From contig JACMOC010000003.1 of the NCBI GenBank assembly GCA_014378195.1, positions 1 to 64,000 on the forward strand: a stretch of 64,000 nucleotides of DNA, written 5' to 3'. The DNA comes from Oligoflexus sp. Its GTDB lineage: Bacteria > Bdellovibrionota_B > Oligoflexia > Oligoflexales > Oligoflexaceae. Every line of letters begins with the position of its first letter. Position 1 is the first letter of the stretch. This document shows positions 1-64,000 of this stretch, one piece after another. A program made the position numbers and the translations under genes. Below the pieces are notes generated by a model. That model was not told where the DNA came from and searched no databases. It was given only the letters and a program-made list of their open reading frames with translations.

Positions 1-2
1 CC

Positions 3-233
3 TCGCAAACCTGCTCTGGATGTGCGGCTCAGGAGAAAAAGCTTCTGTCCGAACGCAGGCATTTTTGCAAAGAATGTGGGCTTGATCTTGATAGAGATAT
101 CAATGCAGGCTACGTGATTTTAAATTATGCTTTGACGGGCTCCGTCACGGGTCAGGAACTGGCCTTAGGTGTGGAGGGGAAAACCTTTTCCCCGCTGAAA
201 CACGAAACCCCATCTATAGCGTTCGACGCTTAG
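3..233 (+). pseudogene. tnpB: TnpB (IS200/IS605 OrfB) C-terminal end, cut by window edge
   Basis: An open frame enters from the left edge and ends at the TAG at 231-233 (76 residues visible). It carries the C-terminal hallmarks of TnpB/OrfB: two zinc-knuckle CxxC pairs (TCSGC and FCKEC) followed by the RuvC motif DRDINAG. TnpB is an RNA-guided nuclease encoded by IS200/IS605-type elements. The frame is intact here; whether the full gene is intact cannot be seen, so 'partial CDS' is equally fair. A hairpin overlapping the stop codon fits the element's right end. Confidence 0.88.
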
Positions 234-247
234 GTGGTGGTAGTTCA
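208..247 (+). mobile_element. Right-end hairpin of IS200/IS605-type element, likely 3' end of omega RNA
   Basis: A strong stem-loop overlaps the tnpB stop. The outer arm CCATCTA (210-216) pairs with TAGGTGG (231-237), with one G-T pair. After one bulged T, the inner arm AGCGT (218-222) pairs with ACGCT (226-230) around a TCG loop. It is followed by TGGTAGTTCA, which resembles the right ends of many tnpB elements. In characterised relatives the guide RNA scaffold ends here and the guide is the flanking DNA, which would begin near 248. The exact boundary is inferred. Confidence 0.7.
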
Positions 248-250
248 TGC

Positions 251-685
251 TCAATCGAAACCCGAACCTGCCCCTGACACGTCGATCGCATTGTTGAGAC
301 CATGAAGAAGCTCGACAAATGCGCGTCGATCTTTGGGGGAGATCAGAAGATTCCCTTTTTTATGCTCGACTCGCACGCGTTTAAAGGAAAGGGCAGGGCT
401 CGAAATGATACTTCGTGAGTCCCTAAGCGAGACTATATCAGCGATTTTTATGCGATATTTGAAAGGTCCAGACTTGACGAGGAGCTGTTCGCCTTCGATC
501 TGATAATAGGTGGCGCTCATTATCCATAAACACAAGAGTCCGGCTGCAATCGAGGCCGAGGCCGAGGCCCAAAACGCACCGTTGTCTTCTCGTAAACTAC
601 TAGCGCCAATATAAAACGAAACGAGTACAACGCCTGAAAGCAAAAACATAAGCCAACTATCTTTCGCAGAATCAAACCGTTTCAT
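251..685 (-). CDS. Membrane protein with bacterial PH-like (YyaB/bPH_4-type) domain
   Basis: 144 residues. Two hydrophobic segments (about 10-29 and 38-58) precede a soluble part resembling the YyaB-like bacterial PH domain: a YYQIEGEQLLVKSGPF strand pair, then an ADIVSLRDS helix start and an ISPKDRRAFVELL helix near the end. Function unknown; such domains usually sit on the cytoplasmic face of the membrane. Its ATG overlaps the stop of the upstream permease gene (ATGA), so the two are co-transcribed. Its stop codon lies about 4 nt from the predicted end of the tnpB element, so the element sits immediately behind this gene. Confidence 0.7.
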   Translation of the reverse strand: MKRFDSAKDSWLMFLLSGVVLVSFYIGASSLREDNGAFWASASASIAAGLLCLWIMSATYYQIEGEQLLVKSGPFKYRIKIADIVSLRDSRSIISSPALSFKRVRVEHKKGNLLISPKDRRAFVELLHGLNNAIDVSGAGSGFD

Positions 686-1998
686 GGCTGTCCCTCATTC
701 ATCAGTGCGTCCGCCTTGCCTTTTTCGATATCAACAAACCTCAGCATGATTATGCCGAGTATGAACAAACCTACAACGAAAAGAACGCTCAGGCGTGAAC
801 CACCGGTATATTCTGCCAGGAGTCCAAAAATAAGGGGCCCGAACAATCCAGAAAAACGTGACCAGACACTAAAGAGTCCAAAAAACTCGCCGCTATGTTT
901 GAGCGGGACCATTTGTGAAAACATCGAACGGCTGATCGCCTGATTTGCGCCCTGCACAAGTGCGACACCAACAGCTAGGACCCAAAAATGCCATGCCGTA
1001 CTCATGAAATAGCCAACGATCGAAACAGCGGTGTAAACCGCGAGGGTGATATAAAGCGAATTTTTCGGACCGATTTTTTGGGTGATAGGCCCAAAGGCAA
1101 ACCCCGCAGGAACGCCGATGAATTGAACCAGAAGTATGGCTAAGATCAAATCCGATGCAGCAATGCCCACCTCTCGACCGTATATCGTCGCCATATTCAT
1201 AATCGTGCCTACGCCGTCGCTGTAGGCCCAAAAGCTCACCAAGAACAGGATCACCTGCGGATATTTTTTAAGTTCAGCGAAAGTCTGCTTCAGACGAAAA
1301 ATCGCGCTGAAAGCCAGTTTTATTGTGAACTTTTGGGGGTGGCTGTGGAGGGGCTCACGAACATTTCGAAAGAGGGGAATGCTAAAGAGCAGCCAGCACA
1401 CGCCGACCGAGATAAACGAAAGTTTGATACCGGCTTCGGCATTCGGCAAGCCAAATAGATCAGGTTTCATAATCCACAGGAGGTTTAAAGCGAGGAGTAA
1501 TCCACCGCCCAAGTAGCCCATTGCGTAGCCCGCCGTCGAGATATTGTGCACATTCTCCTCGTTTGAGATGTGAGGCAAAAGCGCTTCGTAAAATATAGTG
1601 CCGACGTGGAACGCAAAATTCGCAAGCGCGAAAATTAAACCAGCCACGAGCCACTGGCCATGCCCCAGACCCGCTAATGCAAAACACCCGAGGGCGCCAA
1701 TAACAGTGTAGTAGGCGAGATATTTTTTCTTTGAGGAACACACGTCCGCCAAGTAGCCCAGCGACGGAGAAACGAGAGCGACCGCTATCATGGAAAACGC
1801 GCTAAAATACGCCCAGTAGGCCGACCTTAGGTTGTTGGGAAGATCCACGGCAAGTACGTCATTGAAGTAGACAGGTAAAATAGCGACCATGATCGTCGTC
1901 GCAAATGCGGAGTTCGCGATATCGTAAACGGCCCAGGAAAGTCGTTCTTTGGTGTCCAGTCCCACTTTTGCCAAAAACGATTGGAACAGGGAAGCCAT
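682..1998 (-). CDS. MFS permease, UMF1 (Atg22-like) family
   Basis: 438 residues with about 12 hydrophobic segments. The N-terminus (ERLSWAVYDIANSAFATTIM) matches the start of UMF1-family permeases, the bacterial relatives of the vacuolar effluxer Atg22. YLADVCSSKKKYL is the MFS loop 2-3 signature. Substrate unknown; in yeast the family exports amino acids, but bacterial members are mostly uncharacterised. AAGGAG lies 6 nt before the ATG. It is the first gene of a two-gene unit with the bPH-domain protein, overlapping it by 4 nt. Confidence 0.88.
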   Translation of the reverse strand: MASLFQSFLAKVGLDTKERLSWAVYDIANSAFATTIMVAILPVYFNDVLAVDLPNNLRSAYWAYFSAFSMIAVALVSPSLGYLADVCSSKKKYLAYYTVIGALGCFALAGLGHGQWLVAGLIFALANFAFHVGTIFYEALLPHISNEENVHNISTAGYAMGYLGGGLLLALNLLWIMKPDLFGLPNAEAGIKLSFISVGVCWLLFSIPLFRNVREPLHSHPQKFTIKLAFSAIFRLKQTFAELKKYPQVILFLVSFWAYSDGVGTIMNMATIYGREVGIAASDLILAILLVQFIGVPAGFAFGPITQKIGPKNSLYITLAVYTAVSIVGYFMSTAWHFWVLAVGVALVQGANQAISRSMFSQMVPLKHSGEFFGLFSVWSRFSGLFGPLIFGLLAEYTGGSRLSVLFVVGLFILGIIMLRFVDIEKGKADALMNEGQP

Positions 1999-2081
1999 TC
2001 TTGTCTCCTTAAGCCCTTAGCTTTGAATTGGTCGTAAGAAGTGTAGCGGGAGATAGTAGAATCTGCACGGAAAACGTGCTA

Positions 2082-2765
2082 ATGATGGAACAGAAATCCA
2101 AAGGCTTCGACATATCGGGCCAATTCGAGAGTGAGTTAGCGTTCATGAAAGTTTCTTTAGAAATTTTGGAATCGATCGGTCTCTTGCTATGCCTGTTGCT
2201 AGCTGCGCCGCTTAGATTCTTTCGCCGTCTCGATCACTTCGCTCAGATCAGCGAATATGCGGGATTGCTTATCAAGCGTGGCTTATTCGCCGCTCTTTTG
2301 CGCGCGCGCCTCGACTACCGTATGGGCAACTTCCAACAGTCAGCCGTCCTGCTTGGGCCTATCGTTGAGCAGCTTGAGCGCCTCGTGCATAGGGATAAAA
2401 ACGCCCCACTCAAAATCAGACGGCTTCTATGCACTCTGTATTGCGATATGCAGCAGCTTTATTTTCTCTGCGGTCAAATGGAAGAAGCTGTGATGGTCGT
2501 CATTCGTGCTCATGCCAATCTAGGTATCGATCGACTGCCAAGCAATCCCGACCTTGATTTAAAAACCGCTCACGTCGTTAAAGCCGGAATTGCAGCGAGT
2601 AGGCTGCTCGAAGAAGGTGGTCTAGCGACTCTCATGGTTCGCCAAGGCGAAGAACCTATCGTCAGTCGCACGCCTCCTAAACCTCCCATCAAACGCTGGA
2701 AACCGGAAACAAAAAAGAACCACGGTGCAATCGTGATTCCTTTTCCTACTTTAAAAACGACTTAA
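2082..2765 (+). CDS. Hypothetical membrane-anchored helical (TPR-like) protein
   Basis: Not recognised. From the ATG at 2082 the protein has 227 residues; an in-frame GTG/TTG-type extension to 2028 exists but has no clear ribosome site. A hydrophobic stretch (ESIGLLLCLLLAAPLRFF) lies near residue 30 and is followed by helical pairs such as LLIKRGLFAALLRARLDYRMGNFQQSAVLL and a CDMQQLYFLCGQMEEAVMVV-like pair, which resemble TPR repeats. The tail is Pro/Lys-rich. It runs convergently toward the PEGA kinase gene, with 14 nt between the stops, and diverges from the permease. Confidence 0.55.
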   Translation: MMEQKSKGFDISGQFESELAFMKVSLEILESIGLLLCLLLAAPLRFFRRLDHFAQISEYAGLLIKRGLFAALLRARLDYRMGNFQQSAVLLGPIVEQLERLVHRDKNAPLKIRRLLCTLYCDMQQLYFLCGQMEEAVMVVIRAHANLGIDRLPSNPDLDLKTAHVVKAGIAASRLLEEGGLATLMVRQGEEPIVSRTPPKPPIKRWKPETKKNHGAIVIPFPTLKTT

Positions 2766-2779
2766 GTTAAGCCGAGACT

Positions 2780-4699
2780 CTAATTTTTGAACTGACAGCG
2801 TGGTTTCGCCGTTCCGACAGGTGGCGTAACCATAAGTGTACTCACATTGGTTGTTTCTGGACGATCCACTTTGAACTGGCATTTGTAAATACTGGTATCG
2901 TCAACAGTATGAAATGTCACGGTATGAGACTGACCCGGTTGCAATTCGATCATAAGCGGCGGTTCGCCCGTATAGAGTCCAGAATCAATATCCACCGAAA
3001 TTTTGCCTGCTGTTGATAAGACTTTTACAGCATTCAATGGTACATGCGGCATACGTTTCAGAAAAATTTTATCCGTTTTCAAAGTCTCGCCTGCTGCCCC
3101 TTCAAACCGTATCGTTTCCTTTTGATACCCCGGGCGACTCACTTCGACTTCATAGGCTCCTGGCCTTAAGTGGAGTTTGATTGGAACTTTTTGATAAGCT
3201 CCGTCTTCTACTTTCACGCCATTGATTTTGAGGCTCACGACTTCCGGCAGACTCCGCAGTTCGATATGCATTTTTTTGTCAAAAATAAGGCTGTCTTTGA
3301 AGACGTAACTCAACCCTCCTAAAATCGCGAGCAAAGCGACAAACCAGGGTAAAAACGATTTCTTTTGTTTACGAATAGGACGTGCCGGCCCCATGTTGCC
3401 TGCAACGCGGCCCCGACCCCGCGTATTGGTGTTATTATCGCCATAAGGAGAATCCGTAATCATGTTACGGGGCAGATGTTTGCGATTCAAACCGGTCAGA
3501 GAAATGGGCAAATCGTCGTTTTGAGTCCCTGCCACACTGCGCCCGTCAAGGCCGCGAGGAATCGAGGATGAAGATGCCGAGGATTGAGCCATATCTTCGC
3601 GAATATGATCAGAGCTGGTCATCGAGGATTGGGCGACGCGCGCTCCCGTGCCGCCACGACTTGCGCCGGCATCGAGGGCCATTAATCCTGTATTTGAGCC
3701 GGAAACTGCCATAGTCTGAGCGGGCACTGGCACCGATTCCTGCGCCAGAGTTTCTTTGATGTCGTCTTGCGTGCGGTCACGTTTTTTCGCGAGTATACGC
3801 TTGAGAAAGTTGCCGAGTTCGCGCGACGTAAATTCCGAATAACGCGAGTGCAAATATCGGAGCAGATCTTTTTCAAAAGCTGCTGCGGTTTGGTACCTTT
3901 GCTTTCTGTCTTTTGATAAACCCTTCATGACCAAGGCTTTGAGTTCCGGATCAACTTCCGGATTCAATTCGCAGAGATCGTAGGGAATTTCGCAATTCTG
4001 AACCTTCCTGATGCTCTCCACTTCAGTCATGCCTGCAAACAGGCGCTTCATTGCTAAAGATTCCCATAAAACGATTGCGAGGCTGAAGACATCCGAACGG
4101 CCATCGAGAGGTTTCGCCGCAACCTGTTCCGGGCTCATATAAGAGTATTTACCCTTAACGACGCCGGGACGAGTCTCCGTGAGTTTATTTTCCGCAGACG
4201 CAATACCGAAGTCGGTGATTTTAACGTCACCTTCATAACTTATGAGTATGTTTTGTGGCGAGACATCGCGGTGAACGATTCCCAGGGCTTCATTGGTGAT
4301 TTCATCAGTTTTGGTGTGAGAATAATGCAGGGCGCGCGCCGAACACGCTGTAATGAATAAAGCCATCGGCACGGAGAGCCTGGTTTTCGCTGTTTCACAG
4401 GCGCTCAAGAGACTTCTGAGGTCTGCACCATCAACATGTTCCATAACGAGGGCGTAGGACCCATCAACTTCCGTGAAGTCGTAAACGGCGACGATATTGT
4501 TGTGCTGAAGCCTCTTGCAGATGTGGGCTTCATCGCGGAACATTTCGATAAATTCTTTATCAGCCGCGTAATGAGGCAGAATACGTTTGATGGCAACGAT
4601 CTTTTGGAACGCGGCTTCACCGACAGCTTTACCGAGATAAATCTCAGCCATGCCGCCTCTTGCGATCCGTTTTCCAAGAACGTAACTGTTTCTTGCCAT
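2780..4699 (-). CDS. Ser/Thr protein kinase with transmembrane segment and PEGA domain
   Basis: 639 residues from the ATG at 4699 (a GTG at 4708 is also possible). The N-terminal kinase domain (about 5-290) has a Gly-rich loop (ARGGMAEIY), the AIKRIL lysine, the HRDVSPQNILIS catalytic loop, DFG (DFGIA) and the SPEQ activation-segment end, so it looks active. A low-complexity Ser/Gly linker (about 310-440) leads to one membrane span (FVALLAILGGLSYVF, about 450-465) and a periplasmic PEGA domain (VSLKINGVKVEDG ... YEVEVSRPGYQ). This is a eukaryotic-like sensor kinase as found in myxobacteria and Bdellovibrionota. The HRDVSPQN variant is typical of those groups. Its signal and targets are unknown. 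Confidence 0.93.
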   Translation of the reverse strand: MARNSYVLGKRIARGGMAEIYLGKAVGEAAFQKIVAIKRILPHYAADKEFIEMFRDEAHICKRLQHNNIVAVYDFTEVDGSYALVMEHVDGADLRSLLSACETAKTRLSVPMALFITACSARALHYSHTKTDEITNEALGIVHRDVSPQNILISYEGDVKITDFGIASAENKLTETRPGVVKGKYSYMSPEQVAAKPLDGRSDVFSLAIVLWESLAMKRLFAGMTEVESIRKVQNCEIPYDLCELNPEVDPELKALVMKGLSKDRKQRYQTAAAFEKDLLRYLHSRYSEFTSRELGNFLKRILAKKRDRTQDDIKETLAQESVPVPAQTMAVSGSNTGLMALDAGASRGGTGARVAQSSMTSSDHIREDMAQSSASSSSIPRGLDGRSVAGTQNDDLPISLTGLNRKHLPRNMITDSPYGDNNTNTRGRGRVAGNMGPARPIRKQKKSFLPWFVALLAILGGLSYVFKDSLIFDKKMHIELRSLPEVVSLKINGVKVEDGAYQKVPIKLHLRPGAYEVEVSRPGYQKETIRFEGAAGETLKTDKIFLKRMPHVPLNAVKVLSTAGKISVDIDSGLYTGEPPLMIELQPGQSHTVTFHTVDDTSIYKCQFKVDRPETTNVSTLMVTPPVGTAKPRCQFKN

Positions 4700-4915
4700 G
4701 CGCCTCACCAGACTCTAATTCAGGCACCTAAACTTTAGGTAGTTCTCTTGGGTGTTTCGGCGTCTGTACGAAAAAATGAAGTCCGAAGGGTATGACGCAC
4801 CGGCACTTAGGCGTTAAATGGCGAATTTTGCAGCAGAAACTTTCGGGATCTGATATGAAATTGCGTATGGTTGAGAATAGTTCCCTGTCTAAGGTCGTGA
4901 AGAAGGAAGACTTCT

Positions 4916-5560
4916 GTGCCGCAGTTTTCGCGTTTTATATCAATCGAAGGGGGAGAAGGGGTCGGCAAATCTTACCTATCCCATGGTTTACAAACGCGCC
5001 TGCAGCAGCTCCAATACGAAGTCCTTCTGACTCGAGAGCCCGGTGGCACACCACTCGCTGATTCAGTCCGTCAAATCTTTCTGAACCCCCCAGAAAAACC
5101 AACGGCCCTCGCAGAGCTCTTTTTGGTCTCTGCTGCGCGTACCCAACACGTTCAAAAACTCATTCGTCCCGCTCTCGACCTCGGTCGTTGGGTCATTTGT
5201 GACAGATTCTACGATTCAACCCGGGTTTATCAAGGCGACTTGGCCGGTGTGGATTCCAAAGTCCTCGAAAGCGTCATCGCGATGTCTGTCGAAGGCTGTC
5301 ACCCAGCCCAAACCTTCGTACTTGACTGTCCGACGGACATCGCTATGGACCGGGTTCAAAAACGCACGAAACAATTGCAACTTGAGGCTACAAATCGCTA
5401 TGATGAGGGGTCCCGTGAGATGTATGAATCGCTCCGGAAGGGTTATCTCAAAAGAGTAGCCGAATTCCCCGAGCGGATTGTTCGTCTCGATGCCAGTCAG
5501 ACCCCTGAGCAAGTCCTTGACGATGCTTGGGCTCACGTGAAGCAGTGTTTTAAATTATGA
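4916..5560 (+). CDS. tmk: Thymidylate kinase
   Basis: 214 residues, normal length. It phosphorylates dTMP to dTDP in the cytoplasm. P-loop GGEGVGKS at 12-19, the dTMP-binding TREPGGT at 39-45, and DR at 96-97 in CDRFYDSTRVYQGDL. The start is GTG at 4916, preceded by AGAAGGAAGA with about 6 nt spacing; no better ATG lies in frame. It overlaps holB by 4 nt, the common tmk-holB pairing, and begins the tmk-holB-ricT-tdk operon. Confidence 0.96.
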   Translation: MPQFSRFISIEGGEGVGKSYLSHGLQTRLQQLQYEVLLTREPGGTPLADSVRQIFLNPPEKPTALAELFLVSAARTQHVQKLIRPALDLGRWVICDRFYDSTRVYQGDLAGVDSKVLESVIAMSVEGCHPAQTFVLDCPTDIAMDRVQKRTKQLQLEATNRYDEGSREMYESLRKGYLKRVAEFPERIVRLDASQTPEQVLDDAWAHVKQCFKL

Positions 5561-6552
5561 GCCGTAAAACTAAGACATATACTCAAAAAGACACAGAATT
5601 CAGGCCCTTGCGGCTTTGGAGCGACCTCGTTGGGTTTGACGGTGTGGACGAAACTTTTTATCGCCTTTGGTCGGCCAATCGCCTTCCGCAGGTTGTTGTG
5701 GTGGATGGACGGTCGGGAATTGGCAAACGCAAATTCATGGCTCGCCTTGCCGCGCGGTTTTTTTGCGAAACGCATACCGCATGCGGCAGCTGCGAAGGTT
5801 GTCATTCCGTGCAGCAGGGTCACCAATCGGACCTCTACTGGCTTGAAACGGAAGGCACGATCAAAGTTGCTGATGCCGAGGCCTTTCAGGAGCACCTTGA
5901 TTATCAGGCGCGAAGAGGCCCGCGCCTCGCGGTCCTTATCGATATCGAATCGCTCAACGATCAGGCTTCCAATCGTTTGTTGAAAGTCCTGGAAGAGCCG
6001 CCGCCCGGTGTCCTCATTCTCGCGAGTTGCAGTCGGTTCGACAAATTACTGCCTACGATTCGCTCGCGTTCGGTGCGGTGGCGCGTTCATCCCCCGTTGC
6101 TTCCGGAGAGTACGGCGTTTGTAAAGGAACGCCTTGGTCCCGACTCCCCGGGCGAGGAAGAGATTCAAAACGCGCTCAAGATGTTTGGTCTCTCAATCGG
6201 CCGCGCGCTCACCTATCTCGAACACGGTTCGAGTGAACAGAAAGTTCGGCTCGATCGCCTGCAGCGCCTCCTGCTTTTGCCTTTTAAAGGCGAAAATCTA
6301 AAAGAGATTCAAGAGCTTCTCAAGGAACAGGCCTGGAAGGCTCCCGACCTCGCTCAATTTTTTGAAGTGGCACTCAATCAAAGTTATCGGCGTATACTCC
6401 AGTCTGGGGGAATAACAAGCCTTCAGGATTTCAGACGCATCAAGCATTGGCGGAAAATACTCCAGCAAGTCTATCGGGCTGGAGGCATCGGTCAGAATAA
6501 TCTGAACGTCCAGTTGGTAGCCGAGGCCCTCCTAAGTCCCTTTGAGGGCTGA
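5557..6552 (+). CDS. holB: DNA polymerase III subunit delta'
   Basis: 331 residues. This is the clamp-loader delta' AAA+ subunit, which with delta and tau/gamma loads the sliding clamp. The P-loop is GRSGIGKR at 51-58, with R in place of the usual Ser/Thr, as is common in delta'. A zinc module has Cys at 70, 76, 79 and 82. The sensor region reads NDQASNRLLKVLEEPPP, the delta' version of the SRC motif helix, followed by LPTIRSRS. Overlaps tmk by 4 nt; ricT follows after 20 nt. Confidence 0.93.
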   Translation: MSRKTKTYTQKDTEFRPLRLWSDLVGFDGVDETFYRLWSANRLPQVVVVDGRSGIGKRKFMARLAARFFCETHTACGSCEGCHSVQQGHQSDLYWLETEGTIKVADAEAFQEHLDYQARRGPRLAVLIDIESLNDQASNRLLKVLEEPPPGVLILASCSRFDKLLPTIRSRSVRWRVHPPLLPESTAFVKERLGPDSPGEEEIQNALKMFGLSIGRALTYLEHGSSEQKVRLDRLQRLLLLPFKGENLKEIQELLKEQAWKAPDLAQFFEVALNQSYRRILQSGGITSLQDFRRIKHWRKILQQVYRAGGIGQNNLNVQLVAEALLSPFEG

Positions 6553-6572
6553 AGCAAAAAAGAAAGGATCCC

Positions 6573-7997
6573 ATGTCCGGAATTAATATAGTTGGCGTTC
6601 AGTTCCGTAGAGCCGGCAAAATCTATGATTTTGATGCGAAGGAATTTCCTTTGGCTGTCGGCGATAAAGTTGTGGTTGAAACGGAGCGAGGCCCAAGCCT
6701 TGCCGAAGTCAAACGAATACAGTTCGTGGATGAAGTCGAAGTCAACCTCGAAGCCCTCAAGCCGATCGTACGCCTTGCCTCGATCAAAGATCAGGAAAGT
6801 GCCGGGCGTTTAACGGGTGAGCATTCCGAGCAATTCACCAAGCAAAAAATCAAAGACCTCAATCTTGATATGCGTGTCATCAACGTTGAGATCCAATTCG
6901 GTGGCAATAAGGTCATCGTTTATTTCTCAGCGCCCGGTCGCGTCGATTTCCGCGAACTCGTCAAAGAACTTGCCGGCGGCCTCAAAACCCGCGTGGAATT
7001 AAAACAAGTCGGGGCGCGGGATGAAGCGAAGCTCGCTGGCGGACTTGGGATCTGCGGACGCGAATTCTGCTGTTCCAGTTTTCTCAGAGAATTTGTGCCC
7101 GTCTCGATCAAGATGGCGAAAAACCAAAACCTTGCTCTTAACCCAAGCAAAGTCTCGGGCGGTTGTGGTCGACTCCTTTGCTGCCTGACCTACGAAGACG
7201 AAACCTACTCGTCTCTCCGTCAGGCCTTGTTACCGAAGGGCGCGCGCGTCAAACTTCAGGACGGTAGTGTCGGCGACGTGGTTCGCGGTGATATCCTGAA
7301 TCAAGTGATGCAGGTCGAACTCGATAGCGGAGAACTTCGCACTGTTCCTATTCCCGAACTTGAACTCGTCGATGCAAGTCATGGTGTTGTGGAAGACGAC
7401 TGGGGAAGTGACCTCAACTTCGGCACGCTTATGGGTGGCGCAGGTGATCGTGAGATTGCCGCGCTTGACGATAGCGAAGAAATTTCGCGGCATCGTGAAA
7501 GCGCTGCCGAACCGATTTCAACGTCGGCCCGACCATCAAGTGGCGGGGAACGTATTGCTCGGAATGAGAATCCAAATCAAGGACCTCGCCGCGATCCGCA
7601 ACAAGGAAGCCGACCACGGCCACCACGTGAAAACAGCCGCGCGCCGCGTGACGAAAATCGAGCGCCGGCTCAATCGTCAGCCCAAAACCAAAGGCCTCAA
7701 GGTCCACGTGACGATAAACCACGTGATGGAAATCGCCCGCAAAATCCAAGTCGCGATCGTGGTCCTCGTCAGGGCCAGGGTCCCGCTGAAGGCGAAAATA
7801 AAGCGCAGGGTCAAGGTCAAGGACCACGCGAAGGCAGACCGCGCAATCAAAGCGGTCCTGACCAAAATCGCCGTCCACGTCCTGACAATCGCAATAAGGG
7901 TCCGCGTAATGAAGCGCCACGTGGTGAAGGCTCCAAACCAACGCCCTCTGAGGCACCGAGTCCAATTCGTCCACGCACCGATAAAAAAGAGGATTAA
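6573..7997 (+). CDS. ricT: RicT/YaaT-type PSP1-domain protein with long disordered tail
   Basis: 474 residues. The N-terminal ~270 residues are a PSP1/RicT domain with the conserved cysteine clusters C161-x4-C166-C167 and C198-x4-C203-C204 (GICGREFCC and GGCGRLLCC). In Bacillus, RicT works with RicA and RicF, binds Fe-S clusters and affects RNase Y. Its place right after holB is conserved in many bacteria. The last ~160 residues (about 315-474) are a low-complexity tail of Gly, Pro, Arg, Gln and Asn (repeats such as QGPR and PRDG), far longer than the usual ~270-residue protein. The tail looks disordered and could bind RNA; that is inference. AAGAAAGGA precedes the ATG. Confidence 0.9.
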   Translation: MSGINIVGVQFRRAGKIYDFDAKEFPLAVGDKVVVETERGPSLAEVKRIQFVDEVEVNLEALKPIVRLASIKDQESAGRLTGEHSEQFTKQKIKDLNLDMRVINVEIQFGGNKVIVYFSAPGRVDFRELVKELAGGLKTRVELKQVGARDEAKLAGGLGICGREFCCSSFLREFVPVSIKMAKNQNLALNPSKVSGGCGRLLCCLTYEDETYSSLRQALLPKGARVKLQDGSVGDVVRGDILNQVMQVELDSGELRTVPIPELELVDASHGVVEDDWGSDLNFGTLMGGAGDREIAALDDSEEISRHRESAAEPISTSARPSSGGERIARNENPNQGPRRDPQQGSRPRPPRENSRAPRDENRAPAQSSAQNQRPQGPRDDKPRDGNRPQNPSRDRGPRQGQGPAEGENKAQGQGQGPREGRPRNQSGPDQNRRPRPDNRNKGPRNEAPRGEGSKPTPSEAPSPIRPRTDKKED

Positions 7998-8005
7998 CCT
8001 TTAGC

Positions 8006-8653
8006 ATGGCCAAACTCTATTTTCGTTTTGGGACAGTCGGAAGCGCCAAGACCCTCAACCTTTTGGCGGTTGCCCATGCGTATCAACAGCAGAATAAAAA
8101 AGCCTACCTCATCAAACCGCGTATCGATACGCGGTTTGGTGCGGATGTCATCGGTTCACGTGCAGGTCTCCTTCAAACAGCTGACCTGCTGGTTGATGAA
8201 GACACGCTTATCGATACAAAGCCTTTGATTGGTTGCCACTGTATCCTAGTCGACGAGGTGCAGTTTTTATCGGAGTCCATGATCGAGCAACTGCGCGAGG
8301 TTGCTAACGATCTGAATATTCCGGTTATCTGTTATGGCCTTCGCACGGATTTTCGGGCCCGGCTCTTTCCCGGCAGCAGACGTCTTATGGAACTTGCTGA
8401 TGCGATCGAGGAGGTGAAAACCACCTGCTCCTTTTGCAATCACAAAGCCATTTTCAATTTGAAATTGAGCGACGGAAAACCGACCTTAGATGGGCCAGTT
8501 ATAGAGCTTGGGAAGGAAGAGAAATACATTCCTGCCTGCGCGAAGTGTTATGATGAATCGCTGCATAGAGGTGTCTTGCTAGGCCAGGGAGCGTCTGAAA
8601 ATGCTTCGGCGCGCCCAGCCTTCAAGGACGGATTTTCGGAGCTCAAAATCTAA
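8006..8653 (+). CDS. tdk: Thymidine kinase, type II (TK1-like)
   Basis: 215 residues; salvages thymidine to dTMP. It shows the type II layout: P-loop at 9-16, DEVQFL (Walker B, 83-88), and a zinc site with C141/C144 (CSFC) and C178/C181 (CAKC). The lasso and nucleoside-binding region reads YGLRTDFRARLFPGS. The P-loop is GTVGSAKT: the glycine before the lysine is Ala, while relatives have GSGK(S/T). The gene follows ricT after 8 nt and is the last of the tmk operon, feeding the same dTMP pool as tmk. A terminator follows. Confidence 0.93.
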   Translation: MAKLYFRFGTVGSAKTLNLLAVAHAYQQQNKKAYLIKPRIDTRFGADVIGSRAGLLQTADLLVDEDTLIDTKPLIGCHCILVDEVQFLSESMIEQLREVANDLNIPVICYGLRTDFRARLFPGSRRLMELADAIEEVKTTCSFCNHKAIFNLKLSDGKPTLDGPVIELGKEEKYIPACAKCYDESLHRGVLLGQGASENASARPAFKDGFSELKI

Positions 8654-8663
8654 ATTTGAATAC

Positions 8664-8699
8664 AAAAAAGCCCAGCTCTTCTCAGAGGTGGGCTTTTTT
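8664..8699 (+). terminator. Rho-independent terminator after tdk
   Basis: AAAAAAGCCCA (8665-8674) pairs with TGGGCTTTTTT (8689-8699); the GC core is followed by a T run on the + strand. It ends the tmk-holB-ricT-tdk unit and, being A/T flanked on both sides, could also act on the minus strand. Confidence 0.85.
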
Positions 8700-8802
8700 G
8701 AACTGCTGCAGCTAGGACCAAGTAAAGGAACCGAAGAGAGCCAAAGACTCTCAAGGCGCCCTTCAAGGGCTAGAGGATCACATCACCCGTTAGGGTTAGT
8801 GA

Positions 8803-9096
8803 CTACCAGCGGTTACGGCTTCCGCCGCCGCTTGGGCCAGAGCGTGGAGCTTGTGGCTTAGCTTCGTTGACTGTCAAACGACGGCCATCAAATTCTTTGC
8901 CATCGTACTTAGAGATCGCGTCTTGAGCAGCTGCATCTGTCGACATTTCGACGAATGCAAAGCCTTTGCTGCGGCCTGTGTCACGGTCAGTAATGACCTT
9001 GACGCTATCAACTTGACCAGCTTGCGAGAACAGATCGTGAAGAGCGTCCTCAGTTGTACCGTAAGAAAGACCACCAACATAAAGCTTCTTAACCAT
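8803..9096 (-). CDS. RRM-type RNA-binding protein
   Basis: 97 residues. A single RRM with RNP2 (LYVGGL, 5-10) and RNP1 (KGFAFVEM, about 44-51), and a Gly/Ser/Arg tail ending GGGSRNRW. The layout is the same as the cyanobacterial Rbp and other small bacterial Gly-rich RRM proteins, several of which are cold-induced; regulation here is not known. It is monocistronic, with a long gene-free region upstream. The protein is complete and looks functional. Confidence 0.92.
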   Translation of the reverse strand: MVKKLYVGGLSYGTTEDALHDLFSQAGQVDSVKVITDRDTGRSKGFAFVEMSTDAAAQDAISKYDGKEFDGRRLTVNEAKPQAPRSGPSGGGSRNRW

Positions 9097-9697
9097 GATC
9101 AGTATCCTATAAAAAGAATCCGCCGAGGTAGGACTGAGCGGAATCGCACATTTCTACATAACGGAAGTTCTCTGATGTCTACCTCCTCTTAGCGAGAAGG
9201 TCAATGCATAGCGTCACATTACACGACTAAATTTTCTCAACTTCTTTCAAATTTCTTCTCAGCGGTCGAAATTATTTAGTTCGCAAATTAGATCACATTG
9301 CAGACCGAATGGCAAGATATTATGACTCAAATTGTGATATTTTTTCAAAACACCTGAAATATTTGGGGAATAGCGCTACTCCCCGCTTTGACCCTCCCAC
9401 GGGTCTTCCAAATACCCCCCGAAAATTGGGGGTATCGCCTCATCTTTTATGCCATAGATCAGAGTGGGTCAGCAAAAAATTTTTTGTCCAAATTTGAGCT
9501 GTGGGTCCTCTCGATATTGGGAGGAGGCTAACAAAGAATGCAGGTTAGAAAAATCCTCTGCTTGCCGAGCTTGAATCAAACGTTAATGCAGCGATAGCAA
9601 CCATTTAAGAATTCAGTGAGCCCTAAAATCACGCTCGCTTTTCTTCTCAAATGAATTAGGTTAAGGGCTGAATTCTGGAATCGTAGGAAGGTTAGGC
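9097..9697. other. 600-bp intergenic region with several dyads, no gene seen
   Basis: No convincing ORF, tRNA or known ncRNA. It separates the RRM gene (leftward) from the response-regulator gene (rightward) and must hold both promoters. It is AT-rich on the left. Dyads seen: GGGGA-a-TAGC/GCTA-c-TCCCC at 9365-9384; ATACCCCC/GGGGGTAT at 9412-9435; and the long repeat at 9608-9676 described separately. No T run follows the second hairpin, so it is not an ordinary terminator. Confidence 0.6.
9608..9676 (+). promoter_or_regulatory. Inverted repeat in leader of the response-regulator gene
   Basis: AGAATTC (9608-9614) pairs with GAATTCT (9670-9676), and AGCCCT (9619-9624) with AGGGCT (9664-9669), leaving a 4-nt bulge on one side and a 39-nt loop. 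The second arm ends about 10 nt before the AGGAAGG ribosome site (9685-9691) of the regulator gene. It could be an operator dyad or a leader hairpin; the sequence alone does not decide. Confidence 0.45.
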
Positions 9698-10360
9698 ATG
9701 AAAGTTCTTCTCGTTGAAGATAATCAGCTTCTTGGTCGCAGCGTTAAACTTGGACTGGAAGAGCTTGGTTGGATTGTTGATTTAGCCTCGGATGGTGAAG
9801 AGGGCCTCTATCTTGCCCAAAACTCGACCTATGACATTTTTCTGATAGATCGCATGCTCCCTAAGCTCACCGGTATCGAAGTCATCGGTAAAATGCGGGA
9901 AGGCGGTATCAATGGGGCCGCTATCATCATCACGGCTCTCGGCACCACGAGCGATAAAATCTCCGGCCTTGAGATTGCGGACGATTATATCGTCAAACCC
10001 TTTGAAATGGGCGAGCTCGTGGCCCGCATGAAGGCTGTGTATCGTCGCTCGATCGGCAAAAGCAACGCGCTTATTGAGTGCGGCAATCTTGGCATAAATC
10101 TCAACGAGCAGTCGGTATCGGTCAACGGCGAGAAACTTGATCTTACCGCTAAAGAATTTGACTTGCTTGAATCACTCGCGACACGTCAGAATCATGTCTG
10201 CAGTCGCGCAGAGCTCAGTGGCCTTCTGTATTCGTTCAACGGCGAACCGGAAAGCAACAGTCTCGATGTGCTCCTCGGTCGCCTTCGCAAAAAGTTGCAG
10301 GGTGCTACGGTGGAAATCGTAACGGTCCGCAGCAAAGGATTCATGCTGCGTGTGGAATAG
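9698..10360 (+). CDS. OmpR/PhoB-family response regulator
   Basis: 220 residues. Receiver domain (1-115) with the acidic pair E7/D8, phosphoacceptor D51 (FLIDRMLP), T79 and K100 (YIVKPF). The C-terminal winged helix (about 130-220) contains LDLTAKEFDLLESLA and SLDVLLGRLRKKL, typical of the OmpR/PhoB DNA-binding domain. AGGAAGG lies 6 nt before the ATG. Its last 11 nt overlap the histidine kinase gene, so the two form a cognate pair. The stimulus is unknown. Confidence 0.93.
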   Translation: MKVLLVEDNQLLGRSVKLGLEELGWIVDLASDGEEGLYLAQNSTYDIFLIDRMLPKLTGIEVIGKMREGGINGAAIIITALGTTSDKISGLEIADDYIVKPFEMGELVARMKAVYRRSIGKSNALIECGNLGINLNEQSVSVNGEKLDLTAKEFDLLESLATRQNHVCSRAELSGLLYSFNGEPESNSLDVLLGRLRKKLQGATVEIVTVRSKGFMLRVE

Positions 10361-11798
10361 AGTCTCCCTGACGTTAAAGATTACTGGTCCCCTTATCATC
10401 ATGGAAATCATGGGCCTCGTCTTCGGCGGGCTCACCCTCGTTTCCAAAATCGAAAAAGCCCGCCTGAAAGAGATCGACACCCTGCTCATAGGGCAGGCGG
10501 ACTTGATCGAGGAATCACTCAAAGTCACGCATGGTTTGCCCGAGAAGGGCGCTAAAAACGAACTCTTCGGCGAGCTGGATCGCGACCCAAAGGTCTTTTT
10601 TCAGATTGTCGATGGCACCGGCACTATCATCTACACCTCGAAAGGCCCAAAGGCCACAATCCAAACCCAGATAAGTCAATTGATTATGGAAAGGGCTCAA
10701 AAACCCCTGGCTCCCGAAGAATTATTCGTCATGAGTTTTGGCGGCGAACTCTGGCGCTCCATCAAAGAAAATATTGAATACCCGGACCGGACCGGCAGCC
10801 TTCTCAAATGGCAGGTCTACACGGCTGTCGATCAAACCGCCTCGATGAGCGAGCTCTATTTCATTCGCAAACTCATATTTGGTGGCGCCATACTCCTCGC
10901 GATTGTCACCTCTCTGGCAACGGCTGCAATCGTACTTTTAACAACCTCAAACCTGCGTTTGTTTGCCCAGAGCCTTGCTCATATCAATCCCGATAACCCC
11001 GTGTGGAACTTTAACGTCGCGGCTCAGTCAGCTGAAGAGGGTCTCCTTTTTACCAGCTTCGGCAAGATGATGGGCGAAATGGAAACGGCGAGGCAGAATC
11101 AAAAGCTCTTTATTGCAAACGCGTCGCACGAACTTAAAACTCCAGTGGCCGGAATGATGGCAGCATTGGAAGTCCTCCTCTCGCGCGAACGTGCAGTGGC
11201 CGATTATCAGGCTATCTGCCGTGATCTTCTGAAAACGGTGAAGGATATGAGGCGGCTGACAGGGGTGCTCCTCGACACCTCGCTCATCGAAGGCGGCAAG
11301 ATTCAGCAGTGTCTACCGATCGACCTTAAAACACTGATCGAAACCGTGATGGATCGCTGGAAACCGAATGCCAAAGCGCACAATATTTCGCTACGATGGC
11401 AGTTCGAGAAAGGCCAGTTCACAGTCATGGGAAGCCTGGAGTTAGTCGACGTCGCCATCAGCAACCTCCTCGATAATGCTATCAAATACAGCTATCAAGG
11501 CAATGAAGTCGAGCTTCACCTGCGTCGGCAAACTGATGGATTTATCAAATTGAGTATCAAGGATTATGGGGTTGGAATGAATGCGGCTGAGCAGGAGAAG
11601 CTCGGCGATATCTTTTTCAGGGCTGACGTTTCGCGTTCGAACAAGGATTCGTTTGGTCTTGGGTTTGCCAACGCGAAAAAGATTCTGCATTCTCATGGCG
11701 CGCGGCTCCTCGTGAACAGCACGCCTAAGTCAGGAACAGAAATCAGCATCCTGTGGGAGACGCGCGTCCCACCACCCACTGCGGACAAAACAAGCTAA
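10350..11798 (+). CDS. Membrane sensor histidine kinase
   Basis: 482 residues starting at GTG inside the regulator gene. TM1 about 10-31, a periplasmic domain about 32-172, TM2 about 173-199, a short linker, then a dimerisation/phosphoacceptor domain with H260 (NASHELKTP). The ATPase domain has an N box (NLLDNAIKYS), a G1 box (DYGVGM), an F box (IFFRAD) and a G2 box (FGLGFANAKKIL). Cognate kinase of the OmpR-type regulator just upstream. Its 3' end faces dbpA with 2 nt between stop codons and no terminator between them. Confidence 0.92.
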   Translation: MWNRVSLTLKITGPLIIMEIMGLVFGGLTLVSKIEKARLKEIDTLLIGQADLIEESLKVTHGLPEKGAKNELFGELDRDPKVFFQIVDGTGTIIYTSKGPKATIQTQISQLIMERAQKPLAPEELFVMSFGGELWRSIKENIEYPDRTGSLLKWQVYTAVDQTASMSELYFIRKLIFGGAILLAIVTSLATAAIVLLTTSNLRLFAQSLAHINPDNPVWNFNVAAQSAEEGLLFTSFGKMMGEMETARQNQKLFIANASHELKTPVAGMMAALEVLLSRERAVADYQAICRDLLKTVKDMRRLTGVLLDTSLIEGGKIQQCLPIDLKTLIETVMDRWKPNAKAHNISLRWQFEKGQFTVMGSLELVDVAISNLLDNAIKYSYQGNEVELHLRRQTDGFIKLSIKDYGVGMNAAEQEKLGDIFFRADVSRSNKDSFGLGFANAKKILHSHGARLLVNSTPKSGTEISILWETRVPPPTADKTS

Positions 11799-11800
11799 TT

Positions 11801-13237
11801 CTAGCGAACCAGATCAACGTTGAATTTGCGGCCTTTGATGCGACCATTTCGGAGCGCTTCACAGGCGATTTTCGCAAGACGGGAACTCACGGCTACATAT
11901 GCAAACATGTCGTGAATCTCGATTTTGCCGATATCAGCCGCATCAAGACCGCCCGCTTCCCCCGTCAATGCTCCCAGAATATCACCCGGACGCATTTTGT
12001 GTTTACGGCCGCCAGAAATATGAATCGTGGCCATAACCGCTTCTGCGTGTTGGGCCTTTTCGACTTTTTGCATTTTTTGTTCGGCCGCAAAATCAAATTT
12101 TTCGTGATCAAATTTTGTTCCGGTATGGTCTTCGATGCTTGCGACCCGATGCGATTCCCGCGGTCCTGCAAAGGAGATGGCGAGGCCCTTGCGACCTGCG
12201 CGGCCTGTACGGCCAATGCGGTGAACGTAAGTTTCCGGCTTTTGTGGAAGATCGTAATTCACAACAAGGTCAAGGTCTGCAACATCGATCCCGCGCGCGG
12301 CCACATCGGTCGCTATCAGAACACGAACGCTTTGGTTTCTAAAACGTGCCATGACTTTGTCGCGATCGATTTGCAGGAGGTCCCCATGGAGACAGGCAAC
12401 GCTCGCGCCTGCTTTTTCGAGCTGGGCGGCGAGTTGTGTGACCGTCACCTTGAGGTTACAGAACACTATGGTTGATTTGGCTTCAATCTGTTGCAATAGA
12501 CCGTGCAGAACGATCGGTTTGTTTTCGATCGATGTTTCGTACAGGACCTGATGGATATCCGCTTTGGATTGGTCCGTGTTCTCAATCGTTATCTTGATGG
12601 CCTCTTTTTGATACGCAGCACTCATCGCTTCGATCGAATCAGGAAATGTTGCCGAGAAAAAGACGGTCTGACGCGAGCTTGGTGATTCGGCCAGGATGGT
12701 TTCCATATCGTCTTGAAAACCCATATCAAGCATACGGTCCGCTTCATCCAGTACGACCATGGAGAGGCGCGCGAGGTTGATGCTATCGCGGCGAATATGA
12801 TCGAGGATCCGGCCGGGCGTTCCAACGACGACGTGAACGCCTTTTTCCAAAGCGAAGGCTTGCGGGGCAACCGGCTGCCCTCCACAGACGACAAGGACCT
12901 GAAGACCAGGTAAACGGCGCCCGAGGTTTCGCAATTCACGGGCCACCTGCGTACAGAGTTCGCGCGTCGGGCACATGACGAGCGCCTGCAGGCGGCGGTC
13001 TTGAATTCTGATTTTTTCGAGGAGTGGTATACCGAAAGCTGCGGTTTTCCCGCTGCCTGTTTTGGATTGGCCAATAAGATCTGAGCCCTTGAGAAGCAAG
13101 GGAATAGCCTTCGCTTGAATATCGGTCATTGTTTGATAGCCGATTTCATCGATTACGCCGAGGATTGCAGGCGAAAGAGCGAGAGTATCGAAGCGTTTCA
13201 AAGAAGGATTCGATAGGAGCTGGGCGTCTTGATTCAT
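11801..13237 (-). CDS. dbpA: DEAD-box ATP-dependent RNA helicase DbpA
   Basis: 478 residues. RecA-like domains with the Q motif (FDTLALSPAILGVID ... TDIQAKAIP), Walker A SKTGSGKT (58-65), DEAD (164-167), SAT (FFSATF), and the C-terminal helicase motif HRIGRTGRAG. The last ~75 residues (GGRKHKMRPGDILGALTG ... FAYVAV ... IKGRKFNVDLVR) are the DbpA RNA-binding domain, which in E. coli recognises hairpin 92 of 23S rRNA. Role: 50S ribosome assembly. Single gene; AGGAA precedes the ATG. Confidence 0.95.
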   Translation of the reverse strand: MNQDAQLLSNPSLKRFDTLALSPAILGVIDEIGYQTMTDIQAKAIPLLLKGSDLIGQSKTGSGKTAAFGIPLLEKIRIQDRRLQALVMCPTRELCTQVARELRNLGRRLPGLQVLVVCGGQPVAPQAFALEKGVHVVVGTPGRILDHIRRDSINLARLSMVVLDEADRMLDMGFQDDMETILAESPSSRQTVFFSATFPDSIEAMSAAYQKEAIKITIENTDQSKADIHQVLYETSIENKPIVLHGLLQQIEAKSTIVFCNLKVTVTQLAAQLEKAGASVACLHGDLLQIDRDKVMARFRNQSVRVLIATDVAARGIDVADLDLVVNYDLPQKPETYVHRIGRTGRAGRKGLAISFAGPRESHRVASIEDHTGTKFDHEKFDFAAEQKMQKVEKAQHAEAVMATIHISGGRKHKMRPGDILGALTGEAGGLDAADIGKIEIHDMFAYVAVSSRLAKIACEALRNGRIKGRKFNVDLVR

Positions 13238-13310
13238 GTTGCGTGCTTCCTGCTAGATGCTAGAGTGACGGAGCAACATATAACAGCGCTTGCAAAATGG
13301 CTATCTATTA

Positions 13311-14057
13311 TTACCAAGGGAGCGGGGAACCGTCCCAGTGCATAAAAGTCCCTGTATTTTCAGGGCTTAATGTTTCTGCGAGGGTCAGGAGACGGGCCGC
13401 TGTCACCTCGGGTTTCGCGAGTTTTTCAGCGGGCCAGCCTTTTACATAGTCTTCGGAAAAAGGTGTAAGAGTGGTCCCGGGATGGACTGCAACGACAGCA
13501 CAGGGGCAACCCGATCGCCCGTATTCGAGAGCCATGTTTCGGACGCCCATATTGAGAGCGGCCTTCGCCATGCGATAGCTGTACCAACCGCCAAGTTTAT
13601 TGTCGCCGATGCTGCCGACTTTTGCCGACAGGATCATAAACACGGATGGGGCCACGTTACGGAACAAGGGCTTTAGCACAGTGCCTGTCCAGATCGCGCT
13701 CATAACGTTCGTTTCGAAGGCTTCCCGTAGACTGTCGGGATCTATCGCGCCGAGGCTTTTTTCAGGCTTTTGGCCCTGCCCGTTCAAAACGCCGATCGTA
13801 TGAATGGCAAGGTCGATATGTTCGGTCTGTGTGTTCAACCAATTTGCCATCTCTTCGGCTTCGGGCTTGAGGGTGAGGTTAGCCACAAAGGTTTTTAAAC
13901 GCTCTGAGTTGGCCATGTGCGTGAGCTTTTCCAGTTTCTCGGACGAGCGAGCGATCGCATAAACTCTGGCTTCTGGCCATTTCCTTAACGCTTCCTGAAC
14001 GCATGCGTGGCCTATGCCGCCTGTGGCTCCAGTGACGAGGATATGTTGAGGGTGCAT
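13311..14057 (-). CDS. Short-chain dehydrogenase/reductase (CsgA-like)
   Basis: 248 residues, classical SDR size. The nucleotide-binding motif TGATGGIG lies at 9-16. Catalytic Ser (MILSAKVGSIGDN) and the YSYRMAK active-site motif (YxxxK) are present. The spacing and the GSIGDN...GWYSYRMAKAALNM segment resemble the CsgA/C-factor group of SDRs. Substrate unknown, and a signalling role as in Myxococcus cannot be claimed. AAAGGAG precedes the ATG. Single gene between dbpA (same strand) and the divergent SCO gene. Confidence 0.88.
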   Translation of the reverse strand: MHPQHILVTGATGGIGHACVQEALRKWPEARVYAIARSSEKLEKLTHMANSERLKTFVANLTLKPEAEEMANWLNTQTEHIDLAIHTIGVLNGQGQKPEKSLGAIDPDSLREAFETNVMSAIWTGTVLKPLFRNVAPSVFMILSAKVGSIGDNKLGGWYSYRMAKAALNMGVRNMALEYGRSGCPCAVVAVHPGTTLTPFSEDYVKGWPAEKLAKPEVTAARLLTLAETLSPENTGTFMHWDGSPLPW

Positions 14058-14221
14058 ACTAGCTCCTTTTGGCGCGTTGTTAGCGCGATTTCGTTGGGAT
14101 TTTCAGAAATTGAGACGAAGCGTACAAGTCCATATTGAAAACTTCACCCAGGGGGCAGATAGTGGGGCCTCAAATGGACTGTTTTTCCACTCTTTTTCCT
14201 ATTTCCAGAGAGTTAAGCTCG

Positions 14222-14860
14222 ATGAAAAATTTCAAATTAGTCGCCGGCACGTTATTAGTCATAGGGCTCTTGTTTGCAGTTGTCTCATACTATGAATCGC
14301 GAAGCGACACGGTAAAGCTTTCTGCGACGGAAATCACAACGCCTTACGAAGTCGGCGATTTTCAATTGACCGATATCAACAACCAGCCGTTTTCCAAAGC
14401 TCAGTTCCTAGGTAAATATACGATACTTTATTTCGGTTTCACACGTTGTCCGGATGCCTGCCCAACAGCTCTTGCGCAGTTTCGCGCCGAGATCCCGAAA
14501 CTTAGCGATGACGCGCAGAAAAAGGTGCAGTTCGTGATGGTCTCCATCGATCCGCAATCGGATACCCTGCCACTCCTCAAAAAATACGTGGAAGGATTTC
14601 ATCCTGATATCAAGGCGGCTACGGGCACAGATGCGGAGCTACATAAAATTGCCGATTACATGAAGACCGTCTACGATCGCAAAGAAGAAAATGCGGGAGA
14701 TCCCAACCTTTACATGATGGCCCATTCTCCGCGGTATTTCTTGATCGATCCTCAGGCACGCCTCGCGGCCGTTTACAATCCTCCGCTGGCTCCGGGCGCC
14801 TTGTCATCGGATCTTAACAATCTTGCGGCGAATATGGGCAAAACGAAGTGGCTCTTTTAA
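14222..14860 (+). CDS. SCO1/SenC family copper chaperone
   Basis: 212 residues from the ATG at 14222, which gives a proper N-terminal anchor (KLVAGTLLVIGLLFAVVSYY); the longer frame from 14135 adds a non-signal-like stretch. Thioredoxin-like fold with the copper ligands C76 and C80 (TRCPDACP) and H168 (MAHSPRYFLID). Role: delivery of copper to the CuA site of cytochrome c oxidase, on the periplasmic side of the inner membrane. No oxidase genes lie in this window. Confidence 0.92.
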   Translation: MKNFKLVAGTLLVIGLLFAVVSYYESRSDTVKLSATEITTPYEVGDFQLTDINNQPFSKAQFLGKYTILYFGFTRCPDACPTALAQFRAEIPKLSDDAQKKVQFVMVSIDPQSDTLPLLKKYVEGFHPDIKAATGTDAELHKIADYMKTVYDRKEENAGDPNLYMMAHSPRYFLIDPQARLAAVYNPPLAPGALSSDLNNLAANMGKTKWLF

Positions 14861-14909
14861 AGGGCCCTGACGACGTAATTAAGTTTTAAGAATAATAGAT
14901 TTGTTCATA

Positions 14910-14950
14910 AAAGAGGGCCCCATCTGTGACCAGATGAGACCCTCTTTTTA
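14910..14950. terminator. Bidirectional terminator between SCO gene and rlmN
   Basis: AAGAGGG (14911-14917) pairs with CCCTCTT (14940-14946), and CATCTG pairs with CAGATG around a TGAC loop. A and T runs flank it on both sides, so it can serve the convergent SCO and rlmN transcripts. Confidence 0.85.
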
Positions 14951-14963
14951 TGTCTGACAATTG

Positions 14964-16076
14964 TTAAAGACTGACTTCCACAGGGGCAAAACTCGCATCC
15001 ATCTGACTCACAAGACGCTTGCGTTCCGGTTTGGAATGCAGCTCTTCGGCGTGTTTTGCCGCGAGTTGTCCACACGCTGCCGAGACTTCCAGGCCCTTTG
15101 AGTAACGAACAGGGGCAGGAATCGAACGGTCCGCGAGATACTTCTGAAAGCTTCGAATCTCTTCGTCGTCAGGCCTTTGGAAGGGGAGGCCGGGATGAGC
15201 GTTAAATGGAATGAGATTTACCTTGGCTTTGAGGCCATGGATAAACTTCACGAGTTCTTTGGCTTCCTGTGGACCGCAGTTTGTGTCTTTGATCATGATG
15301 TATTCGATCGTGATCTTTTTATCCGTCACCTTTTGGTAATGCAGGAGGGCCTGTTTCAGGCGTTCCAAATTGTAACGACGATTGATAGGCATGAGTTTCG
15401 TGCGCAGATCGTCGCGTGATGCATGAAGTGAGAGGGCTAGCGCAGCGCGACTATCCGTAGCAAGTTTTTCGATTTCCGGTGCGAGGCCCGAAGTTGAAAG
15501 AGTTACATGACGCGCGGAAAGGAAAAAGCCATCTTCGGCCATCATAACGTTGGCTGCGCCGACCGCGTTATTGTAGTTATCGAGCGGTTCGCCCATGCCC
15601 ATAAACACGACGTGAGTGACACGAAGACCTTCTTTGCGAAGAATTTCGTTGGCCATGAAAAGCTGCGAAATAATCTCAGCACGATCGAGGTGGCGAACAA
15701 AACCGAGTTTTCCGGTTTGACAGAAATCGCAGGCAAGTTTGCAACCGACTTGGCTGGAAACACAGAGACTCGTGCGATTTTCGTAACGAAGCAGAACGGT
15801 TTCCACGAGCTGGCCTTTTAAACTGCGCAAGAGCAGTTTAGTCGAGCCGTCCTGGCCCGTGACCTGATCCACAATACTGGGCAATCGCCAGTCGATTTCA
15901 CTGAATATTTTCTGCCGAAGTTCTTTGCTGAGGTTGGTCATCTGTTCGGGATCGTGGACGGCATCCTTATAGATCCATTGAGAGATTTGGTCAGCACGAA
16001 ATTTCGGTAAGCCCCATAGTTTAAAGAGTTCGCGATATTCATCACGATTCATCGAAAGAAAATGTGGTTTGTCCAT
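14964..16076 (-). CDS. rlmN: Dual-specificity rRNA/tRNA adenine C2-methyltransferase RlmN
   Basis: 370 residues. Radical-SAM enzyme that methylates A2503 of 23S rRNA and A37 of some tRNAs. The cluster motif C112-x3-C116-x2-C119 (CKLACDFC) is followed by the GMGEP motif (FMGMGEPLDNY) and the S-adenosylmethionine segment SLHASRDDLR. The catalytic C-terminal Cys is C335 (SAACGQLAAKH). AGGAG precedes the ATG by 9 nt. Single gene. Confidence 0.96.
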   Translation of the reverse strand: MDKPHFLSMNRDEYRELFKLWGLPKFRADQISQWIYKDAVHDPEQMTNLSKELRQKIFSEIDWRLPSIVDQVTGQDGSTKLLLRSLKGQLVETVLLRYENRTSLCVSSQVGCKLACDFCQTGKLGFVRHLDRAEIISQLFMANEILRKEGLRVTHVVFMGMGEPLDNYNNAVGAANVMMAEDGFFLSARHVTLSTSGLAPEIEKLATDSRAALALSLHASRDDLRTKLMPINRRYNLERLKQALLHYQKVTDKKITIEYIMIKDTNCGPQEAKELVKFIHGLKAKVNLIPFNAHPGLPFQRPDDEEIRSFQKYLADRSIPAPVRYSKGLEVSAACGQLAAKHAEELHSKPERKRLVSQMDASFAPVEVSL

Positions 16077-16303
16077 GCGGAGTACTCCTGCTGGAGGATA
16101 GAGCTGGTATAGCCGAGCTTAGCCTTAGGGCCATGCTATATACCGCCAAAAAAGCGTGATTGCAAGAGATAGAACCGATTCGCTTCCTTTTGGTCGGAAG
16201 TCACATCAGGTCCGGCCTTTATTTAGCAGGGTTTTTAGCCAAAGACATTGTAATTCTTTGACCGAACCTGACAATATCGAGAGAACTGCATGGGAGAATC
16301 GAG

Positions 16304-17116
16304 ATGAAAATCGGCTTTTTAATCGATATGGATGGCGTAGTTTATCGCGGCAGCGAGTTGATTCCAGGGGCTATCGAATTTATCGACCTCTTGAGAAAGC
16401 AAGACATCCCCTTCATGTTCATGACCAACAATAGTCAGCGTACGCCTATGGATATCGCCACACGACTCCAACGCATGGGCTTTCCCGTCGATCAGAATCA
16501 TGTTTTTACAAGCGCGCAAGCGACGGCTTCCTACCTCGCTCTGCAAAAACCGAATGCGACTGCCTATGTGATTGGTGAAGGTGGACTCCTCACGGCTCTG
16601 GATAAAGTCGGCATCGCTATCGTCGATCACAATCCCGATTACGTTGTCGTTGGAGAAGGTCGCACAGGGAGTGCTGAGGTTTTTGACAAAGCCGTACAGA
16701 TGGTTATCGATGGCGCGCGACTTATTGCCACAAACATGGATCCCAATTGTCCCACGCAGAACGGTGGTATTCGCCCGGGTTGTGGGGCCTTCGCAAAATT
16801 GATCGAAGAGGGATCAGGATTTAAAGCTTTCAGTCCGGGAAAGCCGAATCCCTTTATGTTTCGGGCCGCACGAAAACGCCTCGGCCTGACCACTGGGGAG
16901 ACGATCATGATTGGCGATACGATGGAGACCGATATTCTCGGCGGAAACCAAATTGGATTCCGAACGATTCTCGTACTGTCAGGTGGAACCAAGTCGACCG
17001 ACATTCAGAAATTCGCATATTCTCCTGATGTGGTGCTCGACTCGGTTGCCGATATTACAGTTGATTTTGTTCGCAGGCAGCGCGAAATCATGAAACTGCG
17101 TGCCGATCTTGAATAA
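16304..17116 (+). CDS. HAD-superfamily IIA hydrolase (NagD-like)
   Basis: 270 residues. Motif I is DMDGVVYRG, with D8 (nucleophile) and D10; motif II is MTNNSQ; a motif III lysine sits in SPGKPNPFMF; motif IV is MIGDTMETDILGG. The cap insert between motifs II and III is the class IIA type, so it belongs with NagD/4-nitrophenylphosphatase-like phosphatases (nucleotide or sugar phosphates). The exact substrate cannot be told. GGGAG lies 7 nt before the ATG. Single gene. Confidence 0.9.
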   Translation: MKIGFLIDMDGVVYRGSELIPGAIEFIDLLRKQDIPFMFMTNNSQRTPMDIATRLQRMGFPVDQNHVFTSAQATASYLALQKPNATAYVIGEGGLLTALDKVGIAIVDHNPDYVVVGEGRTGSAEVFDKAVQMVIDGARLIATNMDPNCPTQNGGIRPGCGAFAKLIEEGSGFKAFSPGKPNPFMFRAARKRLGLTTGETIMIGDTMETDILGGNQIGFRTILVLSGGTKSTDIQKFAYSPDVVLDSVADITVDFVRRQREIMKLRADLE

Positions 17117-17121
17117 AAAAA

Positions 17122-17153
17122 GGGCCGTTCTCCCACTGCGGAAAGAACGGCCT
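17122..17153 (-). terminator. Terminator for the lipocalin gene
   Basis: GGCCGTTCT (17123-17131) and AGAACGGCC (17144-17152) form a 9-bp stem. The T run (TTTTTTT) is on the minus strand, so this ends the lipocalin transcript coming from the right. Confidence 0.85.
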
Positions 17154-17172
17154 AATCATGATATGAAAAACA

Positions 17173-17709
17173 TTATTCCTCCGTATAGCTACACGCTGTT
17201 TGAGATGTGGGTTTGATACGTTTTGTATTGAAGCCACTTTCTTCCAGACGCTGGTAAATACCTTCTAAATCAGCGGGTGCTATGTCGGGTGTTCGTGAGA
17301 GGACCCATACCGGCGTGCGAAGCGGTGTAGAAACCACTGCATAGCGATAGTCATCAGCACGATCCACTACCCAGTAATTTGAAAATGGAAGTTTGAATTT
17401 ACCGAACGAGACATTCAGCTTTGCTGGGTTGCTTGTTGTTGTCGCTGTTCCCACTGCTACATCGATGACCCCATCTGGGGCTACCTTACGGCAGGTGTTT
17501 ACAACACTCACCTTCGCTACATCCAAAAGTTTATAATCAGCGGTCACGCATACGCAGTTCTTTTGGAAGGACGGATGGGTTGATGCGACTTCATACCAGC
17601 GACCTAAAAAACTATTGAGGTCAAGCGAACTCACAACCTCGGGAAAAATACCGGCGAACGAACTCGTCGAGATAAGTAATCCAGCCATGACGGCAAGCGG
17701 CTTAAACAT
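17173..17709 (-). CDS. Exported lipocalin (Blc-like)
   Basis: 178 residues. The signal peptide (MFKPLAVMAGLLISTSSFAG) has no lipobox Cys, so the protein is probably soluble in the periplasm, unlike E. coli Blc. The lipocalin GxW motif is FLGRWYEVAS, followed by the conserved FSNYWVVDRADDYRYAVV and VWVLSRTPDI segments. Bacterial lipocalins bind lysophospholipids or fatty acids during envelope stress; the ligand here is unknown. AGGAG lies 6 nt before the ATG. Confidence 0.9.
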   Translation of the reverse strand: MFKPLAVMAGLLISTSSFAGIFPEVVSSLDLNSFLGRWYEVASTHPSFQKNCVCVTADYKLLDVAKVSVVNTCRKVAPDGVIDVAVGTATTTSNPAKLNVSFGKFKLPFSNYWVVDRADDYRYAVVSTPLRTPVWVLSRTPDIAPADLEGIYQRLEESGFNTKRIKPTSQTACSYTEE

Positions 17710-18091
17710 AAGGAACTCCTGATTGGCGCAATGATGTGTTACTTGCTTTATCTAAGCTGGAGGCCTCCGAATTAACAGGGGTTTCGGGGCAGGCGTTAGA
17801 AAATCATGTTCTGAAAGACAATGATATCAAAAGCTTAATGCGCTTGCCGCGAAAATTGTCTGAATTGGGGACGGTAGAGACTTTCTTTGACTCGTGTAGG
17901 AATTTTTGACAGCCCCAAGTGGCGCGACTTTCGACGAGAAGGAAAACAAAACAAGGGTTTCCCTTGCAAAGCGATCTTGGCCTCGGACTTGCTTAAAGTC
18001 AGTCAGGTATTCTAGCGAAGGCCTAAACTCTTTCTCTCTTGCTTCTGTTGTTCCTACTCTATTTCCACCACCTGCTGTACCGGAGTTTATG
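17710..18091. other. Gene-free region between lipocalin and Lys-rich protein genes
   Basis: About 380 bp. The open frame that spans part of it in front of the Lys-rich protein lacks a signal peptide and protein-like composition, so it is taken as leader sequence. A short hairpin CAAGGG-TTT-CCCTTG lies at 17952-17966. Divergent promoters must lie here, but I could not place convincing -35/-10 elements. Confidence 0.5.
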
Positions 18092-18388
18092 ATGAAATCT
18101 TTTCCTCTTGTTTTGGCCCTTATGACTGGTGTTTTTTCTGCTCCCCTAATGGCCCAAGCCGCGACAGATCCCATTGCCATGCCCGCCTCAGGCCCAACTG
18201 AAATGGCAAAACCCACTGCAGCTGTAAAGAGCAAAACCAAAGTCAAACATAAGTCGAAAGCACATTCTAAAAAGAAAAAAGTCGCAAAAAAATCGGCAAA
18301 AAAAGCCAAAAAAGTGGCCAAGAAATCCAAAAAAGTGAATAAAAAATCAGCTCATCTTGGCAAAAAGAAAAAGGCAAAAGCCAGCTAA
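18092..18388 (+). CDS. Small exported lysine-rich protein
   Basis: 98 residues from the ATG at 18092 (a second ATG at 18089 is equivalent). CGGAG precedes it. A clear signal peptide (MKSFPLVLALMTGVFSAPLMAQA) leads to a short Ala/Pro region and then a tail of about 50 residues made almost only of Lys, Ala, Ser and Val (KKVAKKSAKKAKK-type repeats), like histone H1 or AlgP C-termini. A secreted or periplasmic polycation would bind LPS, teichoic-like polymers or DNA; this is inference. A terminator follows. Alternative: a cytoplasmic nucleoid protein whose hydrophobic start is misread; the Ala-x-Ala site argues against that. Confidence 0.7.
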   Translation: MKSFPLVLALMTGVFSAPLMAQAATDPIAMPASGPTEMAKPTAAVKSKTKVKHKSKAHSKKKKVAKKSAKKAKKVAKKSKKVNKKSAHLGKKKKAKAS

Positions 18389-18406
18389 GCATTATTGATG
18401 CATAGG

Positions 18407-18441
18407 AAAAGCCCGTCTTCTTTTTGAGAAGGCGGGCTTTA
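18407..18441. terminator. Bidirectional terminator between Lys-rich gene and hemC
   Basis: AAAGCCCG (18408-18415) pairs with CGGGCTTT (18433-18440), with an inner CTTCT/AGAAG pairing. A and T runs lie on both sides. It serves the convergent Lys-rich protein gene and the hem operon. Confidence 0.85.
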
Positions 18442-18462
18442 TCTGCATTTGGAAACTAGGCT

Positions 18463-19470
18463 TTAGTAAATCTCGCCCATAGGCGGCGGTTCGCCCTCAA
18501 TGCGTTTGAGGATCTCAGACAGGCCTTCTTTTTCGAGATCGGCAACGATTCGTGCAGCTGTCTCGTCGATGTTAAGATGCTCAGGCGTTCCGGCAAAACT
18601 ATGCTCAACTCGGACTTCTTCACCAACGTAATCCAGAACAACGGATCGCGCGATAGTCTTGTTGCTTGATTTGTCGAAGTCCACAAAGGCTCCAAACGGC
18701 ATCGTGCAGTCTCCACCGAGCAGTTCAAGGACCTTGCGTTCGAGAGTTGCACAGGCGTAAGTTCGCGCGTCCTTGAGCTTTGCCACTGGAGCTTTGAAAG
18801 GGCTGGTCTCCGTGGTCTCTATCGCCAAAGCGCCTTGAGCTGCACAAGGCGTAAACCACTCGAGATCCATGAGTTTGTGAGGGAGGCTCGTGAGTCCCAG
18901 ACGTTCGATGGAGGCACCGGCAAGTATCAAAGCATCCCACTCCGATTCACCGAGTTTTCGGATACGGGTGTCGACGTTTCCGCGCACGGCTACCATGTTT
19001 ATTCCGGTTTTGAGGCCCCTTAAAAGGGATTGGCGACGAAGGCTGGCTGTCGCGATCGTCAACGGTCCGAGTGAACTCATCTCAGCCCGGCCGATCGTTG
19101 GATTGGAGCTGAGACGTTTCATGTAATCACGTTTGGGGTTAAAAATAATCACATCATTCGGTATATGACGTTTTAGGATAGCTGCGAGGGTGAATCCTCC
19201 CGGTATCTTAGCCGGTAGATCCTTGAGACTGTGAACCGCGAGATCTGAGGTGTTGGCCAGCAGGGCTTCCTCGAGTTCGCGCACAAAGAGGCCTTTACCG
19301 CCCATTTCATGCAGAAACCTATCCTGAACACGATCGCCTTGCGTTTTGATGATATTCAATTCAGATTCGATCCCCTGAGCTTTCAGAAGATCGGAGACGT
19401 AGTTGGCCTGCCAGAGGGCGAGAGTGCTGCCGCGTGTTGCGATGCGGGCTTTTTCGGTATTCTTTTTCAT
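18463..19470 (-). CDS. hemC: Hydroxymethylbilane synthase (porphobilinogen deaminase)
   Basis: 335 residues. It polymerises four porphobilinogens into hydroxymethylbilane. ATRGSTLALWQ opens the fold, VHSLKDLP holds the catalytic Asp (D84), and the dipyrromethane cofactor Cys is C255 (LGGDCTMPFGAF). Its ATG overlaps the hemA stop (ATGA). Last gene of hemX-hemA-hemC. Slightly longer than the usual ~310 residues. Confidence 0.96.
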   Translation of the reverse strand: MKKNTEKARIATRGSTLALWQANYVSDLLKAQGIESELNIIKTQGDRVQDRFLHEMGGKGLFVRELEEALLANTSDLAVHSLKDLPAKIPGGFTLAAILKRHIPNDVIIFNPKRDYMKRLSSNPTIGRAEMSSLGPLTIATASLRRQSLLRGLKTGINMVAVRGNVDTRIRKLGESEWDALILAGASIERLGLTSLPHKLMDLEWFTPCAAQGALAIETTETSPFKAPVAKLKDARTYACATLERKVLELLGGDCTMPFGAFVDFDKSSNKTIARSVVLDYVGEEVRVEHSFAGTPEHLNIDETAARIVADLEKEGLSEILKRIEGEPPPMGEIY

Positions 19471-20792
19471 GAAGTTTTGTCCAAGGTAAAAAGTATTTTG
19501 AGGGCATCGGTGAGTTCCGTCGAATCAAAATTCTCGGTGGGATTGTGCACCGATCGACCGACATCACCCGCCATCTTACTGATGATACTTTTCATCATCA
19601 TCTCGAGGGCTTTGGTCTGGGCGTCCTCGAGTTGATTCAGAGGCGAACGGGAAAGGCTCTTCTGCATCTCCTGCTTGACCAGACTTTCCAAGTAATCACG
19701 AAACGTTGCGAGCGTAGGTTTGAGGGTGCGAGACGCCATCCATTTCTCAAAATTATCGGCGTTTTCGACGATAATATGGCGACCGATTTCGGCTGCTTTA
19801 CGGCGTTCATCGTAGTTTTCACCGACGACCTGTTTGAGATCGTCGATGTCGAATAGATAAACGTCGTCGATTTCAGTGCATTTGGGATCAATATCTCGCG
19901 GCAAAGCGATATCGATCAGAAATATGGCTTTGCCCGACCGGTTGTGTTGCGACTTCTGGATGCGTGCTTTCTCAAGGATAATCTCGTTTGCGCCGGTACA
20001 GCTGATGATCACATCCGCCAACGGCAGGACCTCGTTCAGCTCTTCCCAGGGATACGCGATACCGATACCGACTTTTGCGACGAGATTTTCGGCCCGGGTC
20101 AGCGTCCGGTTGCAGATGAAGACTTGTTTGGGCTGGTATTTGAGCAAATATTTGGCGGCAATTTCCGCCATTTCTCCCGCGCCGATTATAAGCACGCGAC
20201 AGTTTTTGAGCTGGCCATAGACACGGTTGGCAAGATCGATTGCCGCGTGGCTGATCGAAACAGGCTTTTTGCCGATATCGGTGTTGGTTCGGACCTTCTT
20301 GGAGGCAGCAAACGCCTCTTGAGTCATTCGTTTTAATATGGGGCCCAGTGTAGCGCCTTCGATAGCAAACTGGGCCGCGTCCTTGAACTGACCAGCGATC
20401 TGGGTCTCGCCCAACACCAGCGAGTCGAGTCCGGAGGCCACGGAAAATGCATGACGAGCGGCCTCTTTTTGGGTGTGCTGGTAGCTCCTGTTCTTGATTT
20501 CTTCGTCCAGTTCCTTTTTTTGGTTCGGACAGAATTTTTGGAGATCAATAAAGATATCTTTGAGCTGATGGGGGGTAATGTCGGGATTGTCGACGACACC
20601 GTAGACTTCGAGACGGTTGCAAGTCGATAGAACAAGCACTTCTTTGAGGCCGTGTTTGGCGATCAATTGCGGAAGCGCGTAATTGATTTCCTCGCGGCTG
20701 AGGAAAAGAGACTCGCGAAAATCGAGGCCCGCCGACTCGTGGTTCGTGCCAACGCAGAATAAAGTGCTAGTGCTGTTATTTATATCAGCCAA
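19467..20792 (-). CDS. hemA: Glutamyl-tRNA reductase
   Basis: 441 residues. It reduces Glu-tRNA to glutamate-1-semialdehyde, the committed step of C5 tetrapyrrole synthesis. Catalytic Cys C58 (LVLSTCNRLEVYG), the GSRE-loop region SGLDSLVLGETQIAGQFK, and an NADP-binding Rossmann motif (VLIIGAGEMAEIAAKYL). Start is TTG at 20792 with GGAG 8 nt upstream, overlapping the end of hemX by 8 nt. Translational coupling is likely. Confidence 0.95.
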   Translation of the reverse strand: MADINNSTSTLFCVGTNHESAGLDFRESLFLSREEINYALPQLIAKHGLKEVLVLSTCNRLEVYGVVDNPDITPHQLKDIFIDLQKFCPNQKKELDEEIKNRSYQHTQKEAARHAFSVASGLDSLVLGETQIAGQFKDAAQFAIEGATLGPILKRMTQEAFAASKKVRTNTDIGKKPVSISHAAIDLANRVYGQLKNCRVLIIGAGEMAEIAAKYLLKYQPKQVFICNRTLTRAENLVAKVGIGIAYPWEELNEVLPLADVIISCTGANEIILEKARIQKSQHNRSGKAIFLIDIALPRDIDPKCTEIDDVYLFDIDDLKQVVGENYDERRKAAEIGRHIIVENADNFEKWMASRTLKPTLATFRDYLESLVKQEMQKSLSRSPLNQLEDAQTKALEMMMKSIISKMAGDVGRSVHNPTENFDSTELTDALKILFTLDKTS

Positions 20793-21591
20793 CGACGTAG
20801 CTCCAATTATTGATCCCGAACAGGCCTAAAACAAGCAGTCCGAAGCCAATGATCGTCATCCAGGCCAGTTTTTTGGCAGGGAGGTTGGCGACGTTTTTCC
20901 ACACTAAAGTGGCGAAATACCAAAGCCACACAGCGAATGCCCAGATTATCTTACCCATTAAGGCGTTACGATCACCAACAAAAAAGAATTGAAGGTAGAC
21001 CGAACCCATGATGAGGCCGGAGGTCAGCAGGATAAACCCTATCCACAGCGTGGCGAGAAGCGCGGTGTTGAGCTTTGAGATAGGGACTTGGGCAGCCTGC
21101 ATGCGATCGAGCTGTTTATTTTTCATAGCGCGTTGCTGCATGAGATAAAAGACGGCCAGAACACAGGCGATGATAGCGAAGGCTTCGCCGAGAACACTCG
21201 TTATGATGTGAGCTACCATGAGCGCGCCAGGTCCAGCGATCTCAGCGGGTGCATGCGGCGCGAAAAAAAGAAATTGGGCAAGGAGTATGATCATCGATAA
21301 AGGTGCTACAAAAGCGCCAAGCATCCGAAAGTCGAATATGACTTTAGCGAGTATGGTGAGCCAACAGATTGAAGTGATGAGAATGAACGTGCTGATCAAA
21401 TGTTCGGGATTGAATTGAAAAATGCTGACGGTGTTGGCACTGATGATCAGAGTCGCAAGCACAAAGAGCCAGTATGCAGTCTTCTGAAGAGTCGCGCGCG
21501 AGGGCGAGGCCGAAAAGCTCTGGAGGTAAAAAATGGAAGAACCTGCAAATGAGGCCAGCGCTATAATCACGCCTAGATGATAAAGATTCAA
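20785..21591 (-). CDS. hemX: HemX/CcsA-like cytochrome c assembly membrane protein
   Basis: 268 residues from a TTG at 21591, which has AAGGAG 6 nt upstream; a GTG at 21615 would add 8 residues but has no ribosome site. About eight membrane spans. Family: CcsA/CcmF/HemX. GEAFAIIACVLAVFYLMQQ and a late GKIIWAFAVWLWYFATL segment fit. In Bacillus, HemX lowers HemA levels; placement directly before hemA suggests the same link here, but a role in cytochrome c heme handling is also possible. Confidence 0.87.
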   Translation of the reverse strand: MNLYHLGVIIALASFAGSSIFYLQSFSASPSRATLQKTAYWLFVLATLIISANTVSIFQFNPEHLISTFILITSICWLTILAKVIFDFRMLGAFVAPLSMIILLAQFLFFAPHAPAEIAGPGALMVAHIITSVLGEAFAIIACVLAVFYLMQQRAMKNKQLDRMQAAQVPISKLNTALLATLWIGFILLTSGLIMGSVYLQFFFVGDRNALMGKIIWAFAVWLWYFATLVWKNVANLPAKKLAWMTIIGFGLLVLGLFGINNWSYVVG

Positions 21592-21717
21592 GGCGAACTC
21601 CTTGGAAACAGTCACAATCAGCGGTATCCGATCACGAGGCGGTCCCTGATAATTGGGGGTCCGTTAGGACTTTATCATACCCTCGCTCGGCAGTTTATAC
21701 CTACGATTTAAATGGAA

Positions 21718-21748
21718 AACCCGCATCACTTTTCGGTGATGCGGGCCC
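21718..21748 (-). terminator. Terminator for the E3-E2 operon
   Basis: CCCGCATCAC (21720-21729) pairs with GTGATGCGGG (21736-21745). On the minus strand it is followed by TTTT, so it ends the lpdA-E2 transcript. Confidence 0.75.
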
Positions 21749-21767
21749 CTGCGCACACAATTTTGAT

Positions 21768-23069
21768 TTATTGAGGAACGTCTGTGTAGTTTTCGATGAT
21801 GCGTTTAAGCGTCGCCAGGTATTTGGCGCCGCCTTCCCCGTCTATGGCCCTATGGTCAAAGGTGAGACTCATCAGCATCATCGGCCGTATTGCGATCATC
21901 TCGTCAACTATGACGGGGCGTTTGACGGCTGCGCCTATGCCGAGGATGGCCACCTGCGGCTGATTGATGATGGGGTTGGATGTGATGCTGCCCCAACCAC
22001 CGGGATTAGTGATGGTGAAGGTGCCGCCTTGAACATCCTCCGCTTTCAGTTTTTTGCTTTTGGCCCGGACTATCAGATCGTTCAATCGGCGTGCGATACC
22101 CAATAGGTTGAGGTCGCCCGCGTTTTTGATTACAGGAACGATCAAACCGTTTTCCAGCGCAACTGCGCAGCCGACGTTGATGTCCTTCTTCCAAAGGATG
22201 TCATAACCATCGACAGAGGTATTCACGACTGGATGCTGTTTGATGGCCTGCACGGCCGCATGAATGAAAAAGTGCGTGAGCGTAAGCTTAAAGCCTTCAG
22301 CTTTAACAAACGCATCCTTATACTCTTCGCGAATCGCCCAAATACGATGCAGGTCGATTTCAAAAACAGTTGTGACATGCGGCGACACTCGAACCGATTC
22401 GGCCATATGATCGGCAATGAGCTGACGCATACGGCTCATAGGTTCCCGGCGGACAGGAACGCCTTCGAGAAGTTCTACGTTGCCGACGGTCGTGGTCTGT
22501 AGGGAATGGCCGATCGCAGCGGGTGGGGGAACCTGCGGCGTAACACTTGTTTTCGTAGTGCCTAACGCGAGCGGCGGAGATTCTGCATAATCAAGAATGT
22601 CTTTTTTCGTTATGCGACCATGCATGCCGCTGCCTTGAATGTGGCCGAGATCGATGCCACGGTCCTTGGCAATTTTGCGAACCAGAGGCGAGGAGCGCAG
22701 AGGGCTTTCATTCTCGTTTTGAGCAGCGTTTATCGTCAATCCGGCTCCTGGTATAACAGATGGTTTCGCAGCCACTGTCGGGACGGGAGCGCCCTTGGAC
22801 GCGCCAGCACTGAGCTTGGCGTCGAGACTGTCGGCGATATGGGCCAGCACTTGACCGACTTTCACGGTCGTGCCGACGCTCACCTGAATCGCTATGAGAT
22901 AACCCGATGCTGGCGCTGGGATCTCGGTGTCGACTTTATCGGTCGAAAGTTCGAGTAAAGGACTGTCTTTTTCCACACGCGTGCCTTCCTTCACCAACCA
23001 GCTGGTGAGGGTGGCTTCGTGAACGCCTTCGCCCATGAGGGGCATCAATACTTCGGTGATATTCGACAT
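21768..23069 (-). CDS. 2-oxo acid dehydrogenase E2 (dihydrolipoyl acyltransferase)
   Basis: 433 residues. N-terminal lipoyl domain with lipoyl Lys K45 (STDKVDTEI), an Ala/Pro linker, an E3/E1-binding domain (SSPLVRKIAKDRGIDL ... GRITKKDIL, about 125-165), then the catalytic CoA acyltransferase core with H406 and D410 (DHRAIDG). The core start (REPMSRMRQLIADHM) resembles branched-chain or succinyl E2 more than pyruvate E2. It follows lpdA after 14 nt. No E1 gene is in the window, so the substrate (branched-chain keto acids or 2-oxoglutarate) is undecided. Confidence 0.92.
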   Translation of the reverse strand: MSNITEVLMPLMGEGVHEATLTSWLVKEGTRVEKDSPLLELSTDKVDTEIPAPASGYLIAIQVSVGTTVKVGQVLAHIADSLDAKLSAGASKGAPVPTVAAKPSVIPGAGLTINAAQNENESPLRSSPLVRKIAKDRGIDLGHIQGSGMHGRITKKDILDYAESPPLALGTTKTSVTPQVPPPAAIGHSLQTTTVGNVELLEGVPVRREPMSRMRQLIADHMAESVRVSPHVTTVFEIDLHRIWAIREEYKDAFVKAEGFKLTLTHFFIHAAVQAIKQHPVVNTSVDGYDILWKKDINVGCAVALENGLIVPVIKNAGDLNLLGIARRLNDLIVRAKSKKLKAEDVQGGTFTITNPGGWGSITSNPIINQPQVAILGIGAAVKRPVIVDEMIAIRPMMLMSLTFDHRAIDGEGGAKYLATLKRIIENYTDVPQ

Positions 23070-23083
23070 GAATCAATTGCCCC

Positions 23084-24478
23084 TTACATGTGTATAGCGC
23101 CGCCGAGTGCGACGTGAGCAGCTTCAGCTATCGTTTCCGAAAGCGTCGGGTGAGGATGAATCGTATAACCGATCTCATCCACGGTTGTTTCCAGGACTTT
23201 ACCGAGAGCAAATTCTGAGATCATTTCGGTCGCGCTCGCGCCGACGATGTGAACTCCCAGGATTTCGCGGTATTTTGGTTCGTAAATGATCTTTACGAAA
23301 CCAACGGTCGCATCTTCGATCTTCGCTTTCGGCATGGGTGCGAAAGGAAATTTGGCGACCAGATAATCGAGTTTCTGGTCCTTGACTTTTTCTTCGGTCA
23401 TCCCAATGCTGGCGATCTCGGGGTAAGTGTAAATCGCGTTCGGGTTGGCACTGTAGTTGATCAGAGGCGGTGTATGACCAGCGATGATTTCCACGGCGTG
23501 ATAGGCCTCGGCGGACGCAGTGTGAGCCAGCGCAGGGGTCGGGATGATGTCACCGATCGCAAAGATATTGGCTACCGCGGTGCGGTAGTGTTCGTCGACT
23601 TTAAGAAAGCCGCCTTTTTCGACCTTCAAACCAACCTTATCGAGGCCGACGTCGTCGGTCACAGGCTCGCGGCCGATAGACAAGAGGACTTTGTCGAAAA
23701 AGCGATCCTCTTTGCCTTCGCACGAGACTTTTACGCGTTTGCCGTCGTCTTCGATCGCTTTGAGCTTAGTTGAGGTATCGAGATTGATGCCCTGCTTTTT
23801 AAGGTTGCGTTCGATTTCCTTCACGCATTCACCATCTTCGGTCGGCAGGATCTGGGGAAGGAGTTCGATAATCGTAACGTCGGAGCCCATACGCGCAAAA
23901 AGCGAAGCGAATTCTGTGCCGACAACGCCGCCGCCAATGACAGCGAGGCTTTTAGGAATGTGATCGATGGAAAGTATGTGATCGGAGTTCAAAACGTTTT
24001 TGCCGTTGGATTTCGCAAACGGCAGTTCCTTGATGCGGGAGCCGGTGCAAAGGAGGATAGACTTCGTGTCGATATTCGTGACTTTGCCGTCTTTTGCGGT
24101 AATTGCAACCGAGGTTTTGCCTGTGAGGCGCCCATGGCCCTCAAAAACCTCGATTTTGTTTTTCTTCATCAGGAACCGCAGGCCTTTGCGCTGCTGGTCA
24201 ACAATTTTATCCTTTCGTTCCAGGATCTTGTTCCAATGGAATTTCGGGGCTCCAATTTCAAAACCCTGTTCTTCGATAGTTTTCAGCTTATCCCAGAGCT
24301 TGGCAGAATGAAGGAGCGCTTTCGTTGGGATACAGCCCCAATTCAGGCAGGTTCCACCTAAATGTTCGGCTTTTTCAATAAGCGCGACTTTGAGGCCCAA
24401 TTGCGCGGCTTTAATTGCACCCACTTCACCACCAGGACCAGAACCTATAACCACCAAATCAAAGGAGGACGTCGCCAT
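23084..24478 (-). CDS. lpdA: Dihydrolipoyl dehydrogenase (E3)
   Basis: 464 residues from the ATG at 24478, chosen because GGAG lies 8 nt upstream; an ATG/ATT extension to 24511 lacks one. FAD-binding GSGPGGEVGAIKAAQ, redox disulfide C44/C49 (GGTCLNWGCIPTK), NAD-binding GGGVVGTEFASLF, and the C-terminal HPHPTLSE dyad that acts as base. It reoxidises the lipoyl arm of E2, whose gene follows in the same operon. Confidence 0.95.
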   Translation of the reverse strand: MATSSFDLVVIGSGPGGEVGAIKAAQLGLKVALIEKAEHLGGTCLNWGCIPTKALLHSAKLWDKLKTIEEQGFEIGAPKFHWNKILERKDKIVDQQRKGLRFLMKKNKIEVFEGHGRLTGKTSVAITAKDGKVTNIDTKSILLCTGSRIKELPFAKSNGKNVLNSDHILSIDHIPKSLAVIGGGVVGTEFASLFARMGSDVTIIELLPQILPTEDGECVKEIERNLKKQGINLDTSTKLKAIEDDGKRVKVSCEGKEDRFFDKVLLSIGREPVTDDVGLDKVGLKVEKGGFLKVDEHYRTAVANIFAIGDIIPTPALAHTASAEAYHAVEIIAGHTPPLINYSANPNAIYTYPEIASIGMTEEKVKDQKLDYLVAKFPFAPMPKAKIEDATVGFVKIIYEPKYREILGVHIVGASATEMISEFALGKVLETTVDEIGYTIHPHPTLSETIAEAAHVALGGAIHM

Positions 24479-24751
24479 GAGTTTCGCTCCAACGAGATAT
24501 TTGCGAATCATTATGTAAGCTTAGCTGTTCGTCTCTGGGAAACGCCTGTGTTAACACACCGACAAGACTAGGCTTATACCTAAAATGAAAGGAAAACTTA
24601 CACCATAAGCTTGTCTCTCTAAAAGCCAAATATTTAGTAATATTAATGTTGGAGGCCCTAATCTGCCGATAAGTATTACATAGGCCCTGGTGCCGGTGTA
24701 AAATGAGAAGGCTAAGGGCAAAAGTTCTCTCTTTTTTCAAGAGGAGATCAC

Positions 24752-25006
24752 ATGGGAAAAATCATCGAATTCAAGACAAAAGAAGTCGCTCGTGAGGAAA
24801 CGGTGGTGAACAAGTTGGTTCAGATGGCCAACGAGATCGACTACGTGATGATGAACTATTTGACTGATCCGGACGTGGATGCGCGCGAGCTCGTAGGCGT
24901 GTTATCGCATCGTCTCGGGGCTCTGATGAGTCATCTCGAAGAGAAGGACGAACTCTGGCATGTTTGCCAGGCCGTCCTTAAAAAGCAGGCGAAAATAGTC
25001 GATTAA
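24752..25006 (+). CDS. Conserved-looking small protein, unknown function
   Basis: 84 residues, acidic and mostly helical (MGKIIEFKTKEVAREETVV ... DPDVDARELVGVLSHRLGALMSHLEEKDELWHVC). Not recognised. AAGAGGAG lies 5 nt before the ATG, and a possible promoter (TTACAT 24676-24681, 17 nt, TAAAAT 24699-24704) sits at the right distance, so it is probably real. The stop overlaps the engB stop tail to tail by 3 nt. No membrane span or signal. Confidence 0.65.
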   Translation: MGKIIEFKTKEVAREETVVNKLVQMANEIDYVMMNYLTDPDVDARELVGVLSHRLGALMSHLEEKDELWHVCQAVLKKQAKIVD

Positions 25007-25596
25007 ATCTTCGGTTCGATCTTCGGTATATGTGCGAAAAGATCTTCGCGCAGTTCCTCGATGCCTTCCTTTTTCAAGCTGGAAACGGGAAGCATCTTCT
25101 TCACATCAATTCCCCGCTTTTTCATTTCTGCTGTCAAGTCCCATACGCGCTGCTGCTGCGCCTGGCGCGAAAGTTTGTCGCTTTTGGTGAGAACCACGTA
25201 GAGCGAAAGATTGCGAGCGAGAAGATCGACGAGGAACCAATCCACATCCACCATCTCGCGGCGGATATCGATCAGAAACAAAAATTCGCAAACGTTGGGA
25301 CGGCGAAGGTAACCTTCGACGAGCGGTTCCCATTGTTCGGCAACGTTTTTATTGATGGCCGAAAATCCGTAACCCGGAAGATCGGCGAAAACGAGTTGTT
25401 CGCCGAGACCAAAAAAGTTGATCATCTGCGTCTGACCCGGAGTGCTTCCTTTGCGCGCTAATTTGTTGCGGCCGAGGATGTTATTCAAGAGGGTCGATTT
25501 GCCTGAATTGGAACGTCCGATGAGTGCAATCTCAGGGAGATCGTAATCAGGTAATTGTTCCGGTTTCAGGGCACTGGTGATATATCTGCTTTCCAT
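25003..25596 (-). CDS. engB: Ribosome-biogenesis GTPase EngB (YihA/YsxC)
   Basis: 197 residues. G1 GRSNSGKS, G2/switch region KGSTPGQTQ, G3 DLPGYGFS, G4 TKSD and a G5-like SSLK near the end. It is the small TRAFAC GTPase needed for late 50S assembly. Divergent from mutL with 35 nt between the start codons. Confidence 0.95.
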   Translation of the reverse strand: MESRYITSALKPEQLPDYDLPEIALIGRSNSGKSTLLNNILGRNKLARKGSTPGQTQMINFFGLGEQLVFADLPGYGFSAINKNVAEQWEPLVEGYLRRPNVCEFLFLIDIRREMVDVDWFLVDLLARNLSLYVVLTKSDKLSRQAQQQRVWDLTAEMKKRGIDVKKMLPVSSLKKEGIEELREDLFAHIPKIEPKI

Positions 25597-25631
25597 AACG
25601 GAACCGATCCTAAAGTCAAAAAGGAATAGCG

Positions 25632-27716
25632 ATGGCGAGGGTACATTTACTCGATGACGAGCTTATTAACAAGATCGCAGCGGGCGAAGTTGTAGAAAGA
25701 CCCGCCAGCGTTGTCAAAGAATTGGTTGAGAACGCCATTGACGCGGGGTCAACGACAATTCGAGTCAGCCTTAAAGACGGTGGCCGCACACTTATCGAAA
25801 TTTCAGACGATGGGCTCGGTATGATACCGGAGGACGCGGTTCTCGCTTTGAAACGCCATACTACGTCAAAACTGCGTAATGCAGACGATCTTTTTGAAGT
25901 CGCGACGATGGGGTTTCGGGGCGAAGCCCTCGCCTCGATTTCGTCGGTCAGTCGTTTCACTTTGCAAACAATGAGTCGCGATTCGGTGGAAGGCATTCGT
26001 GTGCATCACGAGGATGGCGTCACCACACGTTCGCCCTGGCAAGGCTCGTTCGGAACGAGCGTCACGATCAAAGATATTTTTTATAATGTACCCGCCCGTA
26101 AAACGTTTATGAAAACAGCTGCGGCTGAATTCGCCGTCTGCCACGAGTATCTGCAGGCCCTCGCGCTTGCCCACCCGCAGCTCGGGTTTCGCCTTCTGCA
26201 CAACGACAAAGAGATCTTTTCCGTGTCCCCGCTCCCGATTCCCGACGGCTGGGCAAAGGGTGAGCAGGCATTGCGCCTGCGAACACAGGCTATTCTGGGC
26301 GAAGAGCTGGTGAGCCAGCTCGTTTATCTTCAGCATCAGGATAGACACGTTCGGCTCGAAGGCCTGATCTCGCCTCCCGGTGTTGACAAAGGCACGGCGA
26401 AGCATATCTTCACATTCGTCAACAGCCGCTGGGTGAAGGACAAAGTGCTTCGTTACGGGATTTTGCGCGGGTATCATTCCCACATACTTCGCGGCAAATT
26501 TCCTGTGGTTCTGCTCCATGCGGATATCGAAGCCTCGTTAGTTGACGTGAACGTACATCCTGCAAAAACAGAATTACGATTTCAGTACGGTACCGAAGTT
26601 CAGGCCTCGATCGCGATGGCTATACGCGACGGATTGCGGCAGGGTGCCTGGGGCTCTTCAAAGCCCAATCCAAGTATTTCTGCGTCGACGTCTTACGCTC
26701 CTAAACCCCCAGCTTTATCATCGCCCTCAAGCGCTCCTACGGCGCCCGCTTATGCGCAGGCAAAGGCCCCCGATGATTTTGATCTGCTCCTCTCAAAAGA
26801 TAAAAAAGACTCTATCGCTGACTTCGCCGCGATAGCGCTGCGCGAGGCCAGTACACCATCGCCTTCTCTCGACCTCGGCGCATCATCCACCGATCGATCG
26901 TCGGGTATTAAACGCACAACGATGCCGTTCGATGGTCCGGTTCAGGCAACGCCTGTCTATCCTCATTATCCAAAGCCTGATCCCTCTCTCGAGCGCAAAT
27001 CCGAGGGAAGGTTTCAAACGCCCGCGCGGCCGCCAATTCTTCCAAAAGCCGCGCATCCTTTGGCAAAAGAACCGCGGGTGGCCACGCCACCCGATATCTT
27101 TGCATCGACCCATACCCCCGGCGCCAGTGCCTCGGCTCTAGAAAAGAATATTCCCTGGGACGAACTTCGATTTGTCGGGGCTTTTCAAAAGTGCTTTCTG
27201 TTTTTTGAGCACGAGGACCAACTTCTGGTGGTTGATCAGCACGCTTTTCATGAACGTATTTTATACGAACGCCTTCTCAAAAATCCTGATCTTCTGAAAC
27301 GCACTCAGCCTCTCCTGATGCCCGAGGTGCTAAACTTTAGTCCTGCCGAATGTGTTGAATTCTCAGAGAAAAAAGCCGAATTTAAAAAGCTTGGTTTTGA
27401 CTACGACGTGGTCTCGGCGGAAGAAATCGAAGTGAGGGCCGTGCCTTCGTTACTCGTAAATAAAGATATACAGGGTACCTTTGCCTCTTTGCTGCATGGG
27501 ACTAAGGATCATCAAGAGATTTTGCATGACGTGCTCGCATCAGTCGCGTGTCACGCGGCCGTAAGAGCTGGAGAAGAGCTTCCTGAACCCGAGCTGAAAC
27601 AGCTCGTCTCCGAAGCGAAAACCGTCGACTTCTTTCTAAACTGCCCTCACGGCCGACGGGTCTTGCGTTGGTGGAAAGCGAATCAGGTTGCAGCCTGGTT
27701 TGATAGGCTGGGTTGA
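25632..27716 (+). CDS. mutL: DNA mismatch repair protein MutL
   Basis: 694 residues. N-terminal GHKL ATPase with VVKELVENAIDAGST, SDDGLGM and GFRGEALASISSV, then the transducer domain (VNVHPAKTELRF). A Pro/Ser-rich linker (about 335-505) leads to a C-terminal dimerisation domain carrying the endonuclease motif DQHAFHERILYE (DQHA-x2-E-x4-E, D535), so this MutL should be a nicking type, as in bacteria without MutH. AAGGA precedes the ATG. Overlaps miaA by 4 nt. Confidence 0.96.
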   Translation: MARVHLLDDELINKIAAGEVVERPASVVKELVENAIDAGSTTIRVSLKDGGRTLIEISDDGLGMIPEDAVLALKRHTTSKLRNADDLFEVATMGFRGEALASISSVSRFTLQTMSRDSVEGIRVHHEDGVTTRSPWQGSFGTSVTIKDIFYNVPARKTFMKTAAAEFAVCHEYLQALALAHPQLGFRLLHNDKEIFSVSPLPIPDGWAKGEQALRLRTQAILGEELVSQLVYLQHQDRHVRLEGLISPPGVDKGTAKHIFTFVNSRWVKDKVLRYGILRGYHSHILRGKFPVVLLHADIEASLVDVNVHPAKTELRFQYGTEVQASIAMAIRDGLRQGAWGSSKPNPSISASTSYAPKPPALSSPSSAPTAPAYAQAKAPDDFDLLLSKDKKDSIADFAAIALREASTPSPSLDLGASSTDRSSGIKRTTMPFDGPVQATPVYPHYPKPDPSLERKSEGRFQTPARPPILPKAAHPLAKEPRVATPPDIFASTHTPGASASALEKNIPWDELRFVGAFQKCFLFFEHEDQLLVVDQHAFHERILYERLLKNPDLLKRTQPLLMPEVLNFSPAECVEFSEKKAEFKKLGFDYDVVSAEEIEVRAVPSLLVNKDIQGTFASLLHGTKDHQEILHDVLASVACHAAVRAGEELPEPELKQLVSEAKTVDFFLNCPHGRRVLRWWKANQVAAWFDRLG

Positions 27717-28597
27717 TCGTGAAAAAACGCTATGTGGCGGTTATTGGGCCGACAGCGAGCGGAAAATCCGATCTCGCGATGAAGCTTGCCAAACATTATA
27801 ACGGCGAGCTCGTGAACTGTGATTCCGTGCAGATATACCGAGGATTCGATATTGGTTCGGCTAAGCCTACTTCGGACGAACAGGCTGAGGTTCCGCATCA
27901 TCTCATCGATATTTTGGACTGGAATGAGGACTTTGATGCGCGCAGCTTTGCGCGCGTTGCAGAGGATGCGATCGCTGCTATCGAGGCGCGCGGCAGGATG
28001 CCGATCGTGGTCGGCGGCACCGGGCTTTATCTCCGAGCGCTTTGGCAGGATGGGTTTCACGACCTCCCCAAAGACGTGGCCTTGCGGGCCGAACTGAGTA
28101 CGTATCCGCTCGAAAGGCTCCGCTTGGAGCTCGATCGGCTCGATCCCAAACGTTCGTCTGAGATTCACGATAACGACCGGTTCCGTTTGCAAAGGGCGCT
28201 CGAAGTTGCCACTTTACTCGGGCATTCCGTCAAAAACCTTCCTCCACCGGAAAGCCGGCAGGCTGAATGTTTGGTGATCGCGATGCCAAACGACCGAACA
28301 GAACTGCAGAAAAGAATCAAACAACGCAGTCGGAACATGATGGAAAAGGGGCTTATTCAGGAAGTGGAAGGACTCCTCGCACAGGGAGTCAGCGCGGATT
28401 GTAAACCGATGCAAAGCATCGGTTATCGCGAAGTTGTGATGTATTTAAAAGGAGAGATTGATAGAGCGCAACTTGAAGAGGCGATCATTATCACAACTCG
28501 GCAGTATGCGAAGCGGCAGAATACGTTATTTCGCAAAGTCGCCCACGATTTACAGTGGTCTGCTGAGAGTGCCATAAGTGACTTAAACGGCTGGTAG
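27713..28597 (+). CDS. miaA: tRNA dimethylallyltransferase
   Basis: 294 residues. It adds a dimethylallyl group to A37 of tRNAs reading UNN codons. P-loop GPTASGKSD near the N-terminus, NCDSVQIYRGFDIGSAKP, VGGTGLYLRAL and the QSIGYREVVMYL signature. Start is TTG at 27713 overlapping the mutL stop (TTGA), or GTG at 27719; both are plausible. The mutL-miaA pairing is common in Gram-negative genomes. Confidence 0.95.
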   Translation: MIVKKRYVAVIGPTASGKSDLAMKLAKHYNGELVNCDSVQIYRGFDIGSAKPTSDEQAEVPHHLIDILDWNEDFDARSFARVAEDAIAAIEARGRMPIVVGGTGLYLRALWQDGFHDLPKDVALRAELSTYPLERLRLELDRLDPKRSSEIHDNDRFRLQRALEVATLLGHSVKNLPPPESRQAECLVIAMPNDRTELQKRIKQRSRNMMEKGLIQEVEGLLAQGVSADCKPMQSIGYREVVMYLKGEIDRAQLEEAIIITTRQYAKRQNTLFRKVAHDLQWSAESAISDLNGW

Positions 28598-28608
28598 AGC
28601 CCGGTTTT

Positions 28609-28644
28609 AAGCCGACCCGGCCCAGAGCCGGTCAGGCTTTTTTG
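28609..28644 (+). terminator. Terminator after mutL-miaA
   Basis: AAGCC with GACCCGGC (28610-28621) pairs with GCCGGTC and GGCTT (28627-28639), with one bulged C and one unpaired A, followed by TTTTTT on the + strand. Its right arm overlaps the stop codon of the convergent lipoprotein gene. Confidence 0.75.
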
Positions 28645-28967
28645 CGCGTTACGCCCGCCGTACAGAGGGCTTTCATATAAATATGATTATGCCAGGATAA
28701 AAATCCCAGCGCCGTCTGATATTCCGTGACGATGCCGACGATATCGCCGCTTGGGCATTGGCCCTGGAGTTCATCATACGCTTGATCGAGATAATGTGTG
28801 TTACCGGTAAACCCGAGTATCACCAATTGCTCGCTGTGTGCTGTTACGAGTTTGCCGGCAGTTTGAGGCATTGCAGGTTCAAAACCACTCACGTAAACAT
28901 CGTGGACAGAATAAGCACACGACGTCAAAAAAAAAGCAAAAACACTGCATAAAAGGTGGGCTTTCAT
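28632..28967 (-). CDS. Small lipoprotein, member 1 of a tandem related trio
   Basis: 111 residues. Lipoprotein signal with lipobox LTSC (C17). The mature part shares a pattern with the next gene: KLVTAHSEQLVILGF ... YLDQAYDELQGQCPSGDIVGIVTEYQ. Two or three Cys in mature positions may form a disulfide (QC and LC near the end). Unknown function, probably in the envelope. GGAG lies 8 nt before the ATG, which overlaps the stop of the upstream gene (ATGA). Confidence 0.7.
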   Translation of the reverse strand: MKAHLLCSVFAFFLTSCAYSVHDVYVSGFEPAMPQTAGKLVTAHSEQLVILGFTGNTHYLDQAYDELQGQCPSGDIVGIVTEYQTALGFLSWHNHIYMKALCTAGVTRKKA

Positions 28968-29317
28968 AGATCAGGCTCCAGTGAGGCAGTGGACTTACGC
29001 GTTCCGTCCTGCACACAGTAGCCGGTAGCAGTGACCGCGCGCGTATGGAAAATCATGAAGAAATAATTGATCACTTCGTCTTTCGTCAGGATGCCCTTGA
29101 CTTGGCCACCGGCACACTGATCTTTGAGTTTGCCGACGAGACCGTCTACATAGTCATTATCAAAATTCAGGCCTAGGAATATAAATTTGGAAACCTCGGC
29201 CGTCACTTTTTTATTACGCTGCTGAGGGATCTGCGTTAAGGACACGCTGTTGATCGAGTGGCAGGCTGTGAGTGCGGTGAGGGCCGTTGCTATGAAAAAT
29301 CGTTTCAATGTCGACAT
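28964..29317 (-). CDS. Small lipoprotein, member 2 of the trio
   Basis: 117 residues from the ATG at 29317 (GGAG 8 nt upstream); an upstream ATG at 29341 gives a worse signal. Lipobox LTAC (C19). The mature part, KKVTAEVSKFIFLGLNFDNDYVDGLVGKLKDQCAGGQVKGILT, aligns by eye with member 1 over about 60 residues, and the GYC near the end matches its late Cys. Envelope protein of unknown function. Confidence 0.7.
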   Translation of the reverse strand: MSTLKRFFIATALTALTACHSINSVSLTQIPQQRNKKVTAEVSKFIFLGLNFDNDYVDGLVGKLKDQCAGGQVKGILTKDEVINYFFMIFHTRAVTATGYCVQDGTRKSTASLEPDL

Positions 29318-29328
29318 GGAAAATCTCC

Positions 29329-29751
29329 TTATTGCCAGCAATCGCCGCTTACTTTGATGATTTCACCTGACACTACGGGATATTTTCTGGATTCACGCAT
29401 AAGCGCGAGGTTGGAGATTTTGCCGCTTGGGCATTCCGCAAAGAGGAGCTCAAATATAGGGCGTGCATAGTCGGCATTATAAACGAGGTTGCCGGTTCGA
29501 GGTCCCATTTGAAAAAGACCGAGGATGTTCTCCGCATCCCGTGTCTGCCTGCTAAACGTGCGGTTACCGAGACGGCGAAGTATCGCTCCGGCTTCCTGGA
29601 GGTTGACGCCGGTCTCCGAAAGTTTTAGATCTATTTTTTTACTTATGCCTCGTCCTGAAGCATCAACATCGCCCAGCTGAACATGATGAAGCACCGCGCA
29701 GGCATTCAAAAAAAAGCTCATCATGCTGAATAGCACTACCCTGATGTGCAC
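29329..29751 (-). CDS. Small lipoprotein, member 3 of the trio (divergent)
   Basis: 140 residues from a GTG at 29751, chosen because GAGGA lies 6 nt upstream and the product has a clean signal (MHIRVVLFSMMSFFLNAC, lipobox C18). The C-terminal part ELLFAECPSGKISNLALMRESR ... VSGDC keeps the Cys-Pro-Ser-Gly pattern of members 1 and 2, with a longer middle. First gene of the three-gene unit. Function unknown. Confidence 0.62.
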   Translation of the reverse strand: MHIRVVLFSMMSFFLNACAVLHHVQLGDVDASGRGISKKIDLKLSETGVNLQEAGAILRRLGNRTFSRQTRDAENILGLFQMGPRTGNLVYNADYARPIFELLFAECPSGKISNLALMRESRKYPVVSGEIIKVSGDCWQ

Positions 29752-29812
29752 CTGCGATCCTCTCACTGATATTTCAAGTATGATATCACGTATGAAGACA
29801 TTCGCGGTGAGC

Positions 29813-29861
29813 AAAAAAAGGGGTCTTTCCGCTCCCGAAGGAAGAGGACGACCCCAAAAAA
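29813..29861 (-). terminator. Strong terminator for minus-strand transcripts from the CobU-like gene region
   Basis: GGGGTC (29820-29825) pairs with GACCCC (29850-29855), extended inside by TTTCC/GGAAG. The minus strand has a run of seven T right after the stem (29813-29819). It is ~340 bp downstream of the CobU-like gene, so any minus transcript crossing 29863-30197 would end here. Confidence 0.8.
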
Positions 29862-29862
29862 A

Positions 29863-30197
29863 TCGAACACACTATGTCGTCAGGCGAAGGCCACTTTTTT
29901 GAAAGTAAGAATTTTCAAAGAGGGGAATCGCCTAGCGAGCTTTGGCAATGCCCAGCGCCCACTTCAAGACAGCGGCTACCAGGGCAGTTTCATTATCCGC
30001 TAAAGTGACCAAATTATCGCCGGTGTTTAGAGACTATTTTCGTTGCCGCGCTTCGAGGTCTTAGCCTGTCCCGTCTCGAGGAGCCGGAATGCTGAAAGGT
30101 GACCAACCGTTGAGGCGAAAGGGTCCTTTTTAAATATGTCATAAAGGCGTAATTTGCAGCGATGGGACGGTGCTAGACGGTGCGCCTCGCCTTCTCC
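29863..30197 (-). ncRNA. Candidate structured RNA or long 3' UTR, unidentified
   Basis: 335 bp without a gene, bounded by the CobU-like stop and a strong minus-strand terminator. On the minus strand an outer helix AGGCGA/TCGCCT (29926-29931 with 29882-29887) encloses TTTGAAA/TTTCAA, and a 14-nt element GGTCACCTTTCAGC near 30100 recurs as GGTCACTTTAGC near 30008. No match to tmRNA, RNase P, SRP or cobalamin riboswitch consensus was found by eye. Strand and boundaries are inferred from the terminator. It may simply be an untranslated tail of the upstream gene. Confidence 0.35.
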
Positions 30198-30815
30198 TCA
30201 GGGCTTTAAAAGGGATGGAATTCCCGCAATGATATGAACCACGGATCCGGCTTTCTGTGCGAGGGCCACGTGAGTTCGGCCAAGAGCCTGGCGGAAAAAA
30301 CGCGAGAGCTCCTGGGGTGGCGATACCCCGGCCCCGATTTCGCTCGAAACAATGACGATGCGTTTATGGGGGTGTTGCTCGAGCTGAAGGATAAACTTCC
30401 GAAGCTCCAAATCGATTCGGGCGTCCTGCTGTTTCAAATCGTATTTGGACCATCCTTCCAAAAGGAAGTTCGCCAGCCATTGGTTCACCGAATCCACGAG
30501 GACCTGCTCAGAAGCCTCAAAAGCCGCCACCAGGCCTTCGTTAAGGCTTGAGGACTCGTTGTGCTGCCAATGACTCGGTCTTTGAGCTTTGAGAGCTTTT
30601 ATCCGGTCTTCCAGCTCACTTAAACCCGCCATGCCTAAAACTGTGGTGGCGCACGTTCGGTCCAGGGCCTCAGGCGCTATGTCTGATTTCCCACTATAAG
30701 CGGGGCCTAAGATGAACACTGGCGAGGGCAATTCGGAAAGCGGAGGGCAATGTTTACCAATCATCATTGAGGCGCCCCATGGCAGCAGGAGGTTCGTATT
30801 TCCACATTTTACCAC
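30198..30815 (-). CDS. CobU/CobP-like adenosylcobinamide kinase/guanylyltransferase
   Basis: 205 residues from GTG at 30815; an ATG at 30767 is also possible and neither has a strong ribosome site. P-loop GPAYSGKSD (family usual: GGxRSGKS). Other family features: RIKALKAQRPSHWQ, VDSVNQWLANFL, and the long EIGAGVSPPQELSRFFRQALGRTHVALAQKAGSVVHIIAGIPSLLK segment, here read in parts. The family phosphorylates adenosylcobinamide and adds GMP in B12 nucleotide-loop assembly. No other B12 genes are nearby. Confidence 0.72.
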   Translation of the reverse strand: MVKCGNTNLLLPWGASMMIGKHCPPLSELPSPVFILGPAYSGKSDIAPEALDRTCATTVLGMAGLSELEDRIKALKAQRPSHWQHNESSSLNEGLVAAFEASEQVLVDSVNQWLANFLLEGWSKYDLKQQDARIDLELRKFILQLEQHPHKRIVIVSSEIGAGVSPPQELSRFFRQALGRTHVALAQKAGSVVHIIAGIPSLLKP

Positions 30816-30911
30816 AGCTCCCCCGCGAGATGTCCTTGCGATCTTGGCCTTGGCATTGCTAAGACAGTGACACGGTATTGAAGATTCACCTCATAGAGAG
30901 AGTCACTCCTC

Positions 30912-32147
30912 ATGGGTTTTCTGGAAGTCATGCAACAAAGAGGTATGTTGGCGCAGGTCACGCACGAAGACGAGCTTCGTGAGTACCTGAACAGCGGTGT
31001 GAGAACAGCCTATGCTGGTTTTGATCCAACCGGTGACAGTTTGCACGTTGGCCATATGCTTCCTGTGCTTGCGCTGCGGCGCTGGCAACAGGCCGGTCAT
31101 CGCATCATTGTCCTGCTGGGTGGTGGAACAGCCATGGTGGGCGATCCTACGGGCAAAAGCGAAATGCGACAGATGATGACTGAAGAGTTGATCGATCAAC
31201 GCGCTCAGATGTTTAAAAAACAGCTTGCCCCCTTTCTCGATTTTTCCTCACCGTCCAAAGGCATCGTCGTTAACAATGGCGACTGGCTGCGTGAGTTGAA
31301 TTACCTATCGTTTCTCCGCGAAGTTGGGTCCCACTTTTCCGTGAACCGAATGTTGACCGCAGAGAGCGTGAAGCAGCGCCTCGAAAAAGGCCTGTCGTTT
31401 CTCGAATTCAATTACATGATCCTGCAAAGTTATGATTTTTATCATCTCAACAAACACGAAGACTGCGCGGTGCAATTGGGTGGAGATGATCAGTGGAGTA
31501 ACATGCTGGGCGGCATGGAACTCGTAAGGCGTAAAGAACACAGACAAGCATTTTGCGTGACGGTGCCACTTCTTGTGAATACCCAAGGCAAAAAGATGGG
31601 GAAAACCGAGAGCGGTGCTATCTGGCTCGATCCCAATCTCACGACTCCTTACGACTTCTATCAATACTTCCGCAATCTCGATGACGATATGGTCGAGAAG
31701 TGTTTGTTTTACTTCACCGATCTTCCTGTCGAGGAAGTGAAGTATCTGAGCGGCCTTAAAGATAAAGCGATCAACGATTCAAAGATAGCTTTGGCGTTTG
31801 AAATTACCAAACTCGTGCATGGCGAGGAGGAAGCTCTAAAGGCCAAAGAAATGGCGTCCTCCCTCTTTGGTGGTATTGCCGATCGACCTTCGGCTCCCGA
31901 AATTGTGCTCAGCTCCAAAGTTATTCCCGGTGCTGCCGTGAACATCATCGATCTTCTTACTTTGAGTAAGCTTTTCCCGTCCAAAAGCGAAGTGAGGCGC
32001 ATGATCGAGCAAGGCGGACTGACTCTGGACGGCGTAAAGGTTGATTCGCTTGAATTTGAAGTCGATACGGATCGACTCAAATCGGAGGAGGGTGTGCTCA
32101 TAAAAAAAGGTAAAAAATCCTTCCATCTCCTCAGAATAAAAGACTAG
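30912..32147 (+). CDS. tyrS: Tyrosyl-tRNA synthetase
   Basis: 411 residues, class I synthetase. HIGH motif as HVGH at 45-48 (GDSLHVGHMLPV) and KMSKS as KMGKT at 228-232 (GKKMGKTESGAIW). A C-terminal S4-type RNA-binding domain (about 340-405) contains KSEVRRMIEQGGLTLDG. It attaches Tyr to tRNA-Tyr. Single gene; a weak stem-loop follows. Confidence 0.95.
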   Translation: MGFLEVMQQRGMLAQVTHEDELREYLNSGVRTAYAGFDPTGDSLHVGHMLPVLALRRWQQAGHRIIVLLGGGTAMVGDPTGKSEMRQMMTEELIDQRAQMFKKQLAPFLDFSSPSKGIVVNNGDWLRELNYLSFLREVGSHFSVNRMLTAESVKQRLEKGLSFLEFNYMILQSYDFYHLNKHEDCAVQLGGDDQWSNMLGGMELVRRKEHRQAFCVTVPLLVNTQGKKMGKTESGAIWLDPNLTTPYDFYQYFRNLDDDMVEKCLFYFTDLPVEEVKYLSGLKDKAINDSKIALAFEITKLVHGEEEALKAKEMASSLFGGIADRPSAPEIVLSSKVIPGAAVNIIDLLTLSKLFPSKSEVRRMIEQGGLTLDGVKVDSLEFEVDTDRLKSEEGVLIKKGKKSFHLLRIKD

Positions 32148-32170
32148 TTTTTTGTGTTAATGACTCGAAG

Positions 32171-32215
32171 GGATTCCGCAGGCAGCCCTCTTCATGTCTT
32201 CGGAATCCTTACTCT
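32171..32215 (+). terminator. Probable weak terminator after tyrS
   Basis: GGATTCCG (32171-32178) pairs with CGGAATCC (32201-32208), followed by a broken T-rich stretch (TTACTCTTTT). The loop is 22 nt, so efficiency is doubtful. Confidence 0.5.
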
Positions 32216-32284
32216 TTTGGACCCCTGTTAAGCTTTTCCCTGGTTCGACCGACTAGCCTAGAGTTGTCCATCATGGGAGCCTTT

Positions 32285-32815
32285 ATGAAATTCTCTATCC
32301 TCGCACCCCTCAGTCTAACTTTTCTGCTCTTTTCGAGCGTCGCTATCGCAGCTCAGGTCTCAGCAAAGAAGGATGGCACGCAAGTCTTCTCTGAGCCGAA
32401 AAAAGGCGCAGCCGTCGTAAGAGAACTGAAAAAAGGCGAGACCATCGATGCAGGCGATCGTGCCGGCATGTTTTGGAAGGTGAAAACCGCAGAGGGCAAA
32501 GAAGGTTTTGTCTCAGTAATGGCCGTCCAGCGCGAAGCAGGCCAGGATTCGGGCATACAGACCGCCCTTCATGATGCCGCGATGAAAGCACGCAACAGTC
32601 CCGAAGGTGGTGATTCAGCACGAGCGCGCTCCGCGGTCATGGGTGTGCGTGGTTTAAATGAGAATAATGAACTCGCCGAAATCGGTTCTTTAAAACCCGA
32701 TCTGAGAGCTATCTATCACATGGAAGATCGTGCGTTGAATGTCAAACGCGTGGATCGTCTCGAGTCTTTAGTTCAAAAAGAAGTAGAAAATACCGCCACC
32801 GCGCAGAATAAATAA
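32285..32815 (+). CDS. Exported bacterial SH3-domain protein
   Basis: 176 residues from the ATG at 32285 (GGGAG 5 nt upstream; the earlier in-frame start at 32264 adds residues before the signal). Signal peptide ending AIAAQ. A bacterial SH3 (SH3b) domain follows: KKDGTQVFSEPKKGAAVVRELKKGETIDAG ... FWKVKTAEGKEGFVS, read in parts. The C-terminal half is helical and charged. SH3b domains often bind peptidoglycan; the role here is unknown. A terminator follows. Confidence 0.82.
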   Translation: MKFSILAPLSLTFLLFSSVAIAAQVSAKKDGTQVFSEPKKGAAVVRELKKGETIDAGDRAGMFWKVKTAEGKEGFVSVMAVQREAGQDSGIQTALHDAAMKARNSPEGGDSARARSAVMGVRGLNENNELAEIGSLKPDLRAIYHMEDRALNVKRVDRLESLVQKEVENTATAQNK

Positions 32816-32836
32816 GGATTTTAGAACAACTTGGAG

Positions 32837-32866
32837 AGACCGGGGCTTTGGCTTCGGTCTTTTTTA
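32837..32866 (+). terminator. Terminator after the SH3-domain gene
   Basis: AGACCG (32837-32842) pairs with CGGTCT (32855-32860), followed by TTTTT on the + strand. The T run touches the stop codon of the convergent Kelch gene. Confidence 0.7.
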
Positions 32867-34000
32867 CGGAATCTTCCCAAACGGAATCAATGTCAACTCA
32901 TCCGAAGTCTCAAGATTTCCGCCCGTCTTATCCCCACTCAATCCACCAAAGACATAAAGCCGTCCATCGATCGTCCCGAGGCAGTGAGCTAGTCGACCGC
33001 GCGGAGCGTTCGGTATTTCCACTGTTCGCCAAATCAAAGTCTTCTGATCGAGTAAAAATGCAGCCGATTGAAATGTGTTGTCAACTTCTCGGCCACCCCA
33101 GACAAGCAGTCCTTTATCGGGGATCAAAGTCATCTCAAAAGCCTTTCGGGTGTGTGTGAAAGCCGGGATTTTTGTCCAGGTTTTGTCCCTAACATCATAA
33201 ACAGCGCCATCAAACTTCGGCCCATCATTGCCCATCCCGCCGAGGATATAAACCCTGGTGCCGTCACCAACGGCCTTGGCGTTCGCTCGGGCATCGAGCA
33301 GCGGTGATTTGGGAATCGTCTCGATCGCCCCCGTTAAAGGGAACAGAAGGAGGCCCTCGTCGCTCCGTATTTTGCCTTCAAAACCGCCCCAGATGAACAC
33401 TTTCGAATCGACTGCCACTGCGATGTTTGAAATGCGTTCCTTTGTAAAGGAATCAAAAGCGGTCCATTTTTGAGTCGAGGTATCAAACTTTCCCCAATTG
33501 TTCTGATGGTCCTCGGTCTGGCCTCCAAACAGGACTAAGCTGCCACCCACCGCCGTTAGACTCGCGGATCGGCGACCGATGATCTTCGCGTTCTGACCTA
33601 TGCGCGTCCATTCCTGTTTGAAACTATCAAAAACAAAGAGGTCGTTGGATGTCCTGCGCGATTTTTCCTCGCCCCCAAATACATAAATATTAAGGCCGAT
33701 CTGAGCGGCCGAGAAATTGCCTTTGGGCGCTGGTCCATTGCGTGTTGGCCAGACATCCCAGATCTTTTGATCTAAGTTATAACTGACGCCTTTGCTGTTC
33801 AAAGGCGATAGGTCTTCGTGAGGTGTGATCCCTCCTAATGCATGAAACATATGACCTGACGTAAAACAGTGCGAGTATGTGACCGTTCCAAACTCATCGG
33901 GTGCCGAGAGCACTTCGGACCCTGTATGGCCTCCGCTGCTTACACACGCCGTGGCGACTATTAGGATGAGTAGGAGGCTCATGAGGTGATTCAAACGCAT
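32864..34000 (-). CDS. Kelch-repeat lipoprotein
   Basis: 378 residues. Lipoprotein signal with lipobox ATAC (C19). The rest is a series of about six Kelch blades, seen as GG pairs followed by Tyr/Trp-containing strands (IYVFGGEEKSRRTSNDLFVFD, LVLFGGQTEDHQN, VFIWGGFEGK, VYILGGMGNDG, LLVWGGREVDN, LYVFGGLSGD, read separately). Predicted beta-propeller anchored in the inner leaflet of the outer membrane. Ligand unknown. Single gene. Confidence 0.88.
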   Translation of the reverse strand: MRLNHLMSLLLILIVATACVSSGGHTGSEVLSAPDEFGTVTYSHCFTSGHMFHALGGITPHEDLSPLNSKGVSYNLDQKIWDVWPTRNGPAPKGNFSAAQIGLNIYVFGGEEKSRRTSNDLFVFDSFKQEWTRIGQNAKIIGRRSASLTAVGGSLVLFGGQTEDHQNNWGKFDTSTQKWTAFDSFTKERISNIAVAVDSKVFIWGGFEGKIRSDEGLLLFPLTGAIETIPKSPLLDARANAKAVGDGTRVYILGGMGNDGPKFDGAVYDVRDKTWTKIPAFTHTRKAFEMTLIPDKGLLVWGGREVDNTFQSAAFLLDQKTLIWRTVEIPNAPRGRLAHCLGTIDGRLYVFGGLSGDKTGGNLETSDELTLIPFGKIP

Positions 34001-34055
34001 AAGGAAGAGGCCTTCTTCGGAAGTTAGGGGTCGAGAGTAACATGCACTCCCAGGA

Positions 34056-34457
34056 TTAGCGTCCTTCTAATAGGGTTTTGAGCGCCTTCAGATCCTTTTC
34101 GACCCATCCGATATCCGCCGCAAATTTCTCCTCGTTCATGTCGGGTTGGCGAAAGAGCGTGAAAAGAACTTCGCTGCCTGTTTTATTGATCAAAACTCGC
34201 ATAGGGATGCGAATTTCGTTTTCAGCGCTCAAAAAAATGGAATGATCAACGATTCCGTATTCGTTTCGCTCTGAGAATTTGACCTTCATCATACCGTTAT
34301 CCGTTTCGGCCATCCAAACATGACCCCATTTTTTAAGGCCCTTTGCGAGTCCTGACGCCCAGAGGGGGAAATTCATCGGGTCCGCAAGGAAGTCGTAAAC
34401 CTTAATATAGGGTTTGTGAATGGTGATGGAAAGATTCACGCAGGGAAGGGGGGACAT
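34056..34457 (-). CDS. SRPBCC (START-like) domain protein
   Basis: 133 residues from the ATG at 34457 (GGAG 6 nt upstream; a TTG 6 nt earlier was rejected). The N-terminal VNLSITIHKPYIKVYDFLADP and the W/GxxK-rich middle strands fit the SRPBCC/polyketide-cyclase fold, which holds hydrophobic ligands. No catalytic residues can be named. It follows the CheX-like gene by 66 nt on the same strand, so joint transcription is possible. Confidence 0.65.
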   Translation of the reverse strand: MSPLPCVNLSITIHKPYIKVYDFLADPMNFPLWASGLAKGLKKWGHVWMAETDNGMMKVKFSERNEYGIVDHSIFLSAENEIRIPMRVLINKTGSEVLFTLFRQPDMNEEKFAADIGWVEKDLKALKTLLEGR

Positions 34458-34523
34458 GGGCAACTCCGTGACAAACGTTTTTCACGGATCTATCGCATAT
34501 ATTTTGAGGAAAGAGTAGTCGGA

Positions 34524-35462
34524 TCAGGCTGCGCGGGTCGATTTGGAGAAATGCATGTTCAGCTTGGGAATGCTGGCTTTGATCACGTCCCCTTCACGGG
34601 CGAAGGTAACGGTAAGGCCCTCAACCTCAAACGAGGCCGTACCCGCATCGAGCAAAGTTGTCGGGCAAAAGGCGTATTCGAGGCCGGATCGAAACTGAAG
34701 TAGCAGGCGATCGCTCTGCGACCAGGAGACGCCGACGAGCGAGGGTGCTTTGGAGTTGGAATGAAAGAGCAGACGCACGGATCCTGATGCCTTGGCAGGT
34801 GGCGGCACCGGGGCCTGTGTTTCAAGATCGTCATCGCTCGCGAGAGCTTCAAGTTCGTCCACAGTCTCTTCACAATCGTCAGATTCCGCCTGGTCCGATG
34901 GATTTGAACGTATTTTGGATATGAGATCGTAACTGGGCGGGGCGTTTACGGGATCATTGAGGCGATAAATAGCGTCACCGGGTAAGATCTCGGCGGTTTG
35001 TTTGATTTCGTCGCCTATCTTCGGAATTGTGCCTTCGACAAAGCATTCAAAACCTATAAAACTCTGCTCCGCTTGAAACCAAAGAGTGATGGATTGGGAG
35101 TTTTTAGTGGTTTTGGGGGCCGAATCAAATCGTGGGGCCGAAATCTTGATGGTGATGTTATGCGCCAACAGGCGGTTTTTGAGCCGACCCATGATGAGGT
35201 TTCCCAGCTCGCCCAGCCAATCTTTGATAACGAGTGTCGTATGGTCCTCAGAGCCTCCGGGGAGTGGACAGGTCTTTTGCAGAAACTCAGCCGACGCGAT
35301 GATGAAGCTCTGAGCTTTCAAATCCTTGCTGTTTACGTCGAGCATGGCCATCAATGTCAGCGATTTTGAAAGATCGGGTTTTTCGGCCAGGCGCGTCAGA
35401 GTCAGCTCAGGCAAACTCTTGAGCAAGGCGTCTTCCATAAACGATTCAAAGGATTTTTGCAC
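34524..35462 (-). CDS. CheX-like phosphatase domain protein with extra C-terminal domain
   Basis: 312 residues from GTG at 35462 (GAGG 8 nt upstream). The N-terminal ~175 residues resemble CheX: FIIASAEFLQK, then the ExxN catalytic signature at E85/N88 (WLGELGNLIMGRLKNRL), as in CheC/CheX/FliY phosphatases that dephosphorylate CheY. An acidic linker (about 195-222) leads to a C-terminal beta-rich region of unknown type (about 228-312). No chemotaxis genes are nearby. It may act on another receiver protein. Confidence 0.62.
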   Translation of the reverse strand: MQKSFESFMEDALLKSLPELTLTRLAEKPDLSKSLTLMAMLDVNSKDLKAQSFIIASAEFLQKTCPLPGGSEDHTTLVIKDWLGELGNLIMGRLKNRLLAHNITIKISAPRFDSAPKTTKNSQSITLWFQAEQSFIGFECFVEGTIPKIGDEIKQTAEILPGDAIYRLNDPVNAPPSYDLISKIRSNPSDQAESDDCEETVDELEALASDDDLETQAPVPPPAKASGSVRLLFHSNSKAPSLVGVSWSQSDRLLLQFRSGLEYAFCPTTLLDAGTASFEVEGLTVTFAREGDVIKASIPKLNMHFSKSTRAA

Positions 35463-35555
35463 GCGGGCCGCCTCTTAAGAAGGTTCTCGAGAGAGCCATC
35501 GGCAGATTGCGGGAGATGTTTGACAAATAATCTGTAACTTATTGTTTATAAACAA

Positions 35556-35580
35556 AAAAGGACGCCTAGTAAGGCGTCCT
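35556..35580 (-). terminator. Terminator for the XRE-type regulator gene
   Basis: GGACGCCT (35560-35567) pairs with AGGCGTCC (35572-35579). The minus strand continues with TTTTTTG, so it ends the regulator transcript. Confidence 0.85.
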
Positions 35581-35603
35581 TGGTAAGCTATCTCGTCAAA
35601 AAT

Positions 35604-36488
35604 TCAGGCTGTTTGCACGGTGTCGAGATTCGCGACTGGGGTGAGCAGCGGAGTCTCAGACCGAGCTTCAGTAACCAACTCTTGCAGTTGAAAGCTCACG
35701 AGTGACTTGGGAACCCAGAAGATGGTTGCGAGCTCGGCAATCACGTTCTTACGGCTGTCCATCTTCATCAATTCCGCGAGCAGTAGGCCGCGGGGGAGAA
35801 GAAGGTTGGCAACGAAGATTTGTTGTTCGTAGATCGAAAGCCCAGGAGTCGGTGCACCGAACTCAGGGAAACGATCCCGTTCACCTTCGAACACGATGCG
35901 GGCCAGGTCTTTGACCATGGACATACGGGTCTGAGCCTTGAGCTCGCCCTTTTTATACTGAATGCAGTATTGACCAGCTTTAACGCGCAGGATGCGGCTT
36001 AGCTTGTCGAGCATCTCAACCGGCTGGGTTGTGATGAAAGCGAAGCTACGCATGACTTCTGGCAGGTACAAAGGGGGCGTTTGGAAATCCGCTTCCTGTT
36101 GAACCTGGTTCACAAACCCAAGGACGCGTTCGCGTACAACTTGAATCGTGTCAGGCGTTGCGCTCTGCGATTGGCCTTTCAGCGCGCGGTAAGAGCGAGC
36201 TTCTTGATACTCGAAGAAAGCTTCGTCGAGATCAGCCGATCCGCTGGTAATATCGTGGATCAAAGACGTTTCGACACTCAGTGCTTCTGCCAGTTTCGCA
36301 AGAGCAAAGACCGAGCGAACGTTCTTTTCCCCTCTTTTCCAATGGCTGCAATCTGATGGATTGAAATTCAGTATCGAACCAACTTCTTGGTCACGAACCT
36401 TAACCCCTTTCTGATGCATCATCACTTTTTGGCAAAACTTAAAAAGTTGCACAGAATGGGGGAATTTCACAGCTCCCGAGCGCTTCAT
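35604..36488 (-). CDS. XRE-type HTH regulator with degenerate IrrE/ImmA-like C-terminal region
   Basis: 294 residues. An HTH of the Cro/C1 type lies at about 28-80 (VRDQEVGSILNFNPSDCSHWKRG ... SVFALAKLAEALSV, in parts). The C-terminal region EQQIFVANLLLPRGLLLAELMK ... IAELATIFWVPKSLVSFQLQEL resembles the helix set that follows the HExxH motif in ImmA/IrrE (DUF955) proteins. No HExxH is present where it would be expected (VKDLARIVFEGER), so protease activity is unlikely. GGAGG precedes the ATG. Possibly a stand-alone sensor-repressor. Single gene with its own terminator. Confidence 0.65.
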   Translation of the reverse strand: MKRSGAVKFPHSVQLFKFCQKVMMHQKGVKVRDQEVGSILNFNPSDCSHWKRGEKNVRSVFALAKLAEALSVETSLIHDITSGSADLDEAFFEYQEARSYRALKGQSQSATPDTIQVVRERVLGFVNQVQQEADFQTPPLYLPEVMRSFAFITTQPVEMLDKLSRILRVKAGQYCIQYKKGELKAQTRMSMVKDLARIVFEGERDRFPEFGAPTPGLSIYEQQIFVANLLLPRGLLLAELMKMDSRKNVIAELATIFWVPKSLVSFQLQELVTEARSETPLLTPVANLDTVQTA

Positions 36489-36591
36489 GGGTACCCTCCG
36501 ACGTCACGTGACGCTGGCATAAGACAGATTTTTTTGAAAAGGCTTAACAAAACTATACATACCGCATCTTGAGACTGTCAAGGATACCTAC

Positions 36592-37218
36592 TTAGGAATC
36601 TCCAGAATCCTTGCCCAGCGCAGTTCTACGGGGATTTTGCAAAGACCAAAAATTATCCAAAAAGCTCTCGCCGAGAGTTGAGCCCGATACCAACTTGAAA
36701 AAAAGCCAATACAGGCTAAAGAATCCGTAAAGTCCCAGGACTATCGTCACAGCGTTGCTTTCAGCCAAGAAACGTATGGGGGTAGCCTGTTTCAGGAGTT
36801 CGGGATTCTCTGACACATGACTCGGATCGATTAGCCAGCTCGCAAGGAGGAGGCCGAGAGCGACAGTCATCACCACAAACCCGACGTCCAGAGTATGTAT
36901 GATCAAAAGTTTGCTGAAGCGCCTCGATAGGGAAACTGTAGCATGGGAGGGAAGTTCGGGAAGCGAAGGTATCGCCGCAAGCCGTGCTTCTATCGCTTTG
37001 GATGAGGTGCCTTTGTTGGTATCGAGGATTCCTTCTGGATGCTGTGGGAGGGCCAGATGGGGAAATACAGGCTCTTTCAGAGCCGTAACAGCATCGGACT
37101 TGGTTAAACGCCCGAGGCCGAGCGGTGCATGGAGGACACGAAAATTCTCGGGCCTCAACTCGCTTTTGAGCTTTAGGAGCTCAAATTTCATGTCTTCATC
37201 CCAACGCGGTAAAGTCAT
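36592..37218 (-). CDS. RDD-family membrane protein
   Basis: 208 residues from the ATG at 37218, which has GGAGG 7 nt upstream inside the longer frame. A soluble N-terminal half, then an RDD-type pair of membrane spans: LSRRFSKLLIIHTLDVGFVV, about 110-145, and LGLYGFFSLYWLFFKLVSGS, about 165-190, followed by TLGESF. RDD proteins have been linked to ion transport, but most are uncharacterised. It follows a small gene (37270-37584) by about 50 nt. Confidence 0.72.
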   Translation of the reverse strand: MTLPRWDEDMKFELLKLKSELRPENFRVLHAPLGLGRLTKSDAVTALKEPVFPHLALPQHPEGILDTNKGTSSKAIEARLAAIPSLPELPSHATVSLSRRFSKLLIIHTLDVGFVVMTVALGLLLASWLIDPSHVSENPELLKQATPIRFLAESNAVTIVLGLYGFFSLYWLFFKLVSGSTLGESFLDNFWSLQNPRRTALGKDSGDS

Positions 37219-37269
37219 GGCCGTGTCCTCCTCTTTGGATACGGTCATTGTACAGCATAGTGATGATGA

Positions 37270-37584
37270 TTAGAGAGAGCCCATTTTCAAAGGTGTAGGT
37301 TGGTCGGCGCGGGCTATATCGTAAAGCTCGGAGGCATCTTTTTTCTTGGTCTTCTGATCTTTGTTGTCACCGGCGACCTGAGGATTGAGAAAGCTTTTGA
37401 TTGCAAGGATCGCGGAGTCGAATTCTTTTTCCGGCATTGAAAGGAGGCGATCGCGAATTTTAATCACTTCCGAGGCACGACGACTACGTCCTTGGAGGTC
37501 GAGCGTGTTTTGCTCCTGAGCCTCAAAGTAGTAATGCAGGTCTTTTGCATCGAAGGTTTGTTTCGCGTCCACGACTTTGTCCAC
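37270..37584 (-). CDS. Hypothetical small soluble protein
   Basis: 104 residues from GTG at 37584; no good ribosome site is visible and a later GTG is possible. Charged and helical (YYFEAQEQNTLDLQGRSRRA ... IRDRLLSMPEKEFDSAILAIKSFL), with a Lys-rich tail. Not recognised. It lies in the same direction as the RDD gene and may be co-transcribed. Confidence 0.5.
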   Translation of the reverse strand: MDKVVDAKQTFDAKDLHYYFEAQEQNTLDLQGRSRRASEVIKIRDRLLSMPEKEFDSAILAIKSFLNPQVAGDNKDQKTKKKDASELYDIARADQPTPLKMGSL

Positions 37585-37745
37585 CCGTTGATAGATTCAA
37601 AGCTCTTATCGTACGGACTGTAAGAATCTTGAGAGTCAAATGATTGACACTCCAGTGGACGGTTCCTGCCGGCTGGGGTATAACCCCACAGAGACTAAGG
37701 GATAAAATAAAATATTAATGATATCAAATAGATGCGGAGTTTATT

Positions 37746-39215
37746 GTGCGTGACATCCAGGTGTATAACACCCTGACTGGCAAAAAGGAAAAGTTGGAAA
37801 CACTCGAACCCTCGCACGTTAAACTCTACGCCTGTGGCGTGACGGTCTACGATGATTGTCATATTGGCCATGCGATGCAGGCGATTTATTTCGATGTGAT
37901 CAGGACTTACCTCGAATATGTCGGCTACAAGGTCACGTACGTCCGTAACTACACTGATGTCGATGACAAAATCATCAAACGATCGCAGGAACGCGGCATC
38001 ACACCGAAGGCTCTTGTGGACGAGATTATTGCCTCGTCAGAGCGTGATATGAAAGGTCTCGGTGTGAAACCTGCGACCTTTGAACCACGCGTCTCAGAAT
38101 CCATTCCTGAGATCATAGGTGTGATTCAGGATCTTGAGACTAACGGCTTTGCCTATTCGACGCCCGAAGGTGACGTTTATTATCGCGTTCGCAAAAAGAC
38201 TGATTACGGCAAACTCTCGAATCGCAAAACCGAAGAGCTGCAGTCCGGCACACGCGACCTTGTTAAAGGCGATAAAGAAGACGAGCTCGATTTTGCACTG
38301 TGGAAAAAAGACAATACCGAGGGTGCGTCTTGGGATAGTCCATGGGGACGCGGCCGCCCAGGGTGGCATATTGAATGTTCGGCTATGGCTAAAATGTATC
38401 TTGGCAAAAGCTTCGATATCCATGGGGGCGGACGCGATCTTGTATTCCCACACCATGAGAACGAAATTGCTCAATCCGAAGCGGCCAACTCCTGTCCCTA
38501 TTCGACATATTGGATGCATTCCGGCTTATTGACGATTAATAAAACCAAAATGTCGAAGAGCCTTGGCAATTCGATCCTTACCAGTAAGTTTTTGCAACGG
38601 TTCCCGGGCGAAGTCCTAAGGCTCGCCTACCTGCAAAATCATTACACCTCGAACGTAGATTTCAGCGAGCAGGTTTTCCGCTCATCGGCGCAGCGTCTGC
38701 TCTACTTCTACGAAACGATGCGGGAACTCGACCAGATCGCAAGTCCAGCGACCGGTGCGGTAAGCCTACTGCCAGGTCATAAGCCCGACGAACTGATCGA
38801 AGCCTTTCATCGCGAAATGACCAACGACTTTGGAACGGTCGGCGCTCTTCGCGAAATTCTCCTCGCTTTCCGTAAAGCCAACGAATTGCGCCAAGGCAAG
38901 CCGTCGCCAGCCAAAGTTCACACGGCAGCGGCCTACGCAGCTGTTTTCCGCGAGTTGTTCGGAGTCTTTGGGCTTGTGCAGGCTGCGCCTGAAGACTTTA
39001 TCCAATCCCTGAAGTCGAAGATCGTGGCTGACCTCGGTATCGAGGAAAGCAAAATAGAAAGTCTCATCACAGCCCGCAAAACGGCTCGTGATACCAAAAA
39101 CTTTGCACGCGGCGACGAAATACGTGCCGAACTCACGGCGATGGGCATCGAGCTCATGGATGGTCCGCAGGGAACCCGCTGGACCCTCCAGTGGAAAGAT
39201 GAAGAAGGAAAATAA
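37746..39215 (+). CDS. cysS: Cysteinyl-tRNA synthetase
   Basis: 489 residues starting at GTG (CGGAG 7 nt upstream). HIGH at 39-42, KMSKS at 268-272, and the zinc ligands C30 and the WHIECSAMA and HHENEIAQSEA segments. It charges tRNA-Cys and also anchors persulfide chemistry in some bacteria. hutI follows after 3 nt in the same unit. A short hairpin (TGGGGT-ATA-ACCCCA) lies in its leader at about 37673-37687; I see no T-box. Confidence 0.96.
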   Translation: MRDIQVYNTLTGKKEKLETLEPSHVKLYACGVTVYDDCHIGHAMQAIYFDVIRTYLEYVGYKVTYVRNYTDVDDKIIKRSQERGITPKALVDEIIASSERDMKGLGVKPATFEPRVSESIPEIIGVIQDLETNGFAYSTPEGDVYYRVRKKTDYGKLSNRKTEELQSGTRDLVKGDKEDELDFALWKKDNTEGASWDSPWGRGRPGWHIECSAMAKMYLGKSFDIHGGGRDLVFPHHENEIAQSEAANSCPYSTYWMHSGLLTINKTKMSKSLGNSILTSKFLQRFPGEVLRLAYLQNHYTSNVDFSEQVFRSSAQRLLYFYETMRELDQIASPATGAVSLLPGHKPDELIEAFHREMTNDFGTVGALREILLAFRKANELRQGKPSPAKVHTAAAYAAVFRELFGVFGLVQAAPEDFIQSLKSKIVADLGIEESKIESLITARKTARDTKNFARGDEIRAELTAMGIELMDGPQGTRWTLQWKDEEGK

Positions 39216-39218
39216 GCA

Positions 39219-40454
39219 ATGGCGAAGATTCTTGTGTTTAACATCGGCAGTCTGGTCACTCTCGAAACTCTGGCCAAAGAAAAACGCCACGTTGCTATAT
39301 CGGCCGAAGATTTAAGCATAAAATCGAATGCCTGGCTGGCGGTGGGTCAAGGAAAAATCCTTGCGAGTGGGACAGGAGTGGTTCCGCCGATCTACGCGCA
39401 GTTTCCTCAGTTGGATGCAAAAGGCAGACTCGTCACGCCTGGTCTTGTGGATGCCCACACGCATCCGGTGTTTGGGGGCGATCGGACTCACGAATTTGCA
39501 GCGCGCCTCGACGGCAAAACTTATCAGGATATCGCGAAAGCCGGCGGTGGCATTAAATATTCCATTCGAACGACGCGCGAGGCGAGCTCAGGCGATTTGC
39601 TCGATCGATGTTTAGGACTCCTCAAAACGTTTTTGCGTCATGGTGTGACGACGGTCGAAACCAAGACTGGCTACGGGCAAAATGCGAAAGAAGAAATTCG
39701 CTGTCTGGAGGTGCTGGCTGAAGCAAAAAAACGCGTGCCCCAGACCTTGAGCGTAACGTGTCTCGGTCTGCATGATCAGCCGAAAGACTTCGCGGATAAA
39801 AGCGAATATATTAAACATATGACCGAAGAACTCCTGCCCGAAGTCAAACGTCGTGGTCTTGCGGATTGGGTGGATGCGTTTGTTGAGAATGGCTATTTCT
39901 CGGTCGAAGACGTCACGCCATACTTCGCAAAGGCGCAAAGTCTGGGTCTGGCTATCCGTCTTCATGCCGATGAATTCGCTCCGAGCGGCGCAGCGGAAGC
40001 AGCCGCCCATTGGGGTGCGGCAAGTGCCGATCATATGCAGAAGGCCAGTGACGCGGGAATCAAGGCCCTGGCAGAGTCTGGTGGCGTGGCTGTGATGCTC
40101 CCCGCGACTTCTTTCTACACAAAAATTCCTTATGCCGATGCCGCTCGTTTTCGCGAAAGAGGCTGTCCCATTGCTGTGGCTAGCGATTTCAATCCGGGCT
40201 CATGCTATTTATCCAATCTGCCCTTCGTAGCAAGTCTCTCAGCGCTTTATTGCGGCCTTAGTCCTTACGAAGCTTTCGTGGGCGTCACGTGGAATGCGGC
40301 CAAGGCCCTGCGGCTTGAGGCCCGCAAGGGCGCGCTCGCGGTTGGCTATGATGCCGATTTTGTTATTCATGAGCTCAATACGCTTGAGCAGTGGATCGCT
40401 GATTTTGGTCAGACTGATCCCTCAGCGGTCTATTGCGCTGGCGTTAAGGTGTGA
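39219..40454 (+). CDS. hutI: Imidazolonepropionase
   Basis: 411 residues, amidohydrolase. It opens imidazolonepropionate to formiminoglutamate in histidine breakdown. Metal-binding DAHTHPVFGGDR, the KAGGGIKYSIRTTREAS segment, ETKTGYG, LHADEFAPSGAAEAAA, and the catalytic Asp in ASDFNPGS. Three nt after cysS, an unusual partner. No hutH, hutU or other hut genes appear in the window, so the rest of the pathway must be elsewhere. Confidence 0.95.
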   Translation: MAKILVFNIGSLVTLETLAKEKRHVAISAEDLSIKSNAWLAVGQGKILASGTGVVPPIYAQFPQLDAKGRLVTPGLVDAHTHPVFGGDRTHEFAARLDGKTYQDIAKAGGGIKYSIRTTREASSGDLLDRCLGLLKTFLRHGVTTVETKTGYGQNAKEEIRCLEVLAEAKKRVPQTLSVTCLGLHDQPKDFADKSEYIKHMTEELLPEVKRRGLADWVDAFVENGYFSVEDVTPYFAKAQSLGLAIRLHADEFAPSGAAEAAAHWGAASADHMQKASDAGIKALAESGGVAVMLPATSFYTKIPYADAARFRERGCPIAVASDFNPGSCYLSNLPFVASLSALYCGLSPYEAFVGVTWNAAKALRLEARKGALAVGYDADFVIHELNTLEQWIADFGQTDPSAVYCAGVKV

Positions 40455-40457
40455 CTC

Positions 40458-40601
40458 TTATTTTTCAATGTTGATGTAATTCTTCTTTTCTAAGCTACTG
40501 ACGAGCTCACTCCAGTCTGGGCCGTGAGCCGCAGGTCCTGTCAGTCCCTGAAATGTGAGCTGCTGTTTGGTCTGCACGCTTCCTGCATTCGCAGCAATAT
40601 C
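40458..40601 (-). pseudogene. Short open remnant of an unidentified gene
   Basis: A minus-strand frame of 47 codons with no ATG ends in TAA at 40458-40460. It reads DIAANAGSVQTKQQLTFQG and ends KKNYINIEK, a protein-like composition not expected from random DNA. There is a TGA just upstream. It may be the C-terminal remnant of a lost gene; chance cannot be excluded. Confidence 0.35.
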
Positions 40602-40731
40602 TCAGATTAATCAATGACTTATGGAAACCCTTACCCATGTGTAATAAGGGTCAAGGAATTTTGGTTTTTGCCGATAAGAAGCACTGGGCCATCGGTCAGA
40701 TCTTAGATAAGCGTGAACGTAAAGGACCTCT

Positions 40732-42477
40732 ATGCGGTTTGCTGCGATTATCCTCTACACAGTGGGGTTCTCCTTTACCTTGACGGCTTGTCTACAGCCA
40801 CCCTTAAGACCGCAATTTGGTAGGCTCCGGACCGACAATGTTGTTCCCGAGACGGATCCTTCGACTGACCCTGACAATCCGGTAACAACAAACCCGAAAA
40901 ATGGTGACAATACAGTCGATATTGCTTTAACGCGGGATACGCTTTCCAAAATTATGGAGGCACCAGGTGGGACGCAGGATAACGCATGTCTCAACAAACC
41001 AACGACGAGCAAAAATCAGCTGCGACTTTTGACGAGTGACGAATACGTAAATACTGTTCAAGATGTTCTACAGATCACAACCGACTACCGCGCCTCCTTG
41101 CCAACCGAGACAACTGTTTTTGGATTTCGCAATAATGCTGATGTCTCTCAGGTCAGTGACGCTCATGCAGCCGCTTACTTGGATGTCGCTCTTTCCGTTG
41201 CGGACGAAGCTAAAGCTAAGCTGCAAAATCTCGTGCAATGCTCAGAAACAGACGGCGTGACCTGCGGTCAAAAGGTCATCAACATGCTTGCGCCTCAGCT
41301 GTGGAGAAGACCGTTAGAAGCCGCTGAAAAATCCAGTTTGTTGAATATGTACAAAGTTGGTCTAGCGAGTTCGCCCACCGAAGGCATGACCATTCTGATC
41401 ACCGATATTCTTATGTCCCCGAACTTTCTTTATCGCAGTGAGATTGGGAAAAGTGGGGCACTGACGGCCTACGAATTAGCAAGTGCAGTCTCCTATTTTT
41501 TCTGGGGCTCGGCACCGGACGCGTCTCTTCAGGCGGCGGCCGCCAATGGCTCGATACTCACCGATGCTGGTTTGGTTGCTCAAGTCCAAAGATATTTTTC
41601 TAGTCCTCGATCCAAATACACATCGACAGAATTCGCCAACGTGTGGCTTGAAAGCCGAAGTGTTCTTGGTGCAAGTAAGGACGCAACGCTGTTCCCGCTC
41701 TTTACGCAGCCAGTGAAAAATGCAATGGCTGCTGAAGCAGTTGACACATTTGAGTTTATGATCAAACAACCGACTACCACATTCGAGAACCTTTTCACCT
41801 TCGATTCGAGTCTGGGCGATGCAAATCTCGCCCAATATTACAGAGGCGCCCTCTCGCAGGATACGGGAGTCGCCAAAATCAAATATGCAGCCAACCCCAG
41901 AAAGGGCGTGCTTAGTTTTGGTGCGGTCCTTTCTCACCTCGCAACGCCGACTGAGACTCATCCCATCAAAAGGGGTGATTATGTCTTGAAAAATATGTTC
42001 TGCCACATACCAGAGCCGACTCCTTCTGGTCTCGTGGTTACTGTTCCGCCTGCAAATGCAGCGCAGACCACGCGTGAGAGATTTGCAGCGCACACGTCCG
42101 ACCCGAAGTGCGCAGGCTGCCATATAGCGATCGATGGAATCGGTTTCGGTATGGAAGACTTTGATGGCGCTGGAGTTTTCCGTGATATGGATCATGGAAA
42201 AAAAGTCGATACTACAGGCGAGGTAGTTGGTATCGATTCCGCTACTACCAAGTTCAGCGGAGTCGGCGAACTGAGCGCTTACATCGCCAGCAGTTCTCAA
42301 GCCAAGCGGTGTTTTGTGGTCGAATGGTATCGCCTCGCTCACGGTTATACCGAACGTCCCGCCGATATTTGTGCGATACGCGATATCGCCAACAAATTTG
42401 AAAAAGGTAACATGACCTTGAGTCGACTTATCATTCAGATCATCACTCACCCTTCCTACGCGAAAAAGGAGCAATGA
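40732..42477 (+). CDS. Lipoprotein with DUF1587/1592/1588/1585 modules and a c-type heme motif
   Basis: 581 residues. Lipoprotein signal ending LTAC (C20), then the tandem DUF set known from Planctomycetes and Myxococcota: LLTSDEYVNTVQDVL, ILMSPNFLYRSEIG, KRGDYVLKNMFCHIPEP, and RERFAAHTSDPKCAGCHIAIDGIGFGMEDFD, read in parts. CAGCH at 460-464 is a c-type heme site. Probably an exported redox protein at the outer membrane. AAAGGA precedes the ATG. The DUF1552 gene starts 1 nt after its stop. Confidence 0.9.
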   Translation: MRFAAIILYTVGFSFTLTACLQPPLRPQFGRLRTDNVVPETDPSTDPDNPVTTNPKNGDNTVDIALTRDTLSKIMEAPGGTQDNACLNKPTTSKNQLRLLTSDEYVNTVQDVLQITTDYRASLPTETTVFGFRNNADVSQVSDAHAAAYLDVALSVADEAKAKLQNLVQCSETDGVTCGQKVINMLAPQLWRRPLEAAEKSSLLNMYKVGLASSPTEGMTILITDILMSPNFLYRSEIGKSGALTAYELASAVSYFFWGSAPDASLQAAAANGSILTDAGLVAQVQRYFSSPRSKYTSTEFANVWLESRSVLGASKDATLFPLFTQPVKNAMAAEAVDTFEFMIKQPTTTFENLFTFDSSLGDANLAQYYRGALSQDTGVAKIKYAANPRKGVLSFGAVLSHLATPTETHPIKRGDYVLKNMFCHIPEPTPSGLVVTVPPANAAQTTRERFAAHTSDPKCAGCHIAIDGIGFGMEDFDGAGVFRDMDHGKKVDTTGEVVGIDSATTKFSGVGELSAYIASSSQAKRCFVVEWYRLAHGYTERPADICAIRDIANKFEKGNMTLSRLIIQIITHPSYAKKEQ

Positions 42478-42478
42478 C

Positions 42479-43849
42479 ATGGATGACAAAATTCGTAAAG
42501 AGATTTCGAGGCGTAATCTCTTCCGTTACCTTGGCAATTCAGTCGTAATGCTGCCGTTCATGAGAACTCTTATGGAGACGCAGGCGTTCGGCGAAACAAC
42601 AAATAAACGAGCAGTTTTTTTCTACTATCCAGATGGCATCATTGAGTCGGCTTTTCATCCGACTTCCATAGGGACAGGCTTTGTTTTGCCAGGTATGACC
42701 GCTCCTTTGGGATCGGTTCAAGGCGATATTATCATGATCAAGGGGGTGGACTACAAAACCTCAAACAGTCATCAGGGTGGGGCGAATTACGCCCTCACCG
42801 GTTGTGAAAACTCCATCACCAATGTTTCGATCGATACTTATCTCGGGAGCAAGTTTCCAAAAACAATACCTGCCTTGAGGCTCGGCGTCGCAACGCAGTA
42901 TGAAGGTGCGGATATTGCCAAAGCTTTGTCGTTCTCAGCCGTAACCGGTGGACAACCAACTCTGTCGCAAATAGAAGATAACCCAACCAAAGCATTTAAC
43001 GCTCTATTCGGTGGGAGCACCTCTTCCCCTTCACCAACATCGGGCGCAGCTACACCACCTGTCAAAGGTCTCTCCAACACGCTCAAAAAAAGTTTGCTTG
43101 ATGACAACCTTGAGCAGATCAAAGGCCTGCAGAGTAAACTCGGTACGCTCGAAAAGACCAAACTTGATCTCCACCTGGCGTCTATCCGCGAAATTGAGCG
43201 TCGACTCCAGTCAAGCACGACAAGTACCACGACGGCTAGTGCTCAATGCACAAAAACTATTTCTCAGACAAAAACCTTCGCAGTAAACGATACCAACTAT
43301 CCCAAGGCCTATTGGACGTCGGATGTGTTTGATGCCGTAGTTGATATGCAGACGCAGATTGCTATCCAGGCGATGGCCTGTGGCGTTACCAATGTCGTCC
43401 TTTTACAGATGTCACATTCGGTGTCTAACGCTCATTTTGCCAACGGAATGCCGTCGAGCACAGGGACTGATCATCATGATACCTCCCATTATAAAAACGG
43501 GAGTCTAGCCATGATCCATACCCAAAATCAAGCGTATATGATGACCAAATACGCCAATCTAATCAAAGGCATGAGCGCAATAAAAGAGGGTGATAAATCG
43601 CTACTTTATAATAGCGTTGCCCTCGCGTTTTCCGAACTCGGCGACAGTGATGATCACAAGTTTAAAAATATGGGACTCGTACTTGCTGGACAGGCCGGTG
43701 GCTACTTCAGGACAGGGCGATGCATTGATGGAACAGGAATGGTTCACAATAATTTGCTTGTTTCCATCCTGCAATCTATGGGTTTGTCTGACACCACTTT
43801 TGGTCGAACAGATGTGGCTGCGGGTGGCATTGATGCACTTAAAGGCTAG
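42479..43849 (+). CDS. DUF1552 protein with Tat-type signal
   Basis: 456 residues. The N-terminus SRRNLFRYLGNSVVMLPF is a twin-arginine-type signal. The rest matches DUF1552: AVFFYYPDGI, a His-rich NSHQGGANYALTG, MSHSVSNAHF and the DHHDTSHYKNG segment. This family almost always accompanies DUF1592-type genes. Folded export through Tat fits a metal- or cofactor-binding protein. AAGGAG precedes the ATG. Substrate unknown; the pair has been proposed to act in oxidation of polymers or sugars, without firm proof known to me. Confidence 0.88.
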   Translation: MDDKIRKEISRRNLFRYLGNSVVMLPFMRTLMETQAFGETTNKRAVFFYYPDGIIESAFHPTSIGTGFVLPGMTAPLGSVQGDIIMIKGVDYKTSNSHQGGANYALTGCENSITNVSIDTYLGSKFPKTIPALRLGVATQYEGADIAKALSFSAVTGGQPTLSQIEDNPTKAFNALFGGSTSSPSPTSGAATPPVKGLSNTLKKSLLDDNLEQIKGLQSKLGTLEKTKLDLHLASIREIERRLQSSTTSTTTASAQCTKTISQTKTFAVNDTNYPKAYWTSDVFDAVVDMQTQIAIQAMACGVTNVVLLQMSHSVSNAHFANGMPSSTGTDHHDTSHYKNGSLAMIHTQNQAYMMTKYANLIKGMSAIKEGDKSLLYNSVALAFSELGDSDDHKFKNMGLVLAGQAGGYFRTGRCIDGTGMVHNNLLVSILQSMGLSDTTFGRTDVAAGGIDALKG

Positions 43850-44036
43850 GCTTGCCTGTACTTTTTAATCATTCTCCCAGGAATATAGTTTAAATTTATT
43901 TTCATGTTCTCTAAACATCTGATATGAATGACAGCCCTTAACTCGCATTTTCAGCATAGTGCGCATCATTGTTAAACGATGGAATACAGAGGACGGCTGA
44001 TTTTAGGATTGCTCATTCGCAATCAGGAAAGAGTCC

Positions 44037-45443
44037 ATGAGAAAAATATCGATTATGAGCCATCCTCCGTTTGAATTCAGAATCAAATGGCAAAGATTTG
44101 AAAGGCAAGTTCGTAGGGTCTTCGCTTTTCGCCGAAAGAATTTTGCGAAGGATTCACTGCGTTATAGAATCTTGCAGAGTTGCACAGCAGAGTTGCTAAG
44201 CAATAGCGACGGCATGGCCATTCTCAAAAACATCGTGCATCATCTCGTTCCGGAAATGGGCGATTGGTGTCTGGTCAACCTTGCAACAGCAAATGGTGGT
44301 CTCAGCCGACATTCCGAGGCTCGGAGCATGAGCCTAAAGAAGAGCCTTGCCCTCGACGAGATTCGGCTGCGCTTTCCGCCTAATCCAATGGCAAAAGGCG
44401 GCTTGGCCGAAGTGATCCGGACCGGTAAATCACAGCTCGTTTCAGTGATGCCTGACGATTTTTTTGCTTCAAATTCGACCAATTCTGATTATCGTACACT
44501 CTGGGCAAGTCTCGGAATCGTTTCTTATATCGGCGTGCCCATCATCCTGCGAGGGCAGGTCTACGGAGCTATCGCGATCGACTCGCTCACGCCTGCTCGA
44601 CACTATGATCATTCCGATCAGCTCTTTCTCGAAGAGATCGCCAGCCTTATGGGCTTGGCTTTGGAAAGGGTAAAACTCCTTCGAGAGGCCAACGAAGCCA
44701 ATCAACAGAAGGATCAATTCCTGGCTATGCTTTCGCATGAACTGAGAACGCCGATCAGCGCTGTTCTCGGCTGGTCGCAGCTTCTCCTGCAAAAACCGCG
44801 GAACCCTAAATTAGATGAGTTCAAGGCCCTCGAAGTGATCGAGAGGAGTGCGCGGCAACAGAAAGCCTTAGTCGACGATATTCTTGATTTGTCGCTCGTC
44901 ACCTTGGGCCGTTTGCGTCTCGTTACCAGCCAGGTGGATCTCAATCAGATTATTCAAACGACACTCGATTCCGCAATTATTCAGGCCGAAGACAAACAGA
45001 TCGGTATTGTATTTCAAAGGGATTTGGATCAGGCCTCCATCATCGGAGATGCCTCAAGGCTTCGACAGGTGCTAAGCAATGTAGTCAACAATGCGATCAA
45101 GTTCACACCCGCGGGGGGGCGTATCAACATCGATCTTATGAGATCGATCGATGAATATTCGATTCGTATTACGGATTCGGGCATAGGTATCGACCCTCAG
45201 TTCTTGCCTGTTATCTTCGATCGCTTTCGACAGGTCAATGATTCCATCAGTCGATCCTATGGTGGAATGGGACTCGGACTCGCACTTGTGGATCATATCG
45301 TGCGCTTGCATGGAGGAAAAGTGTGGGCTGAGAGCAAGGGTGAGGGGGCCGGTACGAGCGTCGTAATCGTGCTCAAGCATTTACCATGTCCGCATTCAAC
45401 TGCTGATGGTCTCACTTTTGAACACCTCAACTCAAGTCTTTGA
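44037..45443 (+). CDS. Soluble GAF-domain histidine kinase
   Basis: 468 residues without membrane spans. A GAF domain (about 50-215, with SLGIVSYIGVPIILRGQVYGAIAID) precedes a phosphoacceptor domain (AMLSHELRTPISAVLGW) and an ATPase domain (NNAIKFTPAGG, DSGIGIDPQFLPVIFDRF, GGMGLGLALVDHIV). No receiver gene is adjacent, so it is an orphan kinase. It lies 187 bp after the DUF1552 gene on the same strand, but a promoter in between is likely. GGAAAGAG precedes the ATG. Confidence 0.9.
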   Translation: MRKISIMSHPPFEFRIKWQRFERQVRRVFAFRRKNFAKDSLRYRILQSCTAELLSNSDGMAILKNIVHHLVPEMGDWCLVNLATANGGLSRHSEARSMSLKKSLALDEIRLRFPPNPMAKGGLAEVIRTGKSQLVSVMPDDFFASNSTNSDYRTLWASLGIVSYIGVPIILRGQVYGAIAIDSLTPARHYDHSDQLFLEEIASLMGLALERVKLLREANEANQQKDQFLAMLSHELRTPISAVLGWSQLLLQKPRNPKLDEFKALEVIERSARQQKALVDDILDLSLVTLGRLRLVTSQVDLNQIIQTTLDSAIIQAEDKQIGIVFQRDLDQASIIGDASRLRQVLSNVVNNAIKFTPAGGRINIDLMRSIDEYSIRITDSGIGIDPQFLPVIFDRFRQVNDSISRSYGGMGLGLALVDHIVRLHGGKVWAESKGEGAGTSVVIVLKHLPCPHSTADGLTFEHLNSSL

Positions 45444-45560
45444 AGGCCAGTAGAAACCTATAAAACACCGGTCGAACACCAAAATCCTATGGAACAATTC
45501 GCAACCTTTTGCAAGTTGCTGCGGCTATAAATGGAAAATTTATAAAACCTAACTCCCATA

Positions 45561-45598
45561 CAAAAAGCCCCGAACACAAAGTTCAGGGCTTTCATTTT
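45561..45598. terminator. Bidirectional terminator between GAF kinase and greA
   Basis: AAAAGCCCCGAAC (45562-45574) pairs with GTTCAGGGCTTT (45581-45592) with one mismatch, flanked by an A run and a T run. Serves convergent genes. Confidence 0.8.
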
Positions 45599-45612
45599 TC
45601 ATAACGTCAGAC

Positions 45613-46092
45613 TTACTTGTACTCAACCTTGACGATCGAGTATTCCTTGATACCTTTAGGAACACGAAACTCGAGGTTATCGCCCGCTTTGCGACCCATC
45701 AGGGCCTTGCTCAACGGTGAACCCATCGAGATGCGGTTGGCATTGATATCAGCTTCGAGGTCGCCCACGATGTGATAGGTCTTGGCATCACCCGACTCTT
45801 CGTCGATCACACTTACGTAAGCGCCAAACTTAATAACCCCGGTTGTCTCTTGCGAGAAATCGAGAATATTGGCGCGTGCAATTTGATCGTCGAGCATCTG
45901 GATGCGACCTTCAACGAAAGACTGCTTTTCGCGAGCGGCATGATACTCAGCGTTTTCCTTGAGATCGCCGTGCGCGCGCGCTTCGGAAATCTCCTGGATA
46001 ATTTTAGGACGCTCAACGGCCTTGAGATTGTCGAGCTCTTCTTTAAGTCTCTTATATCCCTCAGGCGTGAAAGGGATCATTTCTGCGGCCAT
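45613..46092 (-). CDS. greA: Transcription elongation factor GreA
   Basis: 159 residues from the ATG at 46092 (GAGG 6 nt upstream; the TTG at 46104 is a worse start). An N-terminal coiled-coil ([42 protein letters not shown] region, with the acidic tip DLKENAEY) and the C-terminal FKBP-like domain ([14 protein letters not shown]). It stimulates RNA cleavage in backtracked RNA polymerase. Last gene of the M48-barrel-greA unit; its ribosome site overlaps the stop of the barrel gene. Confidence 0.95.
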
Positions 46093-46100
46093 TTGCCACC

Positions 46101-47438
46101 TCAAAAACTGTGTGTTGCCGAAATTGCGAATGTGTATGACAGAGCTTCCACGGACTGGATCGTAGCATCACCCGTTTTTTGAGCTTTACCACTACCTGTC
46201 TGCAAAACAACCCCTCCGGCGACTTGGCTATTTGGTTGAACCCACCCTCCGAACAAGCTGTAGCCCATATAGTCGATATGGTCTGGTTGGCCTGATTTGC
46301 CATCTTGTACTTTGGGACGGGCGTCATAATTAGTAAAGAGTCCGGCCCTAATCGGTATCGAGGGAGTTATATAATATTCCGCGCCCGTTGCAAAGTTTGT
46401 TACTGCATCGCGGTGGTAATTATCTGAAATGGCAGCGGTATAATGAATCGTGTCAAAGGTCCAGAGGAGGGTGCTCGAGGGAAACCAGGCGACTCCGCCC
46501 CGGATTTCGGACGGCAGCGTCTTCAATGGGTCTTTAATATTCTGATTCGTAAACTGCGCATTCATAGGGGTCGTGGAGAAATGCAAGACATTGTCGAGCG
46601 CCGAGGCACCGCCGATATTAGTACGGCTATCGACCGCATATTCGAGTTTATCGGTGATCAGCTTACGAATCTTGGTGGTCAAACCGAAGGACCAACTGCC
46701 CGTCGCCAACTGTGCACCCAGGTTGAATTCCATTGCCGTGCTGCCGAGGTGAAAACGCGTATTTTGCTCAAGGAAAGCCTGGTCCACAAAGCCATTCCCT
46801 GTACAGACTGGCCAGTTGGGTCGACTCGCTGATGCAACCGGAACACAGGTCAGGCCGCTTTTGTATTTTACGTCCTGATACTCTTGCGTCAGTTCATCGA
46901 TCATGAGGTAACTTAACCCAGCTCCAATTGACAGATTGCCAAGGACGCGTTTGGCAGCGGCAAAGCCGATCCCGGTCGTGGAGCCTCGGACGTTTGCAGT
47001 CCTGTGGAACCGCTCCAGGCTCCCGTAATTTTCTATCGTGTCGTTCTGATCTTTGAGTTCGGAATCGTTGGCAAAAAGACCGAAAGCAACTGCGAGTCCA
47101 GGCATCACGTTATCGAGTTTCTGCAACCCACCAAAAAACGGCGCGAGCGTTCCGCTGCTTTTTTCGGTGAAATCCTGATTGCCGATGGTTTTTTTGTAGG
47201 TCACTTTTCTTTGGTAAAAAGCATTCGCCGAACCTGAGAGATCGTTGCTCAGCGCAAACCCAAGACCCGCAGGGTTATAGACGAGAGCCGAGGCATCGTC
47301 TGCAACCGCCGTAAAGGCTCCGCCGAGTCCCATCGCCCGTTCACCAACGACAAGATTTGAATAGTGAAATTGGTCAGCCTGAGCGGTGAGCCCATGCATT
47401 GCCAAAGCCCATAAAGCAACACGTGTAATTCGGTTCAT
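46101..47438 (-). CDS. Outer-membrane beta-barrel protein, FadL/OmpP1-like
   Basis: 445 residues. Signal peptide ([14 protein letters not shown]), then the FadL/OmpP1 pattern [30 protein letters not shown] (read in parts), many alternating strands, and a C-terminal Phe (SATHSF) as expected for BAM recognition. FadL proteins take up long-chain fatty acids and hydrophobic compounds. It starts 3 nt after the M48 gene and is directly followed by greA. Substrate unknown. Confidence 0.83.
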
Positions 47439-47441
47439 CTC

Positions 47442-48512
47442 TCAATCCTTTCCGAGATCAGGTGCAGAATCATTTTTGTCGTTTTCTTGTTCTTGTTCAG
47501 CCGTTACGCCTTTGATGCGTTCTTTAATTGCGAGATAACGTTTCCGGCCCTTTGCTCCGACGATCGCATTGGCTTTCATCGCCTTCAAAACCTCTTTTAT
47601 GTTCAGGATCCGATCGGGAATAGGAGGATGCGTCTTGTCCAAAGTTGAGACTGCTTTTTCCGTATCTTTTGGCTTTTGCATGCAGTAGTTGGCATTATGT
47701 CCACGCGCTGTCTCGATGCGGCAGAGGAAGTTGATCAGGGCGCGCGAGTTGTATCCGGCGTTGATCGCATACCGAGTGCCTTCGCGGTCAGCTTCATATT
47801 CGAGATTGGCGCCCAATCCTTTTTCGGTGATGAGCGACATCCCTGCGCGCGCGGCCTGAATAATATTGAGGCCGGCCGAGTTCCCTGTGAGATAACGCGC
47901 GACCAGAGAGCCGACAGCTGATTCCTCGGGATCTGGTCTTTTCCGGGCTTTCATCTCTTCCGGAAGATCGTTGAATTTAGTTGCTTGATCGCCGGTCTTT
48001 TTCAACTCATCGGCGCTCATTTTCGCGAGGGCATTGAACATGTGTTTTTTGCCAACGTGGGCGATCTCGTGGCCCAGGACATGGGCGAGTTCAGCCTCGT
48101 TGCTTGCATTTTTCAAGGCTCCGAGCGAAACGAGTATGTATCCACCTGGACAGGCGAAGGCATTCACTTCGTCGGAGTAATAAACTTCAAACATATAACG
48201 CCGCTCAGGAAAGTCCGAGTACCGCCCCACTAACGCCCCCACTTCATTCACATAGCGAACGAGTTTTTCATCGGGGTAAGCGCCGTAGAATTTGATGAGT
48301 CGGCCGGCCATATTCCGCCCGACTTCCATCTCAGCCGCAGCGTCATCGACCTTTTTCTGTTCCTCGGGCGACAGTTTGCTGGGCGCTGCCGCGGCGACTG
48401 TCGAGGAGTCCTTGGCTTGTTCCTGCGTTGAGGAGCAACTTGAAAGATAAGGTGCAAACATAACAGCAAAACAAAAACACGCAGACGTAAACGCGCGCTC
48501 TTTGATGAGCAT
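47442..48512 (-). CDS. M48-family metalloprotease lipoprotein
   Basis: 356 residues from the ATG at 48512 (AGGAG 8 nt upstream); the longer frame from 48587 would bury the signal. Lipobox YLSSC (C26), then a peptidase domain with H148/E149/H152 (LGHEIAHVGKKH) and the third ligand region LEYEADREGTRYAINAGY. Periplasmic zinc peptidase like YcaL/BepA. Probably in quality control of outer-membrane proteins such as the adjacent barrel; that link is inference from order and spacing. Confidence 0.9.
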   Translation of the reverse strand: MLIKERAFTSACFCFAVMFAPYLSSCSSTQEQAKDSSTVAAAAPSKLSPEEQKKVDDAAAEMEVGRNMAGRLIKFYGAYPDEKLVRYVNEVGALVGRYSDFPERRYMFEVYYSDEVNAFACPGGYILVSLGALKNASNEAELAHVLGHEIAHVGKKHMFNALAKMSADELKKTGDQATKFNDLPEEMKARKRPDPEESAVGSLVARYLTGNSAGLNIIQAARAGMSLITEKGLGANLEYEADREGTRYAINAGYNSRALINFLCRIETARGHNANYCMQKPKDTEKAVSTLDKTHPPIPDRILNIKEVLKAMKANAIVGAKGRKRYLAIKERIKGVTAEQEQENDKNDSAPDLGKD

Positions 48513-48779
48513 GAGACCGGCTCCTGCTAGCAGATGGCAAAAGGTACCTGACGATTGTACCAAAATAGGCGAGGCAAAAAAGCACAAGAACAGTCAAAGG
48601 TGCAGATAGTTAAAATGATTGGGCTCTAAAACAAATCGACTATCAAATTTTTATGCGGAAACATCCGGATATCAGACAATAATATTCCGATGTTTTGGAT
48701 TGTGCACACATTCAAGGGTGTTAGGAGAGCCCACTTGGGGAAATCGTGCAAACTCTTGGATTTACTCTTGGGTTTGTTT

Positions 48780-48834
48780 GCATATTCGTGTAACTATGCG
48801 AGTGTTATAGTTATTTATGCATATTTAACGCATA
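48780..48834 (+). promoter_or_regulatory. Paired ArgR-like operator upstream of argR
   Basis: Two similar dyads: GCATA (48780-48784) with TATGC (48795-48799), and TATGC (48816-48820) with GCATA (48830-48834); both contain TGCATATT. TATAGT at 48806-48811 lies between them and matches a -10 box in five of six positions. ATGCAT-type AT-rich boxes fit ArgR autoregulation of the following argR-argG-argH genes. A clear -35 box was not found. Confidence 0.55.
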
Positions 48835-48846
48835 CAAGGTGTTTCG

Positions 48847-49266
48847 ATGTCTGAGCAAAATCGCTTGAGTGTTATCGCTGATGTCATAAGGAGTAATCGG
48901 GTCGGAAATCAGTACGAACTCAAAGAACTTTTGACTGGCAAAGGGTTTGATACCACGCAGTCAAGCATCTCGCGTGACCTAAAAAAGCTCGGCGTGGTCA
49001 AGGTCGATGGTCATTACAAAACACCGAGTATTGCGCCTGGCGAGTCGACCAAAGTGGATCGACTCGATGCAACCACCGCGGGCGACAACCTCATCGTCCT
49101 CAAGACAGGACCGGGTAACGCCAATCGCGCAGGATTCATCATCGACCGATCGGCTATCCCCGGCATACTCGGGACTATCGCCGGCGACGATACCATATTC
49201 GTAGCGGTGGCGAATCGTCACCAGCAGGCCAAAGTTTTACGCAAAATATTCTCCTTGTTTGACTAA
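48847..49266 (+). CDS. argR: Arginine repressor
   Basis: 139 residues. N-terminal winged helix with [16 protein letters not shown], the ArgR DNA-contact helix, and a C-terminal hexamerisation/arginine-binding domain with [15 protein letters not shown] and [12 protein letters not shown]. Arginine-dependent repressor, in the same direction as argG, 26 nt before it. Paired dyads upstream suggest it controls its own promoter and hence the operon. Confidence 0.95.
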
Positions 49267-49292
49267 TCGCTCGCACCGAAAAAGGGTATTCC

Positions 49293-50486
49293 ATGCAAGA
49301 TGTTAAGAAGATTGTTCTCGCTTACTCCGGTGGTCTTGATACGTCGGTCATGTCAAAATGGATCAAAGAAACTTATAAATGTGAAGTGATCGCGTTTACA
49401 GCTGACATCGGTCAGGGTGCTGAGCTCACAGGCCTTAGAGAGAAAGCCCTAAGCACAGGATGCTCGTCGATTTTCATCGAAGATCTCAAAGATGAATTTG
49501 TACGGGATTATGTATTTTACGCGATTAAAGCCAAGGCTGTTTACGAGGGTCACTATCTCCTCGGGACCTCCGTCGCACGTCCGGTGATCGCCAAACGCCA
49601 AATCGAAATCGCCCAGCAAGTTGGTGCGGATGCGGTAGCGCACGGCGCGACGGGTAAAGGTAACGATCAGGTTCGTTTTGAACTCACATATTATAGTCTC
49701 AAGCCCGACATCAAAGTGATCGCCCCTTGGCGAACCTGGCCTCTGAAGTCCCGCACCGATTGCATAAACTACGCAAAAGAACACAACATCCCGGTGACGG
49801 CGACGGCGACCAAGCCTTATTCGATGGACGCTAACCTCATGCATGTGAGTTACGAGGGAGGCATATTGGAAGACCCGTGGTCCGCGCCGCCCGAAGATAT
49901 TTTTACGCTTACCAAAGCGCTTGAGAACACGCCGAATACCCCGACCGTGATCACGGTTTCGTTTGCCAACGGAGTCCCGGTCGCGCTGGATGGCGAAGCC
50001 TTCTCTCCGGTGGGTCTTTTAACGAAGCTCAATGAGATTGCTGGCGAACACGGCATCGGACGCGTTGATGTTGTCGAAAACCGTTTCGTCGGCATGAAGT
50101 CGCGCGGTGTTTATGAAACGCCTGGCGTCACGGTTCTGCATCAGGCTCATAGAGCTTTGGAAACGATTACGCTTGACCGTGAAGTGATGCGTCTTCGTGA
50201 TGGTTTGTCCATAAAAATTGCGGAAATGATTTATAACGGTTTTTGGTTTGCTCCAGAATTCCAAGCCATTCGCGGCATGATCGAAGGCATGATGCATACG
50301 GTTAATGGCGATGTGAAGCTCCGCCTGTTCAAAGGCAACGTGACGACCTTAGGCCGTCGCTCACCCAATTCACTTTATAATGAGCAGCTGGCAACCTTCG
50401 AGGCCGATCAGGTTTACAACCAGGCCGATGCCGAAGGTTTCATTAAACTCAATGCACTGCGTCTCCGCATGAGGCCAAATGGATGA
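49293..50486 (+). CDS. argG: Argininosuccinate synthase
   Basis: 397 residues. It joins citrulline and aspartate with ATP. The pyrophosphatase motif [10 protein letters not shown] begins the protein, followed by [13 protein letters not shown] and the citrulline-binding region. It overlaps argH by 4 nt (ATGA). Second gene of argR-argG-argH. Confidence 0.96.
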
Positions 50487-51877
50487 AATCTCTCGGCGGT
50501 ACCTCCAATCCTGCTTCGGACCGGCAGGATGATTTCTTTTTTCATTTCAACGCGTCTTTTCGCTTCGACGTTCGTCTCGCGGAAGTGGACGTAATCGGCA
50601 GCATGGCTTACGCGCGGGGTCTTGCGCGTTGCCGCATATTTAACGAAACCGAACTTACGACTGTCCTTGTTGGGCTTGATAACATTCTTCAGAAGCTTCG
50701 CCAAGACCCAGCATGGCTTAAGAGCCAACTGGCTCTTGGCTATGAGGATGTGCATGCTTGGGTGGAAATCGAACTGACAAAAAGCGTCGGAGACTTGGGG
50801 AAACGCCTTCATACCGGCCGTAGCCGCAATGATCAGGTCGCAACGGATTTGCGACTGTATTTGCGCGATGCCATCGACCGTACTCAGCAGGCGATAGCCT
50901 CGCTGCAGGATGCACTGCTGAAAAAGGCTGAAGCTCATCCGCAGGTGGTCATGCCTGGGTATACGCATATGCAGAAGGCCCAACCGATTTTGTTTGCGCA
51001 TTATCTCCTTTCTTATTATGAAATGTTGAAACGTGATATTCAGCGGCTGAAAGATTGTCGTAAACGGGTCAATATCATGCCTCTTGGGTCGGGTGCTTTG
51101 GCCGGCAACAGTCTTTCTATCGATCGCGAGGCTTTGGCGAGGGATCTTGGCTTTGACGGAATAACGGCGAATTCTCTCGATGCAACATCGGATCGGGATT
51201 TTGCGATGGAATATCTTTCCGTGGCATCGATATCTATGATGCATCTCAGTCGCCTTGCCGAAGATCTTATCCTCTATTGCTCAGACGAATTTCGTTTTGT
51301 ACGCATGGGTGATCAGGTATCAACCGGCTCGTCTCTTATGCCGCAGAAGAAAAACCCAGATGCCCTCGAGCTTATACGAGGCAAAACAGGCCGGACCTAC
51401 GGCAACCTCATGACTTTGCTCACCGTCATGAAAGGTCTTCCGTCGTGTTACAACAAAGACATGCAGGAAGATAAGGAAGCTCTTTTTGATAGCATCGATA
51501 CCTGGGGGTTGAGTCTCAAAGTGATGAAGCTTGTGATTGATACACTTACGCTTCATCCTGAGGCTATGCTGCGAGAGGCCCACAAAGGCTATATGAATGC
51601 GACAGATCTAGCCGACTATTATGTGGGCAAAGGCCTTCCGTTTCGCGAATCCCATCAAGTCGTTAGCGCTATCGTAAAACATGCAATGGAAAAAGGTCTC
51701 AGTCTCAATGAGCTCCCATTGGATGACTACTGCAGATTTTATGAAGGAACTGACGACGACGTTTATCGCGCCGTGTCACTGGAAAGTGTACTAAGCAAAA
51801 AAGCCAGTTTGGGCGGCACTGCCCCTGAACGCGTTAAAGAGGCTCTGCGCGTCGCGCGTCAAGATATCAGAAACTAA
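50483..51877 (+). CDS. argH: Argininosuccinate lyase
   Basis: 464 residues. It releases arginine and fumarate. Fumarase-superfamily signature [12 protein letters not shown] (the catalytic Ser loop), plus [15 protein letters not shown] near residue 110. Last gene of the arginine unit. An 8-bp inverted repeat (CGATAATA/TATTATCG at 51896-51926) lies after the stop, without a clear T run. Confidence 0.96.
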
Positions 51878-52062
51878 GCGCCATTCACGTTCTGGCGATA
51901 ATAAGCGGCCCGTCCGTATATTATCGTCGTATATTTGCTGTTTTTATCATGCTTTTAAAGCCTCTTTTAATTCCTAAATATTCAAACTTTTGTGGAATGT
52001 ATATATTTCGCAGCATAAACCTTCGGTGCTTGCTATCATGAACCCAGTGCACTCGGCCTAGG

Positions 52063-52103
52063 CAATTAAATTGTGCGCAATTTAATTTTAAAAATTTAAA
52101 TTG
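52063..52103 (+). promoter_or_regulatory. OhrR-type AT-rich operator dyads upstream of ohrR
   Basis: CAATTAAATTG (52063-52073) is an 11-nt dyad of the type reported for OhrR. It is the left part of AATTAAATTG-tgcg-CAATTTAATT, and CAATTTAA (52078-52085) also pairs with TTAAATTG (52096-52103). The cluster ends 7 nt before TATTAT (52110-52115), a likely -10 box, so binding would block the ohrR promoter. Confidence 0.65.
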
Positions 52104-52134
52104 TTTACATATTATCAGTAGATTAAGATAAAAA

Positions 52135-52581
52135 ATGAAAAAACAACAAGTGCAAGAGTTTAACTATCTCGATCAGCAGCCCTGCTTCAAACTTTACCTG
52201 GCTTCAAAGACGGTAATTCAAGCCTATGGGCCTTTACTAAAGTCGTTGGGACTTACTTATCCGCAGTATCTTGTTATGGTGGTGCTTTGGGAGACGGAAC
52301 CTTTAGCCGTGAAAGATCTCGGCGCTCGGCTTCATCTCGATTCAGGAACTTTATCGCCGCTCCTCAAAAAGCTGCAGGACAAAAAATTTGTCGAAAAAGA
52401 TCGTTCGAAAGATGATGAACGGAGTGTTCTCATCAGTCTGACCGCAGCAGGCCGTAAGCTGAAAGAAAAGGCCTACGGTGTTCAAAGCGACATTCGCGCT
52501 GGAATATGTCTTCACGATGAAAAGCTCAAAGAGCTGACCGAAATGTTGGACAGCTTCACGGAAGGGTTTCTGAATCGTTAA
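52135..52581 (+). CDS. ohrR: OhrR-type MarR-family peroxide regulator
   Basis: 148 residues. The N-terminus QQPCFKLYLASKTVIQAYGPLLKSLGLTYPQYLVMVVLWE (in parts) and LHLDSGTLSPLLKKLQ follow OhrR closely. The reactive Cys is C17; a second Cys near 123 (GICLHDEK) matches the two-Cys OhrR types. It represses ohr genes until oxidised by organic peroxides. No ohr peroxidase gene is adjacent, so it probably regulates itself and a remote target. Confidence 0.9.
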   Translation: MKKQQVQEFNYLDQQPCFKLYLASKTVIQAYGPLLKSLGLTYPQYLVMVVLWETEPLAVKDLGARLHLDSGTLSPLLKKLQDKKFVEKDRSKDDERSVLISLTAAGRKLKEKAYGVQSDIRAGICLHDEKLKELTEMLDSFTEGFLNR

Positions 52582-52594
52582 GCTGCGCCATGTA

Positions 52595-53875
52595 TTAAGC
52601 AGGGCCTAGGCGTGAAATGTGCGCGACAGTTTCAACGTGATAAGTGTGCGGAAAAAAATCAATACCGAACAGCTCCTTCACTTCATAACCCTGCTCTAAA
52701 ATCAATTTCAGGTCCCGCGCAAACGTGTTGGGATCACAACTGACCGAAAGTATGTGTTTCGGCCTCAAACGCAAAATTTCCTCGAGCGAATCATCCATGC
52801 CCTGACGGGGTGGATCCGTAATAATGCAATCGATAGCTTTGGGCAGATCAGAGAAAATCGCCTTGAGCTCACGGACGGGTCCGTTTTTGTAAGTAGCGTT
52901 TGACAGGCCATTGGCCTTGAGATTGAAGGCTGCCGTCTCGACCGCTTTGCCGGCGAGTTCCATGCCCCATACGCGCGTGATCGGACTTACGAGTTGAAGA
53001 GATAGGTTGCCGCTCCCACAGAAGAGATCGAGCACGGTTTTAGCCTCAATCGCGATGACTTTGTCATAGATCCATTGACGAAGTTGATGGTTGCCTTCGA
53101 GGTTGACCTGCTGAAACTGAGCGGTTTGTGTTGCATAACGAATCCCTTGATCGACTTCAAAGGGAACGGGATTGGTCGCTTCAAAAGCATCATCGGGAAA
53201 CACCCGTCTCAGTTCGGACAAAGCCTCTCGGGGAAGCTCGGGCATGAAATGAATCAAGCGCTGCGTAGGCAGGGCCTGAATTTCCATATCGCCTTGCCAG
53301 CTAGCTGCTTTCCTAAAGCGAAAATTTTTGAGGGTTGCGAGAAACGTATTGATTTGGGGATCCGCAATCGGACAGCTCTCGATGAACACGGGGTTGTGCG
53401 AGCTTTTCGCAAAATAGCCGAACTCGAGAGTCTGTTTGGGCGTGAGACGGGCTTTCAGTTTAATGCGGTTGCGGTAATCCCTGATGCGTGTTGAAGGGAG
53501 AACCCTGATCGCTTCAAAATGTTCGTAACGCGCATTTTTAAACAGGGCGGAGCGTATAAAGTCGGCTTTCCACCCCAGTTGCTTCGGATAGGGAACATGC
53601 TGCCAATCGCATCCTCCGCAGGTGCCAAACACCGGGCAAAAGGCTTTGATTGCATCCGGTGCCGGTTCGAGGAGACGAGTCGTCCGCGCGCGAATAAAAC
53701 GTTTTTTGTCCTGAAGGACCGTTGCCTCGACCGTTTCCCCAGGGACGGCATGTTCGACAAAGATCACTTTCCCATCGGTACGCGCAATGCCATCGCCTCC
53801 AAAGGCGACGTCAGTTACGGCGACTACGAGTGGAGGGAGTAGTTTTTTTGCTGGATCGAGGTTTTTCTTTATCAT
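52595..53875 (-). CDS. rlmD: 23S rRNA m5U methyltransferase (RlmD/TrmA family)
   Basis: 426 residues. N-terminal TRAM domain (VTDVAFGGDGIA ... VPGETVEA), an Fe-S site with C80, C86, C89 (CPVFGTCGGCDWQH) and a later Cys (FIESCPIAD), then the SAM domain (VLDLFCGSGNLSLQL, IITDPPRQGMDD) and the catalytic Cys loop (VSCDPNTFARDL). The family methylates uridine at C5; RlmD (U1939) is the best guess, but RlmC or TrmA cannot be excluded. Its start overlaps the upstream gene by 65 nt. Confidence 0.88.
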   Translation of the reverse strand: MIKKNLDPAKKLLPPLVVAVTDVAFGGDGIARTDGKVIFVEHAVPGETVEATVLQDKKRFIRARTTRLLEPAPDAIKAFCPVFGTCGGCDWQHVPYPKQLGWKADFIRSALFKNARYEHFEAIRVLPSTRIRDYRNRIKLKARLTPKQTLEFGYFAKSSHNPVFIESCPIADPQINTFLATLKNFRFRKAASWQGDMEIQALPTQRLIHFMPELPREALSELRRVFPDDAFEATNPVPFEVDQGIRYATQTAQFQQVNLEGNHQLRQWIYDKVIAIEAKTVLDLFCGSGNLSLQLVSPITRVWGMELAGKAVETAAFNLKANGLSNATYKNGPVRELKAIFSDLPKAIDCIITDPPRQGMDDSLEEILRLRPKHILSVSCDPNTFARDLKLILEQGYEVKELFGIDFFPHTYHVETVAHISRLGPA

Positions 53876-54143
53876 TCTTCACCGGTACAAATTCAATGGT
53901 CACCTGCAACTTGCGATCTTTAAGCAGCTGCGCCAGGGGCTCTTTAAGCACGGCTGCGGTTGCTTGGCCGATCTCGCGGCAGATGCTTTGTACCAGCTCG
54001 TCTTTGCCTTTGCCAGCAAGACCTGCAAGGGTCGACAGGACTTCTTTTGCACTGCTGGACGAGCTTTCATCCTTGCCGTCTTCTTTGGCAAGGAGAGCGA
54101 GGAGGTGTTTAAGAACACGATTTTGGTAGCCGGAGTCGGACAT
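53811..54143 (-). CDS. Hypothetical helical protein
   Basis: 110 residues from the ATG at 54143 (GGAGG 8 nt upstream; a start at 54197 was rejected). Helical, with a Ser-rich stretch (DESSSSSAKEVL), an amphipathic segment (ELVQSICREIGQATAAVLKEPLAQLL), a beta pair (LQVTIEFVPVK) and a basic tail. It reminds one of phasin-like or PHA-associated small proteins, but I do not recognise it. Its 3' end overlaps the methyltransferase gene by 65 nt in another frame. Confidence 0.6.
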   Translation of the reverse strand: MSDSGYQNRVLKHLLALLAKEDGKDESSSSSAKEVLSTLAGLAGKGKDELVQSICREIGQATAAVLKEPLAQLLKDRKLQVTIEFVPVKNDKEKPRSSKKTTPSTRSRRN

Positions 54144-54228
54144 AAAAAAATCCTCCGTAGGTCTTTTAACTCTAACCACGGGAGGACGGCTTGGCAATCG
54201 GCGAGTGAGGTGTCTTTTTGGCTTTGGT

Positions 54229-54984
54229 TTAGATTGCTATATCGAGATCATGCAATGACTTAAGGAGGTCGGGAGCCTCAGGGAAGGTGCCTGACGCCAG
54301 GATATCGGCTGCCAGACGGATGCGCGTTTGATCAGGATTTTCATCTACAAAACGGATGAGTTCGCCCGGTTCAACTATACCTATTTCGCTAAATGATTGC
54401 CGACGGAGAACGCCGGTTTTGATCCCATGCACGGCCGACCATTCAATCAGTTGTTCGTCGAAGGCGAGTTGCCAGGCGGAGAGACCTTCCTCATCGTTGA
54501 TCCAGATATGCAGGTCGATATCTTCGCCATGATACCAGGTCATGCCTTCATGGTCTTCCATGAAGGCTGCATCAACCTGTGAAAGCGAGTGAGCGAGTTG
54601 CACGGGACGGACGAGGTTTCTGAAAAAAAGCACGGTCGGAGTTTGTGGCTCATGAAGCTCAAACCCGACGAGAAGGTCCCTTTTCCAGGCAACTTTCACA
54701 TCGTATTCTTGAACTTTGCCGTGGTATCGCATGCGTGCCGTGTAAATATCCCCGAGGCTAAAACGATCGTAGGCACGCTCGGATACGTCGCTGGCAAAGC
54801 CTTTTACGGAAATGTCACGAATCACTAAAATGTCCTGATCATTCATCACCGTAAGATGCTTTTGATCGACTGCAAATCGTTCGTAGATACGGCGATTGCG
54901 TTGGCGGGCCGGCCTCTCGACAGGGGCAGCCTTGGATTCCGTTTCGCCCGAATGAATTTTTTTGCTTAGGAATATGCGAAACAA
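54229..54984 (-). CDS. PilZ-domain protein
   Basis: 251 residues from TTG at 54984 (GGAG 9 nt upstream). A PilZ domain at about 30-130 has RRIYERF (RxxxR) and IRDISVKGF (D/NxSxxG), the c-di-GMP-binding motifs, so it should bind that second messenger. The C-terminal half (about 140-251) has no recognised domain. Single gene or leading the following small gene, 85 nt apart. Its output partner is unknown. Confidence 0.85.
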   Translation of the reverse strand: MFRIFLSKKIHSGETESKAAPVERPARQRNRRIYERFAVDQKHLTVMNDQDILVIRDISVKGFASDVSERAYDRFSLGDIYTARMRYHGKVQEYDVKVAWKRDLLVGFELHEPQTPTVLFFRNLVRPVQLAHSLSQVDAAFMEDHEGMTWYHGEDIDLHIWINDEEGLSAWQLAFDEQLIEWSAVHGIKTGVLRRQSFSEIGIVEPGELIRFVDENPDQTRIRLAADILASGTFPEAPDLLKSLHDLDIAI

Positions 54985-55106
54985 CGCTTTGATCTCCGCA
55001 CTAGAGGATCCACGTTCTCATTATGTCACATTCCGGGGGCAACACTCTATCCCAAGTCCCTAATCTTTCTGGTTGAACCATCCGATTAAAGACCTACGAG
55101 GGCTCT

Positions 55107-56195
55107 ATGCATCTTGGTCAGTTCAGCAAAATTTTTGCCGTCCTTCTGCTTTGTGCAGAGGTTTCACCACTTCTTGCCAAAAGCTCAAGCGAATTGATCT
55201 ATACTGAACCTTTCGATCTCGCTGCCGGCGGCACAACCCTGACGCGCGCAAGTCAGGAAGGAATCGTATTTGCAAACCCTGCGCTCCTTCCTTTGGGAGC
55301 GGCGACGATTCGATGGATCGGTTTGGAGACGGCATTTATTGTCGATCGCGATCTTGCTCAGAACGGAACGACGAATATTAAAGCTGCAGCTGATACGAGA
55401 AACCCCAATTTTGTGGACACTCTCTTTGCGCGCTCGCTCCATTTTGGACAGCAAGCGAGTTTTAGCCTGCTCAACAAAAACTTCGCATTTAGCGTGTTTG
55501 ATAGGCTTGAAGTTGATGTTGAAGGCAGTCGCTACGATAATGGGGGTCTGCCTCAGGTGAACTTCGGTGGCGAGGCGTATGCCGGCGGCATGGCGACGAC
55601 AGCGTTTCAACCACTTCGTTGGTTATCGCTTGGAGTCACGGCGAAATATCTTTATATGGCGGAACCCAACCTTCAAATTCCAGTGACCGATGTCGCTCGA
55701 ATCAAAGAGCTCACGGAGAACCCGAATATCCTCAGGGATCAGTTGAAATACGGAAAGGGGGCCGGTGCCGACATCGGATCCCTCTTTCTCTATCAGACCA
55801 ATACCTTCGATATGAGTCTCGGTCTTAAAATTGAAGATGTGGGTGGAACACGATTTACAAACGGACAAAAGACTTTGCCGCAGACCACCAATGCGGGTCT
55901 TGGAATGGCGTTCCATGGGACAACGAATGTCCTGCACCTGAGTCTTGATTACCGGGATATGGGCAATGCCTACCAAGAAAAAAAGTTCAAAAAGGTTTAC
56001 CTTGGGGCCCGCTTGATGCTGGCGCAGATGATCGGACTTGCGGCAGGATTTTATCAAGGTATTCCAACTTTTGGCGTGCGTTTTGATGCATTTTTTATCA
56101 AGTTCGGTATAACAGCCTATGGGCGGGAACTTGGCACTTACCCGGGCGATAAACAGCGCAATATGGTCACGATTTACACGAGTATTGGTTTTTAA
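55107..56195 (+). CDS. Outer-membrane beta-barrel protein
   Basis: 362 residues. Signal peptide (FAVLLLCAEVSPLLAKS), then FDLAAGGTTLTRASQEGIVFANPALLPLG, the opening seen in FadL/PorV-like barrels, many alternating strands and a C-terminal Phe (YTSIGF). Probably a small outer-membrane porin or transporter. A lipoprotein gene follows after 9 nt, which suggests a barrel-lipoprotein pair. Confidence 0.72.
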   Translation: MHLGQFSKIFAVLLLCAEVSPLLAKSSSELIYTEPFDLAAGGTTLTRASQEGIVFANPALLPLGAATIRWIGLETAFIVDRDLAQNGTTNIKAAADTRNPNFVDTLFARSLHFGQQASFSLLNKNFAFSVFDRLEVDVEGSRYDNGGLPQVNFGGEAYAGGMATTAFQPLRWLSLGVTAKYLYMAEPNLQIPVTDVARIKELTENPNILRDQLKYGKGAGADIGSLFLYQTNTFDMSLGLKIEDVGGTRFTNGQKTLPQTTNAGLGMAFHGTTNVLHLSLDYRDMGNAYQEKKFKKVYLGARLMLAQMIGLAAGFYQGIPTFGVRFDAFFIKFGITAYGRELGTYPGDKQRNMVTIYTSIGF

Positions 56196-56204
56196 GGACA
56201 CCCC

Positions 56205-56909
56205 ATGAAAATATTGATCCTCTTCATTCATCTTCTTCTGATTGCAGCTTGCGGTACAAAAAGCAAAGCGGGTCCTTACGCCGAACTCACACCTAAGGAG
56301 AAAGCCCGTATCGCTCTCGACGACAAAGACTTTCAAGGGGCAGTCGTTCTTTATAAAGCCGTCATAGCCGATGATCCAAAGGACTTTGAGAGTTATCGCT
56401 TTTTAGCGGCGGCATATGCGGAAGAGGGCGGCTTTGATATTTTGAAAGCTGTGAGTGGGACTGTCGGTTCCAGTTCGTCGAACCTGCTCACGGGCATCTC
56501 TAAGTTTCTTCCTGCCGAACCCACCGATGCTCAGATCGAAGCCCTTAAACTTTCTACGAAGACTCTTTTAAGTTTGCCCGAGGAACAAAGAAGCACGCTT
56601 CATCCAGAGATTCCGAGCGCCTCAAGTGCAGCTCAGCAGCTCCAGTTTTATCAGGCGGCCTATTCGCTCATTTACCTCAACAAATTTACGAAAATCACGC
56701 CGTCCGGCGCTGTTGATCCATCTCAGCTCGCCACCATGAGCAATGCTGACGTCGATAACATTCTCAATAACTTTACTGCCATAGCAACAGCCGCAGGCGG
56801 AGGGGCTGTGGCTGAAGGGGCAGACGCGTTCATGAGTCAGCTGAATAGTATGCCAGGCGAGACGCGCCGGGATAAACTCATCTCCTATTTAGCCGCCCAT
56901 CCGTCCTAA
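56205..56909 (+). CDS. TPR-containing lipoprotein
   Basis: 234 residues. Lipobox IAAC (C16). A TPR-like pair follows (ARIALDDKDFQGAVVLYKAVIADDP, then FESYRFLAAAYAEEGG). The remainder is helical and Ala-rich. Probably an outer-membrane-attached scaffold for the barrel encoded 9 nt upstream; the partnership is inferred from spacing only. Confidence 0.7.
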   Translation: MKILILFIHLLLIAACGTKSKAGPYAELTPKEKARIALDDKDFQGAVVLYKAVIADDPKDFESYRFLAAAYAEEGGFDILKAVSGTVGSSSSNLLTGISKFLPAEPTDAQIEALKLSTKTLLSLPEEQRSTLHPEIPSASSAAQQLQFYQAAYSLIYLNKFTKITPSGAVDPSQLATMSNADVDNILNNFTAIATAAGGGAVAEGADAFMSQLNSMPGETRRDKLISYLAAHPS

Positions 56910-56979
56910 GATTAACTTCTCAATTCCAAAGGCTTTGCGTACAATCCACCTTTGATCACGCCGCGCCATCGAGGGAAAA

Positions 56980-58260
56980 ATGTCTGCAGTCAAGGATCCT
57001 ATCGAAAGCCTACGAAAGGGCACTCTTCTTTCTGTTTTCCTCACGATTTTCCTCGACCTCGTCGGATTTGGAATGCTTATTCCGATCCTACCGCTCATAG
57101 CCCGCGACTTTGGTGCGAGCGATGCGCAGGCGACTGCGTTAGCGAGCGTTTATTCGGTCGGAACACTCCTTGCCGTTGGAATACTCGGACGTTGGTCCGA
57201 CGTATTTGGGCGCAAAAAAATTCTGATCGGCACGATTATTGTTTCGCTGGTAGCTCAGGTTCTTACGGGTCTTGCCCCAAGCTATCCGCTGCTCGTGATG
57301 GCTCGTTTTTTAGCAGGTCTTGCATCGGGGAATATTGCCGTCGCGCAAGCCTGTATTTCCGATATTACAACGCCCAAGGAACGCGGCAAAAGCATGGCCT
57401 TGATCGGGATCGCATTTGGTCTTGGTTTTGCTCTTGGACCGGCTCTTGGGGCCATGATCAGTTTGTTCTCGGAAGGCCATTCTTTGGTTGCTGTTTCCTT
57501 CGTAGCGGCCGGCCTCAACTTTTTCAACCTGCTTTTGGCATTGCGGCGTCTACCCGAGACGCATCAGCGTTTCGCCACCGGGCCCATTCTTGAGCTTGTG
57601 CGCCGCGCCAAGGGCGAACTTCAAGAGTCGATCATAGGCACGTGGTGGCAGGATGCAAAACGCCTTTTGAGCGACAAAAGTTTTTGTGTTGTTCTTCTTT
57701 TGGCGTTCCTTCAGGTTTTTGGTTTTGTCGGAGTGGAGTCGGTTCTCGCGCTTGCTCTGAACGATGCTTACGGCTTGGCCAACTCAAAACAGCAGTATGT
57801 TGCGTTTATGTATATCGGAGTGATGCTTGTTTTTATCAACGGTGGCGTTACAAGGCCCTTGATCGGCCGCTTGGGGGAGGCGAAAATCCTAACGCTCGGC
57901 CAGTTCCTCTTGGGTCTGTCCATGATACTGTTGCCATTTTTCGCACCTAATCAACCCATGCTTTGGTTATCACTGACACTCGTAGCTGCAGGTTCGGCTT
58001 TTGCGAGTCCTGCGTTATCAAGTTTGAGCAGTCGCCTTGCACCCGAGGGCCTTCAGGGATTTGCTCTGGGTTTTTCCCAGACCCTGGGATCCCTTGCCCG
58101 GATCGTCGGGCCCCTGACCTTCGGCGTTCTTTACCAGACGCTGCATGGGGCACGATCCCTTTATCTGACGGCGGCGCTTATGATGGTGGGTCTTGTCATT
58201 GCGCTCATCGGCCTGCGTGGTGTCAAATCGCGTTTATCACTTCAGGCAAATGCCCATTAA
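56980..58260 (+). CDS. MFS drug exporter, TetA/MdtG-like
   Basis: 426 residues, about 12 membrane spans. The MFS motif GRWSDVFGRKKIL follows TM2, and MARFLAGLASGN and GIAFGLGFALGPALGA (motif C) mark it as an antiporter of the TetA/DHA1 class. It contains DLVGFGMLIPILP in TM1. Export of drugs or sugars cannot be told apart. The 3' end faces the zinc-ribbon gene 3 nt away, with no terminator between them. Confidence 0.88.
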   Translation: MSAVKDPIESLRKGTLLSVFLTIFLDLVGFGMLIPILPLIARDFGASDAQATALASVYSVGTLLAVGILGRWSDVFGRKKILIGTIIVSLVAQVLTGLAPSYPLLVMARFLAGLASGNIAVAQACISDITTPKERGKSMALIGIAFGLGFALGPALGAMISLFSEGHSLVAVSFVAAGLNFFNLLLALRRLPETHQRFATGPILELVRRAKGELQESIIGTWWQDAKRLLSDKSFCVVLLLAFLQVFGFVGVESVLALALNDAYGLANSKQQYVAFMYIGVMLVFINGGVTRPLIGRLGEAKILTLGQFLLGLSMILLPFFAPNQPMLWLSLTLVAAGSAFASPALSSLSSRLAPEGLQGFALGFSQTLGSLARIVGPLTFGVLYQTLHGARSLYLTAALMMVGLVIALIGLRGVKSRLSLQANAH

Positions 58261-58263
58261 ACC

Positions 58264-58578
58264 TTACGGTTTCGTATGATGGCTGCAGTATTTTGCGCAG
58301 ACATGAACAGGATCTGGACGTTCCGCAACAGCCGCCGCATTCATGGGCATGTTTTTGGGGGCGGCGGTACTCAGAGCACGGTCGCTTTCCCGTGCTTTGG
58401 CACTGGATCGTAGCATCCCGCTTCCTTTTACCCAACCCATGACGGGACTCATTCTTTTCACTAACATGCACTGCTGTGAGGCACAGCCTGGTGCACAGGT
58501 TGGCGCCGGATCATTCATTTTTGCTTCGACGGTAAAGGCTCTTAAACAATCTTTACAACTGTAGTCGTAGGTTGGCAT
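58264..58578 (-). CDS. FmdB-type zinc-ribbon protein
   Basis: 104 residues. MPTYDYSCKDC starts the FmdB family (PF09723 type). The second knuckle is CAPGC, a CxxxC spacing rather than the usual CxxC, and the C-terminus adds a second Cys/His cluster (HVCAKYCSHH). Predicted zinc-binding regulator; in methylotrophs FmdB controls amidase genes. AGAGG lies 8 nt before the ATG. Confidence 0.78.
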   Translation of the reverse strand: MPTYDYSCKDCLRAFTVEAKMNDPAPTCAPGCASQQCMLVKRMSPVMGWVKGSGMLRSSAKARESDRALSTAAPKNMPMNAAAVAERPDPVHVCAKYCSHHTKP

Positions 58579-58649
58579 CGATCGACCTCTGTAAAGTGGA
58601 GATGCCTCAGTTTACCATGCAGTTTGAACGAGGAGAACGTCCTGGTGTT

Positions 58650-58699
58650 TTAGGCTTTTTCGTATTTCTCTCAGCTAACTAAATCATTTTAAAGCCTAA
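58650..58699. promoter_or_regulatory. 9-bp inverted repeat in the divergent region
   Basis: TTAGGCTTT (58650-58658) and AAAGCCTAA (58691-58699) are perfect inverse copies 32 nt apart, between the divergent fmdB-like and CNNM genes. They could be a two-site operator or a loop-forming leader. No protein can be assigned. Confidence 0.4.
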
Positions 58700-58833
58700 G
58701 GAATAAGGGCTGACCACATTCTCTCATATGTTTCCTTCCTAACGTGACGAGTTCGATCATTGATATTCAGCGCGTTTAGGGCTTATGATGGGATTTGTAT
58801 ATCGTGAGAAGTCAGTCGAATGGTGATAGCTCT

Positions 58834-60156
58834 ATGCTGCTTTTTGTATTTGCAATTATCGTGTTGCTGGTTGCGGCCAATGCTCTCTATGTAGGGGCTG
58901 AGTTCGCAGCGGTCAGTGTAAGAAAGTCCGCTATCAAACAACTCGCTGTGGAAGGCAACACCTTTGCAAAGCGGGTTCTACCGATATTAGAGGACGGTGC
59001 ACGTCTTGATCGCTATGTGGCAACCTGCCAGATAGGGATCACGATTTCCAGTCTAGTCCTTGGTGCTTTTGCCGAATATACCCTGGCCTCTCGTCTTGCT
59101 CCGATATTTGAGCACGTTTTTTCCATTCAACACGAAACAGCGGTGTCAGCTGCAGTCGTTGTCATTCTTGTCGGGCTCGCAGTTCTCCAGATGGTTTTAG
59201 CCGAACTTGTCCCTAAAACGATAGCAATGCATTTTCCGACACGAACACTTTTACTAACATACGTGCCGATCGCCTGGTCCACATTTCTCTTCCGTGGACT
59301 CATTGTTTTATTCAATGGATGCGCCACTTTGCTGCTTAAAAGTTTCGGGTTTCAGACGTCGACGCATAGGCATATCCATACCTCTGACGAACTCGCGATA
59401 CTGCTGGCCCAAGTCCATGAGGAAGGGGTTCTTGACCCTGACGAGCACGCTCGTTTGCAAAGAGCTCTGAGTCTCGATGCCTGGTCCGCAGCGGAACTTA
59501 TGGTGGCCCGTCGCTCCGTTGAGGCCATAGATCGTCATGCTCCCATTTCTGAAATCATCAAAGACATCGCCAAGAGCCCTTATACGCGGCTGCCTGTCTA
59601 CGAAGGTACAAGCGATAACGTCGTGATGATTCTTCATACCAAAGATGTTGTCGCCGAGATTGCTGCGCATGGCGAACTGAGATCCATAGAACCGATGCTG
59701 AGGCCCCTCATCGCAGTTCCCGAAGTCATGAAAGCCGATAAGCTCCTCAATCTCATGCGGAGGAAAAGAGTTCAGATGGTTTCGATCATCGACGAATACG
59801 GGACCTTCGTAGGGATAGTGACGGTCGAGGATATACTCAGCGAAGTGTTTGGTGCCATCGGTGACGAGTTCAAAGCCGGCCAGCCTCTCCCCGAAGTCGT
59901 GGCCGACGGTCGGGTTCGTTTACCAGGCATGATGAGGCCAGATGAGGCTCAGCAATGGATCGGAGTCCTATGGAAAGGCGATTCAAACACCATCGCAGGA
60001 TTAGTGACGGAAGCCTTGAAAATGCTGCCGTCGCCGGGTGATAGAGTCATGATCGGTGATCTGGAAGTCGAAGTGGAAGAAGTTGAGGAGCGTGTAGTCC
60101 GTACCGTTCTCGTCAAGCTTAGCTCCGTTCTCGATAAGAATGAGGGCAAGGTATGA
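58834..60156 (+). CDS. CNNM/CorC (HlyC) family membrane protein 1
   Basis: 440 residues from the ATG at 58834; a TTG at 58795 also opens the frame and neither has a strong ribosome site. DUF21/CNNM membrane domain (about 1-190, start LLVAANALYVGAEFAAVSVRKS), a CBS pair (about 205-335), and the CorC_HlyC domain (about 350-430). Family members transport Mg2+ or Co2+ or regulate ion balance. It overlaps the second copy by 4 nt. Confidence 0.88.
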   Translation: MLLFVFAIIVLLVAANALYVGAEFAAVSVRKSAIKQLAVEGNTFAKRVLPILEDGARLDRYVATCQIGITISSLVLGAFAEYTLASRLAPIFEHVFSIQHETAVSAAVVVILVGLAVLQMVLAELVPKTIAMHFPTRTLLLTYVPIAWSTFLFRGLIVLFNGCATLLLKSFGFQTSTHRHIHTSDELAILLAQVHEEGVLDPDEHARLQRALSLDAWSAAELMVARRSVEAIDRHAPISEIIKDIAKSPYTRLPVYEGTSDNVVMILHTKDVVAEIAAHGELRSIEPMLRPLIAVPEVMKADKLLNLMRRKRVQMVSIIDEYGTFVGIVTVEDILSEVFGAIGDEFKAGQPLPEVVADGRVRLPGMMRPDEAQQWIGVLWKGDSNTIAGLVTEALKMLPSPGDRVMIGDLEVEVEEVEERVVRTVLVKLSSVLDKNEGKV

Positions 60157-61496
60157 GTGATCTCCTTCCATTCATCGTGATCGTCATACTCGTTTTGATC
60201 AACGGTCTGTTTGTTGCGGCGGAGTTTGCTTTGATAGGCACGCCCCGGACCCAAATTGATCAGGCCGCGAATCAGGGCAACGCTGTCGCCAAGGTCATTC
60301 AATCGATCCTGAAAAACCCGAATAAACAGGCGGAATACATAGCAACCGCCCAACTGGGCATCACGCTCGCGAGTCTTGGGCTCGGTATGTATGGGGAACG
60401 CAAAATTGCCGAACTCCTTTTTGCATCCTTCCAAAATTTTGGCGGCGAAGATGCCGTCCATACGGTGGCCAGTATCCTCGCTCTCGGTATTTTGACTTTT
60501 CTTCATATCGTTTTGGGCGAAATGGTCCCTAAAAGCATGGCCCTGCAAAAACCCCAGGAGACATCGCTTTGGATCACGCCCATCGTCGTCCTCGTGCAAA
60601 AGTGCGTGTTCCCCCTTATCATCGCTCTGAATAAGCTCGGCAATGGCTTTCTAAAGCTCATTGGCGTCACGTCGGGCGGCGTTCACAAAGCGTCGGCTCA
60701 CACGGCGGAAGAGTTGGAGTTTGTGTTCAAAGAAAGCCAGGAAGGTGGGCAGCTGCGCAAAAAAACCCGCGAAATCCTGCAGGATTTGCTCTATTTCGGC
60801 CATCTTAATGCAGGCGAAGTCATGGTGCCGCGTATCAAAATAATCGGCATCCCGATCAAGGCAAACAATGACGAAGTCAAAGCCATCATCTCAAAATCAA
60901 AACATACGCGTTACCCACTCTACGACGGAAGTTTTGATAATATCGTCGGAACTGTACACACCAAAGATTTCTTGAGAGCTCAGCTCAAAGGCGAAGTCGG
61001 CACGATTTCGGACCTTATCCGTCCCGTGCCTTACGTTCCTGAGGCCGCAAGCCTTGAACAGGTCCTCAAAATCATGCGCAAACATAATGCTCACATGGTC
61101 GTCGTGATCGATGAGTTCGGAGGAACAGCCGGTCTGCTCTCCATCGAAGATCTGTTTGAAGAGGTAGTTGGCGAAATAGGTGAGGGCGGGGGCGAATCCC
61201 CTGACATCCAAAAGGACAAAAACAGCGGTGTATTTCGGGTTACGGGTATGGTCCGTATCGAAGACCTGGGCGTTCGTCTGCACCAGGATATGGAACACGA
61301 GGATGTGGATACGGTAAACGGCCTGATCATGACTTTACTCGGCCGTCTCCCTAAACTTGGCGATGGAGTTGTCTACAAAGGCTATCGCTTTGAAGTGATC
61401 GAAATCGACGGTCACGGCGTTGGGTACTGCAATGTATCGGCTGTCGATCCTCTCGAGCTTGAAAAAGATAAGGACAAGGACAAAGCTTCAAGGTAA
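60153..61496 (+). CDS. CNNM/CorC (HlyC) family membrane protein 2
   Basis: 447 residues, the same architecture as its neighbour: CNNM domain (FVAAEFALIGTPRTQ), CBS pair with HTRYPLYDGSFDNIVGTVHTKD, the second CBS VVVIDEFGGTAGLLSIED, and a C-terminal CorC domain. A paralogue in tandem; ATGA overlap suggests translational coupling and perhaps a heterodimer. The last 9 nt overlap the convergent lipoprotein gene. Confidence 0.9.
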   Translation: MSDLLPFIVIVILVLINGLFVAAEFALIGTPRTQIDQAANQGNAVAKVIQSILKNPNKQAEYIATAQLGITLASLGLGMYGERKIAELLFASFQNFGGEDAVHTVASILALGILTFLHIVLGEMVPKSMALQKPQETSLWITPIVVLVQKCVFPLIIALNKLGNGFLKLIGVTSGGVHKASAHTAEELEFVFKESQEGGQLRKKTREILQDLLYFGHLNAGEVMVPRIKIIGIPIKANNDEVKAIISKSKHTRYPLYDGSFDNIVGTVHTKDFLRAQLKGEVGTISDLIRPVPYVPEAASLEQVLKIMRKHNAHMVVVIDEFGGTAGLLSIEDLFEEVVGEIGEGGGESPDIQKDKNSGVFRVTGMVRIEDLGVRLHQDMEHEDVDTVNGLIMTLLGRLPKLGDGVVYKGYRFEVIEIDGHGVGYCNVSAVDPLELEKDKDKDKASR

Positions 61497-62009
61497 AAGC
61501 CCCAGGATCTCGGTATTGATCGTATTCATCTGATCATAACTGAGCACAGGCGCATTTGCTTTATCGTCAGGACATGTACAGTCTCCTTTATTCGCGAAAT
61601 AATAAAGCACTGGGTTTTTACGCGGCAGGCCCATCCACACCGAAGGTCTTGCTCCGTCGCATACCGCTGCGCTGCATGCGGATAGAGTTTTCACGGATAC
61701 TACCTTCAATTGTTCCGATAAATCGCCTTTTTGCGCCGCTGTAAGCGTAGTTTCTTTGACCAGCTCGTATGCGTTTGATTTTGCCGAGATCGTGTATTTT
61801 CTCAGTGTACTAGCGGGTAGCTCCAGATCGTAGCGGTTCCCCGATACAAAGCTTCCGGACGCAGAATAGAACATGATGACGTCATTTTTTGTAAAGTCCA
61901 CGACCGAACCCCCGGCGTTGGTAGTACTGCTTTTGCCGCACGCCGTGAGGACGCCGATAAAGAGGAGTCCGCTTGTTAGTGATTTAAGGGCAAGGTGAAA
62001 GGTCCGCAT
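61488..62009 (-). CDS. Hypothetical lipoprotein with Cys-rich end
   Basis: 173 residues. Lipobox LTAC (C24), GKSSTTNAGG linker, then a beta-rich body and a cluster of Cys (LSACSAAVCDG and GDCTCPDD), which may form disulfides. Not recognised. GGAT precedes the ATG. Single gene, diverging from the next one. Confidence 0.68.
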   Translation of the reverse strand: MRTFHLALKSLTSGLLFIGVLTACGKSSTTNAGGSVVDFTKNDVIMFYSASGSFVSGNRYDLELPASTLRKYTISAKSNAYELVKETTLTAAQKGDLSEQLKVVSVKTLSACSAAVCDGARPSVWMGLPRKNPVLYYFANKGDCTCPDDKANAPVLSYDQMNTINTEILGLLP

Positions 62010-62051
62010 CGTGAATCCTTAGCTGATTATCGTCGATTAAGATTGTAATGG

Positions 62052-62114
62052 AGCTTTCATTATAAGACCTTAGGGACTTTTTACCCCTAAGAAAGCTTGG
62101 CTTTTATACAAGCT
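62052..62114. promoter_or_regulatory. Overlapping alternative hairpins in intergenic region
   Basis: CTTAGGG (62069-62075) pairs with CCCTAAG (62085-62091). AGCTTTC (62052-62058) pairs with GAAAGCT (62091-62097). AGCTTG (62094-62099) can instead pair with CAAGCT (62109-62114), and these last two cannot form together. Could be a leader of the next gene that switches folding. No ligand or promoter is assigned. Confidence 0.3.
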
Positions 62115-62226
62115 CTTGATTTTGCTTGCCTAATCTTTACCTGAACAAAAAGAATCAATCTTTTCTGCCAGATGCCGAACAATGAGAAATAGTTACCCTC
62201 TTATTTTTCAGTGTTTGGAGTTTGTG

Positions 62227-63558
62227 ATGAAGCGCACTTTTGTGTCGGCGGTTCTACTTTCCAGCACAGGTTATTGTTTTCTTTTGACGAGCTGCAAACC
62301 ATCAACTCCCGACCAATCGGAGTTGATGGCGAACGCCGTAGCGACAACCAAAGCCGAAAACATCGTTGATCCGACTGCGGCCACGATTGAACGGTTTAAC
62401 TTTGCGGAATACATCAAAACCCATAAAATCGGCAGCAGCAACTTCGCTAACAACGTCGCCGCTGGCAACAAATACGTGTTTTTCACATCTAATGAAGTAG
62501 CGATTCCAAGCGCTGAGAAGGCCAAAGAAACCGCTGTCAGCCCTAACAAAGCTGAAATCAAAAAGGCCGCCTATCGGTTTGAGACCAACCTCCTTATTTC
62601 GACCTCGCACAGTAATAGTGAGGTCTCGGCGAACTGGTGGGCCGACGCGTATCTGCGTAACATTCACCTTGGGCCGGCTGCCGCTCGTACCTTGGACATT
62701 GGCGCATCGGGTAAAGAAACGAACGGCAGATTGCCAACCGTAAAAACCTGGGTAAAAGCCTTCAACCAGGACATAGTTCCTGCCGTTGATATGACAAACC
62801 AACAGAAATTCTCCAAAAAACTTCCGCTCGTTAATCTTAATGTCGAGCACACGGTGTTAGGGATACCTAAGCTTCTGGGAGTCGAAACAGGTGTGCGGTT
62901 TACGGCCGAACTCCAGCTGAATTCAGAAGTAGCCTACGGAGCCCTGAATGCTTTGGTCCTCAACTTCAGCCCGAAGGTGATCGTCACGGCTGGTCTTGAT
63001 GGAGGTGTGAAAGCCCTTGTATTTGCGTCTGCTAAAGGGATTGGTACTATCACCGTACTTGATACAACCTTTGCGAGCAGTGCGTCGATCGGCGGCAATT
63101 CGCAGAAGGGGTGGGGATTCGGCAATGTGACTTTTGATGGGCAACCCTTTAAAGCACTCGCCGGAACGATAGAAATCGTCGCCAAACTCGGTCCACAACG
63201 CCAGGGTCTTGAAGCTGCTTTTTGGGATGTCATCGCCGATCTTTATAAAGAAACCAAGCTGCCTCAAATCTATATAGGCTGGGATTGGAAATATACGGTT
63301 TGGAGCTCCCCGCCCTTGGTCAACGTGGTATTTCCAGCGTTTTATAGCAAGGGGTTTACGTATGGAACAGAACCGAACGGAGGGTGTGCGGAGACGTTGC
63401 TAAATGCGGTTGCGGCGGGGGCTGCGAAAGAGGAGGCCAAGGACCTCGGCGCTCTTAAAAGTGTTGGTGAAAGCTCGCGGGCGAACTTCAAGCTGCTTTT
63501 AGCCAAGGTCAAAAGCAAGTTTAAGGTCACCAGCGCCAAACCCTGTCTTACTCCTTAA
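62227..63558 (+). CDS. Large lipoprotein of unknown function
   Basis: 443 residues from the ATG at 62227 (TTGGAG 6 nt upstream; a start at 62182 is less likely). Lipobox LTSC (C23). The body is beta-rich with repeated Gly and aromatic residues (VTAGLDGGVKALVFASAKGIG, WDWKYTVWSSPPLV), compatible with a beta-sandwich or shell structure. Not recognised. The last 11 nt overlap the convergent HEAT-repeat gene. Confidence 0.68.
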   Translation: MKRTFVSAVLLSSTGYCFLLTSCKPSTPDQSELMANAVATTKAENIVDPTAATIERFNFAEYIKTHKIGSSNFANNVAAGNKYVFFTSNEVAIPSAEKAKETAVSPNKAEIKKAAYRFETNLLISTSHSNSEVSANWWADAYLRNIHLGPAAARTLDIGASGKETNGRLPTVKTWVKAFNQDIVPAVDMTNQQKFSKKLPLVNLNVEHTVLGIPKLLGVETGVRFTAELQLNSEVAYGALNALVLNFSPKVIVTAGLDGGVKALVFASAKGIGTITVLDTTFASSASIGGNSQKGWGFGNVTFDGQPFKALAGTIEIVAKLGPQRQGLEAAFWDVIADLYKETKLPQIYIGWDWKYTVWSSPPLVNVVFPAFYSKGFTYGTEPNGGCAETLLNAVAAGAAKEEAKDLGALKSVGESSRANFKLLLAKVKSKFKVTSAKPCLTP

Positions 63559-64000
63559 CATCGTCTGGAGCGCTGAGTTTTTTCAGGGTATCTTCAAGAT
63601 AGAGCTTAACGTTGGGAAAGGTACTGGCCGAGGCTAAAAACTTGATAGAATCGACAGCCGTTTGCGGGTCGTTTTTGTAGGCCTGGATCAAGACATCCGC
63701 TGCAAGGCTTTGTACGTCCTCATCATCGGTTTTCACAAATTCCGTCGCGATTTTCATCGTTTCGCCAGCGTTGAGAGTTCTCAATGCAAGGGCTTTCAGA
63801 CCGTTTTGATTCACGGTCGTACTTTTTTCATTCTCAAGACTTTTGATCAGAAGTGTATTGACTTCATCGTTTGGCAAATTTCGCAGGGCGTACAGAGCAG
63901 CTGCTTTCTCATTAACATCGTCACTCGTGATTTTGTCTCGAATTGCTTCCAAATAGTCAGCATTGCCGTGATTGCCCATCGCTCTCAAGATATTGATGCG
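63548..64000 (-). CDS. HEAT-repeat protein, C-terminal part only
   Basis: The frame runs off the right edge; about 150 residues are visible (the codons upstream of a possible TTG at 63988 stay open to 64000). HEAT-like helical repeats: AMGNHGNADYLEAI, EKAAALYALRNL, NGLKALALRTLN, VQSLAADVLIQAYK. Similar repeats end vitellogenin-N-like lipoproteins in myxobacteria; function unknown. Truncated by the window, so the start and any signal peptide lie outside. Confidence 0.75.
   Translation of the reverse strand, partial: RINILRAMGNHGNADYLEAIRDKITSDDVNEKAAALYALRNLPNDEVNTLLIKSLENEKSTTVNQNGLKALALRTLNAGETMKIATEFVKTDDEDVQSLAADVLIQAYKNDPQTAVDSIKFLASASTFPNVKLYLEDTLKKLSAPDDVKE

Follow-up and report, generated by a model that had tools for sequence, protein, structure and literature searches.

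The window analysed here is a 64,000-nucleotide stretch of an Oligoflexus sp. genome (assembly GCA_014378195.1, contig JACMOC010000003.1), and it features two adjacent genes on the forward strand that encode a predicted haem lipoprotein and a DUF1552 protein with a predicted twin-arginine signal (Table 1). The stop codon of the cytochrome gene ends 1 nt before the ATG of the DUF1552 gene and an AAGGAG sequence lies directly 5' of this start; the coordinates that the initial annotation gave for the two open reading frames are borne out. Promoter and terminator consensus scans gave matches at chance level only.

Table 1. Features of the cytochrome-DUF1552 gene pair, in window coordinates
Feature	Position	Strand	Basis
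Predicted lipoprotein of the DUF1592 family, 581 aa, with a single c-type haem motif	40732..42477	+	ORF, five Pfam domains, lipobox Cys20
DUF1552 (HXXSHH) protein, predicted twin-arginine signal, 456 aa, distant DUF1501 relative	42479..43849	+	ORF, PF07586 E 4.1e-49
CAGCH predicted haem-attachment motif, residues 460-464, within DUF1588/PSCyt3 domain	42109..42123	+	alignment conservation
Twin-arginine codons, residues 11-12 of DUF1552 protein	42509..42514	+	RR in 46/46 rows
His98 codon of DUF1552 protein, candidate metal ligand that aligns with DUF1501 His133 (invariant)	42770..42772	+	46/46 rows
His333-His337 codons (HxxSH, here HDTSH), proposed metal ligands	43475..43489	+	His333 44/46, His337 46/46 rows
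His393 codon of DUF1552 protein, candidate metal ligand that aligns with DUF1501 His367 (invariant)	43655..43657	+	45/46 rows

The lipoprotein features the complete five-domain array, with PSD3/DUF1587 at residues 98-160, PSD5/DUF1595 at 178-237, PSD4/DUF1592 at 244-370, PSCyt3/DUF1588 at 390-486, and PSD2/DUF1585 at 506-574, all matched by Pfam above the cut-off; no carbohydrate-binding domain was found by Pfam. Its N-terminus reads as a lipobox (...TLTAC) in which Cys20 is invariant in all 15 own-genome cytochrome rows. The Cys, Cys, and His columns of the haem motif are kept in 48 of the 48-49 rows that have letters there, and the motif is present in each of the 15 own-genome rows that extend to this region. 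Two own-genome cytochromes had been considered as haem-less paralogues, however, the alignment gave CxxxCH at the motif site and this reading was therefore rejected. The genome also contains three cytochrome-c-assembly matches, and the motifs and their conservation predict that the first protein is lipidated and carries attached haem. The initial annotation described a DUF1592 cytochrome, and of that description the single haem motif and the lipoprotein signal stand, whereas the motif is located in DUF1588 and not in DUF1592. Besides the motif His, no Met or His is conserved at 85% among the aligned cytochromes, so a sixth haem ligand is not identified. When the cytochrome profile was compared with the PDB, a cytochrome c555 trimer and cytochrome c552 were matched over the haem stretch only.

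The second protein matches PF07586 (HXXSHH/DUF1552) over residues 44-354 with 168.3 bits against a cut-off of 30, and its HxxSH motif reads HDTSHY at residues 333-338. Pfam TAT_signal gives no match in this protein; Arg11 and Arg12 are invariant across the DUF1552 alignment and a TatC gene was found in the genome, in agreement with the twin-arginine signal that had been assigned, and the protein is thus read as a predicted Tat substrate based on the motif and its conservation. Four His residues (His98, His333, His337, and His393) are near-invariant among the 46 aligned rows. NCBIfam returned zero matches for both window proteins, and direct PDB sequence searches with the two gave nothing meaningful. 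AlphaFold2 models of the cytochrome alone (mean pLDDT 32.0) and of the DUF1552 protein with one relative (mean pLDDT 29.5) were unusable.

The two genes are inherited, duplicated, and diverge as one unit. The genome contains 14 complete adjacent cytochrome-DUF1552 pairs that are paralogous, with the cytochrome gene first in 12 of them (the order is reversed at L025 and L029) and a spacing of 34 nt or less, or an overlap, in all. The distance matrices of the cytochromes and the DUF1552 proteins correlate with r 0.947, and r is still 0.804 after two recent duplicates are removed; in both cases 0 of 20000 permutations were as high. Across 58 genomes of the phylum, a DUF1588 gene adjoins 95 of 105 DUF1552 genes, and the per-genome copy numbers of the pair members correlate with r 0.993, compared to 0.38 for DUF1552 versus DUF1501 counts. 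The tight pairing proposed from the window is upheld by these comparisons. Any other gene family is common to at most 4 of 17 own-genome loci. Outside the phylum, the adjacency is observed in Planctomycetota, where the pair was said to be known, and also in a Roseibacillus MAG, in Sphingobium/Novosphingobium, and in Pseudoalteromonas. A search for relatives by peptide pattern found one genome contig (L017) and none in viral contigs. The initial annotation, which had the window alone, did not see that the locus is one of 14 paralogous pairs. An attempt to read a substrate off the genes flanking these pairs was abandoned, as the flanking genes are unrelated and have no family in common.

Profile-profile comparison reveals a distant relationship between DUF1552 and DUF1501 (prob 98.6, P 6.9e-16). 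The match holds when 60 residues are taken off to exclude the signal peptide (prob 97.1, P 6.8e-11) and with a 46-row DUF1552 profile (prob 98.9), and the best of 30 column-shuffled controls reached 0.9. His98, His393, and Glu386 of DUF1552 align with His133, His367, and Asp352 of DUF1501. The invariant N-terminal Asp71 of DUF1501 corresponds to Ile55, and no Asp is present at 85% in DUF1552 either around this position or in the DTH region, where the alignment is unreliable. The DUF1501 profile in turn matches 37 PDB rows, of which 32 are sulfatase/alkaline-phosphatase relatives, with a best E of 0.025 and rows that are not independent; many members of this superfamily are met at the SDFG motif. 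The DUF1552 profile itself yields 11 PDB rows with zero sulfatase-like structures. DUF1552 probably belongs to the sulfatase/alkaline-phosphatase superfamily by way of DUF1501, a placement held less firmly than the DUF1501 kinship. The kinship, the lost Asp, and the four retained His residues make the Tat partner more likely a relative of metalloenzymes than a redox carrier, and the earlier suggestion that this partner is itself a redox protein is not supported by the profiles. A homology between DUF1592 and DUF1800 is not claimed; the two profiles match weakly, and only around DUF1585 (prob 29, P 6e-4; the best of 30 shuffled controls scored 0.4).

The redox context of the pair comes from relatives in other phyla. 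Among the 8 annotated Sphingobium copies, 5 have a cytochrome b561 gene behind the pair, and in 4 of those 5 a cytochrome c' is listed between the pair and b561; the remaining 3 copies have a 160-codon gene next instead, which is glyoxalase-like in the one scanned. In Pseudoalteromonas, a fusion protein combines three starch-binding CBM26 modules, PF07995 (PQQ-type sugar dehydrogenase), cytochrome c, and DUF1587-1595-1592-1588, with DUF1585 just below the cut-off, and a DUF1552 gene is next. The S. herbicidovorans pair is close to HsaA- and HsaC-like steroid-type genes, both below curated cut-offs. By analogy, the b561 genes and the dehydrogenase fusion support electron exchange of the pair with the respiratory chain, and the redox module that had been proposed is retained to this extent, without the Tat partner as a redox protein. 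The Oligoflexus genome, which is 82% complete, features no match to cytochrome b561 (PF01292) or to LPMO_10, the one LPMO family searched, and a single borderline match to PF07995.

Our preferred explanation, held tentatively at somewhat below even confidence, is that the two genes form one functional envelope unit of a Tat-exported metal-site protein and an electron-exchanging cytochrome. The DUF1552 protein would fold with its metal in the cytoplasm before export, and would bind substrate at a His-rich metal site of sulfatase/alkaline-phosphatase-like ancestry. The membrane-tethered cytochrome would dock onto it and exchange single electrons between the chemistry of this site, or its product, and periplasmic carriers toward the respiratory chain; as a guess on direction, the substrate is oxidised and electrons pass to the chain. 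The many paralogous pairs in this genome may represent versions for different substrates. The explanation draws on the co-divergence, the kept haem motif, the DUF1501 kinship, and, more indirectly, the redox wiring in relatives, to which the electron donation in vitro by the X183 domain of Cbp2D (see below) also belongs. Counting against it are the origin of the redox context in other phyla, the lack of b561 and LPMO10 matches and the single borderline PF07995 match in the 82%-complete own genome, the 3 of 8 Sphingobium copies not followed by b561, the lack of a conserved sixth ligand, and a DUF1552 profile with no sulfatase-like structure match.

An unlikely reading that still carries some weight treats DUF1552 as a plain sulfatase/alkaline-phosphatase-type enzyme, a metal-dependent hydrolase or lyase, with the haem lipoprotein having no share in the chemistry and only anchoring the enzyme, protecting it, or sensing redox state for it. 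This is consistent with the DUF1501 homology and the PDB rows above, and PMC5615132 reports that some Verrucomicrobia have sulfatase genes in the vicinity of their PSCyt genes. DUF1501 also pairs with DUF1800, which has no CxxCH in the five examined, and the partner family can therefore work without haem. However, the Asp ligands expected of a hydrolytic site are not conserved at 85%, with Ile55 in place of Asp71, and a haem motif kept in every own-genome row that extends to it would be needless for an anchor. Improbable, in our estimate, is a cytochrome that supplies electrons to lytic polysaccharide monooxygenases or other secreted oxidases while DUF1552 prepares or binds the polymer. The idea has a precedent in Cbp2D of Cellvibrio japonicus, a secreted multidomain protein that shares DUF1587 and single-haem cytochrome domains with the window cytochrome and can donate electrons; its isolated cytochrome domain X183 passes electrons to LPMOs in vitro (PMC8981238, in the sections concerned). 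Cbp2D differs in its CBM and YceI-like domain, and those sections mention no DUF1552 partner. CBM26 modules on the Pseudoalteromonas fusion and CBMs in PSCyt proteins (PMC5615132, in part) also fit a polymer substrate, whereas the window protein has no such module, LPMO_10, the one LPMO family searched, has no match in the 82%-complete genome, and the S. herbicidovorans pair lies near steroid-type genes rather than polysaccharide genes.

A part in an envelope peroxide- or oxidant-handling system appears slightly more improbable still. At L029, the pair is preceded at a distance of ~130 nt by a di-haem peroxidase (CCP_MauG) gene, and at L028 an AhpC/redoxin-like gene is upstream with a relative of the L029 peroxidase ~3 kb off, but this context is confined to 2 of the 14 own-genome loci, and neither gene occurs at the locus described here. 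That the two proteins are co-transcribed only and act apart is the least credible reading, against which stand the co-divergence and copy-number matching over paralogues and genomes, the adjacency conserved in other phyla, and the reversed order at two loci. Beside the preferred envelope unit we place a further proposal that we consider doubtful: DUF1552 would be a sulfatase/alkaline-phosphatase-type scaffold turned redox metalloenzyme, in which the Asp ligands were lost and a four-His site (98, 333, 337, and 393), perhaps holding copper or iron, oxidises the substrate and passes electrons to the partner haem. The DUF1592-DUF1552, DUF1501-with-PSCyt, and DUF1800-DUF1501 pairs would then be branches of one widespread envelope system, with some 14 substrate-specific versions in this genome.

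The present analysis adds the DUF1552-DUF1501 kinship; the pair itself is already known. In freshwater Verrucomicrobia, PMC5615132 describes a PSCyt3 gene beside a gene of unknown family and declares the function unknown; in the sections concerned, the domain kit and the gene neighbour arrangement are like those of the window pair, the copy number is high in some genomes, and the neighbour family is unnamed in the main text although DUF1552 occurs in the paper. The Roseibacillus relative features a PSCyt1 domain that is missing from the window protein. A DUF1501-DUF1800 operon pair is described in part of PMC5122149. DUF1501, alone or with DUF1800, resembles DUF1552 in its Tat signal, in homology over 332-355 columns, in the two shared His residues, and in a larger helical-looking partner; DUF1552 differs by lacking Asp71 and the DTH signature and by having HxxSH instead, and DUF1800 differs from the window cytochrome by lacking CxxCH, with weak similarity to the DUF1585 region only. 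The likeness to the sulfatase/alkaline-phosphatase superfamily is that of the DUF1501 profile at SDFG, whereas DUF1552 has no direct match and does not keep the expected Asp ligand. As the initial annotation had said, no function is settled: the literature searched assigns none to the DUF1592/DUF1552 families, which were named from Planctomycetes. Both families occur at high copy number across several phyla. The DUF1501 and probable sulfatase placement supplies DUF1552 residues for mutation, and the b561-wired or dehydrogenase-fused copies in named, probably culturable strains are concrete systems for functional tests.

The window pair, a DUF1592-family haem lipoprotein (the cytochrome) and a twin-arginine DUF1552 protein, is of an already known kind with an unsolved function, because the adjacency is published and no paper found assigns a function to DUF1552 (subscription papers and preprints were outside the scope of the search). 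PMC5615132 describes PSCyt3 (DUF1588) genes as usually adjoining an unknown gene family, the functions of both being a blank, and PMC5122149 notes a DUF1501-DUF1800 operon and a Tat motif. New here are the paralogue expansion, the co-divergence, the kinship of DUF1552 with DUF1501, and the links to cytochrome b561 and to a sugar dehydrogenase.

The first protein features five planctomycete-type domains (DUF1587, 1595, 1592, 1588, and 1585), each over the Pfam cut-off, and the second is DUF1552/HXXSHH, also over cut-off; an NCBIfam scan of both gave no match. The initial annotation placed the two genes 1 nt apart, which the ORF coordinates bear out. The sole haem motif of the cytochrome, CAGCH (residues 460-464), is located within DUF1588, and the N-terminus features a lipobox-like sequence. 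The N-terminus of the DUF1552 protein features SRRNLF. A TatC gene and cytochrome c assembly genes are present in the same genome.

In the Oligoflexus assembly (4.66 Mb in 85 contigs; 82% complete), DUF1552 is matched 16 times and DUF1588 17 times. Inspection of 16 stretches around these matches (L numbers) and of the window revealed 14 complete adjacent pairs, spaced by at most 34 nt or overlapping. The cytochrome comes first in 12 pairs and the order is reversed in two (L025 and L029). The DUF1552/DUF1592 copy in L031 (C61) is broken by stop codons, the L032 copy is truncated, the L024 copy is partnerless and split over two frames, and L021 holds an additional, truncated cytochrome. Beside the broken copy, a DUF1501-like gene under cut-off (L031:190-1641, minus strand) clusters with a gene whose CxxCH product matches DUF1585 weakly (L031:2448-4046, minus strand). 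In L033, a DUF1588 protein pairs with DUF1501 instead of DUF1552. The lipobox Cys20, both motif cysteines, and the motif histidine are invariant in 15/15 own-genome cytochromes, three of which have CxxxCH in place of CxxCH.

Coordinates of the window genes, selected paralogues, and the Pseudoalteromonas fusion
Feature	Stretch	Position	Strand	Remark
Cytochrome gene (DUF1592-family)	window	40732-42477	+	ORF
DUF1552 gene	window	42479-43849	+	ORF
Cytochrome c assembly gene	window	20800-21378		
GAF-HisKA-HATPase kinase gene	window	44037-45443	+	190 nt 3' of pair, same strand
DUF1588 protein, two CxxCH motifs	L033	5209-7605	-	overlaps DUF1501 gene, layout as in DUF1552 pairs
DUF1501 gene	L033	3893-5209	-	
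CxxxCH paralogue	L019	9789-11501	+	
CxxxCH paralogue	L026	6843-8594	-	
CxxxCH paralogue	L021	5398-6801	+	
Pseudoalteromonas fusion gene	L100	4096-10566	+	then DUF1552 gene

The pairs duplicate and diverge together. Distances among the 14 cytochromes correlate with those among their 14 DUF1552 partners (r 0.947, matched by 0/20000 label permutations); with two recent duplicates dropped, r is 0.804, which 0/20000 permutations reach. For 10 of the 14 pairs, cytochrome and partner agree on the nearest paralogue. Co-divergence is no proof of contact, because shared duplication history alone could yield the correlation. A survey of 58 genomes of the phylum used matches over cut-off with pieces merged, and pairing meant the same strand within 2.5 kb. 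A DUF1588 partner was found for 95 of the 105 DUF1552 genes (upstream in 90), and in the other direction a DUF1552 gene accompanies 96 of the 114 DUF1588 genes. DUF1552 occurs in 17 genomes and DUF1588 in 20, and all 17 carry both. Per-genome counts of DUF1552 correlate with those of DUF1588 at 0.993 and with those of DUF1501 at 0.38. Two of the 10 unpaired DUF1552 genes are the broken copies of the Oligoflexus genome, and four are plus-strand genes that begin <500 bases into a contig, so that any upstream partner would fall beyond its edge. A DUF1501 gene lies near 4 of 18 unpaired DUF1588 genes.

Comparison of the alignment of 14 own DUF1552 proteins with that of 23 DUF1501 proteins gave a probability of 98.6 (P 6.9e-16, 332 columns). 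Removal of 60 N-terminal residues gave 97.1 (P 6.8e-11), and 46 DUF1552 against 26 DUF1501 rows gave 98.9. Unrelated alignments score ≤0.1, and 30 column-shuffled full alignments reached a maximum of 0.9. Against PDB sequences, sulfatases or alkaline-phosphatase-superfamily enzymes account for 32 of the 37 rows (E ≤10) matching the DUF1501 profile, all at a common stretch whose end is close to the SDFG motif; the lowest E value is only 0.025, and the matched sequences are mutually related. The DUF1552 profile returned 11 PDB rows, 0 of them from this superfamily. By these profile matches the kinship with DUF1501 is firm, and membership of DUF1552 in the sulfatase superfamily, by way of DUF1501, is likely but indirect.

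The DUF1501 invariants His133, His367, and Asp352 align to DUF1552 His98, His393, and Glu386, respectively, and Asp71 pairs with Ile55; the DTH stretch of DUF1501 has no reliable alignment with DUF1552. Conservation in 46 DUF1552 rows (His98 46, Asp119 46, His333 44, His337 46, His393 45) marks these residues as a His-rich candidate metal site. Apart from the motif histidine, no Met or His reaches 85% in 50 cytochrome rows, so no sixth haem ligand is visible. DUF1800 (e.g. L092:1495-3042, minus strand) shows weak C-terminal similarity to DUF1585, and it partners DUF1501 at 5/5 places found in the phylum.

The same pair occurs in a Roseibacillus MAG, where the cytochrome features an additional PSCyt1 domain. 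Relatives of DUF1552 occur in 13 plasmid records and those of DUF1592 in 16, almost all from Sphingobium or Novosphingobium. At five of eight annotated Sphingobium loci (two from one record; two unannotated Novosphingobium loci stand outside the count; domains checked in L099) a cytochrome b561 gene lies behind the pair, with an annotated cytochrome c' in between at four. The remaining three have a 160-codon gene behind the pair, glyoxalase-like in the one scanned. A protein of 406-418 aa with no Pfam match is encoded immediately 5' of the pair in the Sphingobium loci L102 (7673-8926, plus strand) and L104 (7637-8854, plus strand). S. herbicidovorans has HsaA- and HsaC-like genes near the pair, both below curated cut-offs. 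Judging by the record names, the Sphingobium Tom strains appear to be among the tomato-associated Sphingobium studied in PMC10653915, the accessible text of which names no cytochrome. The neighbouring genes on a Planctomyces plasmid encode a DUF1587 protein and a 3-keto-disaccharide hydrolase. A 2157-aa fusion from Pseudoalteromonas sp. Bsw20308 consists of three starch-binding modules (CBM26), a sugar dehydrogenase (PF07995), a cytochrome c, and DUF1587-1595-1592-1588, with a DUF1585 match just below cut-off. Members of PF07995 are PQQ users.

The pairing, the motifs, and the DUF1501 kinship were established computationally, and the pair resembles a single envelope enzyme that would combine a Tat substrate handler and a haem carrier. 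The Tat protein would bind metal at the DUF1552 site and handle the substrate, and the tethered single-haem cytochrome would dock with it and exchange electrons. More speculatively, the substrate might be oxidised and paralogous pairs might serve different substrates. Several results count against this proposal. The 82% complete Oligoflexus genome has no match to b561 (PF01292) or LPMO10 and one borderline PF07995 match only, the redox context of the pair was seen in other phyla, and structure prediction gave no usable model of either protein.

Among neighbouring ORFs at 17 own-genome loci (uncurated, chosen by length), no family other than the pair was found at more than four. The window also holds what we take to be genes for cysteinyl-tRNA synthetase (at 37746) and imidazolonepropionase (at 39219), from reading the translation alone. 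A di-haem peroxidase (CCP_MauG) gene adjoins one pair (L029:8421-9536, minus strand), and a relative of it and an AhpC/redoxin-like gene lie near another (L028:1220-2236 and 8598-9167, both minus strand). Like the window pair, the L019, L021, and L025 copies have related kinase-type ORFs nearby.
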